From assembly GCF_004004565.1 (NCBI RefSeq), contig NZ_SACM01000001.1, positions 372,001 to 436,000 of the forward strand: a DNA stretch of 64,000 bases, read 5' to 3'. Source of the stretch: Inhella crocodyli (GTDB taxonomy: Bacteria > Pseudomonadota > Gammaproteobacteria > Burkholderiales > Burkholderiaceae_C). Shown piece after piece: positions 1-64,000 of the stretch. How positions within the stretch are numbered: position 1 is the stretch's first letter; every line of letters starts with the position of its first letter. A program made the translations under genes and the position numbers. The notes below the pieces were generated by a model, which was not told the DNA's origin, did not search any database, and saw nothing but the letters and a program-made list of their open reading frames with translations.

Positions 1-78
1 GGCCGCATCACGGGCGAGCTGGACATCGACGACTGTGACGAACGCAAACTGGGGCTGTTGATGGCCGCGCAACCATGA
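1..78 (+). CDS. ABC transporter ATP-binding protein, C-terminal end (partial)
   Basis: The window opens inside a reading frame that runs to a TGA at 76-78 and encodes the last 25 residues of a protein, ending in LGLLMAAQP. The next gene, a nucleoside-type ABC permease, starts inside this stop (ATGA overlap at 75-78). Together with the second permease this makes the ATPase subunit of a nucleoside importer the best reading. The call rests on context: no Walker motif lies in the visible part. Confidence 0.7.
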   Translation, partial: GRITGELDIDDCDERKLGLLMAAQP

Positions 79-1178
79 GCAGTGCCTCCTACTCGCTGCC
101 CCGCTGGGTGGAAATCGGGCTGCTGCCGCTGTGGAACTTGGCGGTGGCACTGGCCGTGGCGGCCCTGGTCGTGCTGGCCATCGGTCACAGCCCGGCCCAG
201 GCCTTTGCCGTGCTCATCAAGGGCGCGCTCGGTTCCGCCTCGGGCCTGGGCTACACGCTGTACTACGCCACCACCTTCACCTTCACCGGCTTGGCCGTGG
301 CGGTGGCCTTCCATGCCGGCCTGTTCAACATCGGCGGGGAAGGGCAGGCCACCTTCGCGGGCTTGGGCCTTAGCCTGGCGGCGCTGTACCTGTTCCCCGG
401 CCTGCCGGCCTGGGCGCTGCTGCCACTGTTGGTGCTGGCCGCTGCGCTGTTTGGCATGGGCTGGGCGGCGGTGCCGGCCTACCTGCAAGCCTGGCGCGGC
501 AGCCACATCGTGATCACCACGATCATGTTCAATTTCTTGGCCGCGAGCTTGAACGCGTACCTGCTGGTCAACCTGCTGCGCCCAGCGGGTTCGATGGCGG
601 TGGAGTCGGCACCGTTTCCTGAGGCTGCGCGCATGCCCGGCCTGCACGAGCTGGCCGCCAAACTGGGCATCGAGCTCATGCCCTCGCCCTTGAACGCCAG
701 CAGCCTGCTGGCCGTGGCCGCCTGCGTGTTCGTGGGTTGGTTTTTGTGGCGCAGCCGCGCCGGCTACGCGCTGCGCGCGGTGGGCAGCGCCCCGCGGGCG
801 GCCGAGTACGCCGGCATCCATCCCAAGCGCCAGGTGCTGATGGCCATGGCGCTGTCGGGGGCCTTGGCAGGCATGGTGGCGGTGAACGAACTCTCGGGCG
901 TTCAGGGCAAGTTGGCCTTGGACTTCGTGGCCGGCGCCGGTTTCACCGGCATCGCCGTCAGCCTCATGGGCCGCAACCACCCGGTCGGCATCGTGCTGGC
1001 GAGCTTGCTGTTCGGCGTGCTGTACCAAGGGGGCGTCGAGGTGAGCTTCGAGCTGCAGGGTTTCTCGCGCGAGATGGTGGTCACGGTGCAAGGCTTGATC
1101 GTGCTGTTCGCTGGGGCGATGGCCACGGTCAGCGCGCCGCTGTTCGCCAAACTGTTCAAGGGGGCCGCCCGTGGATGA
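75..1178 (+). CDS. ABC transporter permease, nucleoside/BMP-type uptake system (subunit 1)
   Basis: This 367-residue protein is strongly hydrophobic with about nine to ten membrane segments and fits the BPD_transp_2 permease family that pairs with BmpA/Med-type nucleoside-binding proteins. The family signature FNIGGEGQ is at residues 84-91, in the loop that contacts the ATPase. The start ATG overlaps the stop of the upstream ATPase by four bases and the stop overlaps the next permease by eight, so the three are translationally coupled. The downstream cdd, phosphorylase and deo genes support nucleosides as substrate. Exact specificity cannot be read from the sequence, and no substrate-binding protein is in view. 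Confidence 0.88.
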   Translation: MSSASYSLPRWVEIGLLPLWNLAVALAVAALVVLAIGHSPAQAFAVLIKGALGSASGLGYTLYYATTFTFTGLAVAVAFHAGLFNIGGEGQATFAGLGLSLAALYLFPGLPAWALLPLLVLAAALFGMGWAAVPAYLQAWRGSHIVITTIMFNFLAASLNAYLLVNLLRPAGSMAVESAPFPEAARMPGLHELAAKLGIELMPSPLNASSLLAVAACVFVGWFLWRSRAGYALRAVGSAPRAAEYAGIHPKRQVLMAMALSGALAGMVAVNELSGVQGKLALDFVAGAGFTGIAVSLMGRNHPVGIVLASLLFGVLYQGGVEVSFELQGFSREMVVTVQGLIVLFAGAMATVSAPLFAKLFKGAARG

Positions 1179-2157
1179 CACCCTGGTGATGCTCGGCTCG
1201 GTGCTGGCCAGCACCCTGCGTTTGACGGCGCCCTTGCTCTTGGCCGCGCTGGCCGGCCTGTTGGCCGAGCGCAGCGGCGTGGTGGACCTGGGGCTCGAGG
1301 GCAAGATGCTGGCGGCCGCCTTCGCCGCGGCCGCGGCGGCCGCGGTCAGCCAGTCGGCGCTGGTTGGCGTCGTGGCCGCCATCGGCGTGGCCGGGGCTTT
1401 GGCCCTGGTGCACGGATTCGCCTGCGTCACGCACCGTGGCGACCAGGTCATCTCTGGCATGGCCATCAACATGGTGGCCGCCGGCCTGACCGTGGTGCTG
1501 GGCATCGCTTGGTTTGCCACCGGCGGCCAGACGCCGACCCTGCCGCCCGAGGTGCGCATCCAAGCGCTGGCCCCTAGCCTGACCGAGCCTCTGGGCGCGG
1601 CCCAGCAGCACGGGGCCTTCCTGGGCGCGCTGCTGGGGCACGGTCTGTTCAGCCACAACGTGCTGGTGTACGCCGCCTTTGCCAGCCTGGCGCTGGTGGC
1701 CTACCTCTTGGCCCGCACTCGTTTGGGCCTGCGCCTTCGTGCCGTGGGCGAGAACCCGGCGATGGTCGATGCCGCGGGGGTGTCGGTGGCCTGGCTGCGC
1801 TACCGCGCCCTGCTGATGGGCGCGGTGCTGTGTGGCCTGGCCGGGGCCTACCTGTCGCTGGCGCAGAACGCCAACTTCAGCCCGAACATGACGGCGGGCC
1901 GCGGCTACATCGCGCTGGCCGCCATGATCTTCGGCCGTTGGCGCCCGCTGCCCACGCTGGCCGCCTGCCTGCTGTTCGGCCTGCTGGACGCGCTGGCCAT
2001 CCGCCTGCAGGGCGTGGCCTTGCCGGGCGTCGGCGAAGTGCCGGTGCAGGCCATCCAGGCATTGCCCTACCTGCTCACGGTGGTGCTGTTGGCCGGCTTC
2101 ATCGGCTCGGCGGTGGCGCCCAAGGCGCTGGGCCGGCCCTACGTCAAGGAGCGCTGA
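1171..2157 (+). CDS. ABC transporter permease, nucleoside/BMP-type uptake system (subunit 2)
   Basis: A 328-residue polytopic inner-membrane protein and the second half of the permease pair. The family motif appears as GVVDLGLEGKM at residues 36-46, equivalent to the NIGGEGQ motif of the partner subunit. Its start lies eight bases inside the previous gene. A run of GCG/GCC codons gives an alanine-rich stretch just after this motif. It is followed two bases after its stop by cytidine deaminase, so uptake and first catabolic step are encoded in one operon. Confidence 0.88.
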   Translation: MDDTLVMLGSVLASTLRLTAPLLLAALAGLLAERSGVVDLGLEGKMLAAAFAAAAAAAVSQSALVGVVAAIGVAGALALVHGFACVTHRGDQVISGMAINMVAAGLTVVLGIAWFATGGQTPTLPPEVRIQALAPSLTEPLGAAQQHGAFLGALLGHGLFSHNVLVYAAFASLALVAYLLARTRLGLRLRAVGENPAMVDAAGVSVAWLRYRALLMGAVLCGLAGAYLSLAQNANFSPNMTAGRGYIALAAMIFGRWRPLPTLAACLLFGLLDALAIRLQGVALPGVGEVPVQAIQALPYLLTVVLLAGFIGSAVAPKALGRPYVKER

Positions 2158-2159
2158 GC

Positions 2160-2570
2160 GTGTTGAGCGCCGAGCTTCAGTCCCAGATGCTGGCCGTGGC
2201 CCAAGCGGCGCGGGCCGTGGCCTACGCGCCGTACTCCCGCTATGCCGTGGGGGCGGCGCTGCTCGGTGACGACGGCCGGATCTTCGGCGGCTGCAACGTC
2301 GAGAACGCAGCCTTCCCGCAAGGCGTTTGTGCCGAGGCTGGCGCCATCAGCGCGATGGTGCTGGCCGGCGTGCGCAAGGCCCAGGCCGTGCTGGTGCTGG
2401 GTGGGGGGCCGCGCATGATCACCCCCTGTGGCGGCTGCCGCCAAAAGCTGCGAGAGTTCTGCGACCCCCACACCTTCCAGGTGCTGGCGGTCAACGACGA
2501 CGGGCAGCAGCAGCAATGGACGCTGGAGCAGCTGTTCCCCAGCAGCTTCGGCCCCGATCACCTTTCCTGA
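2160..2570 (+). CDS. cdd: cytidine deaminase
   Basis: A 136-residue homotetramer-type cytidine deaminase, which converts cytidine and deoxycytidine to uridine and deoxyuridine in the cytosol. Zinc ligands and catalytic Glu are visible as C57-A58-E59 and P89-C90-G-G-C93, the Cys-ligand form of the family. The open frame extends far upstream, but GTG 2160 is chosen: AAGGAG at 2146-2151 sits eight bases before it and the protein then has the normal family length. It directly follows the second permease gene and precedes the purine phosphorylase. Confidence 0.93.
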   Translation: MLSAELQSQMLAVAQAARAVAYAPYSRYAVGAALLGDDGRIFGGCNVENAAFPQGVCAEAGAISAMVLAGVRKAQAVLVLGGGPRMITPCGGCRQKLREFCDPHTFQVLAVNDDGQQQQWTLEQLFPSSFGPDHLS

Positions 2571-2580
2571 AAGACTCCCC

Positions 2581-3438
2581 ATGAGCAGTCCTTACCTGCA
2601 GGGCGACGCCCTGAACGCCGCCATTGCCGCTTGCGAAAGCACCCTGAAGGCCACTTTCGGTGACGCGCCCCGCGTGGCCGTGGTGCTGGGGTCTGGCTGG
2701 GCCGCCGCGTCCGAACGCCTGACCGACGTGCAGCGCATCAGCTACGCCGACCTGCCCGGCTGGCCCCTGCCCAAGGTGGAAGGCCACGTGAACGAGCTCG
2801 TGGTGGGCACCACGGCCGGTGGCGCGCGTGTGGCCATGCTGCGCGGCCGCGCCCACACCTACGAAAGCGGCGATTGCACCGGCATGGCCGCGCCCATCCG
2901 CAGCCTCAAGGCCTGGGGCGTGAAGTCGGTGGTGCTGACCAACGCCAGCGGCAGCCTGCGCGCCGCCAACCCGCCGGGCAGCCTGGTGCTGATCAGCGAC
3001 CACCTCAACGCCCCGCAGCGCAGCCCCCTGGTGGGCCTGTCGGGCTCTGACCGCTTCTGCGACATGAGCGCGGCCTACGACCCGGAGCTGCGCGCCGTGG
3101 CCAAGGCCTTGGCGGCCGAGAAGGGCCAGCCACTGAACGAAGGCGTGTACTGCTGGGCCCTGGGCCCGCAGTTCGAGACGCCGGCCGAAATCCGCATGTT
3201 CGCCGCCTGGGGCGCCGACGCCGTGGGCATGTCCACCGTGCCCGACACCATCCTGGCCCGCCATGCCGGCCTGCGCGTCGCCTGTTTGGCCCTAATTACC
3301 AACATGGCCGCCGGCCTGTCGGACGAAGCCCTGACCCATGCCTTGACGCTCAAGGAGGCCAAGGCCAGCGGCGAGAACGCCGCCGACTTCTTGAGCGCCT
3401 ACCTCGACCGCCTGGCGGTGCTGCCCTCCCTGCAATGA
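2581..3438 (+). CDS. punA: purine-nucleoside phosphorylase (trimeric PNP family)
   Basis: A 285-residue cytosolic enzyme that splits purine nucleosides with phosphate to free base and (deoxy)ribose-1-phosphate. Family motifs are LGSGW at 36-40, the phosphate-binding GH at 68-69, NASG at 121-124, GPQFETPAE at 195-203 and TNMAAG at 240-245. The frame is open upstream into cdd; ATG 2581 gives the normal N-terminus and lies ten bases after the cdd stop. Its stop overlaps the deoC start (ATGA). The symbol is a family-level guess; a xapA-like specificity for xanthosine cannot be excluded. Confidence 0.9.
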   Translation: MSSPYLQGDALNAAIAACESTLKATFGDAPRVAVVLGSGWAAASERLTDVQRISYADLPGWPLPKVEGHVNELVVGTTAGGARVAMLRGRAHTYESGDCTGMAAPIRSLKAWGVKSVVLTNASGSLRAANPPGSLVLISDHLNAPQRSPLVGLSGSDRFCDMSAAYDPELRAVAKALAAEKGQPLNEGVYCWALGPQFETPAEIRMFAAWGADAVGMSTVPDTILARHAGLRVACLALITNMAAGLSDEALTHALTLKEAKASGENAADFLSAYLDRLAVLPSLQ

Positions 3439-4190
3439 ATGCCCTGACGACCACAGCCCGCCAATTGCTGGCGGCCCTCGACCTCACCAGCCTCAACGAG
3501 GGCGACACGCCGGCCACGGTGGCGGCCCTGTGCCAGCGCGCGCAGTCGCCCTTCGGCCCCGTCGCCGCCGTCTGCGTGTGGCCGCGCTTCGTGGCCCAGG
3601 CCCGGGCCAGCTTGCCGGCCGACATCCGCGTGGCCGCGGTGGCCAACTTCCCGGACGGCGCGCTGGACGTTGCGCGCGCCCTGGACGACATCGCCGCCAT
3701 CGCGCAGTCCGGCGCGCAAGAGATCGACGTGGTGCTGCCCTACCGGGCGCTCGTGGCCGGGCAGGTGCAGGAGGTCGGTGAGTTCCTGGCCGAGGTGCGC
3801 CACGCCAGCCAGCCGCTGACCTTGAAGGTCATCATCGAGAGCGGCGAACTCGGCAGCGAAGCCCTGATTCGCCGGGCGACCCAACTCTCGCTCAACGCCG
3901 GCGCCGATTTCGTCAAGACCAGCACGGGCAAGACGCCGGTCAGCGCCACGCCCGAAGCCGCCCGCGCCATGCTGGACGAGATCGCGATCAGCGGCCTGGG
4001 CAACGCCGGCTTCAAAGCCAGCGGCGGCATCCGCACCGTGGCCCAGGGCCAGGTCTACATCGACCTGCTGACCGAGCGCCTGGGCGCCGACGCCCTGCCG
4101 CGCTTGCGCATCGGCGCCAGCAGCCTGCTGGACGACATCGAGGCCGTGCTCGGCGGCACCGCCCGCGCCACCCCTGCACAAGGCTACTGA
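3435..4190 (+). CDS. deoC: deoxyribose-phosphate aldolase
   Basis: A 251-residue class I aldolase that cleaves deoxyribose-5-phosphate to acetaldehyde and glyceraldehyde-3-phosphate. The Schiff-base lysine is K161 in FVKTSTGK and the second active-site lysine is K194 in FKASGGIR. It starts in the stop codon of the phosphorylase gene and ends three bases before deoA, so it belongs to the same nucleoside-catabolism operon. No phosphopentomutase (deoB) is seen in this window, so the link from deoxyribose-1-phosphate must be encoded elsewhere. Confidence 0.95.
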
Positions 4191-4193
4191 CCC

Positions 4194-5504
4194 ATGCTGG
4201 CCCAAGAAATCATCCGCACCAAGCGGCAAGGCGGTGCGCTGAGCGTGCCGCAAATCGAGGCCTTCGTGCGCGGTTTGACCGACGGCGGTTGGAGCGAAGG
4301 CCAAGTGGCCGCGCTCGGCATGGCCATCTTCCTGAAAGGCATGGGCCGCGACGAGGCCGTGGCCCTGACCCGCGCCATGCGCGACAGCGGCCGCGTGATG
4401 CACTGGCCCGACATGCCCGGCCCGGTGGTGGACAAGCACAGCACCGGCGGCGTGGGCGACAAGATCAGCCTGATGCTCGGACCTTTGGTGGCCGCCTGCG
4501 GGGGCTACGTGCCCATGATCGCCGGCCGCGGCCTGGGCCACACCGGCGGCACGGTCGACAAGCTGGAAAGCATCGCCGGCTACCAAACGCGGCCGGACGC
4601 GGCGCGCTTCGACGCCACCGTGCGCCGCCTGGGCTGCGCCATCATTGGCCAGACGGCCGACCTGGCGCCGGCCGACAAGCGCTTTTACGCGACGCGCGAC
4701 GTGACCGCCACGGTCGAATCCGTGCCCCTCATCACCGCCAGCATCCTGAGCAAAAAACTGGCCGCGGGGCTGCAGGCCTTGGTCATGGACGTGAAGGTGG
4801 GCAACGGCGCCTTTGCCGACACGCCGGCCATGGCGCGCGAACTGGCCGACAGCATCGTGGCCGTGGGCAACGGCGCCGGCATGAGAACCCGCGCCTTGAT
4901 CACCGACATGAACCAGGTGCTGGGCCACACCGCCGGCAATGCGCTGGAGGTCTTGGAAGCGATCGATTACCTGAAAGGCGTGAACGTGGAGCCGCGCCAG
5001 CACGCCATCACCCTGGCCCTGTGCAGCCAGATGCTGGTGCTGGGTGGCCTGGCGGCCGACGAGGGCGAGGCGCAGGCCAAGCTCCAAGCCGCGCTGGACA
5101 GCGGTGCGGCGGCCGAGAAGTTCGCGCGCATGGTGGCCGCCCTGGGCGGGCCGGCCGACCTGCTGGAGCGACCCGGCCAGCACCTGGCCCTGGGCCCGGT
5201 GCAAAAGCCGGTGCCCGCACTGCGGGCTGGCGTGCTGGCGGGCCAAGACACCCGGGCCATCGGCATCGCCGTCATCGAACTCGGTGGCGGCCGGCGCGTG
5301 GCCAGCGACCCCGTCGACCCCCGGGTGGGATTTGCCGCCGTTCGTCCGCTGGGCTCAACGGTCCAGGCGGGCGAGGCCCTGGCCGTGGTGCACGCGGCCG
5401 ACGAGGCCGCCGCCGACCGCGCCATCGCCGCCTACCAAGCGGCCTGCCAGATCGCCGAGCAGGCCCCGGTGGCCACGCCCTTGATCGCCGAGGTGCTCGG
5501 ATGA
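4194..5504 (+). CDS. deoA: thymidine phosphorylase
   Basis: A 436-residue enzyme that phosphorolyses thymidine and deoxyuridine to base and deoxyribose-1-phosphate. The glycosyltransferase family 3 phosphate-binding signature [10 protein letters not shown] is at residues 81-90, and the length matches E. coli DeoA (about 440). It follows deoC by three bases and its TGA overlaps the ATG of trmB, so trmB is probably read from the same transcript. Confidence 0.95.
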
Positions 5505-6247
5505 GCGACCCGAAGCACGACGTCGCAAGCCCCGTCAAAGCCGCCAACGCGGCCGAGGAGGCCGGGCAGGGCGGCGCGCCGCACCGGCGCATCAAGAGCT
5601 TCGTCACCCGCGCCGGCCGCATGGGCACGGGTCAAATCCGCGCCCTGCAGGAGCTGGCGCCGCGCTACCGCATCGCCCACCAACCCAGCCTGGTCGACTG
5701 GGACGCCGTCTTCGGCCGGCAGGCCCCGCGCGTGCTGGAGATCGGCTTCGGCATGGGCGACGCCACGGCCAAGATCGCGGCCCTGAAGCCCGAGCTCGAC
5801 TTCATCGGTTGCGAGGTGCACGAAGCGGGCGTGGGCGCGCTGCTGCAGCGCATCGACGAGGCCCAACTGCCCAACCTGCGCATCGTGCAGCACGACGCCG
5901 TGGAGGTGCTGGCCGACATGATCTCCAAGGGCAGCTTGCACGGCGTGCACCTGTTCTTCCCCGACCCTTGGCACAAGAAGCGCCACCACAAGCGCCGCCT
6001 GGTGCAGCCGCCCTTCATCGCCGACCTGGTGCCGTACCTCGCGCCCGGTGGCTACTTCCATGCGGCCACCGACTGGGAGCCCTACGCGCAGCAAATGCTG
6101 GAGGTGTTGAGTGCTGAACCGCGCTTGCAGAACACCGCCGACGGTTTTGCCCCCAAGCCCGACTACCGCCCCCTGACCAAGTTCGAGGCCCGCGGCCTGC
6201 GCTTGGGCCACGGTGTGTGGGATTTGCTCTTCCGACGCCGCGACTGA
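5501..6247 (+). CDS. trmB: tRNA (guanine-N7)-methyltransferase
   Basis: A 248-residue SAM-dependent enzyme that methylates G46 in the variable loop of tRNAs. The SAM-binding motif EIGFGMGD is at residues 80-87, and the TrmB signatures [13 protein letters not shown] at 154-166 and TDWEPY at 190-195 are intact. A basic, poorly conserved N-terminal tail of about 60 residues is present. The start is fixed by the ATGA overlap with deoA; the longer open frame upstream is only the shadow of deoA in another frame. Confidence 0.95.
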
Positions 6248-6272
6248 GGCCCAGGCGGGCGAAGATGCCGCC

Positions 6273-7310
6273 ATGCGCACCGTCTTCACCCCCTTGCACG
6301 CCCTGCACGCCCCGGCCACGGAGTTCTTCCGCGGCGAGCGGGTGCCCTGTTTTGAGAAGGTCGACCGGGCCCGCTACGTTCACGAGGCCTTGGTGGCCCG
6401 CGGCCACCGCGTCGACGCGCCCGAGGTGGACAGCCGCCCTGTGTTGCCCCAGGTGCACGGAGAGCGCTACCTGGCCTTCCTGGAAAGCGCGTGGGCCCGC
6501 TGGCTGGCCTTGGACCCGGCCAACGCCGAGCGGCAGCCCTTTCCCTCCACCTGGCCGATTCGCACGCTGCGGGCTGACCGAGAGCCGTCCGAGTTCAGCG
6601 CGCAACTGGGCGTCTACAGCATGGACAACGGCACGCCCATTTGCGCCGGCACCTGGGACGCCGCCAAGGCCGGCGCCGACGCGGCCGCCACCGCGGCGCG
6701 CTGGGTGAGCCAGGGCGAACGCGCCGCTTTCGTGGCCACGCGTCCACCGGGGCACCACGCGGGCCCCGATTTCATGGGCGGCTACTGTTTTCTGAACAAC
6801 GCCGCCGTGGCCGCCCAGGCGCTGCGCAATGCCGGCGCGGCGCGCGTGGCCGTGTTGGACGTGGACTACCACCACGGCAATGGCACGCAGGCGATCTTCT
6901 ACGAGCGCGCCGACGTGCAGTTCGTCAGCCTGCACGGCGACCCGCGCACCGAATTCCCTTTCTTTCTCGGGCATGCCGACGAGGTGGGCGCTGGGGCGGG
7001 GCAGGGCTTCAACCTGAACCTGCCCCTGCCGGCGGGCGCGCTGGCCGACGCCTGGTTTGACGCGCTGGCCGCGGGCATGGCGCGCATCCGCGCGTTCGGT
7101 GCCGAAGCCCTGGTCGTGTCTTTGGGCTTGGACACCTTCGAGCACGACCCCATCTCCAAATTCAAGCTGAGCAGCGATGACTTTCTGCGCCTGGGCGAGC
7201 GCGTGGCGAGCCTGGACCTGCCGACCGTCTTCGTGCTGGAGGGCGGCTACGCGGTGGAGGCCTTGGGCCAGAACGCGGTGAACGTGTTGGACGGCTTCGA
7301 ATCGGCCTGA
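6273..7310 (+). CDS. histone deacetylase / acetylpolyamine amidohydrolase family protein
   Basis: A 345-residue zinc-dependent deacetylase of the HDAC superfamily. Catalytic features are RPPGHHAG with the His pair at 161-162, the metal-binding VDYHHGNG around D198-H200, and D287 in LGLD. In bacteria such enzymes act on acetylated polyamines or small amides; the true substrate cannot be read here. ATG 6273 is preferred over an upstream in-frame ATG inside trmB. It lies 25 bases after trmB in the same direction. Confidence 0.88.
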   Translation: MRTVFTPLHALHAPATEFFRGERVPCFEKVDRARYVHEALVARGHRVDAPEVDSRPVLPQVHGERYLAFLESAWARWLALDPANAERQPFPSTWPIRTLRADREPSEFSAQLGVYSMDNGTPICAGTWDAAKAGADAAATAARWVSQGERAAFVATRPPGHHAGPDFMGGYCFLNNAAVAAQALRNAGAARVAVLDVDYHHGNGTQAIFYERADVQFVSLHGDPRTEFPFFLGHADEVGAGAGQGFNLNLPLPAGALADAWFDALAAGMARIRAFGAEALVVSLGLDTFEHDPISKFKLSSDDFLRLGERVASLDLPTVFVLEGGYAVEALGQNAVNVLDGFESA

Positions 7311-7431
7311 GCCCGCCGTGCCGCCGCCGGGTGGGCGATTCGCTTGCCGAATGGCGGGGCTTCGCCACCGGCGCTGCGCAGGCCGCCTCGCTCGGGCAGC
7401 ATGCGCCCCAACGCGACGACGGGAGATCGAC

Positions 7432-7827
7432 ATGCTGTGGCACGGCTTGGCTTGGACTGGGGTGCTGGTCCTGTGGGGGCTGTGGTCGACCTTTTGCTGG
7501 CTGGCGCGGTGGGTCGTGGGCTGGGAAGGGTGGCAGCGCGGCGGCGATTGGGCGGCCCACGTGCCCGAGATCCCCATGCCCGAGTGGCTGTCGGCCTGGC
7601 TGGGCTTGGGGTGGGTGCAGGCGCTGCGCGAGGCCTTGCTGGAGTGGGGCCCTGCCTTGCAAGCGTGGGTGCAGTCCTGGCCCGATCTGTCGGGCTGGGC
7701 GAGCTTGCTGATTTGGGGCCTTTGGGGGCTGGGCAGCGTGCTCTTGTTCATCGCCGGTCTGGCCCTCAGCGGCCTCATCGCCCTGGTGCGTCGCAGCCGC
7801 GGCCGAACGGTGTCGACCGGTGGGTGA
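7432..7827 (+). CDS. small hydrophobic membrane protein of unknown function
   Basis: A 131-residue Trp- and Leu-rich protein with one clear membrane segment near the N-terminus, a soluble middle of about 60 residues and a second membrane segment followed by a basic tail ending RRSRGR. ATG 7432 is chosen because GGGAGAT at 7421-7427 sits before it and translation then begins at the membrane segment. I do not recognise a family. It lies alone between the deacetylase gene and coaBC. Confidence 0.65.
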   Translation: MLWHGLAWTGVLVLWGLWSTFCWLARWVVGWEGWQRGGDWAAHVPEIPMPEWLSAWLGLGWVQALREALLEWGPALQAWVQSWPDLSGWASLLIWGLWGLGSVLLFIAGLALSGLIALVRRSRGRTVSTGG

Positions 7828-7847
7828 GGGCGGCTAGAGTCCTCCCC

Positions 7848-9056
7848 ATGAGCTCTTCCCTGAAAGGCCGCCACCTCCTGGTGGCCCTGTCCGGCGGCAT
7901 CGCCGGCTACAAGATCGCCGAACTGGTTCGCTTGGTCACCAAGGCCGGGGCTACCGTGCAGGTCATGATGTCGGAGGCCGCCTGCCAGTTCATCACGCCG
8001 GTGACGATGCAAGCGTTGTCCGGCCGGCCCGTGCTGCTCAGCCAGTGGGACGCCAGCGCGCCCAACAACATGCACCACATCAACGCCGGGCGCGAGGCCG
8101 ACGCGATGCTGGTGGCACCGGCCAGTGCTGACATGATCGCCAAGCTGGCGCAGGGCCGGGCCGACGAACTCGTCAGCCTGACGGCCCTGGCGCGGCCCAT
8201 CGACCGCTGCCCGCTGATCGTCGCGCCGGCCATGAACCGCGAGATGTGGGCCCACCCGGCGACGCAGCGCAACGTGGCGCAGCTGCGGGCCGATGGCGCG
8301 CAAGTTTGGGGGCCCGCGGCGGGCGACCAAGCCTGTGGCGAGGTGGGCGATGGGCGCATGCTCGAGCCGGCCGAGTTGTTCGAGCGCTTGGAGGCCTGCT
8401 TCACCCCCCAACGCCTCGCCGGGGTGCGGGTGCTGGTCACGGCCGGCCCCACCTTCGAACCCATCGACCCGGTGCGCGGGATCACGAACCGCAGCAGCGG
8501 CAAGATGGGCTTCGCCATTGCCCAAGCGGCGCAGCGCGCCGGCGCCGAGGTGACCTTGGTGGCCGGGCCCGTGGCCCTGCCCACGCCCTGGGGCGTGCAC
8601 CGCATCGACGTGCAGTCGGCCCAGGACATGCTGGAGGCTGTGCTGCCGCTGGCCCCGGCGAACGCGGTGTTCATCGCGACGGCCGCGGTGGCCGATTGGC
8701 GACCCGCCACCTGCGCCGAGCAGAAGATCAAAAAGGACGGAAGCGGGGCGACGCCGACGCTGGCGTTCACCGAGAACCCCGACATCTTGGCCACCGTGGC
8801 GGCCCTGCCTCAGGCTCCCTATTGCGTGGGCTTCGCGGCCGAAAGCGAAAAGCTGGCCGACCATGCGCAGGCCAAGCGCCTGCGCAAGGGCATCCCCCTC
8901 ATCGTGGGCAACCTCGGCCCCGCCACCTTCGGTCAGGACGACAACGCCTTGCTGCTGATCGATGAGCAGGGGCAGCGTGAACTGCCCCGGGCCCCGAAAA
9001 CCGAATTGGCCCAACAACTGATTGACGACATCGCCTTGCGACTGAAGCGCCCATGA
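7848..9056 (+). CDS. coaBC: bifunctional phosphopantothenoylcysteine decarboxylase / phosphopantothenate-cysteine ligase
   Basis: A 402-residue two-domain enzyme of coenzyme A synthesis. The N-terminal flavoprotein decarboxylase half shows SGGIAGYK at 15-22, the catalytic His in MHHINA near residue 76, PAMN at 127-130 and the Cys loop CGEVGDGRM at 163-171. The CTP-dependent ligase half begins near residue 190 with [16 protein letters not shown] 7848 gives the usual N-terminus; the frame is open further upstream. Its stop overlaps the dut start by four bases, an arrangement seen in many proteobacteria. Confidence 0.96.
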
Positions 9057-9508
9057 GCACCGCCACCATCGACCTGCGGGTCCTCGATCCGCGCCTTGCC
9101 GATCAATTGCCGGCTTACGCCACGCCGGGCAGCGCCGGCCTCGACCTGCGGGCCGCCCTGGAGGCGCCTTTGGAACTGGCGCCGGGCCAGACCGTCCTGG
9201 TGCCCACGGGCATCAGCATCCACATCGCCGACCCGGGCTTGGCCGGCATGATCCTGCCGCGCTCGGGCTTGGGCCACAAGCACGGCATCGTGCTGGGGAA
9301 CTTGGTGGGCTTGATCGACGCCGACTACCAAGGGCCCTTGATGGTGTCCTGCTGGAACCGCGGCAGCGCCGCGTTCACCATCCAGCCTTTGGACCGCCTG
9401 GCCCAGCTCGTCATCGTGCCGGTGGTGCAGGCCCAGTTCCGCGTGGTGGCCGAGTTCGGCGCCAGCGAGCGCGGCGAGGGCGGGTTCGGATCGACCGGAC
9501 GGGGCTGA
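9053..9508 (+). CDS. dut: dUTP diphosphatase
   Basis: A 151-residue trimeric dUTPase that hydrolyses dUTP to dUMP, keeping uracil out of DNA and feeding dTMP synthesis. All five family motifs are visible: SAGLDLRA near 27-34, PRSGLG at 69-74, GLIDADYQG at 86-94, the RLAQL segment near 115-119, and the C-terminal [10 protein letters not shown] at 140-149. Coupled by ATGA overlap to coaBC. The gene converges on the isomerase gene with only 12 bases between them. Confidence 0.97.
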
Positions 9509-9520
9509 GCCCAGGGACGT

Positions 9521-10045
9521 TCAGTGCAGGGGCGCCTCGGGCGGGGCGCCTTCGAGCACCTGCAGCAAGGGCCCACCCACGCTGCGCTGGGCCAGTTCGT
9601 CGGCCGTGGCGGCACGCACGGCGCGCAATTGCACGTACATGCGCAAGCCAATGCCCGCCAAGGGGTGGTTGCCGTCGAGCACCACGTGGTCGGGGTAGAC
9701 CTCGGTCACGGTGTAGATCGCTTCGGCGGGCATGTCCGGCGTTTGCGCGTTGGGGGGCAAGCCTTCGAATCGCATGCCGGGCTCGACGTTGTCCGGGAAG
9801 AGGCCCTTGGGCTCGAAGCACACCAAGCCCGAGTCGTACTCACCGAAGGCGTCGGCCGGCTCCAAGGCCACGGCCACTTCGGCCCCCACCGGCTGGTTCA
9901 GCAAGGCCGCTTCCACTTTGGGCAGGAGGTCGTCGCCGCCGAGAAAGAACTCGGTGGCTTCGTCGAGGGTGTCGATCAATTCGCTTTGCGCGTCTTCAAG
10001 TCGCCAGGTCAAGCTGACGACGCAGGGGGAGCTCACTTCGTGCAT
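9521..10045 (-). CDS. FKBP-type peptidyl-prolyl cis-trans isomerase (SlyD-like)
   Basis: A 174-residue protein with the small FKBP core and inserted flap seen in SlyD-type chaperones: LEDAQSELIDT and LGGDDLLPKVEAALL mark the FKBP half, LEPADAFGEYD the start of the insert. It lacks the His/Cys-rich metal-binding tail of E. coli SlyD. Start at 10045 (MHEVSS) is preferred to a longer open frame that would overlap the divergent neighbour. It shares a 32-bp intergenic region with the divergent oxygenase gene. Confidence 0.85.
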   Translation of the reverse strand: MHEVSSPCVVSLTWRLEDAQSELIDTLDEATEFFLGGDDLLPKVEAALLNQPVGAEVAVALEPADAFGEYDSGLVCFEPKGLFPDNVEPGMRFEGLPPNAQTPDMPAEAIYTVTEVYPDHVVLDGNHPLAGIGLRMYVQLRAVRAATADELAQRSVGGPLLQVLEGAPPEAPLH

Positions 10046-10077
10046 GTCGGGGATGTTCGCACAGCACAATCGACGCC

Positions 10078-11220
10078 ATGCCGATGAATCTGGATGCACC
10101 TCTCCCTTTGCTGGGCGGCCTGAGCCCCCAAACCTTCATGCGCCGCCACTGGCAGCGCAAACCCCTGTTGGTGCGCGGAGGGGCCGCCGGCTGGGCGGGC
10201 CAAATGCCGCGCCAGGCCTTGTTTGAATTGGCGGGCCGCGAGGACGTCGAGAGCCGGCTCGTGGCGCAGACCGCCAAAGGCTGGCAAGTTCAATCGGGCC
10301 CGCACGGGCGTTTGCCGCCGGTGAAGCGATCGGGCTGGACCCTGCTGGTCCAAGGCGTGGAAGCGCAATGGCCGGCGGCGCGAAGCCTGATGGACGCCTT
10401 CCGCTTCATCCCGGAGGCGCGCCTGGACGACGTGATGGTCAGTTGGGCCAGCGACGGCGGTGGCGTGGGCCCCCATTTCGACGCCTACGACGTGTTCTTG
10501 GTGCAAATCGCCGGTCGCCGTCGCTGGCGCATCGGGCGGCAGACCGACCTCTCGTTGCGAGACGACACGCCACTCAAGATCCTGCGGGACTTTGAACCCG
10601 AGCAGGAATGGGTCTTGGAGCCTGGCGACTGGCTGTACCTGCCGCCCCGCTGGGCGCACGATGGCGTGGCGGAAGGGGCGGACTGCATCACCGCCTCGGT
10701 GGGGTTTCGGGCCCCGTCGATGCTCGAGTTGGCCGACCAGTTGCTGCCCCGTTTGCTCGACCCGGAAGACGACGAGCCGCCCGGTCTGGGGCTGCGCTAC
10801 CGCGATGCCGGCCAGGTGGCGACGCTCGCGCCCGCCGAGGTGCCGGAGGCCCTGCAAGCCTTTGCCCAGGAAGCGTTGCGGCGCGCCGTCAGCGACCCGC
10901 AGCGCTTGGCCCGGGCCCTGGGGGAGTGGCTGAGCGAACCCAAGGCGCAGCAAATCTTCGAAGGACGGTCCGGGGATGCCTCCGCTGGGGTTCGGCTGGC
11001 CCCGGCCAGCCGCATGCTGGTGGACCGATGGCACGTGTTCTTCAACGGCGAGGCCTACCGCGCGGGCGGCCGCGACGCGAAACTGATGGCGCGTTTGGCC
11101 CATGCCCGGACCCTGCCGGGCGCCGACGTGGCGCGATTGAGCGAGGGCGCGCGCGCCCTGGTGAACGACTGGTTGGATTGGGGGTGGCTGTGGCCGAACG
11201 AGACGACGTCAGCGTCCTGA
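10078..11220 (+). CDS. JmjC/cupin-type ribosomal oxygenase (YcfD/RoxA family)
   Basis: A 380-residue Fe(II)/2-oxoglutarate oxygenase. The Fe ligands are read as H133 and D135 in PHFDAYD and H194 in RWAHDGV, within a double-stranded beta-helix. The N-terminus GGLSPQTFMRRHWQRKPLL and the Ala/Leu-rich C-terminal helical domain match the YcfD family, which hydroxylates arginine 81 of ribosomal protein L16. Function is by family; L16 as target is inferred. It is divergent from the FKBP gene and overlaps the following small gene. Confidence 0.88.
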   Translation: MPMNLDAPLPLLGGLSPQTFMRRHWQRKPLLVRGGAAGWAGQMPRQALFELAGREDVESRLVAQTAKGWQVQSGPHGRLPPVKRSGWTLLVQGVEAQWPAARSLMDAFRFIPEARLDDVMVSWASDGGGVGPHFDAYDVFLVQIAGRRRWRIGRQTDLSLRDDTPLKILRDFEPEQEWVLEPGDWLYLPPRWAHDGVAEGADCITASVGFRAPSMLELADQLLPRLLDPEDDEPPGLGLRYRDAGQVATLAPAEVPEALQAFAQEALRRAVSDPQRLARALGEWLSEPKAQQIFEGRSGDASAGVRLAPASRMLVDRWHVFFNGEAYRAGGRDAKLMARLAHARTLPGADVARLSEGARALVNDWLDWGWLWPNETTSAS

Positions 11221-11711
11221 CCGAAGGGCGGCACGAGGGCCTGGGCGAATTGCGAGCCCTGCGCCGTGCGTTGATCTTGCAGGGCTGCGCCCAAGGGGCG
11301 CGGCGCATCCTGGCTTTGGACCCGAACTTTGCCGACTGGCCCTGGTCCGACCTGGACGTGTTGGAGGCCCTGGCGCATTGGGGCCGTGGCGGCGGCCGGT
11401 TGGAGATGCTGGCGCCGGATTACACGACCGCCGCACGCCACCAATCGCGCTTCGTCCAGTGGCGCTTGAAGTGGGACCACCTGCTGCGCATCGGCAGCTT
11501 CGAGGAAGGGGAGGCGGGCGCTGGCTGGCCGACCTCGACCTTGGTGGTGGTGGGCGGCGAGGGCGCCGGGGTGTTGCGGGTGCTCGACTTCGAGGCTTGG
11601 CGGGCCACTTTCAGCCGGCATGCGACCGATAGGCAGGCGGCTCTAGAGCAGTTTGATGCAATTGCACAACGATCCAGCCCCTCCTGGCCGCTCAGCACCG
11701 TGGGCCTGTAG
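11190..11711 (+). CDS. conserved hypothetical protein downstream of the ribosomal oxygenase
   Basis: A protein of about 173 residues that I cannot assign to a named family. It is soluble, acidic at the N-terminus and Trp-rich, with a predicted alpha/beta core around LALDPNFADWPWSDLDVLEAL. No ATG is available: GTG 11190 is taken as start, with GTG 11184 as an alternative, both inside the 3' end of the oxygenase gene, which implies translational coupling. The frame is open far upstream but that part is a shadow of the oxygenase. Confidence 0.6.
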   Translation: MAERDDVSVLTEGRHEGLGELRALRRALILQGCAQGARRILALDPNFADWPWSDLDVLEALAHWGRGGGRLEMLAPDYTTAARHQSRFVQWRLKWDHLLRIGSFEEGEAGAGWPTSTLVVVGGEGAGVLRVLDFEAWRATFSRHATDRQAALEQFDAIAQRSSPSWPLSTVGL

Positions 11712-11886
11712 TCAGACTCCATGAATACCCCCCTAGAATCGCTGGCTAGGCGTTGAGAGCGCTCGAGGTTTTCAACCCTTTGCTGTGCACCAAGGAATTG
11801 GGGTGCAGTGTGGCCATCCAGCCTTTTGGGTGGGTGGCTGCGAATCTACCGGTAAAAACGTTTTTTCTGTCTTCTAGAGGACCCCA

Positions 11887-12087
11887 ATGAACAAGTCGAT
11901 CCTGTTCGCCGCCTTGCTGGCCGCCGCCGCCCTGACCGCTTGCACCAAGAAGGAAGAAGCCGCTCCGGTCGCTCCGGCCGAAACCGCTGCTCCCGCTCCC
12001 GCTGCTTCGGAAGCCGCTTCGGCCCCCGCCGCTGACGCTTCGGCCCCCGCCGCCGCTCAAGCCGCTTCGGCCGCTGCCAGCAACTAA
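11887..12087 (+). CDS. small Ala/Pro-rich lipoprotein
   Basis: A 66-residue protein with a lipoprotein signal peptide (LLAAAALTAC, predicted lipid-modified Cys at about residue 19) followed by KKEE and a low-complexity tail of Ala, Pro and Ser. AGAGGA at 11876-11881 precedes the ATG. A strong hairpin terminator follows 39 bases after the stop, so it is a monocistronic unit. No catalytic domain is possible at this size; a structural envelope role is a guess. Confidence 0.75.
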   Translation: MNKSILFAALLAAAALTACTKKEEAAPVAPAETAAPAPAASEAASAPAADASAPAAAQAASAAASN

Positions 12088-12125
12088 GCTGCAGGCACTT
12101 CGGCGCCCACTGGGCGCCGATCCCC

Positions 12126-12151
12126 AAAAAACCGCCTTCGGGCGGTTTTTT
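12126..12151 (+). terminator. rho-independent terminator of the small lipoprotein gene
   Basis: Stem AACCGCC / GGCGGTT with a TTCG tetraloop, flanked by A6 on the left and T6 on the right. The A/T flanks make it functional in either direction, but it follows the rightward lipoprotein gene most closely. Confidence 0.92.
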
Positions 12152-12200
12152 CATGCCCGCGTGGCGCTGGCCTGCGGCATGGTGTTGTGAATCCACCAAA

Positions 12201-12235
12201 GAAAACGGCCGAAACCCGGGGCGGGTTTCGGCCGT
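12201..12235 (-). terminator. rho-independent terminator downstream of bamC
   Basis: Thirteen-base perfect stem (12205-12217 with 12223-12235, five-base loop). Read leftward it is followed by TTTTC, as expected for a terminator of the bamC-ending operon, whose stop lies at 12260. Confidence 0.85.
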
Positions 12236-12259
12236 GGCCGTGTGGATTGGGGCGGCGCG

Positions 12260-13384
12260 TCAGCGAAGGTCTTGCTGCAACAGACCAAGGATGCGCTTGG
12301 CGATGTCGTCGGTTTGTTGCTGGCCCTGCGCGTTCTGCACCGTGACCACGGAGCGGTTGCCTTCGCTCTTGACCAACACGCGCAACTTCGCGGTGCTCGG
12401 GCCGTCGGTTTTGCCAAAGAGTCGGGCGAAGAAGCCCGGCTCTTCCTTGCCGGCCTTGTCGGGGTCGGCGTAACGAAGGAAGAAGAGGCCGGCACGGCGG
12501 TCGCGATCTTCCAGCGTGAAGCCATGGCGGTCCAGCGACTGGCCGACACGGCGCCAAGCGCGCTCAAAGTCTTCCGCCACCACCAATTCGTTGGGGACGC
12601 GGCTCAAGTCCAAGCGCTCGGGTTCCACGACGTTCGGCGTGGCCGCTGCGACCGTGGCCTTCTGCTCCGGCGTGGCCGCCGTCACTTGGCCGCCCAAGCG
12701 CAGCAGCAGGCGGCTGAGCATCTCGGCTTCCAGTTCGGTGTCGGCCGGGCGGGGTTGCCACACCGTCTGGTCCTTTTGGGTCGAGGTGTAGACCTCTTGC
12801 ATGCCGCGGTGCGTGATGGTGATCTCGGTCGCGTTGCCGACGCGCTCAACGCGGGTGCGGAACTTGTCGCGCTCGCCCGTCGAGTAGAAGCCGTCGAAGA
12901 TCGTGCCGATCGTGCGGCGGATGAAGTCTTTGGGCAGCTTGGCGCGGTTTTCCTTCCAGTCGGTTTCCATGACCCCAATGTCGGCCTGCTCGGCGGGCAG
13001 GTCGAAGCCCAGGTCGGTCCAGAACGCACGGCTGGTGGCCCACACTTGCTCGGGGGTCTGGCTGGTGCGGATGACGCGGACGCTGCCAACGCGCGTCAGT
13101 TCGGCGCCAGGCACTTGATTCACCGCCACCGTGGCCGCTGGTGCCTGCACCGCCCCGCCCGATGGGTTCTGCGCCAACTGGGCCGCACTGACGGCGCCGC
13201 GGCCCAAGGGGGCCTGGCGCTGAAGTTGCGTCAGGTCCGGGGGCACTTCCAGGCCGGTCGTCTGCTTGGCTTGACCGCGGTAGTCGACCTTGTCGCTGGT
13301 GAAGGCACCGTCAAAGGAACTGCAACCGGCCAAGGCAAGGGCCACGCTGAGGGTCAGGACGCGGGGGGCGGGGAAACGGGTCAC
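12260..13384 (-). CDS. bamC: outer membrane protein assembly factor BamC (NlpB-type lipoprotein)
   Basis: A 374-residue lipoprotein of the BAM complex that inserts beta-barrel proteins into the outer membrane. GTG 13384 gives a signal peptide ending ALALAGC, a clean lipobox, then the unstructured N-terminal segment (DKVDYRGQAKQTTGLEVPPDLTQLQ) that contacts BamD in the family, then two helix-grip domains. The open frame continues upstream, and another GTG 14 codons earlier repeats the same VTRF start, but it spoils the signal peptide. It follows dapA by 38 bases, the usual betaproteobacterial order. Confidence 0.9.
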   Translation of the reverse strand: MTRFPAPRVLTLSVALALAGCSSFDGAFTSDKVDYRGQAKQTTGLEVPPDLTQLQRQAPLGRGAVSAAQLAQNPSGGAVQAPAATVAVNQVPGAELTRVGSVRVIRTSQTPEQVWATSRAFWTDLGFDLPAEQADIGVMETDWKENRAKLPKDFIRRTIGTIFDGFYSTGERDKFRTRVERVGNATEITITHRGMQEVYTSTQKDQTVWQPRPADTELEAEMLSRLLLRLGGQVTAATPEQKATVAAATPNVVEPERLDLSRVPNELVVAEDFERAWRRVGQSLDRHGFTLEDRDRRAGLFFLRYADPDKAGKEEPGFFARLFGKTDGPSTAKLRVLVKSEGNRSVVTVQNAQGQQQTDDIAKRILGLLQQDLR

Positions 13385-13422
13385 AGAGGCGGTCCTAGCA
13401 GGAAAGAAAGCAAAAAAACGGG

Positions 13423-14304
13423 TCACAGCACGCCGGCTTCGTGCATCGCAGCATCGACCGCGGCTTGGCCAGCAGGCGTCAATGGCAAGAGCGGCAGGCG
13501 CAGTGCATTGTTGCAGCGCCCGAGGCGGTTCAAGGCCCACTTGGTGGGGGCCGGGCTGGATTCGACAAACAACTGCTTGTGCAGGGGCAAGAGGCGGAAG
13601 TGCAGGGCCGTGGCCGCCGCCGCGTCGCCCCGCATGGCCGCCACGCACAATTCGGACATCGCCTTGGGGGCCACGTTGGCGCACACGCTCACCACGCCCG
13701 AGCCGCCCATCAGCATCATGGCGATGGCCGTGCCGTCGTCGCCCGAGTAGATGTGGAAGCCCTTGGGGGCATGCTTGATGAGCCATGCGGCGCGCTCGAT
13801 GTTCCCGGTCGCCTCTTTGACCCCGAACACCCCTGGCAATTCGGCGCACCGCAGCGCGGTTTCGGGGGCCATGTCTGCCACGGTGCGGCCGGGCACGTTG
13901 TAGAGCATCATCGGCAAGTCCACCGCCTCGGCGATGGCCTTGTAGTGCTGGTAGATGCCTTCTTGGCTGGGCTTGTTGTAGTAGGGCACCACGCTCAGGT
14001 GGGCATCGGCGCCGACCTGCTTGGCAAAACGGGTCAATTCGATGGCCTCGGCCGTGGCGTTGGCACCGGTGCCAGCCAGCACGGGCACACGGCCGGCCAC
14101 GTGCTCCACGGCCACGCGAATGACCTCGCAGTTCTCGGCCATGGTGACCGTGGGCGATTCGCCCGTGGTGCCGACCACGCCGATGCAGTGGGTGCCTTCT
14201 TGGATGTGCCAGTCGATGAGTCGGCGCAGGGCGTCGAAGTCGATGCTGCCGTCGGGGTGCATCGGGGTGACCAGGGCGACGATGCTGCCGGTGATGGGTT
14301 TCAT
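13423..14304 (-). CDS. dapA: 4-hydroxy-tetrahydrodipicolinate synthase
   Basis: A 293-residue class I aldolase that condenses pyruvate with aspartate semialdehyde, the first committed step of lysine and diaminopimelate synthesis. The substrate loop GTTGESPT lies near residues 42-49, the catalytic Tyr in YNVPGRT near 133, and the Schiff-base Lys in GVKEATG near 161. The start ATG 14304 overlaps the upstream methyltransferase stop by four bases; the longer open frame upstream is a shadow. Confidence 0.96.
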
Positions 14305-14840
14305 GGGTGACAACTCGAGGGAACGGGAGATTCTAGGAGGGGCTGCGCGTCGGCCAGCCGGCGCGCCGCAACGCGCTGGACCCGCGCGCCGTTGACCACG
14401 CCGTCTTCGTAGGCCAGCACGTGAAGACCTTGGCACACCGTCCAAAGCTCGCCCGGCCGCAAAAGGAAGTCGGGGTTGCGGGGGCGACCCAAGTGCTGCT
14501 GTCCATCGGCAAAGGTCTCGTGCAGGTACCAGCCCCCGGGGGCGACGCTGGCGAGCAACTGCGGAAACAGAGGGCGCCACAAGTAATGCGTGACGAGCAC
14601 GATGTCGAACAAGCGTCCTGGCAAGGGCCACGGTTCGCCTTCCAAGTCGGCCTGGCAGGTCTCGACCTCGGGCGGCAGGCTGGCCAGCGCGTCGGCATCG
14701 CGGTCCACCCCCGTGACGCGCAGGCCGCGCGCGGCCAACCAATGGGCATGCCGCCCGTGGCCGCAGGCCACGTCCAGGGCCGTGCGACCGGGCGCCCATT
14801 GCGGGGCCCAGCGCTGAATCCAAGGGGAGGGGGGTGCCAT
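14301..14840 (-). CDS. class I SAM-dependent methyltransferase
   Basis: A 179-residue single-domain methyltransferase. Motif I is [16 protein letters not shown] near residues 21-36, motif II ends in GVDRDAD, and the [13 protein letters not shown] segment fits motif IV. It resembles the small TehB/UbiE-like methyltransferases whose substrates cannot be predicted. It is the first gene of the leftward MTase-dapA-bamC unit and is divergent from parE, with only 56 bases between. Confidence 0.82.
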
Positions 14841-14869
14841 CGGGCGGCATTGTCAGCCGGGCTTCCTAG

Positions 14870-16855
<1,986 letters not shown>

Positions 16856-17002
16856 GGGCGTCCGCGCCGTGACGGAAGTCTCGCTGTGCACCAAAGCATG
16901 AACGGCGACGCCAACCCAACCCGGGCGGTGCCTTCAGGACTTGGCGCGGCCGATAGGATGCCGGCCGTTGGAAATGCAAGCACAGGGAGAAGAGGGCGAT
17001 CG

Positions 17003-18076
17003 ATGGTGAGCCGGGCGGCCAAGGGCACGCTGGCCGCACGCGTCCTCGCGTCGATGAAACCAGGTGAACTCCGCTGGACCGTAGAGCCGGCCAGCTGCCT
17101 GCTGCACAAAGCGCAGCATTGGGACGAACTGAACCACCACGCTGGTGAGTTGCCCTTCTTGCGCACCGCCTTTTTATTGCCCTTGCTGGCCAGTTTCGGC
17201 AACGGGCATGAACGCGTCGCATGGGGATTCGATGCCGCTGGGCAATTGCAAGCGGCCGCGGTTTTGACCCGCGCCAGCGCTTGGCATTGGCACACCTTTC
17301 AGCCGTCGCAACTGCCTTTGGGGGCTTGGCTGCATCGACCTGGGGCGGAACTCCGCCCCTGCCTGCGCTCGCTGTTCCGTGCGCTTCCTGGATTCACCCT
17401 CTCTTTGGGCCTCACGCAGTTGGACCCTGCCTTCACCCCCCGAGTGGAAGGCCCGGCCATGAGTGGCGTGGACTACGTTGACACCGCTTGGTTGGCGGTG
17501 GAGGGCGACTGGTCGTCGTACTGGGAGTCACGCGGCAAGAACCTCAAAAGCAACCTGCGCAAGATTCGCAACCGACTGGAAAGCGAGGGCCTCGCGCTGC
17601 GCTTCAGCACCGTCACGGCACCCTCGGACATGGCCCGTGCCATGGAGGACTACGTCCGCCTGGAGGCGTCGGGCTGGAAAGCGGAGCAGGGCACGGCGAT
17701 CGACGTGTCCAACGGGCAATCTGCGTTCTACGCACGCATGCTGCAAAACTTTGCGGCGACTGGGCAGGCCGAGTTGTGGTGTCTGCACATCGGCGACGAC
17801 TTGGTGGCGATGGACATCAACTTGCTGCAGGGTCGAACCTTGGTGATGCTGAAGACGGCCTACGACACGGCGTTCAAGCAGTACAGCCCGGCCTATTTGC
17901 TAAAACAAGAAGGCTTTGAGCGCGAGTTCGCCCAGGGTCGCACGTCGCGCATCGAGTTCTACGGCAAAGTTCTCGAGTGGCACACCCGATGGACCGACCG
18001 CCGACGTCAGCTGTACCACCTGAACGTGGACCGATGGGACTGGCCGCGCCGCTGGCACCAGCGATTGAAGTCGTGA
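17003..18076 (+). CDS. FemAB/BioF2-like GNAT-fold acyltransferase
   Basis: A 357-residue protein whose second half (about 170-340) fits the Acetyltransf_6/FemAB-like family found with exopolysaccharide and cellulose gene sets: SRGKNLKSNLRKIRNRLESEG, then LEASGWKAEQGTAI and a C-terminal QYSPAYLLKQEGFE segment. ATG 17003 follows a purine-rich stretch AGAGGGCG; ATG 17054 is an alternative, and an earlier ATG at 16898 would add about 35 extra residues. The stop overlaps the GTG start of the next gene, so the three cassette genes are probably one unit. Confidence 0.72.
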   Translation: MVSRAAKGTLAARVLASMKPGELRWTVEPASCLLHKAQHWDELNHHAGELPFLRTAFLLPLLASFGNGHERVAWGFDAAGQLQAAAVLTRASAWHWHTFQPSQLPLGAWLHRPGAELRPCLRSLFRALPGFTLSLGLTQLDPAFTPRVEGPAMSGVDYVDTAWLAVEGDWSSYWESRGKNLKSNLRKIRNRLESEGLALRFSTVTAPSDMARAMEDYVRLEASGWKAEQGTAIDVSNGQSAFYARMLQNFAATGQAELWCLHIGDDLVAMDINLLQGRTLVMLKTAYDTAFKQYSPAYLLKQEGFEREFAQGRTSRIEFYGKVLEWHTRWTDRRRQLYHLNVDRWDWPRRWHQRLKS

Positions 18077-19254
18077 GCGAGCTCGCCTACCGGGTCTTTG
18101 ATCCCTCGGGCCTGGGCTTCCCCAGCCCAACGGTGCCGGTGCTGCCTTGGTGGAGTGAGAGCGCACCCGCGCAGGTGCCCGGCCGCTTCGGCTTGATCGG
18201 CGCCGACCGCGCCCGACTGCACTACCGGCGAGGCCGCTATGCGCTACTCGAGGCCTACCGGCTCAGCGGCGTTGGACCCGAAGGCGCCTTGCTGGCCCCG
18301 GCCTACCACTGCCGAACCATGCTGGACCCGGCCCTTCGCCTGAGCGCGACGCTCCACCTGTATCCGCTGAACCCGGACTTGTCGCCGCGCCTGGAGGCGA
18401 TTGACGCGATCGTGGCGGCCAGCCCAGTGCCGGTTCGCGCCATGTTGCTGACGCACTTTTTCGGGCTGCTGAGCGACGCCCGCGCCGTGGCGGCCTGGTG
18501 CGAGTCCCGTGGCATCGCCTTGGTCGAAGACTGCTCGCACGCCCTCTTCAGTGCCCGAGGGCTGAGCGACCGCTTACCCCCCGGCGCGGCGGGGCGCTTT
18601 GCCGTGGCCAGCCCTTACAAGCTGTTGCCGTGCGAGGAAGAAGGCTGGCTGATGGTTCGGCCGGGCGACACGGTGCCGGCCGATCCGAAGGGCGCCAGCC
18701 TTTGGCGCGAGTTGCGCTGGGTGCGCGACCTGTGGCAGCGCCGCGCCGCGGGGCTGCGCGGACGGGCAGCTTTGCAGGACCCCGCCTTGCCCAAGCCCGC
18801 GGACGACCCGCCCCCGCGCCGGATGATTCGCTCGGACCGGCCCTCGGCCCATTACGAAGAGGCCGACGAGGGGCAAGCGAGTTGCCGCTTGGCGCAGACC
18901 TGGGCTCGCCGCCAAGACCCCTCGGCCGCGGCCGAAGCTCGACGCCAGGCGTACCAAGCCTGGGTGCAGGCCGTGGCGGGTCTGGCCGGTTGCCGGCCCC
19001 TGCGGGACACCTTGTGCGACGACGAGGTGCCCTACATGTTCCCGCTGGTGCTCGAGGCGCCCGCGCGGCAGTTTCCGCGACTCAAGCGCCTGGGCCTGCC
19101 CATCTGGCGTTGGGACGACATGGCCGTGTCGGACTGTGAGGTGTCGCAGGCCTACAGCGAGGCCCTGATCCACCTGCCTTGTCACCAAAGCCTGAGTGGC
19201 GCCGAGCAATCCTGGCTGCACCGGCAACTGACGCGCGGCTTGGAGACGAACTGA
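18073..19254 (+). CDS. DegT/DnrJ/EryC1-type PLP-dependent aminotransferase-like protein
   Basis: A protein of about 393 residues with the layout of the DegT/DnrJ sugar-aminotransferase family: LLAPAYHCRTMLDP near the N-terminus, VEDCSHALFS for the PLP-phosphate/ring region, and ASPYKLLPCEEEGWLMV, where the Lys of PYK is read as the PLP-binding lysine. GTG 18073 overlaps the previous stop (GTGA); ATG 18034 in frame is an alternative. The substrate, a nucleotide sugar or something else, is not readable. Flanked by two acyltransferase-fold genes. Confidence 0.7.
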   Translation: MSELAYRVFDPSGLGFPSPTVPVLPWWSESAPAQVPGRFGLIGADRARLHYRRGRYALLEAYRLSGVGPEGALLAPAYHCRTMLDPALRLSATLHLYPLNPDLSPRLEAIDAIVAASPVPVRAMLLTHFFGLLSDARAVAAWCESRGIALVEDCSHALFSARGLSDRLPPGAAGRFAVASPYKLLPCEEEGWLMVRPGDTVPADPKGASLWRELRWVRDLWQRRAAGLRGRAALQDPALPKPADDPPPRRMIRSDRPSAHYEEADEGQASCRLAQTWARRQDPSAAAEARRQAYQAWVQAVAGLAGCRPLRDTLCDDEVPYMFPLVLEAPARQFPRLKRLGLPIWRWDDMAVSDCEVSQAYSEALIHLPCHQSLSGAEQSWLHRQLTRGLETN

Positions 19255-19772
19255 TGCCCCAGCTTCGACTGCGTCCGAGCATGCTGTCCGACTTGGACTG
19301 GGTGGCGTCGGTGGAGCAAGACGGCGCCAACCGCCCCTTCATCACCCCTTGGGAGCGCACCCAACACGAGGGGGCCATCCGCTTCCCCGATGCACGGCAC
19401 TTCATCGTCGAAGCCGACGCGCGAGAGCGCATTGGTTTCGTGATCTTGCAAGGCTGCCGCAATCCGCATGGGTCGATCGAGCTCAAGCGGTTGGTGCTGC
19501 AGCGCAAGGGGCAAGGCCTCGGCCGGCAGTGCGTACGGCTATTGAAGGCCATGGCTTTCCAGCAGTTGAAGGCGCACCGTTTTTGGCTGGACGTGAAGGC
19601 GCTGAACGAGCGCGCGCACCGGCTGTATTTGAATGAGGGCTTCGTCGAGGAGGGTCGACTGCGCGAAAGCGTGCGCGTCACCCTGGACGGGGCGGACGGC
19701 TACGACAGCCTGATCGTGATGTCGATGCTGGACCGCGAGTACCAAGCGCGGGTGGCGATGGGACAAGAGTGA
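19254..19772 (+). CDS. GNAT family N-acetyltransferase
   Basis: A 172-residue single-domain acetyltransferase. The acetyl-CoA binding loop is read in [20 protein letters not shown], followed by the [17 protein letters not shown] segment typical of the RimJ/RimL-like group. It starts in the stop of the aminotransferase-like gene (TGATG) and ends two bases before the parC ATG, closing the cassette between parE and parC. Confidence 0.82.
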
Positions 19773-19774
19773 GC

Positions 19775-22108
19775 ATGAGCACGCAAGAGACTTTGGATTT
19801 CAGCCCCGCCGGTGGCGGGAACGGATTGGATGGCGGCGACAGCCTGAGCCTGGGCGAGTACGCACAGCGCGCTTACCTGGAGTACGCGCTGAGCGTCGTC
19901 AAGGGCCGGGCCTTGCCGGTCGTGACCGACGGGCAAAAGCCCGTGCAGCGGCGCATCCTGTACGCCATGCTGCGCCTGGGCTTGGCCTGGACGGGGGCCA
20001 ACGGCGCCAAGCCGGTCAAGTCGGCCCGCGTGGTGGGCGACGTGCTGGGCCGCTTCCACCCGCACGGCGACCAAGCCGCCTACGACGCCTTGGTGCGCAT
20101 GGCGCAGGACTTCGCCCAGCGCTACCCGCTGGTGGATGGGCAGGGCAACTTCGGCTCGCGCGACGGCGACGGCGCGGCCGCGATGCGCTACACCGAAGCC
20201 CGCTTGACCCCGCTCGCCCGGCTGCTCATGGAGGAGCTGGACGAAGGCACGGTGGACTTCACGCCGAACTACGACGGCTCGACCGAAGAGCCCAAGGAGC
20301 TGCCAGCGCGCCTGCCCTTTGTGCTGCTCAACGGCGCCAGCGGCATTGCCGTGGGCATGGCCACCGAGGTGCCCAGCCACAACCTGCGCGAGGTCGCCGC
20401 CGCCGCCGTGGCCCTGCTCAAGCAGCCCGCGCTCAGCGACGACGAGCTGTTCACCCTGCTGCCCGGGCCGGACTTCCCGGGCGGCGCGCAGATCATTTCC
20501 AGCCCGGAAGAGATCCGCGCCGCGTACAGCACCGGCCGCGGCAGCCTGAAGCTGCGCGCGCGCTGGAAGGTCGAGGACCTGGCCCGCGGCCAGTGGCAAC
20601 TCGTCATCACCGAGTTGCCGCATGGCGTCTCCAGCCAGAAGGTGCTCGAAGAGATCGAGGAGATCTCGAACCCCAAGGTCAAGACCGGCAAAAAGGCGGT
20701 GACGCCCGAGCAGCTGCAACTGAAGAACACGCTGCTGGCCGTGCTGGACGGCGTGCGCGACGAAAGCAGCAAGGACGCCGCCGTGCGCCTGGTGTTCGAG
20801 CCCAAGAGCCGCACCGTGAGCGTGGACGAGTTGACCCAGGTGCTGCTGGCGCACACCAGCTTGGAGACCAGCAGCCCCATCAACCTGACGATGGTCGGCC
20901 TGGACGGCAAGCCGGTGCAAAAGACCTTCCGCCAGGTGATCACCGAATGGCTGACGTTCCGCCAAACGACGATCGAGCGCCGCAGCCGCCACCGCCTGGG
21001 CAAGGTCAACGACCGCATCCACATCCTCGAGGGCCGGCAGCAGGTGCTGCTGAACATCGACGAGGTGATCCGCATCATCCGCAACAGCGACGAGCCCAAG
21101 CCGGCGCTGATCGAGCGATTCCGCCTCAGCGACCGGCAGGCCGAGGACATCCTCGAGATTCGGCTGCGCCAGTTGGCGCGGCTGGAGGCGATCAAGATCG
21201 AGCAAGAGCTGGCCGAGCTGCGCACCGAGGGCGCCAAGCTGGAAGAGATCTTGGCCAATCCGTCGTCGCTGCGGCGCTTGATGGTCAAAGAGATCGAGGC
21301 CGACGCCAAGCAGTTTGGCGACGAGCGTCGCACGCTCATCCAAGCCGAAAAGCGCGCGTCGGCGGAGCTGAAGGTGGTGGACGAACCGGTGACCGTGGTC
21401 GTCAGCCAAAAGGGCTGGGTGCGCGCCATGAAGGGCCACGAGGTCGACGTCAACGGCCTGGCCTTCAAGGCGGGCGACGGCCTGTATGGCACCTTCCCTT
21501 GCCGCAGCGTGGACACGCTGATTGCCTTGGGCAGCAGCGGCCGCAGCTACTCGGTGGCCGTCAGCACCTTGCCGGGTGGGCGGGGCGATGGCGCGCCGAT
21601 GACCAGCCTGATCGAGCTGGAAGCGGGCACGCAACTGCTGCACTACGTCGCCGGGCCGGCGACGCAGAGCTTGGTGCTGGCGGGCAGCCTGGGCTTCGGG
21701 CTGGTGGCCACCATCGGCGACCTGACGGCCTCCAAGCGCGTGGGCAAGACCTTCTTGGCCCTGGAAAAGGACGAGCTGCCGCTGCGCCCGGCGCTGGTGT
21801 CGCCCGCGTTGCCGCAGCTGGCGGTCCTCAGCACCGAAGGCCGCCTGCTGACCTTCCCGGTCACCGAGCTCAAGCTGCAGCCCAAGGGCGGCCGAGGCCT
21901 GACCTTGATCGACCTGGAGGGCAAAGACCGCCTGCACGCCGTGGCCTGCTTTGCCACGCAGCTCAACCTGAGCGGCATCGCCCGCGGCAACAAGCCCAAG
22001 GACGACGTGTTGCGCCTGTCGGGGCTGGCGGCGCACGCCGGCAAGCGCGCGCGCAAGGGCAAGGACGTGGACGGGTTCAAGCAAGTCACCGGCATGACCG
22101 GGCAGTGA
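19775..22108 (+). CDS. parC: DNA topoisomerase IV subunit A
   Basis: A 777-residue DNA-cleaving subunit of topoisomerase IV. The active-site tyrosine is Y139 in [10 protein letters not shown], preceded by the quinolone-resistance region [26 protein letters not shown]. The C-terminal part forms the beta-pinwheel that wraps DNA. ATG 19775 is used; a GTG two codons earlier overlaps the stop of the preceding gene. Length is normal for betaproteobacterial ParC. Confidence 0.96.
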
Positions 22109-22118
22109 AGGGTTGGCG

Positions 22119-22400
22119 ATGAAAGCGATTTGGAACGGCACCGTGGTGGCCGAAAGCGACGACACCGTCGTGGTCGAAGGCAATCACTACTTCCCCGCCA
22201 GCAGCCTGAAGCGGGAATTCACCACCTTCAGCAACCACCGCAGCAGTTGCCCGTGGAAGGGCCAGGCGCAATGGATGAGCCTGTTTGTCAATGGCGAGAT
22301 GCTGCCGGACGCCGTTTGGTTCTACCCCGAGCCCAGCGACGCGGCCGCCGAGATCAAAGACCGCGTGGCCTTCGCGCGGGGCGTGCAGGTCGTCGACTGA
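22119..22400 (+). CDS. DUF427 family protein
   Basis: A 93-residue protein with the compact beta fold of DUF427: AIWNGTVVAESDDTVVVEGNHYFP at the start, then SSCPWKGQAQWMSLFVNG and AVWFYPEP, the conserved CPWKG and YP signatures. Function unknown. ATG 22119 is preceded by AAGGG at 22108-22112, ten bases after the parC stop; an in-frame TTG is two codons earlier. It ends in front of a hairpin. Confidence 0.85.
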   Translation: MKAIWNGTVVAESDDTVVVEGNHYFPASSLKREFTTFSNHRSSCPWKGQAQWMSLFVNGEMLPDAVWFYPEPSDAAAEIKDRVAFARGVQVVD

Positions 22401-22408
22401 GCGTGCTC

Positions 22409-22435
22409 GGTGCTTTCCCCTGTGGGGAAGGCACC
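22409..22435. other. GC-rich hairpin between the DUF427 gene and the M13 peptidase gene
   Basis: Twelve-base stem (22409-22420 with 22424-22435, one wobble pair, three-base loop). There is no T-tract, so it could be a weak terminator, an mRNA stability element, or nothing. A second shorter dyad (GGCAGG / CCTGCC) lies at 22445-22466. Confidence 0.45.
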
Positions 22436-22479
22436 GTCACGAATGGCAGGAGGGGAAAGCCCTGCCGACAATTGGGGCC

Positions 22480-24531
22480 ATGAGCTTCCACCGCCCCACC
22501 GCATTGGCCCTGGCAATCGCCCTGGCCGCCCCCCTGGCCTCGGCGACCGACACGCCGCTGACGCAGCTGCCTTACACCCCCAGCCTCGACGTGCAGGCCA
22601 TGGACCGCAGCGTCGACCCCTGCGAGGACCTGTACCGTTTCAGCTGCGGCGGTTGGATGGCCGCCAACCCCATCCCGGCCGACCAGTCGCGCTGGAGCGT
22701 GTACGCCAAGCTGGCCAATGACAACCAACGCTACCTGTGGGGCGTGTTGCAAGGTCTTGCCGCCCAGGCCGGCGGCAGCGCCGACCAGCGCAAGCTGGGC
22801 GACTACTTCGCCGCCTGCATGGACGAAGCGGCCGTGGAAGCAGCCGGGGCCGCCCCGCTCGCGCCCTGGCTGTCGCGCATCGACGCCCTGAGCGACCGGC
22901 GCGAACTGCCGGCGCTGATCGGGGCGCTGCAGCGGGCCTTCCGCACCGACGGTTTCTTGTTCGGTTACGGCGCCGGCCAGGACCTGGCCGACCCGGAGCG
23001 CGTGATCGCCTTCGTGACCGCCGGCGGCCTGGGCCTGCCGGACCGCGACGACTACCTGCGCACCGACACCAAGAGCCGCGAACTGCGCGGCCAGTACCGC
23101 GCCAACATCGAGCGCAGCTTCGAGCTGATGGGGCACAGCCCCGCGCAGGCCCAGGCCGCAGCCCGCAGCGTGCTGGCCACCGAGACCCTTCTGGCCAAGG
23201 CCCGTTTGACCCGCGTGCAGCAGCGCGACCCCTACGCCAGCTACCACCCGATGGGCCTGTCGGCACTGCAGGCGCTGAACCCGCAGTTCGATTGGCGCGC
23301 GTACCGCTCCGCCGTCGGGGCCCCAGCGCCCGAGGCGCACAACGTCAACGAGCCTCGCTTCGTGCGGGCCTCCTTGTCCTGGCTGGCCAAGGCCCCGCTG
23401 GCCGAGGTGAAGACCTACCTGCGCTGGCAGCTGGCGCGCAACGCCGCGCCGCTGCTGAACGAGCGCTGGCAGCAGGCCCACTTCGACTTCTACGAGAAGA
23501 CCCTGCAGGGCACGCCGCAGCGCAAGGCCCGCTGGAAGACCTGCGTGCAACTGGCCGATGCCCAACTCGGCGAGGCCCTGGGCCAGGAGTACGTGGCACG
23601 CAACTTCAGCCCCGAGCTAAAGGCCAAGGTGCTGACGATGAGCGAGCAGATCGAGAAGGCCATGGCCCAGCGCATCCAGCAGCTCGACTGGATGAGCGCG
23701 GGCACCAAGGCCAAGGCCCTGGAAAAGCTGCACACCGTGGTCAACAAGGTCGGCTACCCCGAACGCTGGCGCGACTACGGTGCGATGGCGGTGTCGCGCA
23801 CCGACTTCTTTGGCAACGTGCTGGCCGGCAACGCCTTCGAATCGGCCCGCGACCTGGCCAAGATCGGTCAGCCGCTGGACCGGGGCGAGTGGGGCATGAC
23901 GCCGCAAACGGTGAACGCCTACTACAACCCCCAGATGAACGACATCAACTTCCCGGCTGCCGTGCTGCAGCCGCCGCTGTTCGATGCCAAGCTGGACGAC
24001 GCGCCGAACTACGGCAACACCGGCGGCACCATCGGGCACGAGTTGATCCACGGCTTCGACGACGAAGGCCGGCAGTTCGACGCCAAGGGACGCCTCAAGG
24101 ACTGGTGGGGCCGGGCCGATGCCAAGGCCTTCGAGAAGCGCGCGGCCTGCGTTTCGAACCAGTACGCCCAGTACACGGTGGTCGACGACATCAAGATCAA
24201 CAGCAAGTTGACCTTGGGCGAGGACCTGGCCGACTTGGGCGGCTTGGTGCTGGCCTGGGTGGCCTGGCAGGCCCAGGTGCAGGGCCAAGCCCTGCCCAAC
24301 CAAGACGGCTTGACGCCCGAGCAGCGCTTTTTCGTGGGCTTTGCCCAGTGGGACTGCAGCCACCAACGCCCCGAGGCCGCCCGCGTGCATGCGCGCACCG
24401 ACCCGCATTCGCCCGGGCGTTACCGCATCAATGGCGTGGTGGTGAACATGCCGGAGTTCGAGAAGGCCTTCGCCTGCAAACCGGGCAGCGCCATGACCAA
24501 GCCCGACGCCGAACGCTGTCGCGTGTGGTGA
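22480..24531 (+). CDS. M13 family metallopeptidase (neprilysin/PepO-like), exported
   Basis: A 683-residue zinc peptidase. The zinc motif HELIH is at 520-524 and the third ligand lies in GEDLADLGG near residue 581, where the family usually has GENIADNGG, so the Asn after Glu is Asp here. A signal peptide is visible (residues 1-22, ending PLASA), suggesting a periplasmic enzyme. ATG 22480 is chosen because the signal peptide starts there; the frame is open upstream. It converges on the histidine phosphatase gene with 12 bases between. Confidence 0.9.
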   Translation: MSFHRPTALALAIALAAPLASATDTPLTQLPYTPSLDVQAMDRSVDPCEDLYRFSCGGWMAANPIPADQSRWSVYAKLANDNQRYLWGVLQGLAAQAGGSADQRKLGDYFAACMDEAAVEAAGAAPLAPWLSRIDALSDRRELPALIGALQRAFRTDGFLFGYGAGQDLADPERVIAFVTAGGLGLPDRDDYLRTDTKSRELRGQYRANIERSFELMGHSPAQAQAAARSVLATETLLAKARLTRVQQRDPYASYHPMGLSALQALNPQFDWRAYRSAVGAPAPEAHNVNEPRFVRASLSWLAKAPLAEVKTYLRWQLARNAAPLLNERWQQAHFDFYEKTLQGTPQRKARWKTCVQLADAQLGEALGQEYVARNFSPELKAKVLTMSEQIEKAMAQRIQQLDWMSAGTKAKALEKLHTVVNKVGYPERWRDYGAMAVSRTDFFGNVLAGNAFESARDLAKIGQPLDRGEWGMTPQTVNAYYNPQMNDINFPAAVLQPPLFDAKLDDAPNYGNTGGTIGHELIHGFDDEGRQFDAKGRLKDWWGRADAKAFEKRAACVSNQYAQYTVVDDIKINSKLTLGEDLADLGGLVLAWVAWQAQVQGQALPNQDGLTPEQRFFVGFAQWDCSHQRPEAARVHARTDPHSPGRYRINGVVVNMPEFEKAFACKPGSAMTKPDAERCRVW

Positions 24532-24543
24532 GGGCTGGGGCGC

Positions 24544-25173
24544 TCAGCCCCCCTGGTCGTCCAGCGCGTCGCGCAAGTGCGCGTCCACCCCGAAGGCCAC
24601 CACGCGCCACGCGTTGCCCTCGCTCACCAGCCAGTTGATGGCGGCGTTGGGCAAGGGCTGCTGGCGGGCGCTGTGCAGGTCTTGGCCCGTGGCCCAGCGC
24701 CACACCACGTCGAGCACGCCGCCATGCGCCACGGCCAGCACGGTGCAACCGGCATGGGCCTCGCGCAGGTCGGTCAGGGCAGCGCGCACCCGGGCGTCGA
24801 AGGCCTCGATGCTTTCGCCCCCTGGCGGCAGGTAACCGGGTCGGCGGGCGACCAAGGCCGCATGCAGAGCCGGGTGGGCCACGCGCATCTCATCGCGCGT
24901 GAGGCCCTGCACCTCCCCGTGGTGGCGCTCGCGCAGGCGCGGCTCCAGCCGCACCTCGCGCCCCTGGGCCACGGCCTGGGCCGTGTGCAGCGCCCGCTGC
25001 AAGGGGCTGCTGACGACCGCGTCGAAGGTCGTGTCGCGCAGCGCCGCGGCCAGGGCCTGGGCCTGTTGGCGTCCGCGGGCGTTCAGCGGGATGTCGGTCC
25101 AGCCCTGCATGCGGTGTTCCACGTTCCAGTCGGTTTCGCCGTGGCGCACCAGGCACAAACGAAGCGGTTTCAT
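24544..25173 (-). CDS. histidine phosphatase family protein (phosphoglycerate mutase-like)
   Basis: A 209-residue member of the histidine phosphatase superfamily. The phosphohistidine motif LVRHGETDWN is at residues 8-17 and the second catalytic His lies in VAHGGVLDVV. Such GpmB/CobC-like proteins are usually phosphatases of small substrates; the substrate here is unknown. It is the last gene of the leftward run that begins with the patatin gene and lies seven bases after the TVP38 gene. Confidence 0.88.
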   Translation of the reverse strand: MKPLRLCLVRHGETDWNVEHRMQGWTDIPLNARGRQQAQALAAALRDTTFDAVVSSPLQRALHTAQAVAQGREVRLEPRLRERHHGEVQGLTRDEMRVAHPALHAALVARRPGYLPPGGESIEAFDARVRAALTDLREAHAGCTVLAVAHGGVLDVVWRWATGQDLHSARQQPLPNAAINWLVSEGNAWRVVAFGVDAHLRDALDDQGG

Positions 25174-25180
25174 GGCGGCG

Positions 25181-25849
25181 TCACAGGGCGCGGACCCAGC
25201 GCCGAACCAGCAGGCTCGCGCCGAGCAAGAGCGCCAGCAGCCCACCCAATCCCGCCCAACCCCAGGCGCTGGGGTGCTGCAACTGGTGCAGGATGGCCGG
25301 CGCGGCCCAGGCGGTGACCAGCACCATGGGCAGCATGCCCAGCAGGTTGCCCAGCAGCAGGGCACGCCAGCGAATGCGCGTGCTGCCCAGCACCAGGTTG
25401 ACCACGGCAAAGGGCGCGGCCGGCACCAGGCGCACGGCAATCACCGCCAGCAGGCCGCGGCGTTCGGCCAAGGCGTTCAAGGCCTGCACCCGAGGGCCGG
25501 CCCACTGGGTCACCGCGGCTTGGCCGAGGTGGCGTCCCAGCGCGAAGGTCAGCACCGCGCACAGGCTGGCCCCCAGCAGCGCCAAGGCCGCGCCGTGCCA
25601 GGGGTCGAAGGCCAGCACGGCCAACAAGGTCAAGAGCGACAGGGGGACCGCCAGCGTGCAAGCCAGCACGAAGCTCCCCAGCACCGCCGCCCAGCCCAGG
25701 CGTTGGGCCACGGCCTGCCAGGCCTCGATCAGGGGCAGGGGGGCCAGGTAGGCGCGGGCCGGGCTGAACTGCCACACCAAGGCCAGGGCGATCAGGCCCA
25801 AGGCCAGGCCCATCAACACTCGCAATCGCCGGCGTGCCGCGTCATCCAT
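25181..25849 (-). CDS. TVP38/TMEM64 (DedA-like SNARE-associated) family membrane protein
   Basis: A 222-residue inner-membrane protein with about five to six hydrophobic segments. The family core is seen in AVPLSLLTLLAVLAFDPWHGAAL and RLVPAAPFAVVNLVLGSTRI, the re-entrant loops of the VTT domain. Proteins of this family are lipid scramblases or ion-coupled transporters. Its start overlaps the end of the NRPS gene by eight bases, implying coupled translation and perhaps a shared pathway. Confidence 0.85.
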   Translation of the reverse strand: MDDAARRRLRVLMGLALGLIALALVWQFSPARAYLAPLPLIEAWQAVAQRLGWAAVLGSFVLACTLAVPLSLLTLLAVLAFDPWHGAALALLGASLCAVLTFALGRHLGQAAVTQWAGPRVQALNALAERRGLLAVIAVRLVPAAPFAVVNLVLGSTRIRWRALLLGNLLGMLPMVLVTAWAAPAILHQLQHPSAWGWAGLGGLLALLLGASLLVRRWVRAL

Positions 25850-28800
25850 GGGCGGAAGTGTCGCCCGCGATGGTGGACGCTTCGTGACGGGCGCCCACGG
25901 CGCCCCGCAAGGCCATCGCCAGCGCTTGAATCCGGGCGGGTTCAAAGATGGAGCCGTGCAGGCCGGGCACCTCCTGCACGCGCAGGGTGGGGCCCACCTG
26001 GGCGCGCCAGGGGCCGAAGAGCCACCGTTGCCAACGCGCCAGCCCGCTGGTGCGGATGAGGGTGACGGGGCCCGGCACGGCGCCCACCCGGTGGTGGCGC
26101 AAGGCGAGCACCTGCAAGCGCAGGCCGGCATCGCTGAACATGGCACCCAGTCGACGTCCGTTCATGGTGAGCTCCTGCACCGCCAGGCGGCGCGAAAGCC
26201 AGCCGAGCAAGCGCCACAGCCAGGCTTGCCGGAACAGCCAACGGGGGTAGACCGAGTCGATCAGCACCAGGGCCTGCACCGGAGCCCCGCGTTCCTGGAG
26301 CAAGCGTGCGGTTTCCAAGGCCGCCACGCCCCCGACCGAGAACCCGGCCAGCACCACGGGCCGCGGGCCCTCGGCCTGCCGCACGGCCTGCACGTGGTCG
26401 GCATAGGCCTGGGCCAGCAGGTCCATGCGCGGCGCTGGCAGGTCGTGCGGTGGCTGCAGCATGGTCACCGCCAGGTGCGGGCTGAGCGCTTGCGCCAAGG
26501 CCTGGAAGCGCAGCAGGTCCCCGTGCCCGCTGGCCGCGAGGAAGAGCAGGGGGCACCCCGGGGCGTCCGACAAGGGCTGGGCCAGGCGAGCCGTTCCACG
26601 GGCCACCGCCGCCGGCAGCTCGCCCATCGCACCGGGGTCGCCCTGCGCCACCAAGGCCGCGGCCAATCGGGCCACGGTGGGTGCCTGGGTGAGCAGGCCC
26701 AGGCTGGGCCGCAGGCCCGTGCGTTGTTCGATGGCCGCCAGCCAGTCCAGGGCCGCCAGCGAGTCGCCCCCGCTGAAGAAGAAGTCGTCGTCCACGCCCA
26801 ACTCCGGCTGGTGCAGCACCTGGCGCAAGAGCTCCTGCAAGGTGGCTTCGAGGGCGGTGCGGGGCGCGCGCGAGGGCGCCCGCGCGTCGCAGGGCGGCAG
26901 CGCCGGCGCGTCGACCTTGCCGTGCGGGCCCCGGGGCAGGGCGGGCAGCAGTGCCCAGCGACTGGGCACCAAGGCCTCGGGCAGGCACTGGCGCGCCTGG
27001 GCTTGAACCGCCGCCAGCGCGAGGTCGGCCGGGGCCAGCCAGGCGTGCAGCATCCAGCGATCGCCATCGGCCACGGCCTGCACGTGGGCCTCGGTCACGC
27101 CGGGCAGGGCGAGCAGCGCGGCCTCGACCTCGCCCGGCTCGACCCGCAGCCCGCGCAGTTTGAGCTGCCGGTCCCAGCGGCCGGCGAACTGCAAGCGGCC
27201 TTGACCGTCCCACCAACCGCGATCGCCGGTGCGGTAGCGTCGCGCGCCCGGTGTGGGCGCGTGCGGGTCGGGCACAAAGGCCGCGGCCGTGCGCTCGGCG
27301 TCCTGCCAGTAACCCTCGGCCAGGGCGCGGCCACCGATCCAGATCTCGCCCTCGGTGCCGTAGGGCAGGGGCTCGCCCTGGGCGTCGAGCACGTACAGCC
27401 GCGTGTCGTCGATCGGCAAGCCCAGCGGCACCGGCCCGGCGGGCGCCTCGCCGCGGCAGGGCCAGGCGCTGGCGAAGATGGTGGCCTCCGTCGGCCCGTA
27501 CACGTTCCACAGCACGGCCGGCGTGAGTGCGGCCCAGCGCTGCACCAGGGTCGGGGGCAGGACCTCTCCCCCGCAACAGGCCAGGCGCAACGGCAGTCGC
27601 TGGCGCTCGGTGGGGGGCAGGGCCTCGATGCCGTCCAACAACCGGCGCAGGGTGGTGGGCACCAAGGCGGTGAACGTGCACGCGTGTCGGGCGGCAAAAG
27701 CCGCCAGGGACTCCGGTGCCACTTTGCCCGGCGCTGGCAGGGCCACGCTGGCGCCCTGGGTCAGGGGCAGCAGCAGCTCGATCAGGCAGGGGTCGAAGGT
27801 GAGTTGCGTGCCTTGCAGCGCCCGGTCGGCCGGACCGATGCCCCAGGCCCGGGCCATCCAAGCCAAGCGCCGGGCCAAGGCGCCGTGCGAGACGGCGACA
27901 GCCTTGGGCGCGCCCGTGCTGCCGCTGGTGAAGAGCAGGTAGGCGAGGTCGGACGCGGCGGGCCAGGCGTGCGGTGCGGCCGCCGAACGCTTGGGTTCCG
28001 CCGCGTTCTCGCCGTCCACGGCCAGCACCCGGGGGTGCAGGGCCTGCCAGCGCGGCAGGGCCGCCTGCGTGGTCAAGACCAGTGCGGGCTGGACCTGCTG
28101 CAACAACAGGCGCTGGCGCTCGTCGGGAGCATCCGGGTCCAAGGGCAGGAACGCCGCCCCCGCGCGCGCCACCCCCAACACGGCTTGCACCCAAGCCGCG
28201 CCCCGGGGCAGGGCCAGGGCCACGATGTGCTCGCCCCCCACGCCACCCAGACCCTGCACCTTTGCCGCCACCTCGGTGGCGCCCTGGGCCAAGGTTTGGT
28301 AGCTCAGGCGGCCGCCGTCCCACACCAGGGCCGGGGCCTCGGGCAGGAGCGCGGCCCGCTGGTAGAAGCGTTGAACGAAGGGCTCCACCTCGTCGAGTTG
28401 CGCCAGGTCCCGGTGGGGTTCGTCGAGCACCGCAGCCCGTTCGACCGCGTCCAGCAGGCGCACCTGCGACAGCGGAGCCTCGGGCGCCGCCGCGAGCTGG
28501 TCGGCCACGTGGGCCACGCGCCGCAAGAGCAGCGCCAGCCCGCGGGCGTCGTAGCGCTCGGCGCTGCCCTCGGCGACGGCCAGCAGCTCCCGCTCCGGGC
28601 CGAAATCGCACACCGTGAGGCTGAGCGGGAAGCGCGCCCAACCGCTGAACAGCTGCTGCGATTCGGTCAAGGTGGCGTCGCCAAATTGCAGCTGGTAGTC
28701 CTGGCGCTCGAAGCTCAGCAGCACATCGAACAGGCTGTGCCGGCCTTGGGCCAGCAGGTTCAAGTCCCGCGCCAATTGGCTGGCCGGGTAGCGGGCATGG

Positions 28801-29759
28801 CGAAGGCCAGCGTGCAACTGCGCGGCGATCTGGGCCATCAAGGCCCGGGGGGTGTCCTGGGGCAAGGGGCGCAAGCGCAGGGGCATGACGCCGACGTACA
28901 TGCCGACCGCTTGGCGGTGGGCGCGCCCCAGGCGGTTGAGCGTGGGCACCCCGATCACCACCTCGTCCACCCCGGCCACGCGGGTGCAATGCACGGCCAA
29001 GGCCGCCAACAGGGTGGCAAAGGCGGTTTGCCCCTCCAAGGCGCCCAGGGCCGCCCACTGGGATTGCCGCGAGCGCGACCAGGGCTGCTGCGCCAAGCGG
29101 GCCCGCGGCAATTGGGCCTGCCATGCCGGGGGCACAAGCGGCGGGGGGGCGCTGGGGAAGCGGGCCTGCCAGTGGCGAGCATCGGCCGCCATCGCCGGAC
29201 TGCCCGGGTAGGCCTGGCTGGCCTCGATGTGCTGGAGGTAGACCTCGCCATCCTCGGGCGGCGCGGCTTCCCCGCGGACCAAGGCGGTGTACAGCGCCGC
29301 CCAGCGACGCATGAACTGCGCCGTGCCGTAGCCGTCCATCACTGCGTGGTGGGTGAAGAGGATCAAACCGTGCAGGGTGGGATGAAAGGGCATCCAGCCC
29401 ATGCGCCAGGGCACGTCGTGGGCCAGGTCCAAGGGCTGGGCCGTCCAGCGCTGCCACACGGCGTCCATCGCCTCCCAGGGGTGCTGCGGGTCTCCCGGGG
29501 GCAGGTGGACGAGGGAGGGGGCCTCGTGCTCGGGGGGCAGCAGGGTTTGGCCGGCGGTGTCCAGGGCGCGCAGGCGCAGGGCCACCTGCTCCCGGGCCAA
29601 CTGCTGCAGCGCGCCTTGCAGGTGCGCGCCGTCCACCGGCCCGCGCAGCAGCGCAAAGCCGCCCAGCAGCAGGTGCGGGCTGTCGGGGTAGGCGCGCTGG
29701 TCCAGCAGCACCTCGCGCTGCGCCAGCGACAGGGCCAGGCGACGGGCGCCGACCGTCAT
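25842..29759 (-). CDS. single-module nonribosomal peptide synthetase (C-A-T-TE)
   Basis: A 1305-residue protein with one complete NRPS module. The condensation domain (about 5-430) has an intact HHAVMDG at 137-143. The adenylation domain (about 455-955) has the A3 core TSGSTGAPK at 611-619, YRTGDRG near 842-848 and the A10 lysine in PHGKVD at 945-950. The carrier domain has GGDS with the phosphopantetheine Ser at 1000. The thioesterase has GFSVG with S1141, D1168 and H1268. A tentative specificity code read by eye is D-P-I-L-C-G-V-I-F; I do not assign a substrate. It is coupled at both ends (ATGA to the patatin gene, 8-bp overlap with TVP38). No phosphopantetheinyl transferase, MbtH or export gene is seen nearby. 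Confidence 0.92.
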   Translation of the reverse strand: MTVGARRLALSLAQREVLLDQRAYPDSPHLLLGGFALLRGPVDGAHLQGALQQLAREQVALRLRALDTAGQTLLPPEHEAPSLVHLPPGDPQHPWEAMDAVWQRWTAQPLDLAHDVPWRMGWMPFHPTLHGLILFTHHAVMDGYGTAQFMRRWAALYTALVRGEAAPPEDGEVYLQHIEASQAYPGSPAMAADARHWQARFPSAPPPLVPPAWQAQLPRARLAQQPWSRSRQSQWAALGALEGQTAFATLLAALAVHCTRVAGVDEVVIGVPTLNRLGRAHRQAVGMYVGVMPLRLRPLPQDTPRALMAQIAAQLHAGLRHARYPASQLARDLNLLAQGRHSLFDVLLSFERQDYQLQFGDATLTESQQLFSGWARFPLSLTVCDFGPERELLAVAEGSAERYDARGLALLLRRVAHVADQLAAAPEAPLSQVRLLDAVERAAVLDEPHRDLAQLDEVEPFVQRFYQRAALLPEAPALVWDGGRLSYQTLAQGATEVAAKVQGLGGVGGEHIVALALPRGAAWVQAVLGVARAGAAFLPLDPDAPDERQRLLLQQVQPALVLTTQAALPRWQALHPRVLAVDGENAAEPKRSAAAPHAWPAASDLAYLLFTSGSTGAPKAVAVSHGALARRLAWMARAWGIGPADRALQGTQLTFDPCLIELLLPLTQGASVALPAPGKVAPESLAAFAARHACTFTALVPTTLRRLLDGIEALPPTERQRLPLRLACCGGEVLPPTLVQRWAALTPAVLWNVYGPTEATIFASAWPCRGEAPAGPVPLGLPIDDTRLYVLDAQGEPLPYGTEGEIWIGGRALAEGYWQDAERTAAAFVPDPHAPTPGARRYRTGDRGWWDGQGRLQFAGRWDRQLKLRGLRVEPGEVEAALLALPGVTEAHVQAVADGDRWMLHAWLAPADLALAAVQAQARQCLPEALVPSRWALLPALPRGPHGKVDAPALPPCDARAPSRAPRTALEATLQELLRQVLHQPELGVDDDFFFSGGDSLAALDWLAAIEQRTGLRPSLGLLTQAPTVARLAAALVAQGDPGAMGELPAAVARGTARLAQPLSDAPGCPLLFLAASGHGDLLRFQALAQALSPHLAVTMLQPPHDLPAPRMDLLAQAYADHVQAVRQAEGPRPVVLAGFSVGGVAALETARLLQERGAPVQALVLIDSVYPRWLFRQAWLWRLLGWLSRRLAVQELTMNGRRLGAMFSDAGLRLQVLALRHHRVGAVPGPVTLIRTSGLARWQRWLFGPWRAQVGPTLRVQEVPGLHGSIFEPARIQALAMALRGAVGARHEASTIAGDTSAHG

Positions 29760-31552
29760 CGGCCGCCGAAGGCCAGGCGGTCCCAGGCCGCGATGGCCTT
29801 GACCGCATACTCGTAGCCGCAGGCCACGATCTCGTCGGCCCGCTTGTAGGCCATCAGGGAGTACGCCGAAACCGGCGGTTCGAGGTAGAAGTCCGACAGG
29901 CTCACCGTCTTGCTCCGCTGCATCAGCCCCCCAAGGTGGCCGGCGCGGTACAGGATGTCGCCGATCCCGGGCAAAGACTGACCACGGCTCAAGGTGCTCC
30001 GCAACTTGTCCATGGGGCGCAGGTGGGTCTTGTCGACCGGTGCTTCCAGCGGCTCTTGCACGTCCACGTCGATGGCGATCACCGTGCCGTTGCCACGGCG
30101 GCGCTCCAACGGGGTGCCCAGACGCTGACGCATGGCCTCGACGGGCACGTTGTCCAAGATGGCGCCATCGACCAGCAACTCGCCGTCGTACAGCACCGGG
30201 GGCAGCAGTCCTGCAGGGCTGTTGCTGGCCAGCACGGCCCGCCACAAGGGGCCGTGGTCCAGCACGGTGGTGGCGGCGCGGCTGAGGTTGCAGGCGGCGG
30301 TGAAGAAGGGCGTCCACAGGCCGTCGACCTGGGCGTTGTCGCACAGGCGGCGAAGCCCTTGCTCCATGCGCCGGCCCGACAGCAGGGAGACCACGGGCAG
30401 GGTGGGTCGCTCGCCGTTGGCGGCAAAGGCCAGCACCCGCGCTTGGATCTCGTCCAGGCCGTAGCCCAGCGCCCACTGCGAGCCGATCAGGGCCCCCATG
30501 CTGTTGCCCCCCACCAAATCGATGGGGATGCCGGCTTCTTGCAAGGCGCGCAGCACCCCCAGGTGCGCGAAGCCCCGCGCCCCGCCGCCGCCCAGCACCA
30601 CGCCCACGGCGCGACCGGTGAGCAAGCGCGCCAAGCGCCCAGTGTCTTGGGGGTGACCGGCACGGATGGGCAGCACCCGCTCGAGCCGACTGCGGTCTTG
30701 CCGCCAAGGGCGGGGCGACTGGGGCAGGGGGCTGTCCTCGGGGTGCACCAGCACCAGGTGCTGGCGTTTGAAGTCGAAACCCGGCTCCTCGCGCAAGCGA
30801 CGCTCGAGGGGCCCGGGCAGCGGACTGGGGCCCGGGGTCGCGACGAACAGGATCTGGTCGGCCTGGCGCAGCGCCAGCCGCGTCCAGGCGCTGGCGCTGG
30901 GCTCGGCGTGAATCAGCAGCACCTCGGTCTGGCGGTCGTGCTGGTCGATGCGCAGCATGGCTTGGGCCACGTCCAATTCGCTGCTGGCCTCGCCGCTCGG
31001 CTCCAACAGGGCACAGCGCCCCTGGGCGCTCAGCACCTCGTGCAAGTGCAGGGCCAGCCGGTGGGCCTCCGGGCCGGCTTGAAGCGGCACGATGGCGATG
31101 GTTTGGGCGCGTTGGCCCTCGTCCAGCTGCTGGATGTGCCGCAGGTAGTGGTGCAGGGCCTGGGCGAACAGGCGGCTGAACACCAGGGGGTTGCCGCGCA
31201 GCAGGTGCTCGTAGCCCTCTTGGTTCAATTCGGCCACGACGGCGTCGCGCAGGGCGAACAGGTCGGCCGTGCGCGGCTGGCCCAGCATCAAGCCGGCCAC
31301 GCCGGTGCACTCACCGGGGCAGAGTTCGTTGTAGAGCAGCAGGTCACCGCCGCGCCCATGGCGCGACACCCGCAGGCGACCGCTCAGCACGATGAACAGG
31401 CCGTCGGCCGACGCGCCTTCGGCGTACAGCTGATGGCCCGCCTGCACCCGGCGCACGCGCAACTGCCCGACCAAGGCCTGCCGGTCGGCGTCCGATAGGG
31501 CGCCGAAGAGCTTGCTGAGCCGCAGGACCTCGTGGACTTCGCTGGGGTTCAT
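29756..31552 (-). CDS. patatin-like phospholipase with N-terminal cyclic-nucleotide-binding domain (NTE-like)
   Basis: A 598-residue protein. Residues about 10-135 form a cNMP-binding/CRP-like beta-roll, residues about 150-290 an alpha/beta linker domain, and residues about 312-480 the patatin lipase with oxyanion motif GGGGARG at 321-327, nucleophile GNSMG with S351 and the catalytic Asp in DGA at 462-464. This layout matches bacterial neuropathy-target-esterase homologues, lysophospholipases at the inner membrane. ATG 31552 is chosen over a start seven codons earlier. It is the first gene of the unit with the NRPS, so a lipid or acyl link to the NRPS product is possible but inferred. Confidence 0.88.
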   Translation of the reverse strand: MNPSEVHEVLRLSKLFGALSDADRQALVGQLRVRRVQAGHQLYAEGASADGLFIVLSGRLRVSRHGRGGDLLLYNELCPGECTGVAGLMLGQPRTADLFALRDAVVAELNQEGYEHLLRGNPLVFSRLFAQALHHYLRHIQQLDEGQRAQTIAIVPLQAGPEAHRLALHLHEVLSAQGRCALLEPSGEASSELDVAQAMLRIDQHDRQTEVLLIHAEPSASAWTRLALRQADQILFVATPGPSPLPGPLERRLREEPGFDFKRQHLVLVHPEDSPLPQSPRPWRQDRSRLERVLPIRAGHPQDTGRLARLLTGRAVGVVLGGGGARGFAHLGVLRALQEAGIPIDLVGGNSMGALIGSQWALGYGLDEIQARVLAFAANGERPTLPVVSLLSGRRMEQGLRRLCDNAQVDGLWTPFFTAACNLSRAATTVLDHGPLWRAVLASNSPAGLLPPVLYDGELLVDGAILDNVPVEAMRQRLGTPLERRRGNGTVIAIDVDVQEPLEAPVDKTHLRPMDKLRSTLSRGQSLPGIGDILYRAGHLGGLMQRSKTVSLSDFYLEPPVSAYSLMAYKRADEIVACGYEYAVKAIAAWDRLAFGGR

Positions 31553-31630
31553 GGCCCCACTACGGTGACACAAGGCGCCGCCGCGCCGGCTAGGGTTGGG
31601 CCCTAACCCGGCCCCCCGGTTTGCGGCGGA

Positions 31631-32668
31631 TCAAACGGACTTCAGGGCCAGGGCGGCCTCCCGCACCAGGGCCGGCCCGCGGTAGATCAGCCCGGTGTAG
31701 ACCTGCACCACGTCGGCGCCCGCGCGGCGTTTGGCCGCGGCGTCGGCGCCGCTCATCACGCCACCCACGCCCACGATGGGGTAGCTCGCGCCCAAGGCGG
31801 CGCGCAGCAGCGCGATGACGCGATTGCTGGCCTCGCGCACCGGCGCGCCCGACAAACCACCCGCCTCGCCGGCGTGGCGGTGGCCGGCCACGGCCTCGCG
31901 GCCGAGCGTGGTGTTGGTGGCAATGACCCCGTCCACGCCGCAGTCGCGCAGGGTGCTGGCGATGACGCCGACCTGGGCTTCGTCCAGGTCGGGCGCGATC
32001 TTCACGAACAGGGGCACCTTGCGGCCCTGAGTAACGGCCAGGTGCTCGCGCCGGGCCATCAGCGCGTCCAACAGGGCCTTCAGGGCCTCGTCGCTTTGCA
32101 GGCTGCGCAGGTTGGCGGTGTTGGGGCTGCTGATGTTGACGGTGATGTAGTCGGCGTGTGGGTAGACGCCTTCCAAGCCCTTCAAGTAATCGCTGGCGGC
32201 GTCCTCGATGGCGGTGGCGGCGTTCTTGCCGATGTTCAAGCCCAGCACCCCGCCGCCCGCGCGGAAGGTTTTGGCGCGCTGCACATTGGCCAAAAAGGCG
32301 TCCAAACCTTCGTTGTTGAAGCCCAGGCGGTTGATGAGCGCCTCGTGCTCGGGCAGGCGGAACATGCGCGGCTTGGGGTTGCCCGGCTGGGCCTTGGGCG
32401 TCACGGTGCCCACTTCGATGAAGCCAAAGCCCATGGCGCCCAGGCCGTCGATGGCGCGGCCGTTCTTGTCCAGGCCAGCGGCCAGGCCGATGCGGTTGGG
32501 CAGCTTCAGGCCGGCCAAGGTCACGGGGTCGTCCACCCGTGCTTGCGCCCAGGTGCAGGCCAGGGGGGTGCGCTGGAAGCGCTCCAGGTTGGCCATCGTG
32601 AGCTCGTGGGCGTGTTCGGGATCGAGCGCAAACAGGGCAGGGCGGGCCAGGGCGTAGGGGAACAGCAT
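31631..32668 (-). CDS. pyrD: dihydroorotate dehydrogenase (quinone), class 2
   Basis: A 345-residue FMN enzyme that oxidises dihydroorotate to orotate in pyrimidine synthesis and passes electrons to quinone. The N-terminal helical membrane-contact region is present, followed by [13 protein letters not shown], the catalytic Ser in NISSPNT, the FMN-site TNTT and [10 protein letters not shown]. The ATG at 32668 gives the standard class 2 N-terminus ([19 protein letters not shown]). It is divergent from aroG with 55 bases between. Confidence 0.96.
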
Positions 32669-32723
32669 GGGAGAAGGGCGGTCAAAGCGGCAACAATGGG
32701 CGGGATTCTCCCAGCCTGCCCCC

Positions 32724-33839
32724 ATGAAACGATTCGACGACCCGACCCACGACCGCGAAGTGGGCGATGCCACCCAAGACGCCACCCGCACCGACGACAC
32801 GCGCATCCGCGCCGTGCGTCCCCTGATCAGCCCTGCGCTGCTGCTGGACGAATTGCCCCCGTCGGAGCAGGCGCTCAGCCTCGTGGAGCGCACCCGGGCC
32901 GACATCGGCCGCGTGCTGCGCGGCGAAGACGACCGGCTGGTGGTGGTGGTGGGGCCGTGCTCCATCCACGACCACGACCAGGCCATGGATTACGCCCGCT
33001 TGCTCAAGGGCCTGGCCCAGGAATTGGGGGGCGAACTGATCACCGTGATGCGCGTGTACTTCGAGAAACCGCGCACCACCGTTGGCTGGAAGGGCTACAT
33101 CAACGACCCCAACCTGGACGGCAGCTTCCGCATGAACGAGGGCCTGCGCTTGGCGCGCCAGCTCTTGCTGGACGTGACGGCCCTGGGTCTGCCCCCGGCC
33201 ACCGAGTTTCTGGACCTGTTGTCGCCCCAGTACATCGCCGACCTGATCGCTTGGGGGGCCATCGGCGCGCGTACCACCGAAAGCCAAAGCCACCGCCAAC
33301 TGGCCAGCGGTTTGAGCTGCCCGGTGGGCTTCAAGAACGGCACGGACGGCAGCGTCAAGATCGCGGCCGACGCCGTGTTGGCCGCCCGCAGCGGTCATGC
33401 GTTCATGGGCATGACCAAGATGGGCGCCGCCGCCATCTTTGAGACCCGCGGCAACGACGACTGCCACCTGATCCTGCGCGGCGGCAAGACGCCGAACTAC
33501 GACGCCGCCAGCATCGACGCCGCCTGCGCCGCCTTGCGTGCCAGCGGGGTGCGCGAGCAGGTCATGGTCGATTGCAGCCACGGCAACAGCAGCAAGCAGT
33601 ACGACAAGCAGATCGAGGTCGCCGAGGACGTGGCCCGTCAGATCGAGGCGGGCGAGCGCCGCATCACCGGGGTGATGATCGAAAGCCACCTGCAGCCGGG
33701 GCGCCAGGACCACGTGGCCGGCACGCCCAAATCGAGCTTGCGGCCGGGCGTCAGCCTGACCGATGCCTGCTTGGGCTGGTCGCAAACGGAACCGGTGTTG
33801 CGCCGTTTGGCCGCCGCCGTGCGCCAGCGCCGCGGATAA
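32724..33839 (+). CDS. aroG: 3-deoxy-7-phosphoheptulonate (DAHP) synthase, AroFGH type
   Basis: A 371-residue class I DAHP synthase, condensing phosphoenolpyruvate with erythrose-4-phosphate at the entry of aromatic amino-acid synthesis. Motifs are GPCSIHD (PEP and metal Cys), [17 protein letters not shown] and DCSHGNSSK. The N-terminal extension of about 40 residues, acidic and Asp/Thr-rich, is the part that carries feedback regulation in the family; which amino acid inhibits cannot be told. A longer open frame upstream overlaps the divergent pyrD start and is rejected. Confidence 0.95.
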
Positions 33840-33906
33840 ACCTAGGGGTCGGGCAGGGGGCGCGCTGGGTACATTTCGCGCACCCCGTGATCCCCGAGAA
33901 CCTTCC

Positions 33907-34356
33907 ATGTCCTTGCGCGCCTTGTCCGCCTTGCCCTTGGCGATGGCTTTGTCCCTGCCCGCCTGGGCCGACAGCTTCACCTCCAGCGCCGCGAGCCTGG
34001 CCTCGCAGTCGGTGGCGAGCCTGTCGGAGTCGGTCAGCGGCAGCAGCACCAGCTCTTCGGGCAACGACAAGAAGGTGGCGGCAGGCACCTACCGGGTGAC
34101 CGAGATGGCGGCCGCGCCTGGCAAGACCGGCAAGTTGCAACTGCAACTGGTGCCCGTGGGCGAGGGCGGTCACCCCTTCGCGCTGACGCTGGACGCCCCC
34201 TTGGCGCAGCAACAGGGCTTGGCCGTGGGCAGCCTGCTGGACGTGCAGGCGCGCCCCTTTGGCGTGGCCTTCGCATTGGCCGCCTCCCCGCAGCCCTTCT
34301 TGCTGGCCTTGGCCGACGATTGGATGCGCGACCTCGACGCCCGCGTGGTGCGGTGA
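33907..34356 (+). CDS. exported protein of unknown function paired with DUF2145
   Basis: A 149-residue protein with a signal peptide (about residues 1-21, ending PAWA), a Ser/Thr-rich segment of about 35 residues and a C-terminal domain of about 90 residues rich in Leu, Ala and Val. No catalytic motif recognised. Its stop overlaps the start of the DUF2145 gene by one base (TGATG), so the two are translated together and probably act together in the cell envelope. Confidence 0.75.
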   Translation: MSLRALSALPLAMALSLPAWADSFTSSAASLASQSVASLSESVSGSSTSSSGNDKKVAAGTYRVTEMAAAPGKTGKLQLQLVPVGEGGHPFALTLDAPLAQQQGLAVGSLLDVQARPFGVAFALAASPQPFLLALADDWMRDLDARVVR

Positions 34357-35258
34357 TGCGCCGCTGGGGCCTGGCCGTGCTCGGCCTGGCCTTGGGGGCC
34401 AGCGCCTGGGCCAGCGGCCTCAGCCAGCGCTTTTGCGATGGCGACGCCAGTCGGCTCAGCACCGCCGACCAAGACCGCTTGCTGCGTTTTGCGGCGGTTG
34501 TGCGGGAGGAGTTGGGGCGTTCGTCGGCGCCAGTGGCCTTGATCGGCCGAGCGGGCTTGAACCTGGCCCGCTGGGGCGTGCGGTACAGCCACGCGGGGCT
34601 GGCGCTCAGTAGCCACCCGGACGCGCCTTGGACGGTGCGCCAGCTGTACTACGCCTGCGGCGAGGGCCGGCCTCGGGTGTTCGACCAGGGCGTGGCGGGC
34701 TTTGTCTTTGGCACCAACGACGCCGAACGCGGCTTCGTGTCCTTGCTGTTCATCGACGGCGAGGCGGGCGAACGCCTGCAAGCCCAGGCGCTGGACCGCG
34801 AGCAGGCGCTTCGGGTGCTGCACCCGCGCTACAGCGCCAACGCGCATCCGTTTTCGACGCAGTTTCAGAACTGCAACCAATGGGTGGCCGAGTTGATGGC
34901 GCTGGCCTGGGGGCCGCTCGATCCCTTGGAGCCTCCCCGCGAGGCGGCGCAGCGCTGGCTGCAGGCCTCCGGTTTTCAGCCGCAAGCGGTGTCCGCGGGC
35001 TCGCGGGCCTGGCTGTGGGTGGCGAGGGCTTTTGTGCCTTGGATCCATTTCAGCGACCACCCGAAGACGGATTGGGCGCAGGCCCAGGTGCGAACCACTT
35101 TGCCGGCCGACGTGGCCGCGTGGGTGCAGCAGCGTCAGCCCGAAACGCCTCGGGTGGAGCTGTGCCACACGCGCACGCAGGTGGTGGTGCGGCGTGACGG
35201 GCCGCCCTTGAGCGAGGCCTGCGAGGCGCAGGACGGCGATCGGGTCGTGCCGTTGTGA
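34356..35258 (+). CDS. DUF2145 family exported protein
   Basis: A 300-residue protein with a signal peptide (about residues 1-20, ending SAWAS) and the features of DUF2145: RYSHAGLAL, QLYYACGEGRPRVFDQG, and QFQNCNQWVAELM, in which the His, Cys and Asn could form a papain/NlpC-like site. The molecular function of the family is not established as far as I know. This is the last chromosomal gene before the transposon; its stop is 86 bases left of the inferred transposon end. Confidence 0.82.
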   Translation: MRRWGLAVLGLALGASAWASGLSQRFCDGDASRLSTADQDRLLRFAAVVREELGRSSAPVALIGRAGLNLARWGVRYSHAGLALSSHPDAPWTVRQLYYACGEGRPRVFDQGVAGFVFGTNDAERGFVSLLFIDGEAGERLQAQALDREQALRVLHPRYSANAHPFSTQFQNCNQWVAELMALAWGPLDPLEPPREAAQRWLQASGFQPQAVSAGSRAWLWVARAFVPWIHFSDHPKTDWAQAQVRTTLPADVAAWVQQRQPETPRVELCHTRTQVVVRRDGPPLSEACEAQDGDRVVPL

Positions 35259-35343
35259 GCGGTGTCAGGACCGCGTGAGCCCAGTGCATGGCGGCGACAA
35301 TGTGCATTATGTCAACCCGCCTGCGCCGGCCCCGGCCAGCGGT

Positions 35344-35382
35344 TGTCGGCTTGCGCCGCTCACTCAATCAAATTTGCCCATA
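35344..35382 (+). repeat. left terminal inverted repeat of the tni transposon
   Basis: Begins TGTCGGC and ends CAATCAAATTTGCCCATA. It matches the complement of 61941-61979 at 29 of 39 positions, including 11 consecutive bases CAATCAAATTT and the block GCGCCG. Likely outermost transposase-binding site. Confidence 0.72.
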
Positions 35383-35387
35383 CTTTT

Positions 35388-35410
35388 CAATCAAATTTGA
35401 TGATGATCGC
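35388..35410 (+). repeat. second transposase-site-like repeat at the left end
   Basis: Reads CAATCAAATTTGATGATG then ATCGC. The first 11 bases repeat those of the site at 35365-35375, 23 bases away. The distal part matches the right-end site 61866-61889 in inverted orientation (AATTTGATGATG shared). Confidence 0.65.
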
Positions 35411-35552
35411 GCGGGAAGAATTTTCCTCCTCTTCCCCCGGCATCACAACGTGAATCGCCCCGGGGTATCGCGGAGGCTCAACACACTGAGAGGATTGAGG
35501 CAGAAGCAAGTCGCGCTAGTGCTCGCCAGAAGTCCGTGAGCGCGCAGTGAGG

Positions 35553-35825
35553 ATGGTGCAGGAGCACCGAGGGGAGTACCAGTCACTGTTGGCAGCCATC
35601 GAGTCCATGGCGCCCAAGGTTGGCTGTGTGCCGTAGGCCCTGAACGAGTGGGTCAAGCGCACGGAGGTCGATGCCGGTGTGCGCGAGGGCGTGACGACCA
35701 GCGAGGCCCAGCGCGTGAAGGAACTCGAACGCGAGGTGCGCGATTTGCGCAAGGCCAACGAGATCCTCAAGTTGGCCAGCGCGTTTTTCGCCCAGGCGCA
35801 GCTCAACAGCCGCATCAAGTCCTGA
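35553..35825 (+). pseudogene. IS3-family orfA remnant (helix-turn-helix protein), interrupted by a stop codon
   Basis: In one frame the sequence reads [20 protein letters not shown] then, after a TAG at 35634-35636, [17 protein letters not shown] and [20 protein letters not shown] to a TGA at 35823-35825. This is the OrfA pattern of IS3 elements: HTH followed by a leucine-zipper-like coiled coil. In intact relatives the stop position is a Gln codon, so CAG to TAG is the likely mutation. The normal N-terminus before MVQEHRG is also degenerate. Confidence 0.85.
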
Positions 35826-36147
35826 AGGGCTTCGTCGACCAACATCGCCAGCGCTTTGGGGTCGAGTCGATCTGCCGTGTCATGCAGATCGCCCCGTCAG
35901 CGTATTGGCGTCATGCTGCTCGCCAACGCAATCCGGCGCTGTGCTCGCTTCGCGCCAAGCGCGATGCAAGCCTGGTGCATCAGGTGCAGCGCGTCTGGCA
36001 GGCCAACATGCGGGTCTACAGGGCCGACAAGCTTTGGCGTCAGCTCAACCGCGAAGACTGGATGCGCTGGAGCTGGGCTACGTCCCGCCTGCCGAATTCG
36101 AGGCCAACTACCATCGACACCGCGCTGGTCATGCCGCGACCGCCTGA
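35822..36147 (+). pseudogene. IS3-family orfB (DDE transposase) remnant with internal deletion
   Basis: The 5' part, from about 35822, reads [31 protein letters not shown] and VYRADKLWRQLNRE, the N-terminal region of OrfB. At about 36062 it jumps to a different frame that reads DALELGYVPPAEFEANYHRH to a TGA at 36145-36147, the extreme C-terminus of OrfB. The whole rve domain with the DDE triad is missing. The gene cannot encode an active transposase. Confidence 0.85.
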
Positions 36148-36272
36148 CTTAAACCAACGAGCCTCCTCGATACCCGGGGCGATTCACCCGGGCTTCCCTC
36201 GTTGACATTATTCGAGTGTTCGGACAAGACTTCGGGCGCCTGAATTTCAGGCAATTCGAAACGGGAGAAGAG

Positions 36273-36905
36273 ATGAAATATTTATCAATTGCGCGTCGCT
36301 CAGTCAGCGCAGTGGCGCTGTTTGCCGTTGCAACGCTCATCCCCCTGACTTCCAGCGCTCAGTCGAAGGTCGAAGAGCTGTTCATCGAGGGCACGAAGAC
36401 CGATACAACGCTCACGATTGACGTCCAGATGGGCCCCAGCTGCCGGCAAACGCTCAAGGTTCAAGAAGGTGCGATGAATATCCTCCAACGCGAGGATGAA
36501 GCTCCCATTCGGTTTATTGTTCAACGGGCTACACCTGGCTCCTCTGATTTTCAGCTGCTGCCCATCGAGCTGACCGAACGCATGTACAAAGGCCGAAAGG
36601 TTCCCATGCTGAAGGTACTTCCGGCCGCGACCTGGGGAGCAACGACTACAGCCTCATTGCAAAGCAAGGGTGTCTCGGCTATGAACATCACTGCCGTACA
36701 GCCCCGGGTCAAGCGTGCGACCAGCAGCCTGACACCCGTCGCAGCATCAACTACCGTTTGCCCTGAAGAACCGTGTCTGACTCCTCCGAAGCCGATGCGG
36801 TGCTGCTACTACGTTTCATGCGAAGGCAAGCGGTTCAAGTTCTGCAGCTCCAGCGATGACGACAACACCTGCGGCGGTGATGGCTGCGGCGAGTGCTGCC
36901 TCTGA
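36273..36905 (+). CDS. secreted protein with Cys-rich C-terminus, unknown function
   Basis: A 210-residue protein with a signal peptide (about 1-29, ending SSAQ), a middle domain of about 130 residues with one Cys, and a C-terminal tail with ten cysteines in about 49 residues, including CC pairs and CGGDGCGECC. ATG 36273 follows GGGAGAAG. It is followed by a strong terminator. TTGACA at 36202-36207, just outside the IS right end, could serve as a -35. Codon use is much less G/C-biased than in the chromosome, a sign of transfer. No family recognised; disulfide-stabilised or metal-binding are both possible. Confidence 0.75.
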   Translation: MKYLSIARRSVSAVALFAVATLIPLTSSAQSKVEELFIEGTKTDTTLTIDVQMGPSCRQTLKVQEGAMNILQREDEAPIRFIVQRATPGSSDFQLLPIELTERMYKGRKVPMLKVLPAATWGATTTASLQSKGVSAMNITAVQPRVKRATSSLTPVAASTTVCPEEPCLTPPKPMRCCYYVSCEGKRFKFCSSSDDDNTCGGDGCGECCL

Positions 36906-36926
36906 TCTAACTGAATCACCAATGCG

Positions 36927-36952
36927 AAGGCCCGCACATGCGGGCCTTTTTT
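36927..36952 (+). terminator. rho-independent terminator of the Cys-rich secreted protein gene
   Basis: Ten-base perfect stem AAGGCCCGCA / TGCGGGCCTT with a two-base loop (probably opening to four or more) followed by T4. Located 21 bases after the stop at 36905. Confidence 0.9.
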
Positions 36953-37561
36953 CATGAGCACCCGCATGCGGAAACCCTGGCCTGGGCTATCCACCAACTC
37001 GGCTCGACGGAGTGGATCTTCAACGCGGCTTGGGCGCAGGCAACTCAGAGCGCGCCCGTTCCAATCCACGTAGTGGGTGCGACCAAGCGTAGCGCACTCA
37101 TTGCCCTCTGAGAGCAGGCCGCGGCGGCAGTTTTCGCGGACTGGCGTGACGTCGCCCCTTGCTTGGGCTAGCTCGACTCTAAGCTAGGGCCACCAGACCG
37201 CCCGAGCACTGGAGCGTTCCGCTGGCCATCGACCCGCAAATGAACTTGCCCCCGGGGGCATGCTTTCGCAGAGGTCTCACCGGGGGCTTGCAGTTCTAGT
37301 TTAGCAAGGCCCCCTATTGGAACGAAGCGCCTTTGTGGCACCGTGAGTGCAGGCGGGACAGCGGCTCCTACTCGCCGACGACAAGCGCGAATTCAGAGTT
37401 GAGTGCGACGCATTGCAGGGAATCCAGACATAAATGAGACACCAGTTCAGGAGTCCATGACACGTGGACGCCCAAGTCTTTGATCTGAAGGACACACGAG
37501 TTCAGCACTCAGTGAGAACCGACAGTGAGCACGGACCGTAGGTGCAAGTAGAAAGAAGCGC
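36953..37561. other. 609-bp stretch without a supported gene
   Basis: No convincing reading frame. It contains a perfect 14-bp palindrome TGCCCCCGGGGGCA at 37247-37260 and a CTAGCT-N8-AGCTAG dyad at 37168-37187. It lies between the 3' ends of the Cys-rich gene and the KfrA-like gene. The composition is lower in GC than the chromosome, consistent with eroded mobile DNA. Confidence 0.6.
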
Positions 37562-38566
37562 TCACTTGGCCACCCTTTTGCGCGTGGCTTGGGGTGGCGG
37601 CTTTTGATCCGGGGCCGCCATGCGCGTGATCAACTCTTTCGCCATGGTGGCCTCCGTGCGATAGCGCATGGTGTCTTCGTTCGCTGCTTCAAGCCGTTGC
37701 TCGAGTTCAGCGAGCCTCTGCGCCAGCGCCCTCCCCTCAGTCTGGGCTGCTTCATGTGCCGCTTCAGCCGCCGTCAGCTTGGCTTGTTGCCGGGTGTACG
37801 CCTCCGTGTGCCGAAGCGCGCTGTCACGCTCGCGGGCCTCTGCCTGCGTCAATTGCCCGCGCAGAGTTTCCGTGGTCCGGTCCGCCTTGATTCGAGCCTG
37901 CCGCTCATGCTCGACCTCAAGCAGCGCTCGCTTCTCGGCCGAGGCCGCCCGGTCGTGGGCCGCTTCAACAGCAGTCCGAGCCTTTTCCAACTCGTTGCTG
38001 AAACGCTCCTGGAGTTGCTTGTTCAATGAACGTTGCTCCTCCAGCTGTTGTTCCTGCTGAGCCAGGCGGGACTGAATGCCGGCGGTTGCCAGGCGCTCGG
38101 CCTCCAAGTCACGCTGGCACTGCTGCAGCAGGGCGTTCACTCGGCCTGTCTCCGCAGCAGCGCGCTCCGCGGCGGCTTGAGCCTCAACCTCCCTGTGCTT
38201 GGCGGTCGCCGACGCCGCTTGCAAGTCATCTCGGATGACGGCCAGCTCGCTTCGCGCAGCTGCCGTTGCTTGCTGCCAGATGGCCGCGATGGCCTCTGCC
38301 GCGACGGTCTTGATGTCCTGCGGCAAGTCCGGATGGTCGATCTCGATGCGCGCCTTGCTTCTGAGCTCGTCCCAAAACTTGGTGAGCGCCTCAGCCGGCG
38401 TGCCCATGGTGCCCTTGCGGACGTACTGGTACAGCTTGTTGGTGGTGGGCGTGATGCCGTACCTGAAGAACAGCAATGCGCAGACTTCGCGGTACAAGGC
38501 TTTGGTGTCGCTGAATTTGCCTTTCAGCGCCTCGACCTCGGCGAGGATCTCGTTCTCGGTACTCAT
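37562..38566 (-). CDS. KfrA-type DNA-binding coiled-coil protein, candidate TnpT-like resolution accessory protein
   Basis: A 334-residue protein with an N-terminal KfrA_N-like helical DNA-binding domain (about 1-110, LYREVCALLFFRYGITPTTNKLYQYVRKG) and a long coiled coil (about 115-310, Glu/Ala/Arg/Gln-rich), ending in a basic tail. Size and divergent pairing with a tyrosine recombinase match TnpT of Tn4651-type transposons (about 330 residues), which assists cointegrate resolution; KfrA proteins themselves are plasmid autoregulators. ATG 38566 is preferred; an in-frame ATG at 38626 would run into the dyad in front of the recombinase. Function by analogy only. Confidence 0.78.
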   Translation of the reverse strand: MSTENEILAEVEALKGKFSDTKALYREVCALLFFRYGITPTTNKLYQYVRKGTMGTPAEALTKFWDELRSKARIEIDHPDLPQDIKTVAAEAIAAIWQQATAAARSELAVIRDDLQAASATAKHREVEAQAAAERAAAETGRVNALLQQCQRDLEAERLATAGIQSRLAQQEQQLEEQRSLNKQLQERFSNELEKARTAVEAAHDRAASAEKRALLEVEHERQARIKADRTTETLRGQLTQAEARERDSALRHTEAYTRQQAKLTAAEAAHEAAQTEGRALAQRLAELEQRLEAANEDTMRYRTEATMAKELITRMAAPDQKPPPQATRKRVAK

Positions 38567-38618
38567 GCGTTGATAGTACGGCGTAATACGTAAAGAAGCC
38601 AACTCTTGTTGCCAGGCT

Positions 38619-38644
38619 CTGGACATAACTGATCTAATGTCCAG
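38619..38644. promoter_or_regulatory. perfect 8-bp-arm dyad, candidate recombination core or operator
   Basis: CTGGACAT, ten-base spacer, ATGTCCAG, ending one base before the GTG start of the recombinase and between the two divergent genes. Tyrosine recombinases act on inverted arms around a short spacer, and Tn4651-type rst sites lie at exactly this place between tnpS and tnpT. An autoregulatory operator is the alternative. Confidence 0.55.
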
Positions 38645-39874
38645 GTGTCGTCAAAAGCGCCTCCCCAAAACCTCGCAGTGCCCTCGGTGGTACCTTTGGA
38701 TCGCTTCCTCATGCCCGCCGGGCTCGATGGACGAGAGGGGCAAAACCGAGTCCCAGGCGCCGCGCAAATCGCGGCGAATGACGATCGCTCCGCGGTGTTG
38801 GCTTGGCTGGCCAACTACGCCGACTCCCCGGCAACGCTTGCCAGCTACCGCAAGGAAGTCGAACGCTTGTTGTTGTGGTGCGTGCTGCAACACGGCAAAT
38901 CACTGTCCGACCTGGCGCACGAAGACCTGCTGGTCTATCAGCGCTTCCTGAGCGATCCCCAGCCGGCTGAACACTGGGTGATGCGGCGCGGACAACGGCC
39001 GGCGAGATCGAGCCCAGATTGGCGCCCCTTTGCCGGGCCGCTGAGCGCCAGCAGCCAACGGCAAGCAGCGTCCGTGCTCAACAGCCTGTTCGGGTGGTTG
39101 GTGGAAGCGCGCTACCTGCGCGGCAACCCCCTGGCACTCAACCGCCGACGCCGCACGCAGCGGACGCCGCCCCGGGTAACGCGGTACTTGCCGATGGCGC
39201 ACTGGGTCGAGGTCAAACGGACGGTCGAGGCCTTGGCCACAGACACACCGCGTCAACGCGCCCATGCCGCTCGCACGCGCTGGCTGCTGACCTTGCTCTA
39301 CATCGGCGGCTTGCGCGTTTCTGAGGTGTGCTCAGGCACCATGGGGGGCTTCTTCAGTCGCATCAGCCCGGACGGGCGAGACCGTTGGTGGCTGGAGGTT
39401 CTGGGCAAAGGCCAAAAACTGCGATTGATCCCGGCAACGCCGGAGTTAATGGATGAGCTCACGCGCTACCGGCTGTCGTGTGGCTTGTCCCCCCTGCCCT
39501 GCGCTGGCGATGAAACGCCCCTGGTGCTGCCACTCATCGGGGCCGCGGTTCCGATGCAGCGGACGGGCATACATGAGGTCGTGAAAAGCATCATGACGGC
39601 GACGGCCGATCGCCTGCGGGCCACAGGCGACGTCCATTTGTTGGCCGCGGCCGAGCACATCGCCCAAGCGTCCACCCACTGGCTTCGCCATACGGCGGGC
39701 ACCCACCAGAGCAACGGCATGGACCTCAAAGTCGTTCGCGACAACCTGGGGCATGGCAGCATCGCCACCACGAACACCTACCTGCACGCCGAAGACGATG
39801 TGCGGCACGATGCGACGTCCACGGCGCACCGGGTGCAGTGGACGGCCTCGGACTCTGCAAAGCCGCCGAAATGA
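38645..39874 (+). CDS. tyrosine recombinase/integrase, candidate TnpS-like cointegrate resolvase
   Basis: A 409-residue phage-integrase-family recombinase. Catalytic residues are R224 (GLRVSE), K near 255-257 (GKGQK), H345 and R348 (HWLRH), H370 (LGH) and the nucleophile Y379 (NTYLH); the core-binding SAM-like domain spans about 48-180. GTG 38645 is used; ATG 38711 is a plausible shorter start that would leave the dyad and leader free. Divergent from the KfrA-like gene and coupled (ATGA) to the HAD gene. It could resolve transposition cointegrates or be an unrelated integrase. Confidence 0.82.
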   Translation: MSSKAPPQNLAVPSVVPLDRFLMPAGLDGREGQNRVPGAAQIAANDDRSAVLAWLANYADSPATLASYRKEVERLLLWCVLQHGKSLSDLAHEDLLVYQRFLSDPQPAEHWVMRRGQRPARSSPDWRPFAGPLSASSQRQAASVLNSLFGWLVEARYLRGNPLALNRRRRTQRTPPRVTRYLPMAHWVEVKRTVEALATDTPRQRAHAARTRWLLTLLYIGGLRVSEVCSGTMGGFFSRISPDGRDRWWLEVLGKGQKLRLIPATPELMDELTRYRLSCGLSPLPCAGDETPLVLPLIGAAVPMQRTGIHEVVKSIMTATADRLRATGDVHLLAAAEHIAQASTHWLRHTAGTHQSNGMDLKVVRDNLGHGSIATTNTYLHAEDDVRHDATSTAHRVQWTASDSAKPPK

Positions 39875-40515
39875 AACCAACGATCGCCCTGGACGCTGAC
39901 GGCGTCCTGCTGGACTACCACCATGCCTACGCCGGTGCCTGGGAGCGAGCCTTTGGGCACCGCCCTGCCCTGCGCGACGCCGAGGCCTACTGGCCGATGG
40001 ACCGGTGGGATGTGCAGCGGGTTTCTGGCGATGCGCTGGAGCAGTTGCGAGCGTGCTTTGACGAGTCGTTCTGGCGCACGATCCCTGCGCTGCCAGGCGC
40101 GTTGGCGGCCTGCCAGCGTTTGGTCGACGCGGGGTTTCGTCTGGTTTGCGTGTCCGCCGTTGATGCGAAGTTTGCTGCTGCCCGCGAGCAGAACCTGGCG
40201 GCTTTGGGATTCCCACTGGACGGGTTGGTCGCCACCGGCAACGTGGTTGCCGGCGTCAGCCCCAAGGCAGCTGCGCTGGTGAGGCTGGGGCCTGTTGCCT
40301 TCGTGGATGACTATCTGCCGTACCACCTCGGCGTCCCTGGAAGCATTCACAAGGCGCTGATCTTGCGGGAGCCGAACGGATCGCCGAATGCCGGACCCGA
40401 ATTGGCTGCGGTCGACTCGCTGCATCCGAATCTGGCGGGCTTTGTCGACTCGTGGCTGCAGCGAGTCAGCCCCAGCTTCCCTTCATGTGGCGCATCTCAT
40501 GTCCGAGCTCGGTAG
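39871..40515 (+). CDS. HAD superfamily hydrolase
   Basis: A 214-residue HAD-type phosphatase. The nucleophile motif ALDADGVLLDYH has D8 and D10, the lysine motif is near K132 (VSPKAAAL), and the acidic motif FVDDYLPY has D146 and D147; the CVSAV segment near 93-97 supplies the Ser/Thr position. Substrate unknown. Its ATG overlaps the recombinase stop, so the two are co-translated, an unusual partner for a resolvase. A terminator lies about 120 bases downstream. Confidence 0.82.
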   Translation: MKPTIALDADGVLLDYHHAYAGAWERAFGHRPALRDAEAYWPMDRWDVQRVSGDALEQLRACFDESFWRTIPALPGALAACQRLVDAGFRLVCVSAVDAKFAAAREQNLAALGFPLDGLVATGNVVAGVSPKAAALVRLGPVAFVDDYLPYHLGVPGSIHKALILREPNGSPNAGPELAAVDSLHPNLAGFVDSWLQRVSPSFPSCGASHVRAR

Positions 40516-40637
40516 CTCAGCTGGAGCAAGCTGCGTTGGCGCCCTCGGCGATCCAATTAGACTGCAGCTGTTGCCCTTGGGCGACCCTGCTTTTCCTCCC
40601 TGAGCAGGGCCTTGTGCGATGACAGTAACAAGGCTTC

Positions 40638-40662
40638 GGGCCCCGCGAGCGGGGCCCTTTTT
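40638..40662 (+). terminator. rho-independent terminator after the HAD gene
   Basis: Nine-base stem GGGCCCCGC / GCGGGGCCC with a two-base loop followed by T5. It lies between the HAD gene and the convergent YnfA-like gene. Confidence 0.88.
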
Positions 40663-40703
40663 CTTGCGCTGTCGGCATGTCCAAAGTCGCCGGACGCCAC
40701 GCC

Positions 40704-41024
40704 TCAGGCGCGCGGCTGAAACATGATGAGGCCCATGCCCACTAGCGCAACCATCACGCCGGCCACATCCCAGGGTGTCGGACGCACCCGGTCGACCACC
40801 CAGAGCCAGGTGATGGCCACCCCGATGTAGACACCCCCGTAGGCTGCGTAAACGCGCCCCGCCGCCGTGGCATGCAAAGTCAGCAGCCAGGCGAACGCGG
40901 CCAGGCAGAACGCCGCAGGCACCAGCAGCCAGGCCGAGCGGCCCTGTTTGAGCCAAAGGTAAGGCAGGTAGCAGCCCAGGATTTCAGCCAGGGCGGTGGC
41001 AAAGAACAGCAGAAAGGTCTTCAT
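40704..41024 (-). CDS. YnfA/UPF0060 family small membrane protein
   Basis: A 106-residue protein with four membrane segments, the size and layout of YnfA proteins, which are relatives of the small multidrug resistance exporters. Family features are [15 protein letters not shown] at the first helix end, [20 protein letters not shown] in the third and the PTPWDVAG loop. ATG 41024 is the start; the frame is open upstream. YnfA-like genes recur in metal and quaternary-ammonium islands, which fits the cargo here; the exported substrate is unknown. Confidence 0.9.
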
Positions 41025-41169
41025 AGGCCACAGGGTCGCGCCCCGGGCGGGCCCAGGTCGGCCGGTCCCAGACCTCAGCGAACCGGTGTTGCAACGTTGG
41101 CGGCCGCGCTGCCGGCGTCGCGCCGGGGGCACCAGCTGACGCGTTGGCACGTTTGCGCAAGGCCATCGG

Positions 41170-43461
41170 CTATGAGCGATGAACTTCCGGCCGCAAGAGC
41201 CTCAGCCCGTTGAACACCACCAACAGGCTGGCCCCCATGTCGGCGAAGACCGCCATCCACATGGACGCATTTCCAAACACCGCCAGCACGAGAAAGATCG
41301 CCTTGATGCCCAGAGCAAGGGTGATGTTTTGAACCAGAACTGCATGGGCCCGCTTGGACAGGCGGATGGTTTCCGGGAGCCGCCGCAGGTCGTCGTTCAT
41401 CACCACGATGTCGGCGGCCTCCATCGCGGTGTGGGTGCCGGCACCACCCATGGCAAAGCCGATGTCGGCCTTGGCCAGGGCCGGGGCGTCGTTGATGCCA
41501 TCGCCTGTCATGGCCGTCATGCCACGGGTGCTCTGCAGTTCCTGGATGGCGTTCAGCTTCTCGTCCGGCAGCAAGGGGCCTCGAACCTCGTCGATCCCGG
41601 CTTGCCGTCCGATCGCTTTCGCCGTGGTCGCGTTGTCTCCGGTGAGCATCACCGGCGTCACGCCCAGCACGAGAAGCTCCTGCACCGCCTGCGTGGACGT
41701 AGGCTTGATGCGATCGGCGACCGCCACCAAGGCCAGCACCTCGTGCGCGCTGGCCAACAGCGTCACGGTGCGTCCCTGCTGCTCGTGCGCTGCTAGACGA
41801 TCCTCAAGCGCAGTGCTGCAAAGGCCCTGTTCTTCCACCCAACGGTGGTTAGCCAGGGTCAGGAGCTCGCCGCCTACGGTGCCATGAACGCCCCGCCCGG
41901 GCAAGGCCGCAAAGTCTTCGACCGGCCGCTCCTCAGCGCCTCCCGCCCCCAGCAGGCCGGCAGCAATCGCCTTGGACACGGGGTGGTCGGACCGTGCCGA
42001 CAGGCTCAGTGCAAGCCCACGAAGAACGGCCTCGGATCGGCTGGCGGTGATGGACTCGAAGGCCACGAGCGCGGGCTTGCCCTCGGTCAAAGTCCCGGTC
42101 TTGTCGAGCGCAACGACCTTGAGTTTGCGGGCTTCCTCCAGGTACACCCCGCCTTTGATCAGCACGCCACGCCGTGCCGCAGCCGCCAGACCGCTGACGA
42201 CGGTGACCGGTGTCGAGATGACCAGGGCGCAGGGGCACGCGATCACCAAAATCACGAGCGCCTTGTAGATCGCTTGCAGCCAAGTCCAGTCCATCAGCCA
42301 AGGCGTCAGCGCGGCGACCAGCACCGCCAGCACAAAGACGGCGGGCGTGTAAATCGCGGCGAAACGGTCGACGAATCGCTGCGTCGGCGCCCGACTGCCC
42401 TGGGCCTGTTCGACCGCCTGGATGATGCGGGCGAGCAGGGTGTCACCCGCCGGCGCCGTGGTTCGGATCTGCAGCTCGGATGCCGCGTTGATGGTTCCAG
42501 CGAACACCTCGTCGCCCGGGGCCTTGTCGACGGGAATGCTTTCACCGGTCACGGCGGCTTGATCCACGGCACCGGTACCGGATGACACGACCCCATCGAG
42601 CGCAAATCGCTCCCCGGGGCGAACGCGAACAATGCTGCCCACCGCAATGGCCTTGGCCGCGGTGCGCGCCCAGCTGCCGTCGGCTTGGCGCACGTCGGCT
42701 TCCTCGGGTGCGAGCGCCAGCAGGCTGCGTATGGCGTTTCTGGCGCGGTCCACCGCGCGTGCTTCAATGGCTTCGGCGATCGCGTACAGCGCCATCACCA
42801 TGGCCGCCTCCGGCCACTGACCGATCAGGAAAGCGCCGGTGACCGCCACTGTCATCAGCGCGTTGATGTTCAAGCGACCAGCGCGCAGTGCTGCGAGGCC
42901 CTTGCGGTAGGTGCCGAACCCCGCCAGAAAGATGGCGACGGCGGCCAAGGCCATTTTGGCGATGTCCCAAGGGAGGGCGGATGGGGCAAAGAACGACAGA
43001 CCCTCCGCGCCGACGGCCAGCAAGAGTGCCAGCACCAGGCGCGGCAAGCCGTCGCTGAGCCACGTTCGCGGCGCATCAGGGTTCGGACTGTCCGCGTCAT
43101 GGCCGGCGTATTGCCCCATGGCCTGCACCCCACCGTTGACCGGACTTGCAGCGGCCGTCTTGATCACGTCCGCCTGGAACCCCGCCTTGCGGATGGCGGC
43201 GATCGCCCGCTCCAGCCGCTCGCCCTGAGCATCGAGCGACAAGGTTCTGCGGCCCAGGTCGAATCGGAGCGGGTCGAGGTCCTCGAAAGGCTGCAGCACC
43301 CGACGGATCTCGGACTCTTCACTTGCGCAATCCATGTTGGCGATGCGGAGCGTGACTGTTCCTGTTGCTTCGGGCGCGCCGCCAGGTTCGCTGATGGTCA
43401 GTTCGCCACACCGATCGGTGCAGTGGGCGCTTGCCGAGTGGTGGGAGTTTGGATTGTTCAT
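41170..43461 (-). CDS. cadA: heavy-metal translocating P-type ATPase (Zn/Cd/Pb type)
   Basis: A 763-residue PIB-type ATPase exporting divalent soft metals. The N-terminus is His/Cys-rich (residues 1-20), followed by one heavy-metal domain with MDCASEE at 43-49. Six to eight membrane helices are present, with the actuator TGES at 305-308, the CPC metal site at 409-411 ([11 protein letters not shown]), the phosphorylation site DKTGT at 453-457, SDHP near 497 and [11 protein letters not shown] near the end of the P domain. CPC plus the MDCxxEE domain points to Zn, Cd or Pb, not Cu. The start is only seven bases past the -10 of its promoter (see that entry). Confidence 0.93.
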
Positions 43462-43467
43462 GTGGCT

Positions 43468-43498
43468 ATTGAAAACCCTGAAGCTGGTGCAGAGTCAA
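43468..43498 (-). promoter_or_regulatory. MerR-type (CadR/PbrR) promoter of the P-type ATPase gene
   Basis: Read leftward: TTGACT at 43498-43493, a 19-bp spacer carrying an imperfect dyad (CTCTGCACC...TTCAGGG), and TTCAAT at 43473-43468. The 19-bp spacing is the hallmark of promoters activated by metal-sensing MerR proteins, and the sequence resembles known PbrR/CadR promoters. With the -10 ending six bases before the ATG, the transcript would start at or next to the start codon. Confidence 0.85.
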
Positions 43499-43531
43499 GC
43501 GACTTCTTCCACGGTTGCTAGAAAAGGCCGA

Positions 43532-43555
43532 ACCTTGAAGTCGGTTTAGAGTCAG
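43532..43555. promoter_or_regulatory. second CadR-operator-like sequence overlapping the cadR start region
   Basis: ACCTTGAAGTCGG then TTTAGAGTCAG, matching the operator inside the ATPase promoter (from 43476) at 18 of 24 positions in the same orientation. It lies three bases before the cadR ATG and lacks a recognisable -10, so autoregulation of cadR is the likely role. Confidence 0.6.
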
Positions 43556-43558
43556 TGC

Positions 43559-44116
43559 ATGACGATCCTCTCCACCGGAGCCCCGAAGCTCCTCAAAATC
43601 GGGGCCGTGGCTGCGGCGAGCGGCACCCCCGTCGAAACCATCCGGTTCTACGAGCGAGAGGGCTTGCTCGCCGCAGCGGCGCGCACCGAATCGAACTACA
43701 GGACCTACGGCGCGGACGACGTCGAGCGCCTTCGCTTCATCCGCCGTTGCCGCAGCCTGGACATGGCGCTTCCTGAGATCCGCGCGCTGTTGCTCATCGC
43801 AGACCGGCCCGCGCAGAGTTGCGTCAGCGTGAACGGCATCCTCGATGCCCGCATCGGGCATGTGAGTGCCCGAATCCGGGAGCTGAAGGACCTCGAGAGG
43901 GCGCTCAAGCTTTTGCGTCAACAGTGCGCCGAGCCTCGGGCCGTTGCCGGCTGCGGGATCTTGCGCGGGCTTGGTGGTGGTGATAACTCCGTCGCTTTTG
44001 ACCTCCGCGACAAGCAGAGCCAAAGCCGAGGGACTCACCGGTACTCGGTGGCGCCACCGTGTGCAGTGGCACCCGGGAAGCCGCCGATTCCTCTCGTGAG
44101 CGGCCCAGGGCTTTGA
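43559..44116 (+). CDS. cadR: MerR-family metal-responsive regulator (CadR/PbrR group)
   Basis: A 185-residue regulator. The winged-helix domain (about 10-80) has LKIGAVAAASGTPVETIRFYEREGLL, then the dimerisation helix and three metal-site cysteines at C88, C123 and C132, the pattern of CadR/PbrR/ZntR sensors. It is divergent from the ATPase gene with the operators between. A C-terminal extension of about 40 residues beyond the last Cys is longer than usual for the group. It lacks the His-rich tail of P. putida CadR. Which of Cd, Pb or Zn it prefers cannot be told. Confidence 0.88.
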   Translation: MTILSTGAPKLLKIGAVAAASGTPVETIRFYEREGLLAAAARTESNYRTYGADDVERLRFIRRCRSLDMALPEIRALLLIADRPAQSCVSVNGILDARIGHVSARIRELKDLERALKLLRQQCAEPRAVAGCGILRGLGGGDNSVAFDLRDKQSQSRGTHRYSVAPPCAVAPGKPPIPLVSGPGL

Positions 44117-44185
44117 ACCCCAGCATCGCACCAATGCTGAGCGATCCCTTCGGCTCAGATGTCCTGGGCTGTGGACACAAGCCGT

Positions 44186-44211
44186 CGAAGATGACCGATT
44201 TGTCATCTTCG
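44186..44211. promoter_or_regulatory. 26-bp perfect inverted repeat upstream of the CzcE-like gene
   Basis: CGAAGATGAC, six-base spacer CGATTT, GTCATCTTCG. No T-tract follows, so a terminator of cadR is less likely than an operator. OmpR-family metal regulators (CopR/CzcR) bind short dyads or repeats of this kind in front of periplasmic metal-protein genes. Confidence 0.6.
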
Positions 44212-44312
44212 TGTTGGTCAACTGCAGGGGGCTAATTTCTACATTGAGTTCCATGTTGAAGCAGTCCCAAGCTCTGACGGTCAGAGCCCTGCGAACAACT
44301 ACGGAGATCGCC

Positions 44313-44660
44313 ATGTCCATCGTCAAGTCCTTTGTGGTTGCCACCCTTTCTGCCGCCGCTTTGCTGAGCGCCACAGCCTCATTGGCTTCCAAGCCCGACA
44401 CCTTCCCGAGCGGTCGCTCGCATTTCGGTGCCGCCAGCACTTCAGAGCAGGCCACCAAGGTGGTCGATGTTCGAAACACGAAGTACATCAACCTCGTGTG
44501 CGGCGAAACGGTCACGTTTCGCAACGGCGACCAGAGCTTCTCCTGGCGCTTTGACGTCGTGAACCACCGCACGGTCGACGCGCGAAAGGTGGCGCCTGCC
44601 GGTTTCATGACCGAGCCCTTGATGGTCTATGTGCGTCCGAATGCCTATGAGCGCAATTGA
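44313..44660 (+). CDS. CzcE-like periplasmic metal-binding protein
   Basis: A 115-residue protein with a signal peptide (about 1-25, ending SLAS) and a small beta domain containing VVDVRNTKYINLVCGETVTF and FSWRFDVVNH. These match the pattern of CzcE, a periplasmic Cu/Zn-binding protein linked to czc clusters of Cupriavidus. ATG 44313 follows ACGGAGAT; the frame is open upstream. It converges on the sensor-kinase gene and stands behind a perfect dyad, so it is probably a monocistronic target of the two-component system. Confidence 0.75.
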   Translation: MSIVKSFVVATLSAAALLSATASLASKPDTFPSGRSHFGAASTSEQATKVVDVRNTKYINLVCGETVTFRNGDQSFSWRFDVVNHRTVDARKVAPAGFMTEPLMVYVRPNAYERN

Positions 44661-44698
44661 AGCCAGCCCGGTGGCTGCGTCTTGAAGCGGAACGGGGG

Positions 44699-46066
44699 TC
44701 ACGGGTTTGACATTGGTGGCGCACTCGCCGGACCCGGCAGGTGCATCCCCACTCTGGTAACGCCGTGCTCGGAGTGCGCGAAGACATGGCCACCATGCAT
44801 GCTGGCAATGGCGCGCACGATGGCCAAGCCCAACCCGTGATTCACGTCGCCGCCACTGCGCGAATGGTCCGCGCGGTAGAAGCGTTCGAACACGCGGTGT
44901 AACTCTTGTTTGGGTATGGCAACACCCTGGTTCTCGATCGCCAGCTCGATCAACCCGTTGACCTCTTGTGAGACGAGCACACGCAAACAAGATCCGCGCT
45001 CAGCGTATCGAACTGCATTGCTGACAAGATTGGACAAAGCGCGTCGCATCAAACCAGCGTCAACCTCGACCCACGCATCGCCCTCGACCTCAGCTCGCAG
45101 CCCGGCATCCAGCAGCGCCGCCTCGTGAAAATCCAGCACGTCGAGGGCGACTTGGCGCAAGCTCTGTGCGACCCCGGGACGCACCCGAGCCCCCTGATCC
45201 GCTTTGGCGAGGAACAGCATGTCACGCACGATGCCGGCCATGCGGTCCAAATCCTCCAGGTTGTTGCTCAAAATCTCGCGAAGATCGGACACGCTGCGCG
45301 TTCTCTGCAGGCCCAATTGGCAACTTCCGATGAGCACGGACAAGGGGGTGTTGAGTTCGTGTGCCACATCGGCACTGAACGCCTCAAGTTGGCGATAGGC
45401 CCGATCCAGCCGGCCGAGTAGTTCGTTGAACTGGGCAATGACTGGCTGCAGTTCATCGGGTTGCAGGCTGCCATCCAGTCGCAAGTCCAGTCGATCCGCC
45501 CGAAGCAAGCGCAGTTGCTGGACCAATCCATGTAAGGGCGACATGGCACGCCGAACCATCAGCAAGCTGCCGATGGATACGGTGATGGCTCCTCCCAGCG
45601 CACTCGTGGTGAGGATGAGTGCCAAGCGCCGTAGAAGGTCTTCATCGTTGGACGTGTCCATGAAGAGCGATGCCGAACCTGCGGCTCCTGCAGGTCGCGA
45701 CGCTTCGATATCGAAATCAATGCGTTTCACGTTGACTGGCGAGTCGCTGGGTTTTGACCCAACCACGATGTCGTTCCAACCTGCAAGTCGCAAGACCAAG
45801 CCCATTTCCTCGTGGCCGATCAAGAAGTCCCGGAGCGTGTGCTCCAAAGCAACCGGATCGGACTCCAAGCCGGACTTGGAGAGGAGGTGGCGAACCATCG
45901 CCTTTTTCTCCGTGAGGGTGCCGTCTTGTCGCGCGATCAACGCCATCGATGTGGCGGCATAAACGACGACGCACACCACACCCAGTATCACAAAGGCCTG
46001 CACCGCCAGAGCGCCGCTCAACCGGCGGGAGAGTGACGGCCCTTGCTGGACGGAGACTCCGTTCAT
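44699..46066 (-). CDS. heavy-metal sensor histidine kinase (CzcS/CusS-like)
   Basis: A 455-residue membrane kinase: first membrane segment at about 18-42, a periplasmic sensor domain of about 105 residues, second membrane segment at about 148-172, HAMP linker, and the H-box [13 protein letters not shown] with phospho-acceptor H236. The N and G boxes are seen as [10 protein letters not shown] and [10 protein letters not shown]. The periplasmic domain lacks the His clusters of CusS. It overlaps the response-regulator gene by four bases and is the last gene of the efflux operon. Confidence 0.9.
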
Positions 46067-46755
46067 GGTTCGCGGTCTTCCAGCACGTAGCCCATGCCTC
46101 GCACGGTGTGCAGCAGCGCTCGCTCGAACGGGGCGTCCACCTTGGCGCGGAGTCGCCGCACCGCCACCTCAACCACGTTGGTATCGCTGTCGAAATTCAT
46201 GTCCCAAACGAGCGATGCGATTTCAGTGCGGCTGAGCACTTCACCCCGCCTTCGCATCAAGAGCGTCAGGAGATTGAATTCCTTGGCACTCAGGTCGATG
46301 CGCTGGCCCTGGCGGGTGACCTTGCGGCGCAGCAAATCCAGTTCCAGGTCAGCAAGTTTGAACGGCACCATGGTGCCGTTTTGCGCACCCTCACCTTGCA
46401 TCTGCCGGCGCAGCAGCGCTTGAACACGCGCCAGAAGCTCCGGAAAGGCGAACGGCTTGAGCAAGTAGTCGTCGGCACCGGCTTGCAAGCCAGAGACGCG
46501 GTCTTCTACGTCGGATCGCGCCGTCAGCATGAGGACGGGCGTGCGATGGCTCCCGCGAAACGCCTTGAGTAACGTGATGCCGTCGATGCCCGGAAGCATG
46601 CGATCCAGCAGCAAAAGGTCGTAGGGGCCTGTCGTTGCCAGGTGCAGGCCGTCAATGCCGTTGTGGGCCACCTCGACGCTGTAGCCCGCCTCGGTGAGAC
46701 CCTGGCGCAAGTACTCGGCCAAGCGCTGCTCATCTTCGATCACCAAGACCTTCAT
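46063..46755 (-). CDS. OmpR-family heavy-metal response regulator (CzcR/CusR-like)
   Basis: A 230-residue regulator with receiver domain (acidic pocket E7-D8, phospho-acceptor D51 in [10 protein letters not shown], conserved Lys in LLKPF) and C-terminal winged helix (about 130-228, [25 protein letters not shown] ... VRRLRAKVD). ATG 46755 is chosen over a GTG three codons earlier. It overlaps the kinase gene (ATGA). Likely targets are the czc operon itself and the CzcE-like gene. Confidence 0.92.
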
Positions 46756-46812
46756 GCAGGACACAAGGCCGGGATACGCGAATCAGGAGTGCGACCCACT
46801 GAGCGCCGGCAT

Positions 46813-47139
46813 CTAAGCATTGAGCACCAGCTCGCAAGTGTTGGCGTTGATCAGTACCTTGGACTTCGGCGCTGGCGCGTCCTTCGGCGACATGGGGATG
46901 AACTTCCAACGGGGCTTGTTGCTGGCGCGGTACGCCACCACAACGAACTTGTCACCCGGCGCCGCCACTCGGCTGCAGCTCACGGATTGATTCCACTTCA
47001 GCGCGTCGTTGACGCTCTCGACCACGCCCTGTCGCCAACCGTCGTCCCACGACCGGCCACCGGTGTACGTCGGGCTGCTGGCGCACGCGGTGAGAGCCGC
47101 CGTCGCGACCAGCAGGATTGAGGTCTGGATGAGTTGCAT
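46813..47139 (-). CDS. small lipoprotein of unknown function in the efflux operon
   Basis: A 108-residue protein with a lipobox LTAC (Cys near residue 19) and a mature domain of about 90 residues containing two cysteines (VSCSRV and NTCELV) and FVVVAYRASNKPRWKFIPM. No family recognised. ATG 47139 is preferred to an in-frame ATG seven codons earlier. It lies between a small His-containing protein and the response-regulator gene on the same strand, so an envelope role in metal handling or sensing is a reasonable guess. Confidence 0.7.
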   Translation of the reverse strand: MQLIQTSILLVATAALTACASSPTYTGGRSWDDGWRQGVVESVNDALKWNQSVSCSRVAAPGDKFVVVAYRASNKPRWKFIPMSPKDAPAPKSKVLINANTCELVLNA

Positions 47140-47181
47140 GCCAATCTCCTGAAGAAACAAGGGGCCGAAGCCCCTGGGGGA

Positions 47182-47574
47182 TCACTTCAACGTGAAGCGC
47201 ACGGCTGCGGGCTTTTTGCCTGCCAGGGTCACTGTGGCCACCACCTTGGTGCCCGGGCCCAACTTGAATGGCCCTTCGGCCTCCAGGCGGTCATCGCCTA
47301 CCGGCTTCAAGACGGCCTCCGCCTTGTCCTTGCCCGACAGCAAGGTGAGCTTGCCGGTGGCCCCTGCGGTGCTGGCCTTCTTGCCGTGGTCGCTGACGTG
47401 CAAGACGATGCGCTCCGGCTTCGCCACCAGCTCCCAGTCCATGTGTGCGGCCTCGACGACGATGCCGCCGTGCTTGGGTTGGTGGTCGTGGCCGTGATCG
47501 TCTTTGCCGGACGACCAGGCCGGCGAGGCCAGCGCCACCATCAGAGCGGCGAGCAAGGGGAAAGTCTTCTTCAT
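47182..47574 (-). CDS. exported small protein with His-rich N-terminus, efflux-operon accessory
   Basis: A 130-residue protein with a signal peptide (about 1-22, ending PAWSS) followed by a mature N-terminus KDDHGHDHQPKHGG, a probable metal-binding segment, and a beta-sandwich-like domain of about 85 residues (WELVAKPERIVLHVSDHGK ... KLTLLSGKDKAEAVL). It follows the RND gene by 29 bases. A similar DHGHDH/DHGDE segment occurs at the mature N-termini of the CzcB-like protein and the 181-residue protein, suggesting a shared metal-buffering role. Confidence 0.75.
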   Translation of the reverse strand: MKKTFPLLAALMVALASPAWSSGKDDHGHDHQPKHGGIVVEAAHMDWELVAKPERIVLHVSDHGKKASTAGATGKLTLLSGKDKAEAVLKPVGDDRLEAEGPFKLGPGTKVVATVTLAGKKPAAVRFTLK

Positions 47575-47603
47575 GGGTTTCTCCGATGGGTTGAAGCGGG
47601 GCA

Positions 47604-50600
47604 TCAAAAAACCTGGCCGCTGGCATTGGCCGCCAGGCGTTCGATGGGGGCGCGCCCGAAGCGCCACACCATCGCAGGGGTGAGGAAGGTGTCGAGCAAG
47701 GTCGCGCTGATCAGGCCGCTGAAGATCACCACGGCCACGGGGTACAGCACCTCCGTGCCGGGCTGACCGGCCTCGAACAGCAGCGGCGCCAGCGCAAAGG
47801 CCGCCACCAGCGCCGTCATCAGCACGGGGCTGAGCCGCTCCAAGGAGCCGCGCGTGAGCATGGCCGTGTCGAAGCGCTCGCCCTCGAAGGCGCACAGGTT
47901 GATGTAGTGGCTGACCTTCAAGATGCCGTTGCGGATGCTGATGCCGGCCAGGGTGATGAAGCCGATCAGCGCCGCCACCGACAGCGGCTGGCCGCTGAGC
48001 TTCAGGCCGATGACCGCCCCCACCAGCGCCAGCGGGATGTTGGCCATGATCATCAGCGTCAGCAGGCCGCTCTGGTAGCGGCTGTAGAGCACCAGGAAGA
48101 CCAGCGCGGCCGAGATCAGGCTCAAGCCCGCGATCAGCCGGCTGCTTTGCTCCTGCGCTTCGAACTGGCCGCCCAAGTCGATGAACATGCCCTCGGGCAG
48201 CTTGTGCTGGGCGACCACGGCGCGAATGTCCGCCACCACCTCGGACAAGGGCCGCTGCGACACGTTCGCCGCGATGACGATCCGGCGCTTGCCATCATCT
48301 CGGCTGATCTGGTTGGGGCCATCGCCCTCCTCGATCTGCGCGAGCTTGGCCAAGGGCACCCGTCCGGCTGGGGTGTCGATCAGCATCTGCGGCAGGGTTT
48401 GCAGCGTGCGCGCCGGGTCGGCCAGGCGCAGCACCAGGTCGAAGCGGCGGTTGCCCTCCACCACCTGGGTGATGCGCTCGCCGTCCACCAGTTGCTGCAA
48501 CTCCGCCATCAACTTGCCGGGTGCCAGCCCGTAGGCGCGTGCGGCGGCGTGGTCGACGCGGACTTGGATCTGTGGCGTCAGGACCTGCTTCTCGACCTCC
48601 AGGTCGGCGATACCCTGGATGCCTGCCAGCTTCGCGCGCAAGGCCTCGGCCTGCCCGCGAAGGGTGTCCAGGTCCTCGCCGAAGATCTTGATGGCGATGG
48701 CGCTGCGCACGCCCGACAGCATGTGGTCGATGCGGTGGCTGATCGGCTGCCCAATGCCGATGGCGGCCGGGGTGTTGATCAGGCGCTGGCGGATGTCGGC
48801 GTACACCGCCTCCACCGTGCGATCGCTGGGCTTGAGGCCGATGTCGATCTCGGACACGTGCACCCCTTCGGCGTGCTCGTCCATCTCCGCCCGGCCCGAG
48901 CGGCGGCCCACGTACACGACCTCCGGGACGTCCTTGAGCAGGATTTCCGCCTGCCGCGCCACGCGCACCGACTCGGCCAGCGTGGTGCCCGGGTTCAGTC
49001 GCAGGCCGATCAGCACCGAGCCCTCGTTGAAAGGCGGTAAGAAGGTCGTCGGGAAAAATGGCACCAAAGCGACGGCACCCACCACCGCCAGCACACCAGC
49101 CCCCAGCACGGCCCGGGTGTGCTCGAACACCCAGGCCAGGCCGCGTGCGTACCTGGCCTTGAGCCAAACCACCAGCTTCGGGTCGCCGTGGTCCAGGCTC
49201 TTGAGCTGCGGCAGCAGGTAGTAGGCCATCACCGGCGTGAGCGTGATCGACACCAGCATCGACGCCAGGATGGACGTGATGTACGCGATGCCCAGCGGCA
49301 CGAACAGGCGCCCTTCGATGCCCGGCAGCACGAACAGAGGCACGAATACGAGCACGATGATGACCGTGGCCACCACGATGGCGCTGCGCACCTCCAGCGT
49401 GGCCTTGGCGATCAGCTCGATGGGGCCGAGCCGCTGCGGCAGTTGGCGGTTGAGCTTGAGCCGCCTCAAGACGTTTTCCACGCCCACCACCGCGTCGTCG
49501 ACCAGTTCACCGATGGCGATGGCGAGACCGCCGAGCGTCATGGTGTTGATGCTGAGGTCGAAGTAGCGGAACACCAGCACGGTGATGAGGATGGACGCGG
49601 GGATCGCGGCCAGCGAGATCAGCGTGGTGCGCACATTGGCCAAGAACAGGTAGAGCACGACGGCCACGATGGCCGCGGCCGTCATCAACTTGCCCTGCAG
49701 GTTGCCGATGCTGGACTCGATGAAGCTGGCCTGACGGAAGGTGACGCGGGGGGCTTCCATGCCGGCGGGCAGCGAGGGCTTGAGCGCGGCCAGTGCCGCC
49801 TCGATGCTGCGCGTCAGCGCCACCGTGTCGGCGTCGGGCTGCTTTTGAACACCAAGGATGACCGCGGCCTTGCCATTGAAGCCGGCATCGCCCCGCTTGA
49901 TGGCCGGCGCGAAGCTGACTTTGGCGACCTGGCTGAGCAGAATGGATTGACCATTCACCCAGGCCACTGGCAACTGTTGCAGGTCTTCCAGCCGCGTGGT
50001 GCGCCCCAGGTTGCGGATCAGGTACTCGCGCGCATTCAGCTCCAGGAAGCCGCCGCTGCTGTTGCTGGCGTGGCCCTGCAAGGCCTCGCGCAACTGCTCG
50101 ACGCTCACGCCGAGCTGCCCCATGCGCGCGGTGTCGGGCTGCACTTGGTACTGGCGCACCTCGCCGCCAATGGGCACCACCTGCGCCACGCCGGGGATGG
50201 CTAGCAGGCGCGGACGGAGCACGAAGTCGGCGTACTCCCGCGTGGCCATGGCGCTGATCTTGGCCTCGTCGATCGGGATCGCGATCAGCATGACCTCGCC
50301 CATGATGGAGCTGATGGGCCCCATGGCGGCGTGCTGCACGCCGGCCGGCAGCGCGTCACGCGCCGTGGTGAAACGCTCGTTGACGATCTGCCGCGCCCGG
50401 TAGATGTCCGTCCCCCAGTCGAAGGTGACGTAGACGAAGGCCAGTCCGACGGACGACACGGACCGCACGGCGGTGACACCGGGCAAGCCGCTCATGGCCT
50501 GCTCCAGCGGCAGGGTGACGAGCTGCTCCACCTCCTCGGGCGCCATGCCGCCGGCCTCGATCTGCAGGGTGACCTGCGGGCGGTCGAGGCTGGGGAACAC

Positions 50601-50711
50601 ATCGACCGGGGTTCGCGTCAGGGTCAGCGCCCCGAGCACCATCATGGCCAGCGCAAGCGCCAGCACCATCAGCCGGTTTTTCAGGCTGCTGTGAACCAAG
50701 AAATCAAACAT
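47604..50711 (-). CDS. czcA: heavy-metal efflux RND permease (CzcA/CusA family)
   Basis: A 1035-residue inner-membrane proton/metal antiporter of the HME-RND group, with 12 predicted membrane segments and two large periplasmic loops (the duplicated RND layout). The family signature in the fourth membrane segment reads AIGELVDDAVVGVENV: the proton-relay Asp and Glu are present, but the DFG element of canonical CzcA is replaced by GEL. So the metal specificity may differ from C. metallidurans CzcA, and the symbol is by operon position. It lies two bases after czcB. Confidence 0.9.
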   Translation of the reverse strand: MFDFLVHSSLKNRLMVLALALAMMVLGALTLTRTPVDVFPSLDRPQVTLQIEAGGMAPEEVEQLVTLPLEQAMSGLPGVTAVRSVSSVGLAFVYVTFDWGTDIYRARQIVNERFTTARDALPAGVQHAAMGPISSIMGEVMLIAIPIDEAKISAMATREYADFVLRPRLLAIPGVAQVVPIGGEVRQYQVQPDTARMGQLGVSVEQLREALQGHASNSSGGFLELNAREYLIRNLGRTTRLEDLQQLPVAWVNGQSILLSQVAKVSFAPAIKRGDAGFNGKAAVILGVQKQPDADTVALTRSIEAALAALKPSLPAGMEAPRVTFRQASFIESSIGNLQGKLMTAAAIVAVVLYLFLANVRTTLISLAAIPASILITVLVFRYFDLSINTMTLGGLAIAIGELVDDAVVGVENVLRRLKLNRQLPQRLGPIELIAKATLEVRSAIVVATVIIVLVFVPLFVLPGIEGRLFVPLGIAYITSILASMLVSITLTPVMAYYLLPQLKSLDHGDPKLVVWLKARYARGLAWVFEHTRAVLGAGVLAVVGAVALVPFFPTTFLPPFNEGSVLIGLRLNPGTTLAESVRVARQAEILLKDVPEVVYVGRRSGRAEMDEHAEGVHVSEIDIGLKPSDRTVEAVYADIRQRLINTPAAIGIGQPISHRIDHMLSGVRSAIAIKIFGEDLDTLRGQAEALRAKLAGIQGIADLEVEKQVLTPQIQVRVDHAAARAYGLAPGKLMAELQQLVDGERITQVVEGNRRFDLVLRLADPARTLQTLPQMLIDTPAGRVPLAKLAQIEEGDGPNQISRDDGKRRIVIAANVSQRPLSEVVADIRAVVAQHKLPEGMFIDLGGQFEAQEQSSRLIAGLSLISAALVFLVLYSRYQSGLLTLMIMANIPLALVGAVIGLKLSGQPLSVAALIGFITLAGISIRNGILKVSHYINLCAFEGERFDTAMLTRGSLERLSPVLMTALVAAFALAPLLFEAGQPGTEVLYPVAVVIFSGLISATLLDTFLTPAMVWRFGRAPIERLAANASGQVF

Positions 50712-50713
50712 GG

Positions 50714-51829
50714 TCAGCGCACCTGGTTGACGAGCGTGGCGCCCTGGACGACGACCCGATCACCGTCCTCCAGGCCTTGGGTCACGGCCACCTGGGCACC
50801 GTCCAGGGCCTGCGCCAGCACCACCTTGGGCACGAAGCGCTCGGGGGCCTGCTTGACCCAGACGATGGTCTGGTTGGCCGGGTTCTTCATCAGCGCTTGG
50901 GCGGGTACCGCGTGGCCTTTCAACGTGCTGCGGCTTTGCACCACCACGCGCACGGACTGACCCAAGGCGAGCCCTTGGGCTCCCCCGAAGTTCATCGGCA
51001 AGGCCTGTTCGCGCAGACGCGTGGCGCTGCCCAGGAAGCGCAGCGATTGAGGTGGTGCGCCGGCCGTGGCCAAGAAGACGGCACCCACATCGGCTGCCGC
51101 GTTCACGTCATAAGCCAGGGCCTCAATGCGCAACCGCGAGGGGTCCACGACCTCGAACACCAGTTCACGCGCGTCCACGACCTGGCCGACCACGGCGTTG
51201 CTGGCGGCAATGACGCCACTGACGGGGGCCAGCAGCGCTTCACGACCGCTCAGACCTTGACCCAACGCGGCAATTCGCGCCTGCAGACCGGCCACTTCGG
51301 CCTGCGTGGCTTCGATGTCTCGCTTGGGCACCGTGTCGCTCAGCTCTTTCAGCCGCGCTTGGCGCTTCTCAGCCAGCCCCAGCAGCGACTTCAGCTCGGC
51401 CACCTGCGCGCTCTGTGCCGAGCGCTCCAGAGCGCCAGCCACGGGCTCCACATAGGCCAGCAACTGCCCCCGCTGCACCCGCTGACCCAGGTTGGGCAAG
51501 CCCTGCGGCGGGGCGACCAAGCGGCCGGCCTGCGTGGCTTGCACCTTGCCGCCGGCGTTGGGGTCCATCACCACCACGCCTTGCAGTTCCTGGCTGCGTG
51601 GCAGTTCCGCGCCGTTCACCGGCAGCGTACGAACGCCCATTTGCCGTTGCGCGGCCTTGGGCAGAAAAACCGACCCATCGGGCTGACGCTGGGGACCGCC
51701 GGCGCTCACGGGCGCTGCCTCGTCACCGTGGTCATGTCCCGGGCCCGACCAGGCGGGCACCAGGAACAAGGCGCCCAGCATGGCGGCCACCAGGGGTTTG
51801 CTCAGGAGATTGATCCGTCCGCGCTTCAT
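50714..51829 (-). CDS. czcB: efflux RND periplasmic adaptor (CzcB/CusB-like membrane fusion protein)
   Basis: A 371-residue adaptor linking the RND pump to the outer-membrane channel. It has a signal peptide (about 1-28), a mature N-terminus GPGHDHGDEAAPV, the lipoyl-like halves (VMDPNAGGKVQATQAGRLV and APVSGVIAASNAVVGQVVD) and a coiled-coil hairpin between (about 145-205). It is shorter than C. metallidurans CzcB (about 520); a missing N-terminal domain may be supplied by the preceding 181-residue protein, whose stop overlaps this start (ATGA). Confidence 0.88.
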   Translation of the reverse strand: MKRGRINLLSKPLVAAMLGALFLVPAWSGPGHDHGDEAAPVSAGGPQRQPDGSVFLPKAAQRQMGVRTLPVNGAELPRSQELQGVVVMDPNAGGKVQATQAGRLVAPPQGLPNLGQRVQRGQLLAYVEPVAGALERSAQSAQVAELKSLLGLAEKRQARLKELSDTVPKRDIEATQAEVAGLQARIAALGQGLSGREALLAPVSGVIAASNAVVGQVVDARELVFEVVDPSRLRIEALAYDVNAAADVGAVFLATAGAPPQSLRFLGSATRLREQALPMNFGGAQGLALGQSVRVVVQSRSTLKGHAVPAQALMKNPANQTIVWVKQAPERFVPKVVLAQALDGAQVAVTQGLEDGDRVVVQGATLVNQVR

Positions 51830-52371
51830 GCTGCAGCTCCAAAAGTCGATGCGCGCTTGCGGCGCAGGAAGGCCACCAAAGCGGCCAGGCCCAACCCTCC
51901 GCCCAGCAGGGCAACGCCCCAGCGCTTCCAGTCCCAGTGCGCGTGCTCGTCCGCATGGGGCGCCTCGCCGTGCAGGTCCAGTTCGCCGGCCAGAAGATCG
52001 GCCTCATCGCCCGCCGTGACGGTGGCGGTGAAGGTGTGAGCACCCTCGCCGGGCGCTTGGGGCAACTCCAGAACGAAGCTGCCATCGGCCTGTGCCTGGG
52101 GCGTGAGCTTGGCCCCAGCGAACTCCAGTTCGATGTCGGCCTTGGGCACAGGCTCGTTCGTAGCGGCGCGGTCCAGGTAGAGCGTGAGCGTTTTGCCGTT
52201 GAGCACGCCAACCAGTTCAAAGGCCTCCGAGGTCATGGCGAATCGCGGCAAGGCAACACCGGTGTTGGCGGGGGCTTCGTCGCCATGGTCGTGGCCGGGG
52301 CCGGCGTGCGCCTGCGGCGCGGCGACCAGGGCCACCACGGCCAGCAGGGGGAGAAGGAGATGGGATTTCAT
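51826..52371 (-). CDS. exported membrane-anchored protein, split-off adaptor-like domain of the efflux system
   Basis: A 181-residue protein with a signal peptide (about 1-23), mature N-terminus GPGHDHGDEAP, a beta domain of about 100 residues (FELVGVLNGKTLTLYLDRAATNEPV ... VTAGDEADLLAGELDL), a His/Asp segment HADEHAHWDW and a C-terminal membrane helix followed by RRKR. The same mature start GPGHDHGDEA occurs in the neighbouring CzcB. Relatives of the beta domain are, as I recall, fused to the front of some CusB-type adaptors. ATG 52371 is preferred to an earlier in-frame ATG. Confidence 0.72.
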   Translation of the reverse strand: MKSHLLLPLLAVVALVAAPQAHAGPGHDHGDEAPANTGVALPRFAMTSEAFELVGVLNGKTLTLYLDRAATNEPVPKADIELEFAGAKLTPQAQADGSFVLELPQAPGEGAHTFTATVTAGDEADLLAGELDLHGEAPHADEHAHWDWKRWGVALLGGGLGLAALVAFLRRKRASTFGAAA

Positions 52372-52391
52372 CGGTAAGGACTCAGTTCGGT

Positions 52392-53657
52392 TCATTCGGG
52401 CAGCAGGCCGAGGCGCTGCCGCAGGGTGGCGATGGCCAGGTTCAGGTCGATGCGAGCGCGGGCCAGGTCGCGCTGGGCCTGTCCGGCCTCCAGCTCGACC
52501 CTCAGGCGCGTTGGCAGGTCGGTCTCGCCCAAACGGAAGGATTTGTCGAAGAACTGGCGGGTCTCGTCCGCCAGCCGGGCACGGTCTCGGGTTGCCTGCA
52601 GCACCGCGCGGGCCGCGTCCAGCGCCGACTGGGCGCTGCGCTGCTCGGCCATCAGGCGCTCGCGCTCTCGCGCCAGCAGCACTTCGGCTTCGGTTTGCTC
52701 GGCGCCAGCGCTCAACACGGCGGCCTTGTTGCGATCGCTGCTGCCCAGCGGAAACCGCAGGCCGAGCGTCACCGTGCCGTTGCTGGCCTCGCCGCGGGCA
52801 GCGCGGTCTCGGGTGTGAAGCAGCGTGAGCTCGGGGCTGGCGCGCACCTGCGCCTTGGCCAGCGCCGCTGCACTGCGTGCGGTCTGGGCCTTGGCTTGCA
52901 GGGCGGCCAGCAGTGGGTGCGCCGGTGCGTCACCCGCTGGCTCGGGCTCCGGCGTGGGGGCCATCAGCAGCGCGGCCTCAGCAGGCAGGCCCAGCAGCGC
53001 GCGCATGGACTGCTCGCTCGCCATCACCCGGGTGTGAGCCTGCGCCTGGTCCGACACTGCCAACAAAACAGCCGCATCGGCTTGGTTCTGGTCGGCACGC
53101 GACAACTCACCCGCCTTGACACGCCGAGCGACATCCGAGGCCAGCGCCTGCGTGGACTGGAGGCGCTCTTGCGCGGCGCGCAACTCTTCGCGCTCACGCA
53201 GCAGCCCCCACCAGTGCTCTCGCAGGCTCTGCGCCAGTTGCCACTGCGCGAGCAAAGCCTGGCGCTCCACGGCGTCCAGGTGCGCATCGGCCAGGGCTTG
53301 GCTGCGTTCGCGCTCGCCCGGCAGCCATAGCGGAACGGCAACACCGAACTCCAATTCTTGGGCACCCTGACGGCGGTTGAAGCGGTCGCTTCGAACGGAG
53401 GCTTCTAGAGCCGCAGGTGCGGGCGTCCAGTTCGACGCGGCCTGACGCAGGGACTCACCTGCCTGGCGCCGTTGGAGAAGCGCCGCGGCCTCAGGCTGGC
53501 GCTCCCAGGCCTGCGCAAACGCCAGCGGCAGTGTCAGGGGTGGGGTGGAGGAAGTTTGCGCATGGCCGATCGCCACGCTGCCAAGAGAAAGCGCGAGGAC
53601 GGTCGATGCCGTCCAGGCAAGGCGCGCCCGCACTCGTGAATGAGAAAACCGAGACAT
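52392..53657 (-). CDS. czcC: TolC-family outer-membrane efflux channel (CzcC-like)
   Basis: A 421-residue outer-membrane factor of the tripartite metal efflux pump. A signal peptide (about 1-33) is followed by the two repeats of the OEP family, rich in long Ala/Leu/Arg/Gln helices (SLREHWWGLLREREELRAAQ ... ALDAARAVLQATRDRARLA). It ends with the typical IDLNLAIATLRQRLG segment. It is separated from czcI by 127 bases and from the next gene by 20, all on one strand. Confidence 0.88.
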   Translation of the reverse strand: MSRFSHSRVRARLAWTASTVLALSLGSVAIGHAQTSSTPPLTLPLAFAQAWERQPEAAALLQRRQAGESLRQAASNWTPAPAALEASVRSDRFNRRQGAQELEFGVAVPLWLPGERERSQALADAHLDAVERQALLAQWQLAQSLREHWWGLLREREELRAAQERLQSTQALASDVARRVKAGELSRADQNQADAAVLLAVSDQAQAHTRVMASEQSMRALLGLPAEAALLMAPTPEPEPAGDAPAHPLLAALQAKAQTARSAAALAKAQVRASPELTLLHTRDRAARGEASNGTVTLGLRFPLGSSDRNKAAVLSAGAEQTEAEVLLARERERLMAEQRSAQSALDAARAVLQATRDRARLADETRQFFDKSFRLGETDLPTRLRVELEAGQAQRDLARARIDLNLAIATLRQRLGLLPE

Positions 53658-53784
53658 CCGATGCTCCGAAGTGGAAGAAGAACCACGGGGAGATCGGCGA
53701 AGGGACGGCCACTAAGGCCCGGTGTGCGTCAGTGCGCGGCAAGGGGCCGCGCAGATTGGCAGTGGGGGGGGCTTCCCTCGCCGA

Positions 53785-54117
53785 TCAGGCGAGGGTCGGC
53801 CACTGAGGGCGTTCAGGTCTCGGCGATGGCCGAGTGGCGACGAGCGACGCGACGGGCGCTGCGCCTTCAAAGCGAGCCATGGCAACCGTCAGCACGTCCA
53901 GGCTCAACGGCAGCGCCGTGAGGTGGCCGTGGCAGTGTCCACCCACAGCAGCACAAGCATCGCCACCCGATGCGTCGGCTCCACCGTCTGCCGTCTCGTG
54001 CACGGACGCATGAACAGCCGCCGCTTCATGGGCGTCAACGCAAAGATGGGCGACGCCTGACCAGGCCAGCTGCAAGGGCAGCAGGACGGCGAGGAGAACG
54101 AGCAACCAGCGTGGCAT
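53785..54117 (-). CDS. czcI: CzcI-like small periplasmic protein
   Basis: A 110-residue protein with an N-terminal hydrophobic export segment MPRWLLVLLAVLLPLQLAWSG and a mature part containing His and Cys positions (HLCVDAHEAAAVHA, DACAAVGGHCHGH). This size, the LPLQLAWS segment and the place in front of czcC match CzcI, a proposed regulator of czc expression. It is the first gene of the leftward operon; the promoter is expected in the 57 bases to its right, where no clear -35/-10 is seen. Confidence 0.8.
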   Translation of the reverse strand: MPRWLLVLLAVLLPLQLAWSGVAHLCVDAHEAAAVHASVHETADGGADASGGDACAAVGGHCHGHLTALPLSLDVLTVAMARFEGAAPVASLVATRPSPRPERPQWPTLA

Positions 54118-54174
54118 GCGTGAAAGTTTATCTTGGGCGCCGCAAAACCCTTTGCAGGCTGCGGAGCAGATGGT

Positions 54175-55257
54175 TCATGGGTGAGCGTGCTGGTGATGGG
54201 CGTCTGGAAAGTGCACGTGGCTGTGCACCAGGTGTTCATGCCGATGCGCATGGCTGTGGCGGGTCCCCGGCTCCACCGGCACGTCGTGGCTGTGCGTGTG
54301 ATGCGGGTCGCCGTCGTCGTGGCTGTGTTCATGCTCGTGAACCATCGGCTCGTGAACATGCTCATGCGCGTGTCGCTCCGTCAGGTGCAACCAAATTCCG
54401 AGGGACATCAGCGCCGTGGCCACCATCAAGCTCGGCGTCAGGCTTTCGCCGAGCCAGACCAGGGCGACGGCCGCTCCCACGAACGGAGCGACCGAGAAAT
54501 AGGCCCCTGTGCGCGCCGACCCCAGGTGTCGAAGACCGACCACGAAGAGCACCAGGCTGGCACCGTAAGACGCGAAGCCGATCAGACCTGCCGCAGCAAC
54601 TTGTGGCCACGCCGGCCAATCGGCACCCGCCCCCAAAGCCAGAAGCAGATTCGTCAGGCCAGCGGCCAGACCTTTGGTCATGGCAATGAAGCTGGCGTCG
54701 GCCAAAGCCACCTTGCGCGTCAAGTTGTTGTCGATGGCCCAGGCCAAGCAGGCACCCAGCACAGCCAGCGCCGGCCACAGATCGAACCAAAGTCCGGTCT
54801 CGCCTGGCGCACGCGCCTGGGGCCAGGCCAACACCACACAGCCGGCGGCAATCGCCACCATGCCCAACGCGATGCGGCGATCGAAGTTTTCCTTGAAAAC
54901 AAACCACGCCAGCAAGGCCGTGAGGACCCCCTCCACGTTGAGCAGCAGAGAAACCCCCGAGGCCGGCAAGCGCGACAGGCCCAACATCAAAAGCGCCGGC
55001 CCGAGGACACCGCCTGAAGCGATGGCGCCCAACAACCAGCCCGTGTCGCCCGGCTGCAATCGAACACCGGCGAACAGCCCTCCGCGCGTCAGGCGCCACA
55101 GAGCCAGGCCAATGCCAGAGCCCAGGTAAAGCAGTGCGGCCAGCATCCAAGGACTGACTGGGCCGAGCAAGGGCTTGGCCAAGGGCGTTCCCAATCCGAA
55201 CAGGACCGCCGCACCGAGTGCCGCCCAAACCCCAAGGTTGGTGTTGAACCGGGCCAT
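54175..55257 (-). CDS. EamA/DMT-superfamily transporter with long His-rich cytoplasmic or periplasmic tail
   Basis: A 360-residue protein: ten predicted membrane segments (residues about 5-290, two EamA repeats) followed by a tail of about 70 residues with roughly 25 histidines in HxH and HH patterns. The tail should bind several soft or borderline metal ions. EamA proteins usually move metabolites, so a metal-binding tail is unusual and suggests a metal or metal-complex exporter. ATG 55257 is used. It is the last gene of a three-gene unit led by a CadR-type promoter. Confidence 0.85.
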   Translation of the reverse strand: MARFNTNLGVWAALGAAVLFGLGTPLAKPLLGPVSPWMLAALLYLGSGIGLALWRLTRGGLFAGVRLQPGDTGWLLGAIASGGVLGPALLMLGLSRLPASGVSLLLNVEGVLTALLAWFVFKENFDRRIALGMVAIAAGCVVLAWPQARAPGETGLWFDLWPALAVLGACLAWAIDNNLTRKVALADASFIAMTKGLAAGLTNLLLALGAGADWPAWPQVAAAGLIGFASYGASLVLFVVGLRHLGSARTGAYFSVAPFVGAAVALVWLGESLTPSLMVATALMSLGIWLHLTERHAHEHVHEPMVHEHEHSHDDGDPHHTHSHDVPVEPGTRHSHAHRHEHLVHSHVHFPDAHHQHAHP

Positions 55258-55259
55258 GC

Positions 55260-55874
55260 TCAATGCATCACGCAGTGGCAGTAGACGAATTCCTGCACTT
55301 GGCCCGATGGGGTCAGGTGAGATTCGCTCAAGTGGGCTTGCAACTCAAAGCAAGCGCCAAACTCGGCATGCAAGGCCTCCGCCTCGTAGCGCATCACAGG
55401 CAAGCCACTGCACTGCAACGGCCCATTGGGTCCGAATGCGGCCACGATGACATGCCCGCCCGGCCGCACGGCCCGTCGCACCTGCGCGACGTACGCACGC
55501 CGCTGATCGGCCGTGGTCAGGAAATGGAACACGGCTCGGTCATGCCAAATGTCGTAGGCCTTCTCAGGGAGCGCCACCTTCACAACGTCGCCCACCCACC
55601 ACTTCACGTCCTCGGCCCTGCGGCCCAAGCGCTGACGCACAACGGAGAAGGCCGACTCCGACAAGTCAAGCAGGGACACGTCAAACTGCCCATCCCCAAT
55701 CAGGTCGTCCACCAGCGTCGAGGCGCCGGCGCCGACATCGATGACGCTGCGAGGTTGGCCCGCAGCGATGCCTCGAATCAGCGCCAAGGAGCGGTCGGCA
55801 TGCGCTTGGTACCAGCTCACTGAATCGACTGACTTGCTGCGGTACACGCTTTCCCAGTGGGACTTCGGATTCAT
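55260..55874 (-). CDS. class I SAM-dependent methyltransferase of the metal-regulated operon
   Basis: A 204-residue methyltransferase with motif I SVIDVGAGASTLVDDLI near 43-59, SLLDLSESA for the acidic strand-2 end, and YDIWHDRAVFHFLT around motif IV. It ends YCHCVMH, a possible thiol pair. Such enzymes next to metal genes could methylate a metalloid, a thiol ligand or a chelator; none can be proven here. It ends two bases before the EamA start and begins 13 bases after the transglutaminase-like gene. Confidence 0.8.
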   Translation of the reverse strand: MNPKSHWESVYRSKSVDSVSWYQAHADRSLALIRGIAAGQPRSVIDVGAGASTLVDDLIGDGQFDVSLLDLSESAFSVVRQRLGRRAEDVKWWVGDVVKVALPEKAYDIWHDRAVFHFLTTADQRRAYVAQVRRAVRPGGHVIVAAFGPNGPLQCSGLPVMRYEAEALHAEFGACFELQAHLSESHLTPSGQVQEFVYCHCVMH

Positions 55875-55887
55875 GAGGGTCTCCAAA

Positions 55888-56619
55888 TCAAGGCTCGCTC
55901 CCGCGAATCCTATCCACACGGGCATTCATGCGATGACGGACGAAATGCTCAAACAACCACTGCTTGACCGGTGACAGGTTGGAACCACGAGCCGCAAAGA
56001 AGGCATCCGGGTCATCAAAAAGTCCGAAATCCTCGGCGATGCCCTCTCGCTGGATGTACGTCGATTGGCCGCACCAGGCGACCGCGGGCTGTTGGAGGTC
56101 CGTCGTCGCCACGCCGTACCCGCAAAACGCCCGAGCCGCTGGGAAGCGTTCCTGCAGGGCGCTGAGGTAGGGTTGGTCAAGGATGAAACCCTCCAGCTCG
56201 ATCCAGCGGCCGTCCACCCAAGCCTCGACCCAACTGTGCAGGATGCGCGACGGGGTGAGTGGGTAGGCCCACGCGGGGATGGCGCCACGCTGCAGTTGCT
56301 TGTCGATGGTGAAGCCATGCAAGCGGCAGGGCACATTCAGTGCGCGCAGCAAGGCCATCAGCAGCGTTGACTTGGTGTTGCACTGGCCGTACCCCTCCGC
56401 GAGGACCTGGGACGCAGGAATCTCATCCCGCGCGTTGTAGCCAAATCGAATGTCAGTGCGGACGAACTCGTAGGCGGCGCCAACGCGGTCAAGCGGTGGC
56501 AGCCTGCGCCAACCTCGGCATTCAATGAGTCGAGAGATGCTGGGATCGTTGTGATTGAGCAGCTTCGTGACTCGCAGCAAGACCTGCATGTCGGGTGGTG
56601 ATGAGTCGTTAGGCGCCAT
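55888..56619 (-). CDS. transglutaminase-like cysteine protease-fold protein
   Basis: A 243-residue protein with the transglutaminase core: catalytic Cys C80 in GYGQCNTKSTLLMALLRA, His H128 in RILHSWVEAW, and an acidic residue at 141-143 (WIELEG) where the family normally has Asp. There is no signal peptide, so it is cytosolic. The longer frame to 56664 would start inside the promoter, which fixes ATG 56619. It is the first gene of the unit with the methyltransferase and EamA genes. A peptidase or amide-forming role on a small thiol compound is a guess. Confidence 0.8.
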   Translation of the reverse strand: MAPNDSSPPDMQVLLRVTKLLNHNDPSISRLIECRGWRRLPPLDRVGAAYEFVRTDIRFGYNARDEIPASQVLAEGYGQCNTKSTLLMALLRALNVPCRLHGFTIDKQLQRGAIPAWAYPLTPSRILHSWVEAWVDGRWIELEGFILDQPYLSALQERFPAARAFCGYGVATTDLQQPAVAWCGQSTYIQREGIAEDFGLFDDPDAFFAARGSNLSPVKQWLFEHFVRHRMNARVDRIRGSEP

Positions 56620-56645
56620 GGTGACATCGTTGATCTGGTGCCAGG

Positions 56646-56676
56646 ATTGAAAACCCTGAACCAACTACAAGGTCAA
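56646..56676 (-). promoter_or_regulatory. second MerR-type (CadR/PbrR) promoter, driving the transglutaminase-methyltransferase-EamA operon
   Basis: Read leftward: TTGACC at 56676-56671, a 19-bp spacer with an ACCTTGTAG...TTCAGGGT dyad, TTCAAT at 56651-56646. On the + strand its first 15 bases, ATTGAAAACCCTGAA, are identical to those of the ATPase promoter 13 kb away (43468-43482). The start codon lies 26 bases downstream of the -10. Confidence 0.8.
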
Positions 56677-56724
56677 GCGCCTTGTTTGAAACCTCGTGTG
56701 ATCGAGCTCGGACGAGCCTCCGCG

Positions 56725-58746
56725 TCAACACTCCAACCACGTCGCCGCACGTTCCTCCGCAGGCAAGCGTCGGTCGGCCACCAGGAGACTATGCGCCAGT
56801 TGATTGAAAGACTCCGCGCCACGCCAGAACCCAAGGTCGTAGCGAATGTGAGCGAGATGAAGCGCATAACACTGCACGAGGTCGCCTCGACTGGCGCGCG
56901 ACTCGCCCCGAGCAAGTTTGCGGGTCGGTTTGGCGGTGGGAATCGCGCCATACCTGGCTTGGTACATCGACAGCGCTTCTCGCATCGCAGCAAACGCCTC
57001 CTTGGGGCTTGCGCCAGTGACTTCCAACTTTGCGTTGACCGCCCTGACCGTGTAGCCCTCAGGGGAGCAAAACAACCACACGGACATTCGCTCTCCCCGA
57101 GGCAAGAAAAGCCGGTGCGCCTTTGCTGACGATTGCTCAGCATGGGTTGAGTCGATCGCGCGCCAGCCATCTCGCCGCGTCCAGCTCAAGGTGGGGCCGG
57201 CGGTGAGTTGATCCAAGAGCCCCTGGCGACGCGCTTGCACGTTGCACCACGCTGCCCGCCGTTCGGTCTTCGTCATCGCCGTCATGGTCCAGTCGATGCG
57301 AACGGTTGCGGGGTGGCTTGCGAATCGCAGCCGACTGCCCTTGGCTGACGCCGCCCAGGTCACCTGGTACGGGGGCGGTGCGGTGTGCCAGTTCCAGGCC
57401 TCTGCCTGCCCGCCTGACGAGGCGGAATACCCATTGACCTGTTCGGTCGCGCTTCGCCAGTCCGCCAAGCCGCTGCATATGGCCTGCATGGCGCAAGCTT
57501 GGGCTCGCCGCCAGGCATGCGTCACCCTTGCCGCGGCCACTTGGCGCGTGAGCCAACTCTTCGCGTTCTGGGGCAGTTCGTGCTCGGGTCCGCAAGGGGC
57601 GCCGACCCAGGGGTCCTCCAGCCAGTCCTGAAGCGCCCGCTGGCTGGGGTCCAAGGCTTGCCGGTAGGGCCAACGGCGGTTCATCGCGAGTCGTTCCATC
57701 GAGAAGCAGAACACCAATTCGGCAAAGCCGACCATGGCCTGGTGGTGGGCTCGCATCTGGTCTGCCATCGCCAAGGGGTCAGGGTTCCCCAAGAACTGCA
57801 TAGCAAATCGGTCCGAGTACCGCCCAACATGGCGTCGAATGTGGCGATTCATCGCGCGGTAGGCCACCGTGGCTTCCGTTTGTAGCCACATGCGGTCTGT
57901 CGAAGCAGTGGCGAAGCGGAAATCCTGGGGCTGCACCACTTTCGATCCGCGCGTCGTCGGCGCTTTCAACTGGTGCACCGAGATGGTGGCCGTGGCAAAG
58001 CCCCCATCGGCGGATGCCCCTTGATCGGAGGGGGGCGCGCTCAAGCCCAGTTGGGCGCTCCAGGCGCCCAGCGCCGACATGAACACCCGGTCGTGCGCTT
58101 CTTGAGCGTGTTTGCGCTGCGTCCACGGTCGTACGACAGTGCAGATGTCCTCCAGCCAGGCGGCGACAGACCTCATGGGTCGAACGTCATCTGCGCAAAG
58201 CGTGGGTCGGCGACAGGTCGTGCTGGTGAAAAACGCGGTCTGACCACAGCGGCACTGGCCCGCATGCGTGGCCCCGACCATCCTGAGGATCGGATCGAAC
58301 GGCGCGCCGCACCGGCAACGCGAAACCAGATCGCATCGGTGGATCGGGCAGCGATCCAATGCCTTCAGAGAGAACAGTGCCGAGTGATAGCCACCTGCCG
58401 CACAAGCGGGGCAGATCCGCAGCCCTGAACCTACCAAGCATCGAACAGCGTCCGGCATCCTGCCCAAGTGCGACCACTCGAAAGCATGGGCGGGCTCGCC
58501 CATCGCGCGGGCCAACTGATCGGTGTGGACGGCGCCTGCCCGTTGTCGGTTGCCACCGTACGGAAGTTCATTGAAGAGAAGATCTGCTCTGTAAACCGAG
58601 GGCGCTTGCCAAGAGCCGACCAGCAATTCCTGCAACTCTTTGGCTCGCATGGCATTCAGGTGCATCAGCCGCTGTAGCGTGTGCCAGAGGGAGGCGAAGG
58701 GCAACACGCTGCCCGAGTGCCAGGTCAAGCTAAGTCCGGCGTTCAT
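56725..58746 (-). CDS. tniQ: TniQ/TnsD-family transposition targeting protein (large form)
   Basis: A 673-residue protein. The TniQ zinc-finger region is clear: CPACAAGGYHS at 112-122, CPIHRCDLVSRCRCG at 133-147 and a further CRCG at 165-168, together with the FSLKALDRCP segment. TniQ of Tn5053 is about 400 residues, TnsD of Tn7 about 500; this one is longer, with about 450 residues after the zinc region. TniQ/TnsD proteins choose the target site. It follows tniB by three bases. Target specificity is unknown. Confidence 0.85.
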   Translation of the reverse strand: MNAGLSLTWHSGSVLPFASLWHTLQRLMHLNAMRAKELQELLVGSWQAPSVYRADLLFNELPYGGNRQRAGAVHTDQLARAMGEPAHAFEWSHLGRMPDAVRCLVGSGLRICPACAAGGYHSALFSLKALDRCPIHRCDLVSRCRCGAPFDPILRMVGATHAGQCRCGQTAFFTSTTCRRPTLCADDVRPMRSVAAWLEDICTVVRPWTQRKHAQEAHDRVFMSALGAWSAQLGLSAPPSDQGASADGGFATATISVHQLKAPTTRGSKVVQPQDFRFATASTDRMWLQTEATVAYRAMNRHIRRHVGRYSDRFAMQFLGNPDPLAMADQMRAHHQAMVGFAELVFCFSMERLAMNRRWPYRQALDPSQRALQDWLEDPWVGAPCGPEHELPQNAKSWLTRQVAAARVTHAWRRAQACAMQAICSGLADWRSATEQVNGYSASSGGQAEAWNWHTAPPPYQVTWAASAKGSRLRFASHPATVRIDWTMTAMTKTERRAAWCNVQARRQGLLDQLTAGPTLSWTRRDGWRAIDSTHAEQSSAKAHRLFLPRGERMSVWLFCSPEGYTVRAVNAKLEVTGASPKEAFAAMREALSMYQARYGAIPTAKPTRKLARGESRASRGDLVQCYALHLAHIRYDLGFWRGAESFNQLAHSLLVADRRLPAEERAATWLEC

Positions 58747-58749
58747 GGC

Positions 58750-59769
58750 TCACTGCGGTCCAGAACGCTTGCGCAAGCGGGGCGTGATGGCGGTGACGAC
58801 CGCCATGAGCATGGTGTGGCCCGTGCCCTCGACGATGGACCGGAGCGTCGAAACCGCCATCAGGTCCGACGGGTCGGCACCGCCGGCAATTCGGAGGAGC
58901 GCATGGCGGGCTGACATCGCAACGGAGCGCATCGGGAACTCGATCGGACCCTCGTACCTCTCCGGCAGCGCATCGACCATGGCTTGCTGCAGCGGCTCCG
59001 CAAGCGCCGCCATCCGGAAGCCCTCCTCCCAGGCTCTGGGCGCCAAGCCCTGCGTGAACGAAAGCCCCGACCCCCTCGGCCATTCCGCCCCGTCGTCATA
59101 GCCAGCAAGGACGTATCGCAACTCATCGACGCCTCGGACCCCGTTGAACCTCTCTGAGGAGAGCATGAAGCGTGCTGCGACGTGTGCGCCGCCGGTCATG
59201 GCCATGCCGACGGGCTCGTCAAACACTTGCACAGAGGCCACGGAGAACACGCACAGACGCAGCCGTTCCAATTCGAGACGGCTGTGAAGCTCAACGAGCC
59301 ACATCCATTCGCGCTGCGTCATGCTTTGGGCTTCATCGATCACCAGCACCACAAATCGGCCGCCCCCCTGATCTGCCAAGAGCGCCAGCCGTTCCACGAG
59401 CATCTCCTGGCGGTTCATGGGACTGCGCACCGCCTTGGCCAGCGGATGCCGGCTGGCATGCAGCAGGTGCGAGTGAAACTGCCCTGGCGAACTGGCGCCG
59501 CTTTCTGAATGGCTCCACACGACCATCGGGACGTGGCCCCCATGACGCTCGGACAGCAGCGCTTGAAGCCAGTGGTGCACAGCGCTGGACTTGCCAAATC
59601 GAGACGGGCCGAAGATGGTTGCGCCATCGACTTGGTCGTCGATCCACCCGGCCACCCGGTCCACCATCCTCGCAATGGCCGGCGTGAAGAGGGAGTACTC
59701 CCGCGTCACCACGGGATGGTTTCGCGGAACATGCGCCGGAACGAGCGGCTGCGGGGTATGGGCCTCCAT
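58750..59769 (-). CDS. tniB: TniB/TnsC-family AAA ATPase of the transposon
   Basis: A 339-residue AAA+ ATPase that links target selection to the transposase. The Walker A motif GPSRFGKSS is at 54-62 and the Walker B VLVIDEAQ at 141-148, followed by the sensor region LRLCVFSVASVQ. ATG 59769 overlaps the tniA stop (TGATG arrangement); in-frame GTG 59772 is an alternative. Order tniA-tniB-tniQ on one strand is that of Tn5053/Tn402 elements. Confidence 0.9.
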   Translation of the reverse strand: MEAHTPQPLVPAHVPRNHPVVTREYSLFTPAIARMVDRVAGWIDDQVDGATIFGPSRFGKSSAVHHWLQALLSERHGGHVPMVVWSHSESGASSPGQFHSHLLHASRHPLAKAVRSPMNRQEMLVERLALLADQGGGRFVVLVIDEAQSMTQREWMWLVELHSRLELERLRLCVFSVASVQVFDEPVGMAMTGGAHVAARFMLSSERFNGVRGVDELRYVLAGYDDGAEWPRGSGLSFTQGLAPRAWEEGFRMAALAEPLQQAMVDALPERYEGPIEFPMRSVAMSARHALLRIAGGADPSDLMAVSTLRSIVEGTGHTMLMAVVTAITPRLRKRSGPQ

Positions 59770-61793
59770 CACCAAGTCTTCGCGTTGCGACGGGGAGGCA
59801 AAGCACCATCGCTCGGTCTGATGCTCGACACATCTGGACTCGGCGGCGAAGCGGCACCCGGTTCGCCTTGGTTACCGGCCCTCGGAGCAGGCGCAGCGAC
59901 TACGGCCGCGGTCTCGGTCACGAGCGGCTTGGAAGCGGCTTCGGCTTGCCGCTGAAGAACGCGACGGGCCTCCAAATAGGCCGGGTGGGGCGGCAACTTC
60001 TTGTCCTTGGTCGCCTCGGCAAAGCGAATCAACTCCTCCACGCCGTCGCACTGCGTTGAAAGATGGAGAACGCGGCGCTGCGCCAGTGCACGGATCGACT
60101 GGCGCATGTACAGGGTGTGCGGGGAGCGGTGCCAGGGCGGACCTGCCCGCACCACACCAAGAAACTCGCCCTGCTTCGTGGAAACGCTGGCGAAGCGGGC
60201 GTCGTCTTCGTCTTCCAGCTGCACCCAGAGCAATTTGCCGATCAGGTCGGCTCTCAGCGCGAGCCACTCGGCTGAATAGCTGGCGTTCAGAAAATTGAAA
60301 TGCGGTCTGCGCCCGCTGCGGATGCCGCCTTTGACGGTGCACAGTTTGCGGATGCCCACCATCCGACGAACTTCGCTGGCATCGGCTTGTCGAAGCCGAC
60401 CAGGGCTTCGATCCACCAAAAAGTCCAGTTGGGTCAGTGGGCTTCGCCAACCGAGGCCCGAATGAGGCCGCGCGTTGTAGTTGGCGATCAGGGTGTCGAG
60501 CAGCTCTTCGGCGTACTCCAACTGGAACTGCCGATCGACTGCGGCTTTGTCAGGGTCAGAGCCACGCTTGTCGGCAGGCTTGCTGCCCGTGGTCGATGCC
60601 AATCGGTGAAAGCCACCGGCTGCGAGTTGCTTAAAGAAGGACTCGATGAATGGGCGATCGTCCTTGCTGCGCCGATGGCTGAAGCTGCTGGGGTCTTGTG
60701 GCTTGAGGATGTTGGCCCCAACGACGTCCCGCAATTGCCGCTCCACCCGCTGGCAGACGTTGGCCAATGCACCGTCGACGCTGAACTCGTCCCAACAAGC
60801 CCCCAGGTATCGCTCGTGGTGAGCCGATGGCAAGGCCGCCGAATCCGAGTAGGTTTCCTTGCTCCAATGAATTTCACGGCGAGCCCATCGCGTCAAGGCG
60901 CTTTTGACGGCCCGAAGTACGTCCTCGGCGCTGCATTCCCAGCGCAGGCTGAGGTAGTAGCCAAGAACGGCCCGACTCGCCACTTCGATGATGACGATCA
61001 CCCAGATTCGGTGGATCTTGCGAGGTTCGTGCCCGCCGTGAGGGGATGGCACCAAGACCACCATTCGGGCGTCGATCTTGTGGGCATCGCACTCGACGCG
61101 CTGAAAGACCTTCAGATCAGGTCGACGGGTCCCATCGCCGGCGCGAGCCTTGCGCTCTGCCTCCTCACCGCCCAAAAGTTGTTGCTGCCGCCGTGGGTTC
61201 GCTTCAAGCACCCGGTCGATGTAGCGGTAGATGCTGACGCAACCCAGCCTCGCCACATTGAAGGGCCATTCACCGCGCGCTTCGTAACCCTCATCTCGAA
61301 GTTGCTTGAGAAACCACTGAAAGAGCTCCTGCTTGGGCCGCTTGGTGGACGCCAACTTGGGGGCTCGTCCGAGGATCTTCTTGTCAAAACGCGCCTGTAG
61401 TGCAGCGCCCCCAGGAGACTCGAACAACCACTGCATGACACCCGCGCTGCCCCTGCCCGTCGCGGTCTTGATGCGTGGGGCATTGGCCCGGGTGTACGGC
61501 TCCACGCGGTAGAACGGCAACGCGCCACGCCAACCCATCAGTGTTCCGTCTGGGTGTTGCGCCAAGCAGCGACGGGTGATCAATCGGTGCACCGTGGGCA
61601 GTGCAATCCCGGTGTCTCGCATCAGGTCGGCGTCAGAAGCGCCGGCCAGGTACATCGTCACCGCCTGCCGGCGCTTCAGGTAGAGCGCCCGGCGTTTGTC
61701 CGAAAGCGCGTCTGGGTCGACTTCCGGCCATTGCTGTACGTCCACCGCTGCGATGTGGCCTCGCCTCGCTCCGATCCGGGCTGAACTCGCCAT
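59769..61793 (-). CDS. tniA: TniA/TnsB-family DDE transposase
   Basis: A 674-residue Mu/TnsB-type transposase. N-terminal helix-turn-helix domains (about 30-200) are followed by the rve catalytic core; D236 in ECDAHKID, D340 in FSVDGALA and E384 in RPFIESFFKQL are read as the DDE triad, then a Mu-type C-terminal beta-barrel (about 480-600). It is longer than Tn5053 TniA (559) and closer to Tn7 TnsB (702). No tnsA-like endonuclease gene is next to it, so replicative (cointegrate) transposition would be expected. Confidence 0.9.
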   Translation of the reverse strand: MASSARIGARRGHIAAVDVQQWPEVDPDALSDKRRALYLKRRQAVTMYLAGASDADLMRDTGIALPTVHRLITRRCLAQHPDGTLMGWRGALPFYRVEPYTRANAPRIKTATGRGSAGVMQWLFESPGGAALQARFDKKILGRAPKLASTKRPKQELFQWFLKQLRDEGYEARGEWPFNVARLGCVSIYRYIDRVLEANPRRQQQLLGGEEAERKARAGDGTRRPDLKVFQRVECDAHKIDARMVVLVPSPHGGHEPRKIHRIWVIVIIEVASRAVLGYYLSLRWECSAEDVLRAVKSALTRWARREIHWSKETYSDSAALPSAHHERYLGACWDEFSVDGALANVCQRVERQLRDVVGANILKPQDPSSFSHRRSKDDRPFIESFFKQLAAGGFHRLASTTGSKPADKRGSDPDKAAVDRQFQLEYAEELLDTLIANYNARPHSGLGWRSPLTQLDFLVDRSPGRLRQADASEVRRMVGIRKLCTVKGGIRSGRRPHFNFLNASYSAEWLALRADLIGKLLWVQLEDEDDARFASVSTKQGEFLGVVRAGPPWHRSPHTLYMRQSIRALAQRRVLHLSTQCDGVEELIRFAEATKDKKLPPHPAYLEARRVLQRQAEAASKPLVTETAAVVAAPAPRAGNQGEPGAASPPSPDVSSIRPSDGALPPRRNAKTW

Positions 61794-61816
61794 GAGGGCC
61801 GCTCCTGGCAGCGACT

Positions 61817-61841
61817 GAATATGGGCAAAGTTAGTTGATTC
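61817..61841 (-). repeat. innermost right-end transposase-site-like repeat
   Basis: Complement reads GAATCAACTAACTTTGCCCA followed by TATTC. It shares AATCAA and TTTGCCCATA with the left site 35365-35382, with four extra bases between. It lies 24 bases upstream of tniA and may also regulate it. Confidence 0.6.
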
Positions 61842-61865
61842 GCGCAGTTTTTACCAATTTTGCTT

Positions 61866-61889
61866 GCGAGGCATCATCAAATTCAGTTG
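61866..61889 (-). repeat. middle right-end transposase-site-like repeat
   Basis: Complement reads CAACTGAATTTGATGATG then CCTCGC, matching the left-end site 35388-35410 (CAATCAAATTTGATGATG, ATCGC) over most of its length in inverted orientation. Confidence 0.65.
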
Positions 61890-61940
61890 CAGCGCTGACC
61901 AGGCTTCCCTGGGAAGGCGCCTTCATCCGTTGCCCCGAAT

Positions 61941-61979
61941 CATGTGTAAATTTGATTGCGTAAACGGCGCCTGCCGGAA
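61941..61979 (-). repeat. right terminal inverted repeat of the tni transposon
   Basis: Its complement matches the left repeat 35344-35382 at 29 of 39 positions with no gap. The outermost three bases read TTC instead of TGT, so the true end may differ by a few bases or be degraded. Confidence 0.68.
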
Positions 61980-62289
61980 GCCTCCGCCCCAACCCACCCC
62001 TGACCAGGCCTCGCCTGAAGGCTTGATCGATCCGGCGCTGGGCCGACCGCCGACCGAGTCGCCGAGCGCGGCTCGAACCCGGTCATGCACCAGCACGCAG
62101 CATCGAGCGGCGCCAAGCCCCTTACTGGTGCGCCATGCACCACCGAGGGAAATCGCGGACAGGGATTACGGCCTGTTTCAGGGCGCGGCTTTGGCCGATG
62201 CTTCCGGCCGCTCGCATTCAGCGGTACGGGTGCGCGCAGCTGGTTCCACCGAACGACTTTGTCGATCCCACAGCCCCGAGGAGACCCCG
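61980..62289. other. 310-bp intergenic region right of the transposon
   Basis: GC-rich like the chromosome. It should hold the promoter of the SGNH hydrolase gene, but no clear -35/-10 pair is seen; GAGGAGA at 62278-62284 is its ribosome-binding site. No gene supported. It does not contain an obvious remainder of the sequence left of the transposon. Confidence 0.5.
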
Positions 62290-63396
62290 ATGACGACTCC
62301 CGCTTCCGTATCCCGACCCTGGCAGGCGCTCGTGCGCCGTTGCCTGCCGGCCTTGGCCTTGCTCGCTTTTGGCGGCAACGCCGCGGCCAGCACCCTGAAC
62401 CAAAACGTGTCCTGGACCATCGACCGGGCGGGCACCACCGCCAAATACCGCGTCGTGGCCTACGGCGACTCGATCTACGCCGGTTACAACGGCTCGACCA
62501 CGAACGCCGCCAAGTACTCGGCCCCCACCGTGGACGCGGAGTACCTGTCGGCCGCGTGGAACGCCGACATCGAAAGCGTTCGCCGCACGAAGTCGGGCGC
62601 CGTGGCGTCCGACGTCTACCAGAACAAAATCGTCGCCGAACGCTCGTACATGCAAGCGGCCAACACCCGGGTCGTCACCTTCGAGATGTGCGGCAACGAC
62701 GGTTTGCAAGCCCGCACCGCGTTCAAGAACCAAACCGGCACCTGCAATTACGGCGTGCTCACCACGGCCGAAAACAACTGCAAGGCCAACGTGGCGGCGG
62801 CAATGGACTACATCAACGCCAATGCCTACTCGGGCGTGAAGTTGAAGATCATCTCCAACCTCTACTACCCGGGTTACAGCGCCGACAACGCGCAAAGCAC
62901 CTGCAAGGACGCCACCACGGGCGCCACCGTCAAGATGCAGGACAAGTTCCTGCCGGCCATCGCGCGCATGAACTACTGGATGTGCGAGTACGCACGCCAA
63001 AAGGGCTTCAAGTGCGCCGACAGCTTCGCCGAGTACATGGGCGCCGAGTACGACAGCAACGGCGACGGCTTGGTGGACGCCGACGCGCTGCGCTACGTCC
63101 CGGGCGAGAGCGAGGCCAACTACGTGACGCGCATCACCTCGACGCTGCGCAGCACCATCCGCGACGCCAACTTGCACGCGGTGTCGGCCAGCAGCACCTA
63201 CGACTACATCCAGTCAGACGACGTGCACCCCACCTACACCGGTGGCACCGTGTCGGCCGGCCTGCTGGGTGGCACCACGGGCTCGGGCGCGCCGCGCTAC
63301 ACCTCGTTCACAAACGGAAAGAGCCCGATTTGGAATCGCTACGGCCACGAGCGGATGGGCTGGACCTTGTCCACGTCCAACCCTGTGGCGCCCTGA
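62290..63396 (+). CDS. exported SGNH/GDSL-family hydrolase
   Basis: A 368-residue protein with a signal peptide (about 1-34, ending NAAAS). The SGNH blocks are visible: block I VVAYGDSIYAG with the nucleophile S61, block III EMCGNDG with N136, and block V DDVHPTY with D310 and H313, giving a full catalytic triad. Six or so cysteines in the mature part suggest disulfides. Members are extracellular esterases or lipases; the substrate here is unknown. ATG 62290 is chosen for its Shine-Dalgarno sequence and signal peptide; the frame is open upstream. Confidence 0.87.
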   Translation: MTTPASVSRPWQALVRRCLPALALLAFGGNAAASTLNQNVSWTIDRAGTTAKYRVVAYGDSIYAGYNGSTTNAAKYSAPTVDAEYLSAAWNADIESVRRTKSGAVASDVYQNKIVAERSYMQAANTRVVTFEMCGNDGLQARTAFKNQTGTCNYGVLTTAENNCKANVAAAMDYINANAYSGVKLKIISNLYYPGYSADNAQSTCKDATTGATVKMQDKFLPAIARMNYWMCEYARQKGFKCADSFAEYMGAEYDSNGDGLVDADALRYVPGESEANYVTRITSTLRSTIRDANLHAVSASSTYDYIQSDDVHPTYTGGTVSAGLLGGTTGSGAPRYTSFTNGKSPIWNRYGHERMGWTLSTSNPVAP

Positions 63397-63448
63397 CCGG
63401 CGTCACCGTGCACCTTGGGTGGGGCAGCCGCTCGCTGACGCGACCGTC

Positions 63449-64000
63449 ATGAGCGCACCCCCCCGTTCGCCCGGCGCCAACGCACCCCGCGAGGCGCCGG
63501 GCCCTCGCATGGCGTGGGGCTACCTGGTCGCCGCCGCGCTCCTGGCCTTGGCGGCCGGCCTGTGGTTCTGGACGTCGTGGACCCACCAGGCCGCGCCCGC
63601 TTCCCAGCCGGGGACTGTCACCGCGGCGCCATCGACCGGCCAGCCCGCCCGGCCCGATGCCGCCGCCCTTTCGGACCCGTCCACGGTGCCCGCGGCACCG
63701 CCGACCTCGCACCCGACGGCGAACGACCCCGATGACTTGGCCGCCCACGTGCCCGCTGGACAAGCACCCAGCATGGTCGAGGTCATCCAGCGCCTGCATC
63801 AGGCCGGCGTGCACACGGGCTTGGGGGCTTTCAACCCACCCGGCACTTCGCCGCCCTTGGTTGGCCTGGCCGTGCCGCCCGACTTCCCGCTGCCCGACGG
63901 CTACGTCCGTCACCACCAAACCACCGACGACGGGCAGGACATCGAGCCGATCTTGATGTTTGCGCCCGACCGGACGTTCTACGACCGCACCGGCCGCGCC
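63449..64000 (+). CDS. membrane-anchored Pro/Ala-rich protein (partial, runs off the window)
   Basis: The frame is open from ATG 63449 to the end of the window (at least 184 residues). It begins with a Pro-rich cytosolic stretch of about 20 residues, one membrane segment (about 22-45), a Pro/Ala/Thr-rich linker of about 60 residues, then a soluble domain start (MVEVIQRLHQAGVHTG ... LPDGYVRHHQTTDDGQD). I do not recognise the family. It follows the SGNH gene by 52 bases in the same direction. Confidence 0.65.
   Translation, partial: MSAPPRSPGANAPREAPGPRMAWGYLVAAALLALAAGLWFWTSWTHQAAPASQPGTVTAAPSTGQPARPDAAALSDPSTVPAAPPTSHPTANDPDDLAAHVPAGQAPSMVEVIQRLHQAGVHTGLGAFNPPGTSPPLVGLAVPPDFPLPDGYVRHHQTTDDGQDIEPILMFAPDRTFYDRTGRA

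Follow-up and report, generated by a model that had tools for sequence, protein, structure and literature searches.

A 64,000-nt stretch of the Inhella crocodyli genome (NZ_SACM01000001.1, positions 372,001-436,000 of the forward strand; assembly GCF_004004565.1), referred to here as the window, carries an operon that is likely to respond to cadmium, lead or zinc through CadR, and the transglutaminase-fold protein (TG) encoded by its first gene is likely to be a cytosolic enzyme that is induced by metal and plays an accessory part in operons for Cd/Zn/Pb export. It is TG that is the apparently undescribed part: the transporter of the operon is of a known kind, and the trio formed by TG, a methyltransferase (MT) and this transporter is local. 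The operon appears to sit within a cluster of metal-resistance genes. In the proposed mechanism, CadR, whose gene lies about 12.5 kb away, would distort the 19-bp-spaced promoter when loaded with metal and thereby switch on the genes for TG, MT and the CnrT-like exporter, with TG acting as a conserved Cys-His-Glu enzyme, a companion of Cd/Zn exporters from several unrelated families.

The operon and its surroundings

The TG gene runs from 56619 (ATG) to 55888 (stop) on the minus strand and encodes 243 aa with a Pfam Transglut_core domain. It is followed on the same strand by MT, a class I SAM-dependent methyltransferase of 204 aa (55874 (ATG) to 55260; Pfam Methyltransf_25), and by a CnrT-like DMT/EamA transporter of 360 aa with a histidine-rich C-terminal tail (55257 (ATG) to 54175; Pfam EamA). 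The tight spacing seen in the first-pass annotation is confirmed by the gene coordinates, with gaps of 13 and 2 bases. Next in order on the minus strand come a small CzcI-like or DUF2946-like protein (53785-54117; 42.3 bits against NF045614 CzcI, under the cut-off of 100), a TolC-family protein, a 189-aa protein, and CzcB-like and CzcA-like proteins. No clear terminator was found in 53500-56900, where four terminator-like sites compare with 3.4 expected from shuffles, so the operon may run on past the transporter.

Beyond the CzcA-like gene are a small ORF, a two-component pair, cadA with the divergent cadR, and YnfA. The cadA product (41170-43461, minus strand) is a heavy-metal P-type ATPase that scores above the cut-offs of both TIGR01525 and TIGR01512. 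The presumed regulator of the TG promoter, cadR (43559-44116, plus strand), has TIGR02047 CadR-PbrR as its best NCBIfam match, at 143.3 bits against a cut-off of 151.45 and 40 bits ahead among 14 matches.

Directly upstream of the TG promoter, three minus-strand genes occupy 56725-61793, in the position held by cadR/cadA in relatives; some 50 bp lie between their end and the CadR box. They encode an AAA_22 ATPase, a protein whose integrase-core match is weak and falls short of the cut-off, and a 673-aa protein for which Pfam gave no match. By their arrangement they may be a Tn5053/Tn7-like tni set and so possibly a transposon of the tni type. An inverted-repeat search for the ends of a mobile element gave weak arms alone.

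The CadR-type promoter

The promoter proposed for the operon, TTGACC-N19-TTCAAT, is found at 56646-56676 on the minus strand, with a 23-bp box at 56652-56674; a dyad of CadR type lies between its -35 and -10, and the spacer of 19 bp falls within the 19-20 bp expected of promoters under CadR/PbrR. The 15-mer ATTGAAAACCCTGAA, which it was said to share with the cadA promoter (43468-43498, minus strand), has exactly two copies in the window, at 43468 and 56646. The assignment to the CadR/PbrR type was strengthened by a matrix built from the upstream regions of seven promoters at other loci, the window being left out. In a scan of the window, this matrix ranked the cadA promoter first (44.9) and the TG promoter second (35.2), followed by a box beside cadR (43525-43555; 23.5) and a next match at 6.3. 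The maxima in 15 first-order Markov windows of 64 kb were 6.6-12.3 in 14 and 24.4 in one, so the box beside cadR, taken alone, is not beyond chance.

A consensus for Pseudomonas aeruginosa CadR is given as AACCCTGTAGTTACTACAGGGTT, in 11-1-11 form, in the accessible text of PMC12301328. The TG box agrees with it at 18 of 23 positions, the best match in the window, and the cadA box at 16 of 23; the maxima in 20 Markov windows were 14-17, all under the 18 of the TG box. When a derived pattern was run over the whole genome with up to three mismatches, it matched three times: at the cadA promoter, at the TG promoter and before a CDF gene. At this third CadR-type promoter (L160, C12:81049-81079), a second CadR-like gene is divergent from the CDF gene, and a TolC-like gene lies farther on.

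The -10 of the TG promoter, TTCAAT, is weak. A sigma-70 scan with 16-18 bp spacers found no promoter in 53500-56900, which is what a spacer of 19 bp in the TG promoter would lead one to expect. The closest relative of TG among the matches listed (L003, 79% identity; 80 of 455 matches) has a CadR-like match divergent from the TG match, 105 bp apart, with TTGACT-N19-TTCAAT in between. CadR-type control of the predicted TG promoter is well supported by these sequence comparisons. The regulator may be another protein, since cadR is not adjacent and the genome holds a second CadR-like gene.

A conserved enzyme of the transglutaminase fold

TG matches Pfam PF01841 Transglut_core (E 9.6e-15, 55.2 bits, gathering cut-off 23), its sole Pfam match at E ≤ 0.001; at that threshold the phytochelatin domain is absent, and Pfam indicates neither a signal nor extra domains. 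With the structure model (pLDDT 89.3, pTM 0.89), Foldseek returned four matches at E ≤ 0.001, namely three chains of 3isr (TM 0.43 by query) and TglA; the matches after these, among the best 50 of 217, are mostly animal transglutaminases. A sequence profile of TG run against structures found 3isr only, at E 0.059.

The presumed catalytic triad is Cys80-His128-Glu143. Cys80 and His128 are kept in 49 of 49 alignment rows and Glu143 in 47, the other two, which are the most distant rows, having Asp. Asn81, Thr82, Lys83, Arg99, Ile105, Glu132, Trp139, Asp148 and Gly199 are likewise invariant in all 49. Cys98 occurs in 29 of the 30 rows from a metal context and in 13 of the 19 others, and the same counts hold for Cys166; at these positions three of the other rows have Thr and three have Ser, L147 having both.

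The transglutaminase triad is Cys-His-Asp. TG resembles the transglutaminase-core cysteine enzymes (PF01841; 3isr) in Pfam domain, fold and presumed catalytic Cys-His pair, but differs from them in having Glu for Asp and in its own conserved segments, GQCNTK and HGFTI. TG probably works as an enzyme in the cytosol. On a Dinoroseobacter shibae plasmid (L126:6971-7534), TG is annotated with 564 bases, compared to 771 in related plasmids, and still precedes a CDF gene.

Neighbourhoods of the TG gene

TG relatives occur sporadically, in 6/399, 1/369 and 14/398 genomes of three samples that overlap in some of their genomes, the Inhella genome being counted. Neighbourhoods were scored in all 17 other genomes from the three samples with a TG match at E ≤ 1e-45, which are proteobacterial. 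An exporter was found within 3 kb of TG in 12 of the 17, a count that includes what is probably a cytochrome-oxidase copper ATPase (in L148) and treats as a miss L140, where the locus begins near a contig end and an RND gene lies just past 3 kb. A CDF or P-type ATPase exporter is within 150 bp of TG in 11 of the 17, and a MerR-type gene within 3 kb in 11; no metal genes stand beside TG in five. The reference proteins were partly drawn from TG loci, and the identical set, applied to 15 control stretches elsewhere on the same contigs, gave 0/15 both for exporters and for MerR-type genes. The TG relative in L148 (57% identity) has apparent cbb3 oxidase genes on both sides, and a copper-type P-type ATPase is encoded about 3 kb away.

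Of 455 sequence matches, 80 were kept and the 18 closest (L003-L020) studied, L021-L082, at identities of 44% or less, being left out. Within L003-L008, an exporter lies within 3 kb in five of six loci, L003 having no such match, and a MerR-type gene in four. Among 13 TG loci hand-picked from 198 plasmid records, an exporter adjoins TG in 11. In six annotated loci (L086, L119, L123-L126), TG overlaps the start of a CDF gene by 11-14 bases.

The company of exporters takes several forms. Betaproteobacterial loci have cadR divergent from cadA-TG, after which come either a CzcI-like gene with czc genes or a two-component pair. In one order-level genome the genes run CadR, YnfA, a small CDF, TG, a CzcI-like gene and czc genes; the small CDF may resemble, by description, CdfX, which the accessible text of PMC11580412 places near cadA in C. 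metallidurans and describes as being without a cytoplasmic domain. An Acinetobacter plasmid carries cadR divergent from TG-CDF, and Roseobacter-group plasmids carry a MerR-type gene, TG and CDF, two of them together with a PEMT-type or other methyltransferase. In a Flavobacterium the order is a Fur-type gene, TG and a P-type ATPase, and on two MAG contigs a P2-like ATPase precedes TG. The link is looser on a Mycolicibacterium plasmid, where a cadmium-resistance transporter lies 1.6 kb upstream. The association is therefore found in beta-, gamma- and alphaproteobacteria, in a Flavobacterium and, more loosely, in the Mycolicibacterium plasmid. In Acinetobacter portensis, TG adjoins an IS66 element, with a short MerR gene farther up and without an exporter.

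Other TG genes are found without metal genes. No exporter or MerR gene was seen near TG in any of 11 Gram-positive or spirochaete loci, and in five loci (L009, L010, L147, L156, L157), from Paenibacillus and three gammaproteobacterial genomes, an AraC-type gene directly precedes TG. Because of these metal-free AraC-type loci, TG must do something beyond metal resistance. In L011-L018 and L020, TG is closely similar among Treponema, Eubacterium, Parvimonas, Peptoniphilus and Ruminococcus. These are anaerobes of the mouth and gut, and the similarity suggests that TG has passed from one phylum to another.

The metal-free contexts and the sporadic distribution would both be expected if TG served defence or detoxification in general and travelled in mobile metal islands as a passenger, with no role in metal resistance. 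This is distinctly unlikely, given how closely TG is coupled, at times by overlap, to exporters and to MerR-type promoters in several groups, and given the TG tree. On that tree of 49 rows, with context labels assigned by the analyst and changes counted as gains or losses, metal context needs six label changes, at least four of them forced by well-supported branches, against a shuffled mean of 15.1; the metal-context rows form one clade in 0% of 200 bootstrap trees.

What TG may do

Since its partners are exporters from unrelated families, the target of TG is most likely one that they all share, not a single pump. A doubtful guess is that TG transfers or cleaves amide bonds of a metal-binding thiol peptide, for example glutathione, by which the metal would be buffered or released for export. 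That TG founds a widespread metal-induced family which remodels glutathione or another thiol ligand inside the cell, and so prepares Cd, Zn or Pb for whichever exporter is present in the island, is an unlikely extension of the guess. Phytochelatin synthase is a metal-linked cysteine enzyme of the papain-like type. As such it can be likened to TG in its way of working only, and it was not present among the best 50 of 217 Foldseek matches.

TG could instead modify or process a protein of the resistance system, such as the cytosolic part of an exporter or the regulator, by proteolysis or cross-linking, as its nearest folds would suggest: the putative transglutaminase-like protease 3isr, TglA and the animal cross-linking transglutaminases. 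This is quite improbable, given that the partners come from unrelated exporter families and that L003 lacks an exporter match within 3 kb.

The methyltransferase and the transporter

MT matches Pfam Methyltransf_25 at E 6e-12; its 12 NCBIfam matches are all below cut-off and name no specific family, and its relatives in the PDB are weak only. Relatives at E ≤ 1e-70 are present in 28/369 genomes of the order, the Inhella genome being counted. A general link between MT and metals was considered and found to be weak: within flanks of up to 1.5 kb, an exporter-type match occurs in five of the 28 MT loci, and the neighbours are mixed on three plasmids hand-picked from 55, where MT lies beside chrA, without a metal gene, and beside ECF sigma and anti-sigma genes, respectively.

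The transporter has 25 histidines in its last 70 residues, in agreement with the earlier count of about 25, and the histidine-rich tail is conserved in seven of seven aligned sequences. It is about 50% identical to CnrT over 93% and is best described as CnrT-like, that is, of a known nickel exporter type by sequence; with this identity and the same tail, the idea of a new kind of transporter was rejected. CnrT, encoded in cnrYXHCBAT of C. metallidurans, is described in the accessible text of PMC11647595 as an inner-membrane nickel efflux system. The two proteins are alike in their DMT/EamA domain and tail, but cnrT directly follows cnrA in C. metallidurans, whereas the window transporter lies behind a CadR-type promoter. 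The family is common (50/369 genomes of the order at E ≤ 1e-80, the Inhella genome being counted). Within flanks of up to 1.5 kb, 28 other transporter loci include seven with a MerR-type gene, two with a heavy-metal P-type ATPase, three with an RND gene, two with a P2-type ATPase and 14 with none of these four kinds. A further set of six transporter loci was hand-picked from 69 plasmid records.

The first-pass annotation had proposed that the trio is a new system: a ligand, made or modified by TG and MT, would leave the cell together with metal through the transporter. Despite the tight one-operon spacing, and although another genome has the order P-type ATPase - EamA - MT, this is very improbable indeed: the trio is found only in this window, the co-occurrence it predicted failed in that neither MT nor the transporter stands beside TG in any of the 17 sampled TG genomes or in L003, MT is near only one of the 28 other transporter loci, and CnrT-type relatives of the transporter come without TG or MT.

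In L003, the order is a CadR-like gene divergent from TG - CzcI-like - TolC - CzcB - CzcA, and a CzcI-like gene is also next after TG in L083, L084, L138, L139 and L140. Since relatives have the CzcI-like gene directly after TG, MT and the transporter look like additions inserted between the two, and the P-type ATPase - EamA - MT order elsewhere suggests that they may have entered as a pair. On the L084 plasmid, MT and TG are both present, 14.7 kb apart.

Relation to known resistance systems

Resistance of the CadR/ZntR type is usually described as a sensor plus a pump. The CadR-CadA and CadR-CDF divergons are similar to the loci described here in regulator type, in the dyad promoter with its 19-bp spacer and in their P-type ATPase or CDF exporter; they differ in that the CadR-type promoter in the window would drive TG-MT-EamA at a site separate from cadA. 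For plasmid CadR-CDF divergons there is an account in PMC1526738, the accessible text of which contains no occurrence of the word transglutaminase in that account. A transglutaminase-like gene, RSP_2417, which may or may not be kin to TG, is listed as mutated in cobalt-evolved Rhodobacter in the accessible text of PMC11236759. A search of the open literature, with subscription journals and supplements mostly outside it, found no paper tying a TG enzyme to a metal-resistance operon.

If TG does remodel thiols, it would be a functional bacterial counterpart of phytochelatin synthase from another family. The presence of TG in operons with unrelated pumps suggests that there is an unstudied enzymatic or chemical step in resistance to cadmium, zinc and lead.
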